Assembly: GCA_023250795.1 (NCBI GenBank)
Contig: JAHFAB010000020.1
Span: 1-12,234 of the forward strand
DNA: 12,234 bases
Origin: Bacteriovoracaceae bacterium
Lineage (GTDB): Bacteria > Bdellovibrionota > UBA1018
Reading direction: 5' to 3'
Shown here: one piece after another, positions 1 through 12,234 of the stretch
Position numbering within the stretch: the first letter of the stretch is position 1
Layout of the letters: each line of letters starts with the position of its first letter
Translations under genes and position numbers: made by a program
The notes under the pieces: generated by a model
Databases searched by the model: none
Seen by the model: the letters and a program-made list of their open reading frames with translations, nothing else
Told to the model about the DNA's origin: nothing

Positions 1-258
1 TGCTCGGTCATCATGGGAAGTGTCTGTTATCTTACCTTTATTACGATTAACCCCAAGATTTTAGACATCGCGTTATACCCTTGGGTTGGAAAAGCAAGTA
101 TCCCTCTGGTTCGAACGATGAAAGTCAGTTTATGGATATTTGAGGGGATTTTCCTCATGATTTGGCTCTGCAGAATGATGGGGTTAACTGAATTAAATGA
201 TTCTATCGATTTTTTTATTAATAAATTGAAAAAGAAGCTGAGAGCAAATAAGAATTAA
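1..258 (+). CDS. Membrane protein of unknown family, C-terminal part
   Basis: The reading frame is open from the first base of the window to a TAA at 256-258, so the gene probably starts outside. An ATG at 13 exists, but no Shine-Dalgarno can be judged there. The visible 85 residues contain two hydrophobic stretches, roughly CYLTFITI...LDIALYPWVG and VSLWIFEGIFLMIWLC. They are followed by a strongly basic tail (NKLKKKLRANKN), the pattern of an inner-membrane protein with a cytoplasmic C-terminus. I do not recognise the family and no catalytic motif is visible. The next gene lies about 55 nt downstream on the same strand, so the two may be co-transcribed. Confidence 0.5.
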   Translation, partial: CSVIMGSVCYLTFITINPKILDIALYPWVGKASIPLVRTMKVSLWIFEGIFLMIWLCRMMGLTELNDSIDFFINKLKKKLRANKN

Positions 259-314
259 GCTAATGTGGAGAGGCAGTCTACACCTCAATTGGACATAGAA
301 AGCGGAGCTGAATG

Positions 315-761
315 ATGGCGACTCAAAGAGAAACAGTACGAATGCTTTGTAAGAGTATTATCAATCGTTTAGAGAATCACAAATCTATCTCTTTTCCTCC
401 TCGATTGAGACAAATTATCCAAGATGAAATTTTTACACTCGTCGGCCCTCTCATTTTAACAGACGAGGATGTCAAAGAAAGAGCCTATGCGAAAATAGGT
501 GCACAATCTGAACTTTTGCAAGAAGTGGGCTCGGCAGAAACTGATCAGTACCGCGCAGCAAAGGCCGTAGTAAAAAACTCCCTCGGTGATGATGTCTTGA
601 ACGGGTTTTACTTTCAACGTCCGCTGCGGACTGTTGCCAATTCCTTGGCAGAATACTTCATGCGCTCTTCCCATATTGACGATGTCTATGAAACAGATGA
701 AGATCTGGAAATGCAAATTATAGAAGTGGTAAAAAAGTTCAACCCTGCTGAACTTCATTAA
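315..761 (+). CDS. DUF507-like protein
   Basis: This is a 148-residue soluble acidic protein without signal peptide or membrane segment. The run from RLRQIIQDEIFTLVGPLILTDEDVKERAYAKIG, and the end of the protein, resemble the DUF507 family of small helical proteins found in delta-type proteobacteria; members have no established biochemical role. That assignment is by eye. Two ATG codons stand in tandem at 312 and 315. The Shine-Dalgarno GGAG at 304-307 is 7 nt from the second and only 4 nt from the first, so 315 is the likelier start. No terminator with a T-tract follows. Confidence 0.6.
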   Translation: MATQRETVRMLCKSIINRLENHKSISFPPRLRQIIQDEIFTLVGPLILTDEDVKERAYAKIGAQSELLQEVGSAETDQYRAAKAVVKNSLGDDVLNGFYFQRPLRTVANSLAEYFMRSSHIDDVYETDEDLEMQIIEVVKKFNPAELH

Positions 762-924
762 AATCGGTTAAGAATTAGACACTGTCTAAAAAATCCACAG
801 ATTTTGTAATTTTCTTCTAGAGCTGTGCTGACACATCTTGTTCTAACTCTCTGATTTGAATTGAAATAAACAAGTTCATTTTCTTAACAACTCAGGCTTT
901 CATCTTGCATTTATATAATGAGCT
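762..924. other. AT-rich intergenic stretch with a small hairpin
   Basis: No gene is supported here. The only structure I see is TTAGAC-ACT-GTCTAA at 775-789, a 6-bp stem with a 3-nt loop just after the DUF507-like gene. It is followed by A residues rather than T residues, so it is not a canonical rho-independent terminator for the + strand. The rest is AT-rich and probably upstream regulatory DNA for the next gene. Confidence 0.35.
914..919 (+). promoter_or_regulatory. Consensus -10 box in front of the small ORF
   Basis: TATAAT matches the sigma-70 -10 consensus exactly. A start point seven bases after the hexamer would fall at about 926, on the GTG start codon (925) of the small ORF, which implies a leaderless or nearly leaderless transcript. 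No good -35 hexamer is seen 16-18 nt upstream, so this call rests on the -10 alone. Confidence 0.35.
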
Positions 925-1089
925 GTGTGGAAACGTTTTTTATTTATTTCAATCATTCTGAGTTTACTGACAAGTTTGTCTTGGCTTTGTAAAATTGTCG
1001 AAAGCACTACCCACAGATCTCTCGCAACAAATGAAAATCATAAAACTGTTGAAGAACCTTTAGTAGTTGAGCCTATTGAACCGGAATAA
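925..1089 (+). CDS. Small 54-residue membrane-anchored or secreted protein, unknown
   Basis: A GTG at 925 opens a 54-codon frame ending with TAA at 1087-1089. The protein begins MWKRFLFISIILSLLTSLSW, a basic start and long hydrophobic segment typical of a signal peptide or single membrane anchor. It ends in a glutamate- and proline-rich tail (EEPLVVEPIEPE). It has no recognisable family. Support comes from the signal-like N-terminus, a consensus -10 box directly upstream, and the stop codon overlapping the Shine-Dalgarno AAAGGAG (1088-1094) of the transglycosylase gene, as expected for translational coupling. There is no clear Shine-Dalgarno for its own GTG. The reading is inferred from sequence shape only. 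Confidence 0.45.
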   Translation: MWKRFLFISIILSLLTSLSWLCKIVESTTHRSLATNENHKTVEEPLVVEPIEPE

Positions 1090-1094
1090 AGGAG
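1088..1094 (+). promoter_or_regulatory. Strong Shine-Dalgarno deciding the transglycosylase start
   Basis: AAAGGAG overlaps the TAA stop of the small upstream ORF and stands 8 nt before a TTG at 1103. This is the best ribosome-binding site in the area. It argues for translation from TTG 1103 rather than the TTG at 1067 (inside the small ORF) or the ATG at 1139 (no Shine-Dalgarno). Confidence 0.5.
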
Positions 1095-1102
1095 CGTATC
1101 GT

Positions 1103-1132
1103 TTGACAAGTTTTTGGACACTCGAATACAAT
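1103..1132 (+). promoter_or_regulatory. Sigma-70-like promoter TTGACA-N18-TACAAT
   Basis: TTGACA at 1103-1108 and TACAAT at 1127-1132 are separated by 18 nt. A start site seven bases further on would be about 1139, exactly the A of the ATG that begins MRVIPALF. If used, it would give a leaderless mRNA for a slightly shorter transglycosylase precursor. It overlaps the TTG start codon at 1103, so it may be a second promoter or a chance match. Confidence 0.4.
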
Positions 1133-2467
1133 AAGAAAATGAGGGTCATTCCTGCTCTGTTTATCGCCCTATTTGCCACCCTGTTTGTGGGAGGCTGTGC
1201 CCATATACGCAGGGAGAATTCTCCTAAAACAGTTGCTGAGGTCATACGCCAAGACCTGAAAGAGGATCAAAGTTCAAATTCTTTCAATAACCCCAAAGAA
1301 ATAACTGTGCGCGGCGTCAAACTACAAAACACCCAATTCGACATCCCCATTACGATCAATTCTAAAGTTGAACACTGGGTGGATTATTTTACTGGGAGAG
1401 GGAGAGAACACTTTGAACGTTACTTAGAACGTTCAGAGCTTTACATCCCTTATATTACCCCCATTTTAAAACAAAACGGTTTGCCTGAGGATCTCGTTTA
1501 TCTGGCGATGATTGAAAGCGGGTTTAACAACCATGCCCGTTCTCGAGCAAAAGCAGTGGGTCCATGGCAGTTTATCTCTGGAACTGGAAAAAAATATGGC
1601 TTGATGGTCAATTGGTGGGTTGATGAACGGAGAGATACAAAGAAATCTACTTTGGCTGCAGTTCAGTTTTTAAAAGATTTACACGAAATGTTTCAGAGCT
1701 GGGAACTTGCCATTGCTGCCTATAACTCAGGCGAATCGAAAATAATTAGAGCAATTCGAAGGTATGGCGTTTTTGATTTTTGGGTTATTTCTAAGCAAAG
1801 ATTCTTAAGACCTGAAACGAGAGACTATGTTCCAAAAATGATCGCAGCTGCACTGATTGCGAAAAATAGGACACAGTTTGGGTTTCAACCTTCCTCTTCG
1901 AAACCCATACAAGAAGAAACTCTTGTAGGTGATCTCAGTGCTTCAGAACTCACGGAACTCGAAATCGATGGACCCGCTGACCTACTCAAAATTGCCAGTG
2001 CAGCAGAGCTCCCCTATCCAACCATCAAAAATCTAAATCCTGAAATCCTAAGATGGTGTACTCCTCCTCAAACAGAAAGCTATAGAATCAAACTCCCCAC
2101 CAGTGTGAAAGACAAGTTTTTAGCAACCTACAATCACTCTGCTTTTCCTAAAAAAATAGAATTCATGACTTACAAAGTGCGAAAAGGAGAAAATATCACT
2201 CGAGTGGCTCGTCACTTTGGCATTCATTCAGACCCCATCAGTGAACTCAATCACCTCTCTCCGAAGTCACCCCTTCAAGTCGGTTCTCGTCTTTTTTTGC
2301 CCATGCCAAATGATCGCTCTCGAAGCCTTGCTTCATTGGAAATAAAAGACCCCCCTGAAAAACGGAAACACCATCGTAAAGGCTCTCGTAAACTTTACCG
2401 TGTGACATATAAAAATCGCGAGGGAGCCCGCGCTAAGCCAGTTCAGAGCTCTCGAGGGGACACCTAA
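1103..2467 (+). CDS. MltD-like lytic transglycosylase lipoprotein with LysM domain
   Basis: Predicted to cleave peptidoglycan glycan strands in the periplasm from a lipid anchor. From ATG 1139 the protein starts with a basic residue, a hydrophobic segment and the lipobox VGGC, so Cys would be the lipidated residue. From TTG 1103 there are 12 further N-terminal residues. The SLT domain is clear: YLAMIESGFNNHARSRAKAVG carries the catalytic Glu of AMIES (residue 138 from TTG), then GPWQFISGTGKKYGL and AIAAYNSGESKI. A LysM module (YKVRKGENITRVARHFGI...LFLPMP) lies near the C-terminus, followed by a basic tail (KRKHHRKGSRK). A region between SLT and LysM may be a degenerate second LysM. About 454 residues is in the usual range for the MltD family. 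It probably forms a transcription unit with the small ORF upstream. Confidence 0.88.
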   Translation: MTSFWTLEYNKKMRVIPALFIALFATLFVGGCAHIRRENSPKTVAEVIRQDLKEDQSSNSFNNPKEITVRGVKLQNTQFDIPITINSKVEHWVDYFTGRGREHFERYLERSELYIPYITPILKQNGLPEDLVYLAMIESGFNNHARSRAKAVGPWQFISGTGKKYGLMVNWWVDERRDTKKSTLAAVQFLKDLHEMFQSWELAIAAYNSGESKIIRAIRRYGVFDFWVISKQRFLRPETRDYVPKMIAAALIAKNRTQFGFQPSSSKPIQEETLVGDLSASELTELEIDGPADLLKIASAAELPYPTIKNLNPEILRWCTPPQTESYRIKLPTSVKDKFLATYNHSAFPKKIEFMTYKVRKGENITRVARHFGIHSDPISELNHLSPKSPLQVGSRLFLPMPNDRSRSLASLEIKDPPEKRKHHRKGSRKLYRVTYKNREGARAKPVQSSRGDT

Positions 2468-2477
2468 CCTCATTTCA

Positions 2478-2725
2478 AACATGCATCAAAACATGGGGTG
2501 AATTTCTTAGGTTGTATTTTCAAAATCATATAATTTTTAATCCTTTAAAATAATGGGATGAGGTGTCGGCACGGCATCCTGCCTTGGGACCCTCACGCTC
2601 TTCCATGAGCTGTGGACATCCATGTCCTCCCAACGCCTCACTCATCCCATTATTTTAAAGGATTAAAAATTATATGATTTTGAAAATACAACCTAAGAAA
2701 TTCACCCCATGTTTTGATGCATGTT
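2478..2725. repeat. 248-bp fold-back element, perfect 85-bp inverted arms
   Basis: Bases 2478-2562 and 2641-2725 are exact reverse complements over 85 of 85 positions, separated by a 78-nt centre. The arms are AT-rich (about 27% GC) and the centre GC-rich (about 62%). The outermost ends include ATGCAT. No transposase is inside, and no target-site duplication directly abuts the arms. The element fills the gap between the transglycosylase stop and lysC. A transcript through it would fold into an extremely long hairpin, so it could isolate the two genes. A non-autonomous mobile element (MITE-like or fold-back) is the most natural reading; regulatory hairpin is the alternative. Confidence 0.85.
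2560..2639. other. Structured GC-rich core of the fold-back element
   Basis: The centre has nested complementarity. GAGGTGT (2560-2566) pairs with ACGCCTC (2633-2639) with one G-T wobble, GGCA-TCC-TGCC (2573-2583) forms a hairpin, and TTGGGA (2584-2589) pairs with TCCCAA (2628-2633). Inside that lie CACGCTC/GAGCTGTG with one bulge and GGACAT-CC-ATGTCC (2614-2627). The first and third stems share base 2633, and the first shares its GAG with the long arms, so alternative foldings compete. The pairings are read by eye and no energy was computed. It could be the functional centre of a mobile element or an RNA. Confidence 0.4.
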
Positions 2726-2742
2726 CCTCTTTTCTTTAAATA

Positions 2743-2766
2743 TGCTATATCCCATAGATCTATGGG
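2743..2766 (+). promoter_or_regulatory. Extended -10 and 16-bp palindrome over the lysC start
   Basis: TG-C-TATATC at 2743-2751 resembles an extended -10 promoter, with a start expected about 2758. CCCATAGATCTATGGG at 2751-2766 is a perfect palindrome containing the ATG of lysC at 2762. No Shine-Dalgarno is visible. The palindrome could be an operator, or in RNA a 6-bp hairpin with loop GATC holding the start codon. Both readings are inference. Confidence 0.4.
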
Positions 2767-3940
2767 CCTTATCGTACAAAAATATGGTGGAACCTCTGTA
2801 GATTCCCCCGAACACATCAGAACAGTCGCTCAGAAAATTACTCAAACACGACAACAAGGTCATTCTCTCATTGTAGTAGTTAGCGCAATGGGCCATACCA
2901 CTGATGAACTCATAGCTCTTGCCCATCGCGTGTCAGCAAAACCGCCTCACCGCGAAATGGACATGCTCCTCTCGACAGGGGAAAGAATCTCGATGGCTCT
3001 GCTAAGCATGGCTTTAGCTGAACAAAATACGGCAGCTGTTTCGTATACTGGATCACAGTCTGGAATTATTACTGATGAAAGCCACCGATGTGCAAAAATT
3101 CGAAAAATTCTTGGGGATCGAGTGAAAAAATCTTTGTCCGAAGAAAAAGTAGTCATAGTCGCTGGATTTCAAGGAGTCAGTGAAAGCAAAGAGATCACTA
3201 CACTGGGGCGCGGAGGATCTGATACCACAGCAATCGCTCTTGCAGCTGCTTTAGGAGCTGAGGTCTGTGACATCTACACAGACGTAGACGGAGTTTATTC
3301 TGCAGACCCAAGTATAGTGCCTGATGCAAAGCTGTTAAAAAAAGTTTCGTATTCATTTATGATCGAAATGTCTTCTCTAGGTGCTGGAGTGCTCCACCCA
3401 CGCTGTGTAGAAATGGCTCGGCGATATGGTGTAAAAATGAGAGTAAAAAACAGTTTAAACCAAAACGAAGGAACTGAGGTTGTTATGGAAGAAGTAAGAG
3501 TAACTGGGGTGACGTCCGACGATTCTAAAATCCTTCTCAAAATAAAACTCATGCGCGCAACAACACTCTCCTCGATCTGGGATCAAGCAGCTTTATCAAA
3601 TCTGACTTTTTTAGCCCCTTTCTTCTCAGACGGAAGTGTGCGCTGCTTCATCGAAAGAAATTCAGAACCAGAGTGGAAAAAATTCTTAGAAAAGCTAAAA
3701 CTCGAAGGTTTTGTACAGGAATACGAGTTCTTTCATTCCTTAATTCCTGTATCCTTAGTGGGAAGTCATTTTTTGCATGATGGGAAAGCACTTTGCTCAG
3801 TTTTAAGTCGGCTTTCTGAAAATGGGATCCAAGTAACCGATGGGGTGGCTTCTCCCATGGCAATTACTTTGGCAGTGCCACGGAACCACATGAAAGAAGC
3901 AGTACAGTGTTTACATCAGAAATTCGTGATAGAATCCTAG
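2762..3940 (+). CDS. lysC: Aspartokinase with diverged regulatory domain
   Basis: Phosphorylates aspartate, the first step toward lysine, threonine, methionine and diaminopimelate. The 392-residue length fits a monofunctional aspartokinase. Kinase motifs are intact: KYGGTSV at 7-13, STGERISMALLS, GRGGSDTTA at 149-157, YTDVDGVYSADP near 172-183 and SSLGAGVLHPRCVEMA at 204-219. The start is placed at ATG 2762 because MGLIVQKYGGTS is the normal N-terminus; codons further upstream lie in the fold-back arm. The C-terminal ~145 residues sit where two ACT domains belong, but the usual effector-binding pattern is poorly kept. For example, the second unit reads VSLVGSHFLHDGKALCSVLS and then IQVTDGVASPMAITLAV. 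Feedback control may therefore be altered. The next gene begins 3 nt after the stop. Confidence 0.9.
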   Translation: MGLIVQKYGGTSVDSPEHIRTVAQKITQTRQQGHSLIVVVSAMGHTTDELIALAHRVSAKPPHREMDMLLSTGERISMALLSMALAEQNTAAVSYTGSQSGIITDESHRCAKIRKILGDRVKKSLSEEKVVIVAGFQGVSESKEITTLGRGGSDTTAIALAAALGAEVCDIYTDVDGVYSADPSIVPDAKLLKKVSYSFMIEMSSLGAGVLHPRCVEMARRYGVKMRVKNSLNQNEGTEVVMEEVRVTGVTSDDSKILLKIKLMRATTLSSIWDQAALSNLTFLAPFFSDGSVRCFIERNSEPEWKKFLEKLKLEGFVQEYEFFHSLIPVSLVGSHFLHDGKALCSVLSRLSENGIQVTDGVASPMAITLAVPRNHMKEAVQCLHQKFVIES

Positions 3941-3943
3941 TTC

Positions 3944-4969
3944 ATGAGCTCAATCGATAAAACTATGAAAATAACGGTCATGGGAGATGGATGGAGTGCC
4001 CTGGGGGCCATCGGATTTTTGAAACATCAGGGATGTACTGTTCACTGGATCAAAGGGGCGAGCCCAAAACTCATAGCGCCTTTCCCAGGTCTACAACTCA
4101 ACTCAGGCGCTGAAGTTTGGAAAGAACTGATGTCGGTTTTAGAGATTGATGCTGGCGAATTGACTGCGGGGACTTTTTTAAGAGAGTTTCGCAATAAAAA
4201 CTTCCAAATCCCAAACTGGGAAAAGACCTCTAATAAAGAGAAACTTTGGAGCCCTGAGGTCATATTTTCTGCTCAAGATGAAGCACGATTTGAACTAGAA
4301 CTTTTTGAAATAGAAGAATTAGCACGCAAAGCCTTACAAAATGTTCCTAAAACTGAGGGAATCACTGTTCAAGAACTCAAGATTGAAAATCAAAAGCTCA
4401 AAGGCGTTGTATTATCTAATGGGCAGGTGATAGAAACTGACTTCTTAATTTGTGCAGATCGAAATATCAAAGTCGTGGGATTGGATGGATTCAAAAAAAC
4501 AAGTCCAGTGGGAATGATCCAAGCTTTGTTTACTCATTCTGAGTTTATGCCAGGAGCCTCTCATGAGAGTTTTTTCGCACCACTCCATAAAGAAGCCGGA
4601 GAAGAAATCGAACGAAATGTTTGGGGATACTTTATGACGGGAGGCCGAAAAAGCCTCTGGAGTGTTCTACTCTCTGAAGATGAAACAGAAAACAACCATG
4701 AAATCCTCAAAAAATTAAGAAAAATGAAACAAGCTTTGGATCGGATGTTTCAAGGACCAGAGTGGCTTCCTCAGGGAAAGAGTAGTTTTATCTCTACGAT
4801 TATGGATGAACAGGTGAGATTCATCGAAGAGGCCTTATTTCTAAAAACAGAGCCACCCAAAGAACCTATCCTTTCGAAAGAAATTCTGGGCGTAGCTTTT
4901 CTAACAGACGCGTTTGGTCCTGCGACTGCCCTTCTGCAAGTGAAAATGTTGTTGGATAGAGGGTTTTAA
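3944..4969 (+). CDS. Rossmann-type nucleotide-binding protein, unknown function
   Basis: The N-terminus MKITVMGDGWSALGAIGFLK resembles the beta-alpha-beta dinucleotide-binding fold of FAD/NAD-dependent oxidoreductases, with GDGWSALG in place of the classic GxGxxG. A later stretch (GVVLSNGQVIETDFLICAD) is like the strand-turn that precedes the second flavin-contact region of such enzymes. The end (LGVAFLTDAFGPATALLQVKMLLDRG) could be the C-terminal cap of the fold. No signal peptide or membrane segment is present. I cannot name a family. It starts 3 nt after the lysC stop, so it is probably co-transcribed with lysC. An alternative start is ATG 3965; neither has a strong Shine-Dalgarno. Its last 104 nt overlap the ComF-type gene on the other strand. 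Confidence 0.65.
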   Translation: MSSIDKTMKITVMGDGWSALGAIGFLKHQGCTVHWIKGASPKLIAPFPGLQLNSGAEVWKELMSVLEIDAGELTAGTFLREFRNKNFQIPNWEKTSNKEKLWSPEVIFSAQDEARFELELFEIEELARKALQNVPKTEGITVQELKIENQKLKGVVLSNGQVIETDFLICADRNIKVVGLDGFKKTSPVGMIQALFTHSEFMPGASHESFFAPLHKEAGEEIERNVWGYFMTGGRKSLWSVLLSEDETENNHEILKKLRKMKQALDRMFQGPEWLPQGKSSFISTIMDEQVRFIEEALFLKTEPPKEPILSKEILGVAFLTDAFGPATALLQVKMLLDRGF

Positions 4970-5699
4970 AAGGTTTTACACCTAGACAAAAGATATGGAT
5001 TTCTTGAACCCCATGACTTGCCAATACTTTAGAGGCTTCCCGCAAAGTGTGTCCGGTAGTCATAAAATCGTCGATTAATATTACTTTTTTCGGGGTTTTG
5101 TTCTGAGGTTCTGAACTATTCTGATGATCTGGGTTGAAAACGAATCGAATTTTATTTTTCAACCGATCCTGTACAGAAAGCTCCGCTTGTCTGGACTGAT
5201 TGCCTGCAAAATCATTGTGATCTTTTTCTGGTACTAAAAGAAGATTACACAGGGGGAGCCCGGTCTCCCTTCTCAGCCAGTTTGCTAATAAAAGTGCAGG
5301 ACTCCCTCGAAGCCGCCATGCACGCGGAAATCGTTGAGGGACAGGAACAAGCACTTGGGCCTGAGTTTCTAATAAAGTATTTCTCAAGCAAGAGTCCATC
5401 ATTAGGACTTTGCGATCGAAAATCGGACCCCTTCTTTTCTTCCATGATCGCAAGATCGCATGAGTTTCTCCGATCAGAATGTATTTTGAGGTATATGAAA
5501 ATATCCGATTTTCCTCCTGAGAGTTTATCCAAGGCCTTTCACAAGGCGTTCCATTTTGTATTAAACAGGCCGGACTTCCGCAATTTTTACAAAGAGGCGG
5601 ACAGGGGGTCAATGCACCCAAGCAGTTCTGGCATAGAGGGAAACTTTCCTGGTGTGTGGGATGAGCGCAATGGATACAACTAAAAAAGAGAGAGAACAT
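4866..5699 (-). CDS. ComF-family phosphoribosyltransferase-fold protein
   Basis: The 277-residue protein has the ComF layout. An N-terminal cysteine cluster has CxxC pairs at residues 8/11, 23/26 and 37/40, likely metal-binding. A middle region contains VLVPVPQRFPRAWRLRGSPALLLA, then NQSRQAELSVQDRLKN. A PRPP-loop motif VILIDDFMTTGHTL lies at 206-219. ComF proteins are linked to DNA uptake and recombination in several bacteria, though many members are uncharacterised. About 35 residues after VKPF are beyond the usual end and lie in the antisense overlap with the + strand Rossmann gene. The start is 8 nt after the glycosyltransferase stop, so it is the last gene of that operon. No strong Shine-Dalgarno is visible. 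Confidence 0.85.
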   Translation of the reverse strand: MFSLFFSCIHCAHPTHQESFPLCQNCLGALTPCPPLCKNCGSPACLIQNGTPCERPWINSQEENRIFSYTSKYILIGETHAILRSWKKRRGPIFDRKVLMMDSCLRNTLLETQAQVLVPVPQRFPRAWRLRGSPALLLANWLRRETGLPLCNLLLVPEKDHNDFAGNQSRQAELSVQDRLKNKIRFVFNPDHQNSSEPQNKTPKKVILIDDFMTTGHTLREASKVLASHGVQEIHIFCLGVKPFKTLYPTTFSLAEGQSQDQTRLLEKLRPEFLSKG

Positions 5700-5707
5700 C
5701 CGTAAGA

Positions 5708-6355
5708 CTAATGCGAAAAGCGTGCCAAAAGCACCTGCCTTAAAGTCAAAACTGCGTGTCTTAAGGTCGTCTTCATCCAGCCATGAGTCTGATATTTTCT
5801 AGCACTTGTGGAAAGAGCGGCCCCCGTGCAATGAACTTTGATCCCATTTTTTCTAGCCTTCCACACAAAGTGATGATCCTCTCCAAAGCGAGCCTCTTCT
5901 GAAAATCCTCCAAGTTTATAAAAAAGTTCCCGTGAAATACAAAAACCCTGATCACCAAATGGAAGTCCAAAAAAATGCGACCTAATCCACACGCCCTTTT
6001 GGTTCAGTAGGGTGAGCCAGGGACCGTCTTTTAGAAAATGCAAATTAAAATAATGAAGTGCGTGAGGATACCCCCGAACACTTTTAAGAAGAGCGGAGAG
6101 CGTATTTTTATGTAATCGTGAGTCAGCATGGAGGAACCAAAGGTATTTTTTCTGAGTCGCTTCCACTCCCGCGTTGAGTTGTTTCGCACGCCCCATTTCA
6201 GAGCGGACCCAACGGATGTTTTTTGGAAACTTCAGAGGAGCACTCGTCACACCTACTAAAATAATTTCCACAGGCGATTTTCCGAGGTCTGGCAAAAGTT
6301 TTTCCCAAGTATAGTCGCCTGGACCCACAGGAATAATCACTGCGAAAGACTTCAT
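5708..6355 (-). CDS. Family 2 glycosyltransferase, TIGR04283-like
   Basis: A 215-residue GT-A type glycosyltransferase. MKSFAVIIPV opens the nucleotide-sugar fold. GRAKQLNAGVEATQ (55-68) and YLWFLHADSRL (71-81, with HAD in the DxD position) are characteristic of the short TIGR04283 transferases. GLPFGDQGFCISRELF (130-145) and the GED at 158-160, a candidate catalytic acid region, follow. The C-terminus has a basic helix (TTLRHAVLTLRQVLLARFS) that might rest on the membrane. Donor and acceptor are unknown. Its ATG overlaps the TGA of mtnP as ATGA, indicating translational coupling. TIGR04283 proteins are often near rSAM or selenodomain genes, but none is visible here. Confidence 0.85.
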   Translation of the reverse strand: MKSFAVIIPVGPGDYTWEKLLPDLGKSPVEIILVGVTSAPLKFPKNIRWVRSEMGRAKQLNAGVEATQKKYLWFLHADSRLHKNTLSALLKSVRGYPHALHYFNLHFLKDGPWLTLLNQKGVWIRSHFFGLPFGDQGFCISRELFYKLGGFSEEARFGEDHHFVWKARKNGIKVHCTGAALSTSARKYQTHGWMKTTLRHAVLTLRQVLLARFSH

Positions 6356-7200
6356 GCGTTTTTTAAAAACTTGAGAAGGCTCTTTTTTTCAACACTGAGA
6401 CAAGATTCAGGCGTCAGAACAGCTCCTTCGAGCGCTTGGCGACACTGACAGGTTTGGCTTTCTTGTGGACTGGTGATGATTTGTTTTAAAATCTTCTGAA
6501 CTTTCTGCAAGTTCAGCTTATACCGAGAGATGATTTGTTCTGTAGACGCGTGCTGCGCGGGGTCCTCTAGCCAACAATCATAATCCGTCACGACTGAGAT
6601 CGTGCAATAGCAAAGCCCGGCCTCCCTTGCGAGATAGACCTCTGGAACATTTGTCATCCCCACCAAGTGGCATTCTGATTTTCTAAAAAAATGGCTTTCG
6701 GCTTTATTGCCAAGCCTTGGACCTTCGACACAGGCATAGGTTTTTCCGATATGAACCTGAACATCTAAAGACTCGGCAATGGATTTTATTTTACGAGAAA
6801 GACTGAGACAGGTCGGCTCTGCTGTAGAAATATGAGCCACTAGACCGTCTCCAAAAAAAGTATGCACTCGTTTTCCCTTTGTGAAGTCGAGGTACTGACT
6901 GGGAACAGCGAGATCGCCTGGGCGAATTTCTTCCGTAAGACTTCCCACTGCGGAAACACTCAAAACCCGCTCTACTCCGACTGACTTCAATGCCCAAATA
7001 TTGGCCAGGTAATTAATTTCACTCGGCAAAAGTTCATGATGGATCCCATGTCTGGGAAGAAAAGCCACTTTTTCTGATTCGTATTTTCCTAAGACTAGCG
7101 GAGCTGAGGGCTGACCAAAAGGAGTTTGAATTTTTTTTTCTTCCAGCTGCGTCAAACCTTCCATACTGTAGAGGCCTGTTCCGCCGATAATTCCGATCAC
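6352..7200 (-). CDS. mtnP: S-methyl-5'-thioadenosine phosphorylase
   Basis: Phosphorolyses methylthioadenosine, the by-product of polyamine synthesis, to adenine and methylthioribose 1-phosphate for methionine salvage. The motifs are those of the MTAP branch of purine nucleoside phosphorylases: GGTGLY (6-11) in the phosphate site, RHGIHH (50-55), SAVGSL (83-88), VEGPR (158-162), GMTNVPEVYLAREAG (181-195) and TDYDCW (205-210). The start is set at GTG 7200. The sequence VIGIIGGTGLY is the natural N-terminus, GGAGG precedes it by 4 nt, and GTG overlaps the upstream TGA as GTGA. A longer frame to 7263 adds 21 unlikely residues. The length of 282 is typical. The C-terminal CQCRQALEGAV segment follows the usual MTAP end pattern. 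Confidence 0.9.
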   Translation of the reverse strand: MIGIIGGTGLYSMEGLTQLEEKKIQTPFGQPSAPLVLGKYESEKVAFLPRHGIHHELLPSEINYLANIWALKSVGVERVLSVSAVGSLTEEIRPGDLAVPSQYLDFTKGKRVHTFFGDGLVAHISTAEPTCLSLSRKIKSIAESLDVQVHIGKTYACVEGPRLGNKAESHFFRKSECHLVGMTNVPEVYLAREAGLCYCTISVVTDYDCWLEDPAQHASTEQIISRYKLNLQKVQKILKQIITSPQESQTCQCRQALEGAVLTPESCLSVEKKSLLKFLKNA

Positions 7201-8246
7201 AGGACCTCCACTCCCGCAAAATCGAAAATAAACTGACTCCCAAAAGCCTTTGAGGGAGTCCACGCTCCAGCCTGCACGCCGCCCTCCAAAACCTTCTGAA
7301 CTGCAGTCACTGAAGTCTGAACAGTGAGCGAGTATCCCTCTGGCACTTTTAGGCGCATTTCCAAGGTTTTTTTAGAATCAGAGATTTCTCCCCACAAAAT
7401 GCAATACGAATTTTTTCTTTCTGCCTCTGTCGGGCCTTTCACCATAGCCTCTACCGCTTTTTTCAACCCGTGCTGGATGAGCGGAATGCCCAATGGTTTT
7501 TTCATGTACCGCAACACTTTCATGAAGAGGACAGCACGAGGTGTAGTGCGCAAATAGATTTCTATGTTTGGGATTCCCGTAGAATAATAAGCCGTAGAAA
7601 TATCACCCCAAGGAATAGTGACAGCAAGTTCAGGTTTCCGATTAAACTGAATCTCCCTCACTTTATAGGCTGAAGGAACTTTTTCAATTTTTCCTGCTTT
7701 TCTCACAGCCCCACCCTGAGACAGGCCCTCGACCATGGTTTTTGCCGTACCTTGAGAAACACCTCCAGTAGATTTGAAACCCATCGACAGATGAGTTGCA
7801 TCCAGCATTTTTTCTTTGAGCATGAGTGCAAGGCAATCCGAAGGCACAACATCAAAGCCCACTCCAGGAATTGCAACGATCCCTGCTTCACGAATTGCTG
7901 AGTTTTTAGAATGAACGCCCTCAAATACAGAGACCTCCCCTGTGATATCGAGATAATGCGTTTTGGTTTTCAGACATGCCTCGAGCATCGGCCCACTCGT
8001 CTGAGAAAATGGCCCTGCACAATGCAGAACTAAGTCCATGCCTTTCAAATTTTCGGCTATATTTTCGCTCGAATCACACGAGAAAATCCTCGTTTCCAAA
8101 CCCAACTCCTGACCTAAAGCTTTACAAGAATCACTCCTTCCCGCCAAAACCGGGATAAGCCCCCGCGACTTCGCCTCTTTTGCTATCAGTGAGCCTGTAT
8201 AACCATTAGCGCCATAAATCATCCATTTGTTGTTTTTCGACGTCAT
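7197..8246 (-). CDS. Saccharopine dehydrogenase-like NAD(P)-binding reductase
   Basis: The 349 residues belong to the saccharopine dehydrogenase/trans-acting enoyl reductase superfamily. MIYGANGYTGSLIAKEAKSRG (residues 9-29) is the dinucleotide-binding motif with GxxGYTG, then VLAGRS. LVLHCAGPFSQTSGPMLEAC and THYLDITGE follow, and AIPGVGFDVVPSD is a family hallmark. The substrate is not deducible: members act on amino-acid, lipid or unknown substrates. It is the first gene of a four-gene minus-strand cluster with mtnP, a glycosyltransferase and a ComF-type gene. The start at ATG 8246 has no clear Shine-Dalgarno; Met9 (8222) is an alternative but would sit directly before the nucleotide-binding motif. 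Confidence 0.82.
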   Translation of the reverse strand: MTSKNNKWMIYGANGYTGSLIAKEAKSRGLIPVLAGRSDSCKALGQELGLETRIFSCDSSENIAENLKGMDLVLHCAGPFSQTSGPMLEACLKTKTHYLDITGEVSVFEGVHSKNSAIREAGIVAIPGVGFDVVPSDCLALMLKEKMLDATHLSMGFKSTGGVSQGTAKTMVEGLSQGGAVRKAGKIEKVPSAYKVREIQFNRKPELAVTIPWGDISTAYYSTGIPNIEIYLRTTPRAVLFMKVLRYMKKPLGIPLIQHGLKKAVEAMVKGPTEAERKNSYCILWGEISDSKKTLEMRLKVPEGYSLTVQTSVTAVQKVLEGGVQAGAWTPSKAFGSQFIFDFAGVEVL

Positions 8247-8254
8247 AGTGGGGC

Positions 8255-8286
8255 AGTACTACTTCTTCTGGAGAAGTAATACTATA
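8255..8286 (-). promoter_or_regulatory. Dyad overlapping a -10-like box before the reductase operon
   Basis: AGTACTACTTCT (8255-8266) and AGAAGTAATACT (8272-8283) are inverted with one mismatch around a 5-nt centre. On the minus strand TATAGT (8286-8281) is a near-consensus -10 box, overlapping the dyad. A start would be near 8274, about 28 nt before the reductase ATG. This layout fits a repressor operator; a 5'UTR hairpin is less likely because the -10 box is inside. No convincing -35 is seen: CTGACA is 20 nt away. There is no T-tract, so it is not a terminator for the toxin gene. Confidence 0.35.
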
Positions 8287-8308
8287 GAAATGTCGAGTGT
8301 GATTCTTG

Positions 8309-9553
8309 TCAGAGGGTAGGCCTCACTGACCGGAATTGATGAACGGGTAAATGTCCTGCAGATGTAATTTCGATTATAAACTTTGGAATAAACGTTTTTT
8401 TCGTGATTTTGACACTTTGAATTTTATCCCAACTGTAGGCTTGAGATTCGCGATTATTTATTTGAACTGTTTGCAACAATAGATGACCATCAGAACTTCG
8501 TGCAAATGAATAGGGTTCAATATCTTGACAGGTGCCGTTGTAACCAAGTGTTACAATCAAACGATTTGCTGCGGAAAATCGAATACAATCTAAAAATGAT
8601 GTCGCTTTTCCTGGAAGAAAAAGAGAGGATACAGCTTCTTTTTTAACTGCTGATTCTGATTCATTTGCTTTAGAAACTAAAAGTTGATTGAGTTCTTCAA
8701 TTTTCTCTCCTTTTAGCCATTTAAACAGTTGTGGGAGGTCTGATAAAAAGCTTTGAAAATTTGGAAGAATGGGAATTTGATGTTTGAGCTGGGTTTCCCA
8801 TTCAGACTGAAGAAAGTGCCAATTGTCATGTTTTTCAACTGATTTTATTGTTGGAATGGCAACCCCACGCAGAGCACATTTTTTTTCAAGTGTTGAGTAG
8901 ACGACATCCCGATCAGGCTCAAGATCCATCCTGCGATGTAGGTGAATCACATCATAAAGATCGCGAGGTCTAAGACGTTGAGCAAGTGCTCTTATTTTTT
9001 CTGCAAAAACTTCTTCATAATGATAAGCCGAAATCAAGAATCCACTCGATGGATTATCTGAATAACGATGTTCTACTTGTTTAATCACAGCTGGAAGCAC
9101 AAGTGGTTCATCAAGAGTGAGATCAATTTTTATTCTTTGCATTTGAGCAAGACCTACATTTGGTCTTACCGGACCACGGTATTTGATACCACCTTGAATA
9201 GAATATGCCCCGCGAGGAGTTCTGAACATTTCAAATTCTATTGAAGCTTTTTGGAATTCCATTCCAGATGCTTCATAAATGAGATCAGAAATATCTGCAA
9301 AAATATGGTTCAACTCATCAACTGTAGGAGGGGTTTTTCCACAAAAACTAAAATCAAGGTCTTCAGAAAATCGATAGGTTTCAAAATAACATTTTTTTAG
9401 ACAAGTGCCACCTTTAAAAACCCAACTATTTTTAGTGAATGGATGTTGAAAAATACCCATAAGTAGCCATCCAAGTGCATAATCTTTTTCGACCACTGTA
9501 TTAGCAAGTGAAACCTGTGCTGCAACTTCACGAATCTCATCTATATTAATCAC
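8309..9553 (-). CDS. abiEii: AbiEii-type nucleotidyltransferase toxin with extra C-terminal domain
   Basis: Toxin of a type IV toxin-antitoxin system. Family knowledge: AbiEii proteins are GTP-binding polymerase-beta-fold nucleotidyltransferases that arrest growth and can abort phage infection. Motifs: EKD at 22-24; FKGGTCLKK (46-54) with the GGT signature; RFSEDLDFSF (61-70) with the metal-binding D65/D67; KID at 142-144; and EEVFAEKIRALAQRLRPRDLYD (180-201). The toxin core ends near residue 290. The rest (316-395) is an extra region with IRFSAANRLIVTLGYNG, DIEPYSFARSSDGHLLLQ and WDKIQSVKITKKTFIPKF, which by eye resembles a WYL-type sensing domain. The length of 414 exceeds the usual ~300. 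The start is GTG 9553 with GGGGGA just upstream, overlapping the antitoxin stop by 8 nt. Confidence 0.85.
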   Translation of the reverse strand: MINIDEIREVAAQVSLANTVVEKDYALGWLLMGIFQHPFTKNSWVFKGGTCLKKCYFETYRFSEDLDFSFCGKTPPTVDELNHIFADISDLIYEASGMEFQKASIEFEMFRTPRGAYSIQGGIKYRGPVRPNVGLAQMQRIKIDLTLDEPLVLPAVIKQVEHRYSDNPSSGFLISAYHYEEVFAEKIRALAQRLRPRDLYDVIHLHRRMDLEPDRDVVYSTLEKKCALRGVAIPTIKSVEKHDNWHFLQSEWETQLKHQIPILPNFQSFLSDLPQLFKWLKGEKIEELNQLLVSKANESESAVKKEAVSSLFLPGKATSFLDCIRFSAANRLIVTLGYNGTCQDIEPYSFARSSDGHLLLQTVQINNRESQAYSWDKIQSVKITKKTFIPKFIIEITSAGHLPVHQFRSVRPTL

Positions 9554-10364
9554 AGAGTCCCCCTTTCTTCCATTTTAGAGGAACCCAGAGTCCCCATGAT
9601 GTAATCAAGGCGTCCCCAGGAACTGATGGATCGACTTGGGAATAGCCGGTCTTTATTTTAGAGTGAAATTTTTCAATCCAATCTACCTCTTTAGGATATT
9701 TTTTTTCAAAAATGAATCCAATGCGCTTGAAAATAGCTGTGTTTTTCATTCGAATGCCGTAATCATAAAGCAACTTTATATTTTTATGTTCAGAAGTCAT
9801 GTATCGGTCTAATATGTCAATCGCGATTCTGATGCCGCCGACAGTTGCTGGATCATTAAAGGAATCTATAATAGTCTTCGTTGGATCAGAAACCTCTACC
9901 TTATGATGTTCGATCCAAATCGATTTAATACCAAAGAGACGTTCAGGTTTTATAACTTTTAATTTGAACGTTACTCCTTTGAGGTTCATTTCCAGATTGT
10001 TATTTCTTTTTGTAGTTAAGACCATTACTGAATTAAAAATCTGCTCAGTAAAATCCCAGTGTTCTGCCGCACTCCAACCACCTACGTAACAAGGTGAGAA
10101 GAGGCTTTTTGCAATCACCCATGGTTCATCAACCATAACATTAGGATTTTCAGTCTGAAGAGGAATGGGAATGTAGACTCCGCGTTTAACTCGAGAAAGC
10201 CAACCTTTGTGTGCCCAATGAGACAAGAGCCAGGCGGCTTTTTTTTGAGTAATTTTAAGAACTACCGCTGCATTTTTGGGTGTAATGATAGGGAGATGTG
10301 CCTTGATCAGCTGCCCTAATTGAAATCGTTCCTTCTTTCCAAGTCCACCTAATTTTACTTCCAT
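9546..10364 (-). CDS. abiEi: AbiEi-type antitoxin and transcriptional regulator
   Basis: The 272-residue antitoxin precedes its toxin, the usual order of type IV AbiE pairs. Residues 13-68 form a winged helix-turn-helix: LIKAHLPIITPKNAAVVLKI and TQKKAAWLLSHWAHKGWLSR, then VKRGVYIPIPL as the wing. The remainder, including EPWVIAKSLFSPCYVGGWSAAEHW and DPTKTIIDSF, is the AbiEi_4-type C-terminal body with antitoxin function. Family knowledge: AbiEi represses its own promoter by binding inverted repeats, and such repeats lie directly upstream here. The last codons overlap the toxin start by 8 nt, so expression is coupled. The start is ATG 10364, with no Shine-Dalgarno and a predicted leader of only about 12 nt. 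Confidence 0.85.
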   Translation of the reverse strand: MEVKLGGLGKKERFQLGQLIKAHLPIITPKNAAVVLKITQKKAAWLLSHWAHKGWLSRVKRGVYIPIPLQTENPNVMVDEPWVIAKSLFSPCYVGGWSAAEHWDFTEQIFNSVMVLTTKRNNNLEMNLKGVTFKLKVIKPERLFGIKSIWIEHHKVEVSDPTKTIIDSFNDPATVGGIRIAIDILDRYMTSEHKNIKLLYDYGIRMKNTAIFKRIGFIFEKKYPKEVDWIEKFHSKIKTGYSQVDPSVPGDALITSWGLWVPLKWKKGGLCD

Positions 10365-10423
10365 ACTATATTTTTACCATTAATAATACATTATTAACAA
10401 ATTAATAGTGAAAAATATATAGT
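10365..10423 (-). promoter_or_regulatory. AT-rich promoter with nested inverted repeats for the AbiE pair
   Basis: TTAATAAT-AC-ATTATTAA (10380-10397) is a near-perfect palindrome with 8-bp arms and a 2-nt centre. It is flanked by an outer inverted repeat, ACTATATTTTT (10365-10375) and AAAAATATATAGT (10411-10423), differing by a 2-nt insertion. On the minus strand TTCACT (10411-10406), 17 nt, TATTAT (10388-10383) forms a plausible promoter, with a start near 10376. The palindrome covers the -10 box, as an autorepressor site would. Assignment to AbiEi is inference from family behaviour. Confidence 0.45.
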
Positions 10424-10486
10424 TAATCTAGTATCTATATGATTTTATTTATTTTTATACCGAGTTAACTTCTCTGTTGTTTCCCT

Positions 10487-10512
10487 ATTCACTTCACCCG
10501 GCTGAAGTGAAT
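10487..10512. repeat. Perfect 10-bp inverted repeat with CCCGGC loop
   Basis: ATTCACTTCA (10487-10496) and TGAAGTGAAT (10503-10512) pair exactly around CCCGGC. It lies between the AbiE promoter and the terminator of the SUMF1-type gene. No run of T follows on either strand, so it is probably an operator or an RNA hairpin rather than a terminator. The remaining bases of the 195-nt gap (10365-10559) hold no gene that I can support. Confidence 0.4.
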
Positions 10513-10543
10513 CAACCCTTATCATTTATTTTTCTCTGTTTAT

Positions 10544-10571
10544 AAAAAAAGCCCGGGAGTTACTGGGCTTT
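10544..10571 (-). terminator. Rho-independent terminator of the SUMF1-type gene
   Basis: Read on the minus strand, AAAGCCC, a 10-nt loop and GGGCTTT form a 7-bp stem followed by TTTT. The left arm uses the last codons of the SUMF1-type gene (AAA GCC CAG TAA), so the stop codon lies in the loop. This terminator separates that gene from the AbiE operon, which therefore has its own promoter. Confidence 0.7.
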
Positions 10572-11189
10572 CCTCAGACGGAAACCAACATACGCGTTGC
10601 TGCCCAGGGGCCCGTCGTCGGAACGAGCGGCAGAACGCAAGTGCCGCGCAGTACTGCCCCAACTACCACCGCGGAGCACGCGGGACGGATCGCCATCCTG
10701 TACTAAAGTCTCTTGAACTTTATCACCATCCTCCTGAGAAACCGCTTGAGTATGGTCATCCTTCAAATATAAATCCAGAACCCAATTGTAGACATTGCCA
10801 TGTACATCATAGAGCCCATTTGGATTAAGCTTCTTGCTCCCTACTCTGGCAGTTTGTGATGCGTTAAAAATAGCATGTTCTTTTAGAGTATTTTCATCAT
10901 ATTCTCCAAACGAATAAGCACTCGTTGTCACTTCTCCCGTTTTTGGATCTCTCCCTCGAGCTGCCAACTCCCACTCTGCCTCTGTTGGAAGACGATAGAG
11001 CTTTGTCTTTTTACTTGGGTCTGCGATCAGGTTTACCGTATTGATAAAACTTTGAACGTTCTTCCAACTTACACTCTCCACTGGGTGGTTCGGGCAAACT
11101 CCGATGACCTTGATTCCTATGTGAAGCACTAAATAGTCGTCTGGACAGTTTTCTTTTTTGCTAAAGCTTGAAGGATTTTCACCCATCAC
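10560..11189 (-). CDS. SUMF1/FGE-sulfatase-domain protein, apparently 5'-truncated
   Basis: The domain is clear: VMGENPSSF, HPVESVSW, YRLPTEAEWELAARG, NPNGLYDVHGNVYNWVLD and RVLRGGSW...GFRL. It is the C-type-lectin-like fold of formylglycine-generating enzyme and its relatives (PvdO, EgtB). The catalytic cysteine pair of true FGE is not present after GGSW (GSTARHLRSAARSDDG), so sulfatase activation is unlikely. The GTG at 11189 and ATG at 11186 encode the V and M of VMGENPS. The codons upstream keep reading VSQPPWTL, which matches the family's VTQ..W segment, until TGA at 11214-11216. Homology thus runs past any usable start, and the first part of the domain is missing. A pseudogene or a recombinant remnant is likely. 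The upstream secreted-protein gene ends in the same frame. Confidence 0.75.
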   Translation of the reverse strand: MMGENPSSFSKKENCPDDYLVLHIGIKVIGVCPNHPVESVSWKNVQSFINTVNLIADPSKKTKLYRLPTEAEWELAARGRDPKTGEVTTSAYSFGEYDENTLKEHAIFNASQTARVGSKKLNPNGLYDVHGNVYNWVLDLYLKDDHTQAVSQEDGDKVQETLVQDGDPSRVLRGGSWGSTARHLRSAARSDDGPLGSNAYVGFRLRKAQ

Positions 11190-11222
11190 TAGCGTCCACG
11201 GGGGCTGACTGACTCAAAAACC

Positions 11223-11954
11223 CTAACCACCCGAAGCAACAATCCCACAAGCCTCTTGTGTTGGGATCACCTGAGAATATCCAAAAGAGGGTCGAGGGTT
11301 GTAACGACGATCTAATTCCACAGCGACAATATAATCAATGTGGTGCTCATAAACATATTGGAAGCATTCATTGAGTACCGCAGAATAGCTGGGTCCACTA
11401 AAAGAAAAGCTTCTTCTTGTCCATGTAGGACCAGGATGTGGGTTGTAAGGTGGGTAAGGATTATAGATTGGAGGAGGCCAGCTACCGCGACGATAGAAAA
11501 CAAAAGTCCCAGAAACAGAGAGCGCTCCATTGCCATGAAATGGGTCATACGATAATGCCGCTCGATTTATTTCATTTTCCACAAGCTGGCAAACTTTTTC
11601 TTCTAAAGTCATTAGAGGAGACTCGTTATAGGTTTTATTTCTAAAATCATAACTAAACCCTTGGTGTAGAGTAAAACGAAACCAGTTTTTATTTTCTGTC
11701 CGATGTGCTGGATTTGCGCTTGTGTCTTGTACGGCCCATACAGCAAGTTCTTTTATTTTTGATATTTTATCTTCGTCAAAATAAAAGGGTACTAAAACCG
11801 ATGATAACTCTTGACTGAGTTTGTTTATATTAACGGGTTGTACTGGATTCACTGGGGGATTTACAGGTGGATTTATCGGACCCCCATTGTGATCAGCAAA
11901 ACTCACTGGACTAGAAATAAATAACAACCCTATAAGTAAAAACTGAGCTTTCAT
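11223..11954 (-). CDS. Secreted proline-rich protein of unknown function
   Basis: The 243 residues begin with a signal peptide, MKAQFLLIGLLFISSPVSFA, with predicted cleavage before DHNGG. A linker PPVNPPVNPVQPVN (about 30-43) follows, then a region with no known motif. A second proline/tyrosine-rich segment, SWPPPIYNPYPPYNPHPGP, lies near residues 157-175. Three cysteines (in KVCQL, NECFQ and EACGI) could form disulfides. Such proteins are usually periplasmic, outer-membrane or surface-exposed. The start is supported by AGGGGGA 7 nt upstream of ATG 11954. It stops 33 nt before the SUMF1-type fragment in the same reading frame, separated from it by two stop codons, which suggests an ancestral connection or a recombination scar. 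Confidence 0.6.
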   Translation of the reverse strand: MKAQFLLIGLLFISSPVSFADHNGGPINPPVNPPVNPVQPVNINKLSQELSSVLVPFYFDEDKISKIKELAVWAVQDTSANPAHRTENKNWFRFTLHQGFSYDFRNKTYNESPLMTLEEKVCQLVENEINRAALSYDPFHGNGALSVSGTFVFYRRGSWPPPIYNPYPPYNPHPGPTWTRRSFSFSGPSYSAVLNECFQYVYEHHIDYIVAVELDRRYNPRPSFGYSQVIPTQEACGIVASGG

Positions 11955-12075
11955 GAAAAAATCCCCCTATTCAAAACCCAGTTCGTTCGTAACAAAAAAA
12001 TGGAGGATTGGCTAGTGGAGAAAATATGGTGGTTGAGAGAAAGTAAAATACCGGTTTTCCAGGCAAACAAGGCAA

Positions 12076-12234
12076 TTAGGGACTGCCTCCTGGGTTCTGT
12101 ATCAGTCGATACAGGCAAGCCGCAACTGGGTCTGATCCCTGGAGTTGCTCAGTGTATCCACAAAGATCAAGAATAAGTTGAACCTCTCTGAGCGAAGTGC
12201 AAACGCTCCTTGCTCTTTTCGGTACTCCTGAGTT
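12076..12234 (-). CDS. Possible 3' end of a minus-strand gene, unknown
   Basis: The minus-strand frame entering at the window's right edge is open for 52 codons and ends with TAA at 12078-12076. The last residues read GYTEQLQGSDPVAACLYRLI and then QNPGGSP, with balanced composition and a helix-like pattern. A second minus frame is also open for much of this length, so the coding call is weak. A perfect 7-bp hairpin (CTGTATC-AGTC-GATACAG, 12097-12114) lies inside. The gap 11955-12075 contains the ribosome-binding site of the secreted-protein gene and nothing else I can support. Confidence 0.25.
   Translation of the reverse strand, partial: NSGVPKRARSVCTSLREVQLILDLCGYTEQLQGSDPVAACLYRLIQNPGGSP

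Follow-up and report, generated by a model that had tools for sequence, protein, structure and literature searches.

A fold-back element upstream of lysC in a Bacteriovoracaceae genome belongs to a MITE-like family whose arms may be recopied from each other

RUP of Streptococcus pneumoniae is an example of a MITE linked to IS630. The repeat considered here lies in the window, namely the whole 12,234-nucleotide stretch of Bacteriovoracaceae contig JAHFAB010000020.1 that was analysed, and belongs to a family resembling MITEs of the IS630/Tc1 type, as treated in the consulted sections of a review (PMC10969869), in being short, non-coding and dispersed, and in having inverted repeats, TA ends and, in a sister genus, empty sites at CTAG. 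Unlike the elements described in those sections, copies in the window's genome present arms that are copy-specific yet self-identical, together with a core that is better conserved than the arms. Long perfect palindromes that evolve in concert, and for which template switching was proposed, are known from mitochondrial genes of Nematomorpha (PMC6649704). These share with the present family long perfect inverted repeats and arms evolving in concert but, going by the part of that report drawn upon here, are mitochondrial and coding, with neither a shared core nor dispersal as a repeat family. Template-switch mutations also create or mend RNA stems, according to the relevant portion of another study (PMC8794818); such stems are short and found in RNA genes, whereas the arms considered here measure 37-87 bp, the common point being a mechanism that makes or restores perfect stems. 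In the hairpin elements of sponge mitochondria, likewise dispersed and intergenic, stems are conserved and loops vary, as far as the passages used go (PMC2800124), which is the reverse of the situation in the window family. Finally, REP and REPIN sequences are also dispersed extragenic palindromes, with the REPs being 20-40 bp long and associated with Y1 transposases in the sections consulted (PMC3733652, PMC2817692). Neither concerted arms nor growth into the flank nor tip exchange was found for an element of this kind in those portions of the open-licence literature that were covered, and all three may still be published.

The element in the window starts 10 nt past the stop codon of a gene encoding transglycosylase SLT and LysM domains and ends 36 nt ahead of the ATG of lysC (2762). 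The features of this region are as follows.

1067..2467, + strand: upstream gene with transglycosylase SLT and LysM domains (domain matches, ORF list)
2478..2562, + strand: left arm of the fold-back element, 85 nt, every base of which pairs with 2641-2725
2508..2509, no strand: TA, the probable left outer end of the family-wide inverted repeat, as judged from other copies
2563..2640, + strand: GC-rich multi-hairpin core of subfamily A, the part kept between copies; repeated in the genome, with a core identity of 0.926 (12 copies)
2573..2583, + strand: core hairpin 1 (GGCA-TCC-TGCC), predicted fold; stem retained in 21-22 of 22 aligned cores
2597..2610, + strand: core hairpin 2 (GCTC-TTCCAT-GAGC), predicted fold; consensus pair T-A changed to C-G in 10 of 22 aligned cores
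2614..2627, + strand: core hairpin 3 (GGACAT-CC-ATGTCC), predicted fold, read from the sequence
2641..2725, + strand: right arm of the fold-back element, 85 nt, complementary to 2478-2562
2694..2695, no strand: mirror-image TA on the right side, likewise placed from other copies
2762..3940, + strand: downstream aspartokinase-like gene (lysC) with an AA_kinase domain (domain matches, ORF list, protein relatives)

The two arms are complementary at 85 of 85 positions (100%) and are separated by a spacer of 78 nt. The RNA fold predicted for the element strand reaches -159.7 kcal/mol, as compared to a mean of -50.6 (sd 4.5) for 200 shuffled versions (z -24.3). Together with simulations that yielded no comparable repeat, these values confirm the fold-back structure noted in the preliminary description. 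The 30 nt outside the left TA (2478-2507) are, as far as seen, common to only two other copies, C383 and C82. At 248 bp, the element is short and contains neither a transposase gene nor an internal ORF of at least 80 aa; the one called ORF that begins within it, at 2714, corresponds to the upstream-extended lysC frame. A tRNA scan of the window found nothing to account for the element. The nearest named relatives of LysC (L035-L047; 50-60% identity) come from metagenome-assembled genomes labelled Oligoflexia, Bacteriovoracaceae, Bdellovibrio/Bdellovibrionales or Deltaproteobacteria, so that the host is probably an uncultured member of this group.

The window's genome (G000) is available as a 2.43 Mb draft of 473 contigs that is 77% complete, and a DNA search revealed the core on many of these contigs. 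A covariance model built from 22 core sequences was used for genome searches and, with E values up to 1, detected 15 cores in the window's genome, 25 in G009 and 26 in G027, the latter two being species of a single sister genus with drafts that are 82% and 75% complete, respectively. Two weak matches to the model (G009:C190 and G027:C44) were left out of later counts. The search of the whole genome and of relatives that the preliminary description had proposed thus returned many dispersed copies, which excludes a single copy conserved at this locus in all relatives. At the family level (E up to 0.001), the core was present in 6 of 35 genomes, and at the phylum level (E up to 0.0001, stricter filters) in 8 of 368, the window's own genome being included both times; these counts are lower bounds, since the model missed the copies in G002. 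One of the eight phylum-level matches, in G328 (L229), lacks long arms and was set aside as a probable chance match. Genome G202, assembled as one contig and 100% complete, contains two copies, the arms of which differ between the copies, yet match within each. A blastn search of the core against plasmids and phages gave no match, and a 29-base core pattern found nothing when scanned over genome contigs and viral contigs. By mechanical ORF calls, the ORFs on either side of 34 elements are tandem in 16 cases, convergent in 10 and divergent in 7, with one unknown; for 7 of the 10 convergent elements, each arm end is at most 20 nt away from a called ORF end, a figure uncontrolled for the general shortness of gaps in the genome.

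In 75 unmasked sequences of the window's genome (470 kb), a set that is non-random in that element-bearing contigs were included on purpose, 28 inverted repeats reached the threshold. Fourteen contain core A and, by reading, nine of the other 14 carry another GC-rich hairpin core. Order-2 Markov simulations of 470 kb gave no comparable inverted repeat in any of five rounds, and 14 loci of named relatives (109,640 bases) hold two such repeats. Inverted repeats with other GC-rich cores include those at L262 2335-2557 (82/82 paired), L271 10543-10696 (44/44), L273 7152-7293 (38/38) and L296 5000-5154 (46/54). A perfect 64-bp palindrome with no spacer, beginning CTAG, occupies L302 1323-1386.

When 12 subfamily A copies were aligned with gaps, arms within a copy were found to be 0.989 identical, while between-copy identity was 0.577 for the arms (first 60 columns) as opposed to 0.926 for the core. 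Each of the 12 left arms had its own right arm as nearest arm, as did 14 of 14 in the second subfamily, C. All 26 copies had been trimmed to the inverted repeat, a step that favours mirrored counts; with this in mind, departures from the consensus were mirrored on both arms 170 times and confined to one arm 8 times in subfamily A, with the corresponding values for subfamily C being 202 and 0. Omitted from these counts were C82, which is cut by a contig end, and C75 and C34:983, which have short cores, in subfamily A, as well as L299, L267, L304, L358 and one-arm matches in subfamily C. The result agrees with that obtained with untrimmed 40-nt arms, considered in subfamily A only and for 14 of its 15 copies (C82 being omitted), where 9 of 560 positions were mismatched within copies and 10 of 14 copies had identical arms, while different copies showed a mean of 20.4 differences in 40 (ungapped; minimum 3). 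Such near-perfect self-matching alongside wide differences between copies suggests regular recopying of one arm from its partner. The preliminary description had taken the perfect arms to be recent, selected or converted; conversion best fits these data because homologous arms differ so much between copies, yet do so in mirrored fashion, with recent origin and selection fitting less well. Recopying would not be universal, given that arm similarity falls to about 87% in the sister genus (24 and 25 copies) and that the orthologous pairs C171/C38 and C139/C104 present few arm changes, each on one arm only.

Arms were also seen to extend into flanking sequence. In C123, C447 and C107, perfect arms continue past the family-like part into sequence unseen in other copies; a protein search with the gene beside C447, bearing on which arm is ancestral, found only that gene itself. 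The G025 arm lying opposite a tRNA-Gln gene terminates in an inverted, decayed copy of that gene's 3' part; a piece of this copy is also present at the orthologous locus of G002. Opposite a tRNA-Ala gene of G025, a shorter stretch of the tRNA 3' end lies in inverted copy. At the tRNA-Gln locus, the inner arms differ between G002 and G025, yet pair within each species, such that this one orthologous locus fits mirrored change within a locus. Downstream of tRNA-Gln in G002 (L233, near 3631-3673), the tRNA 3' end recurs as a direct repeat, the kind of trace that an integrated element leaves.

Tips, too, appear to have been exchanged. At the orthologous locus G009:C172/G027:C332, the flanks and outermost repeats agree while the inner arms and core are unlike and fall into separate subfamilies, from which replacement of the hairpin tip can clearly be read. 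Within the window's genome, C286 combines a tip of subfamily A with outer arms that resemble subfamily C, a 21-nt match being present in both arms (95%, E 0.02), and the arms of C110 (A tip) and C162 (C tip) are unlike those of their own family. The pair C143/C75 also differs between species but, as the interior of the element aligns poorly, was not used as proof of tip exchange. Elsewhere, in G027:C93 (L190), an array of small hairpins is found within the loop of core hairpin 1, and the orthologous G009 copy (pair C85/C93) does not contain this array.

Evidence for movement comes from G027:C230, where two copies correspond to places in G009 that do not contain the element. Both empty sites are continuous and located at CTAG. 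If the ends are set at the conserved repeat, TA is duplicated at both insertions, one right-hand TA now being TG; the flank matches share 11 and 7 nt at the two insertions, so that a longer duplication is formally possible, and the second insertion comprises about 60 nt extra past the right arm. A DNA search for empty sites in G002, G028 and G032 showed that G002 has an orthologous copy in place of an empty site. The end of a sister-genus element, CTAGTACACTGGAACATTAATTTTTT, is similar, as judged by eye only, to the perfect 35-bp end, CTAGTACCTCGGCAACTTAATTTTTTCCGGATTTG, of an insertion sequence in the window's genome (L259 1371-2764, G000:C109). This insertion sequence encodes a DDE_3 transposase and its ends begin CTAG; the arms of subfamilies A and C show only 7-11 nt matches to this locus. 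No transposase was found upon searching for PF13358/DDE_3 in the G009 and G027 drafts (82% and 75% complete). Unlike what the consulted sections report for REP and REPIN sequences, these same drafts are without a PF01797 match; a Y1 (REP-type) transposase as driver is unsupported, with no such match in G014 either and three in G000, all counted in incomplete drafts.

Dispersed copies and, in the sister genus, two empty sites at CTAG and IS630-like ends (by eye) lead us to consider the family as a non-autonomous mobile element. As such, this assignment, already made in the preliminary description, stands for the family, which has many copies, is non-coding and, in the sister genus, offers two empty sites; neither an empty site nor a target duplication was seen for the copy in the window. 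An influence of the arms on lysC expression or on replication, as raised in the preliminary description, would be hypothetical. Judging from sequence, the family would work like a MITE, and the sister-genus empty sites are as expected of the IS630 type. Insertion of the DNA at TA within CTAG, as observed for the sister genus, is presumed to extend to the window's genome, and the window's own subfamily may have been mobilised in IS630 fashion, with recurrent TA at the likely ends being the sole pointer in this direction.

The reading favoured here, given a probability of about 0.55, is that the window holds a non-autonomous MITE-like fold-back element in which hairpin-templated DNA synthesis serves to recopy either arm from its partner. 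The element has a GC-rich core of several hairpins flanked by AT-rich inverted repeats, and its family would have moved as DNA into TA within CTAG. Once in place, a strand would fold into a hairpin during replication, with the growing strand switching template between arms, presumably by template switching in the biochemical sense. A mutation in one arm would then be either erased or copied to the opposite arm, such that the arms stay identical, while a switch overrunning the arm end would copy the flank in inverted form, letting the arms lengthen into sequence specific to the locus. Tips would be swapped when the switch takes place between two hairpins, probably within A/T tracts. Hairpin-templated recopying is favoured because it accounts both for the few one-arm changes and for divergent arms beside conserved cores, and its overrunning of the arm end would explain the inverted flank copies.

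Similar arms would be expected if the copies were simply young, the second arm and flank extension having been made once at insertion by snap-back copying, with no later recopying. Arms in the sister genus do decay normally after insertion, and a single event would fit C110 and C286, where truncated family arms are followed by locus-specific ones, but homologous arms differ strongly between copies with cores that are 93% alike, and the tRNA-Gln copies of two species, although orthologous, are unlike in both arms, rendering this account rather doubtful. More far-reaching is the idea that the spreading unit is the hairpin tip (core and inner arms), which would hop by template switching without a transposase and rebuild both arms from the local flank, hairpins being propagated by replication alone. 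The replacement at C172/C332, the hybrid C286 and the tips carried by unrelated arms in C110 and C162 agree with this idea. The empty sites show that the sister genus has transposition of the ordinary kind as well, and overall the idea is considered unlikely.

Three further explanations fare less well against the same observations. Were the element to insert at the centre of pre-existing palindromes or hairpin tips, outer arms would reflect nested insertion, in line with the palindromic sequence outside the presumed TA in several copies and with the hairpin arrays inside a hairpin loop (C85/C93). Yet neither of the two targets in the sister genus is a long palindrome, the sequence at L302 is the only comparable spacer-free palindrome in 470 kb, and hybrids such as C286 have truncated, incomplete inner ends, all of which make nested insertion improbable. 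Still less credit is given to a selected structured RNA or terminator, in which paired changes would be retained because the stem matters. Paired changes do occur in the small core stems, but an Rfam search of the window at gathering score returned no match, a promoter/terminator scan of the window detected no terminator-like site inside the element, and neither the sequence nor the length of the arms is kept between copies. Moreover, one-arm changes number just 8/178 and 0/202, whereas selection should leave many of these, given that a 70-bp stem tolerates single mismatches. Collapse of near-identical arms into one sequence during assembly might be suspected in a 473-contig draft where C82 stops partway through an arm and contig ends hold some of the subfamily C matches. 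Such collapse may hide a few mismatches but cannot create mirrored divergence between copies; the complete, single-contig G202 behaves alike, and each flank has its own gene where both flanks could be read. An artefact of this kind is thus highly improbable.

Hairpin-templated correction is a known mutation mechanism. If hairpin-templated recopying indeed takes place here, tens of repeats of 37-87 bp with nearly all arm changes mirrored would offer a natural readout of the frequency and reach of such correction. Caution is also advised in that terminal inverted repeats need not be the original ends of a transposon but may have grown into host flank.

Further along the window, positions 8309-10364 on the - strand contain adjacent genes with AbiEii (toxin) and AbiEi_4 (antitoxin) domains, likely corresponding to a type IV toxin-antitoxin pair.
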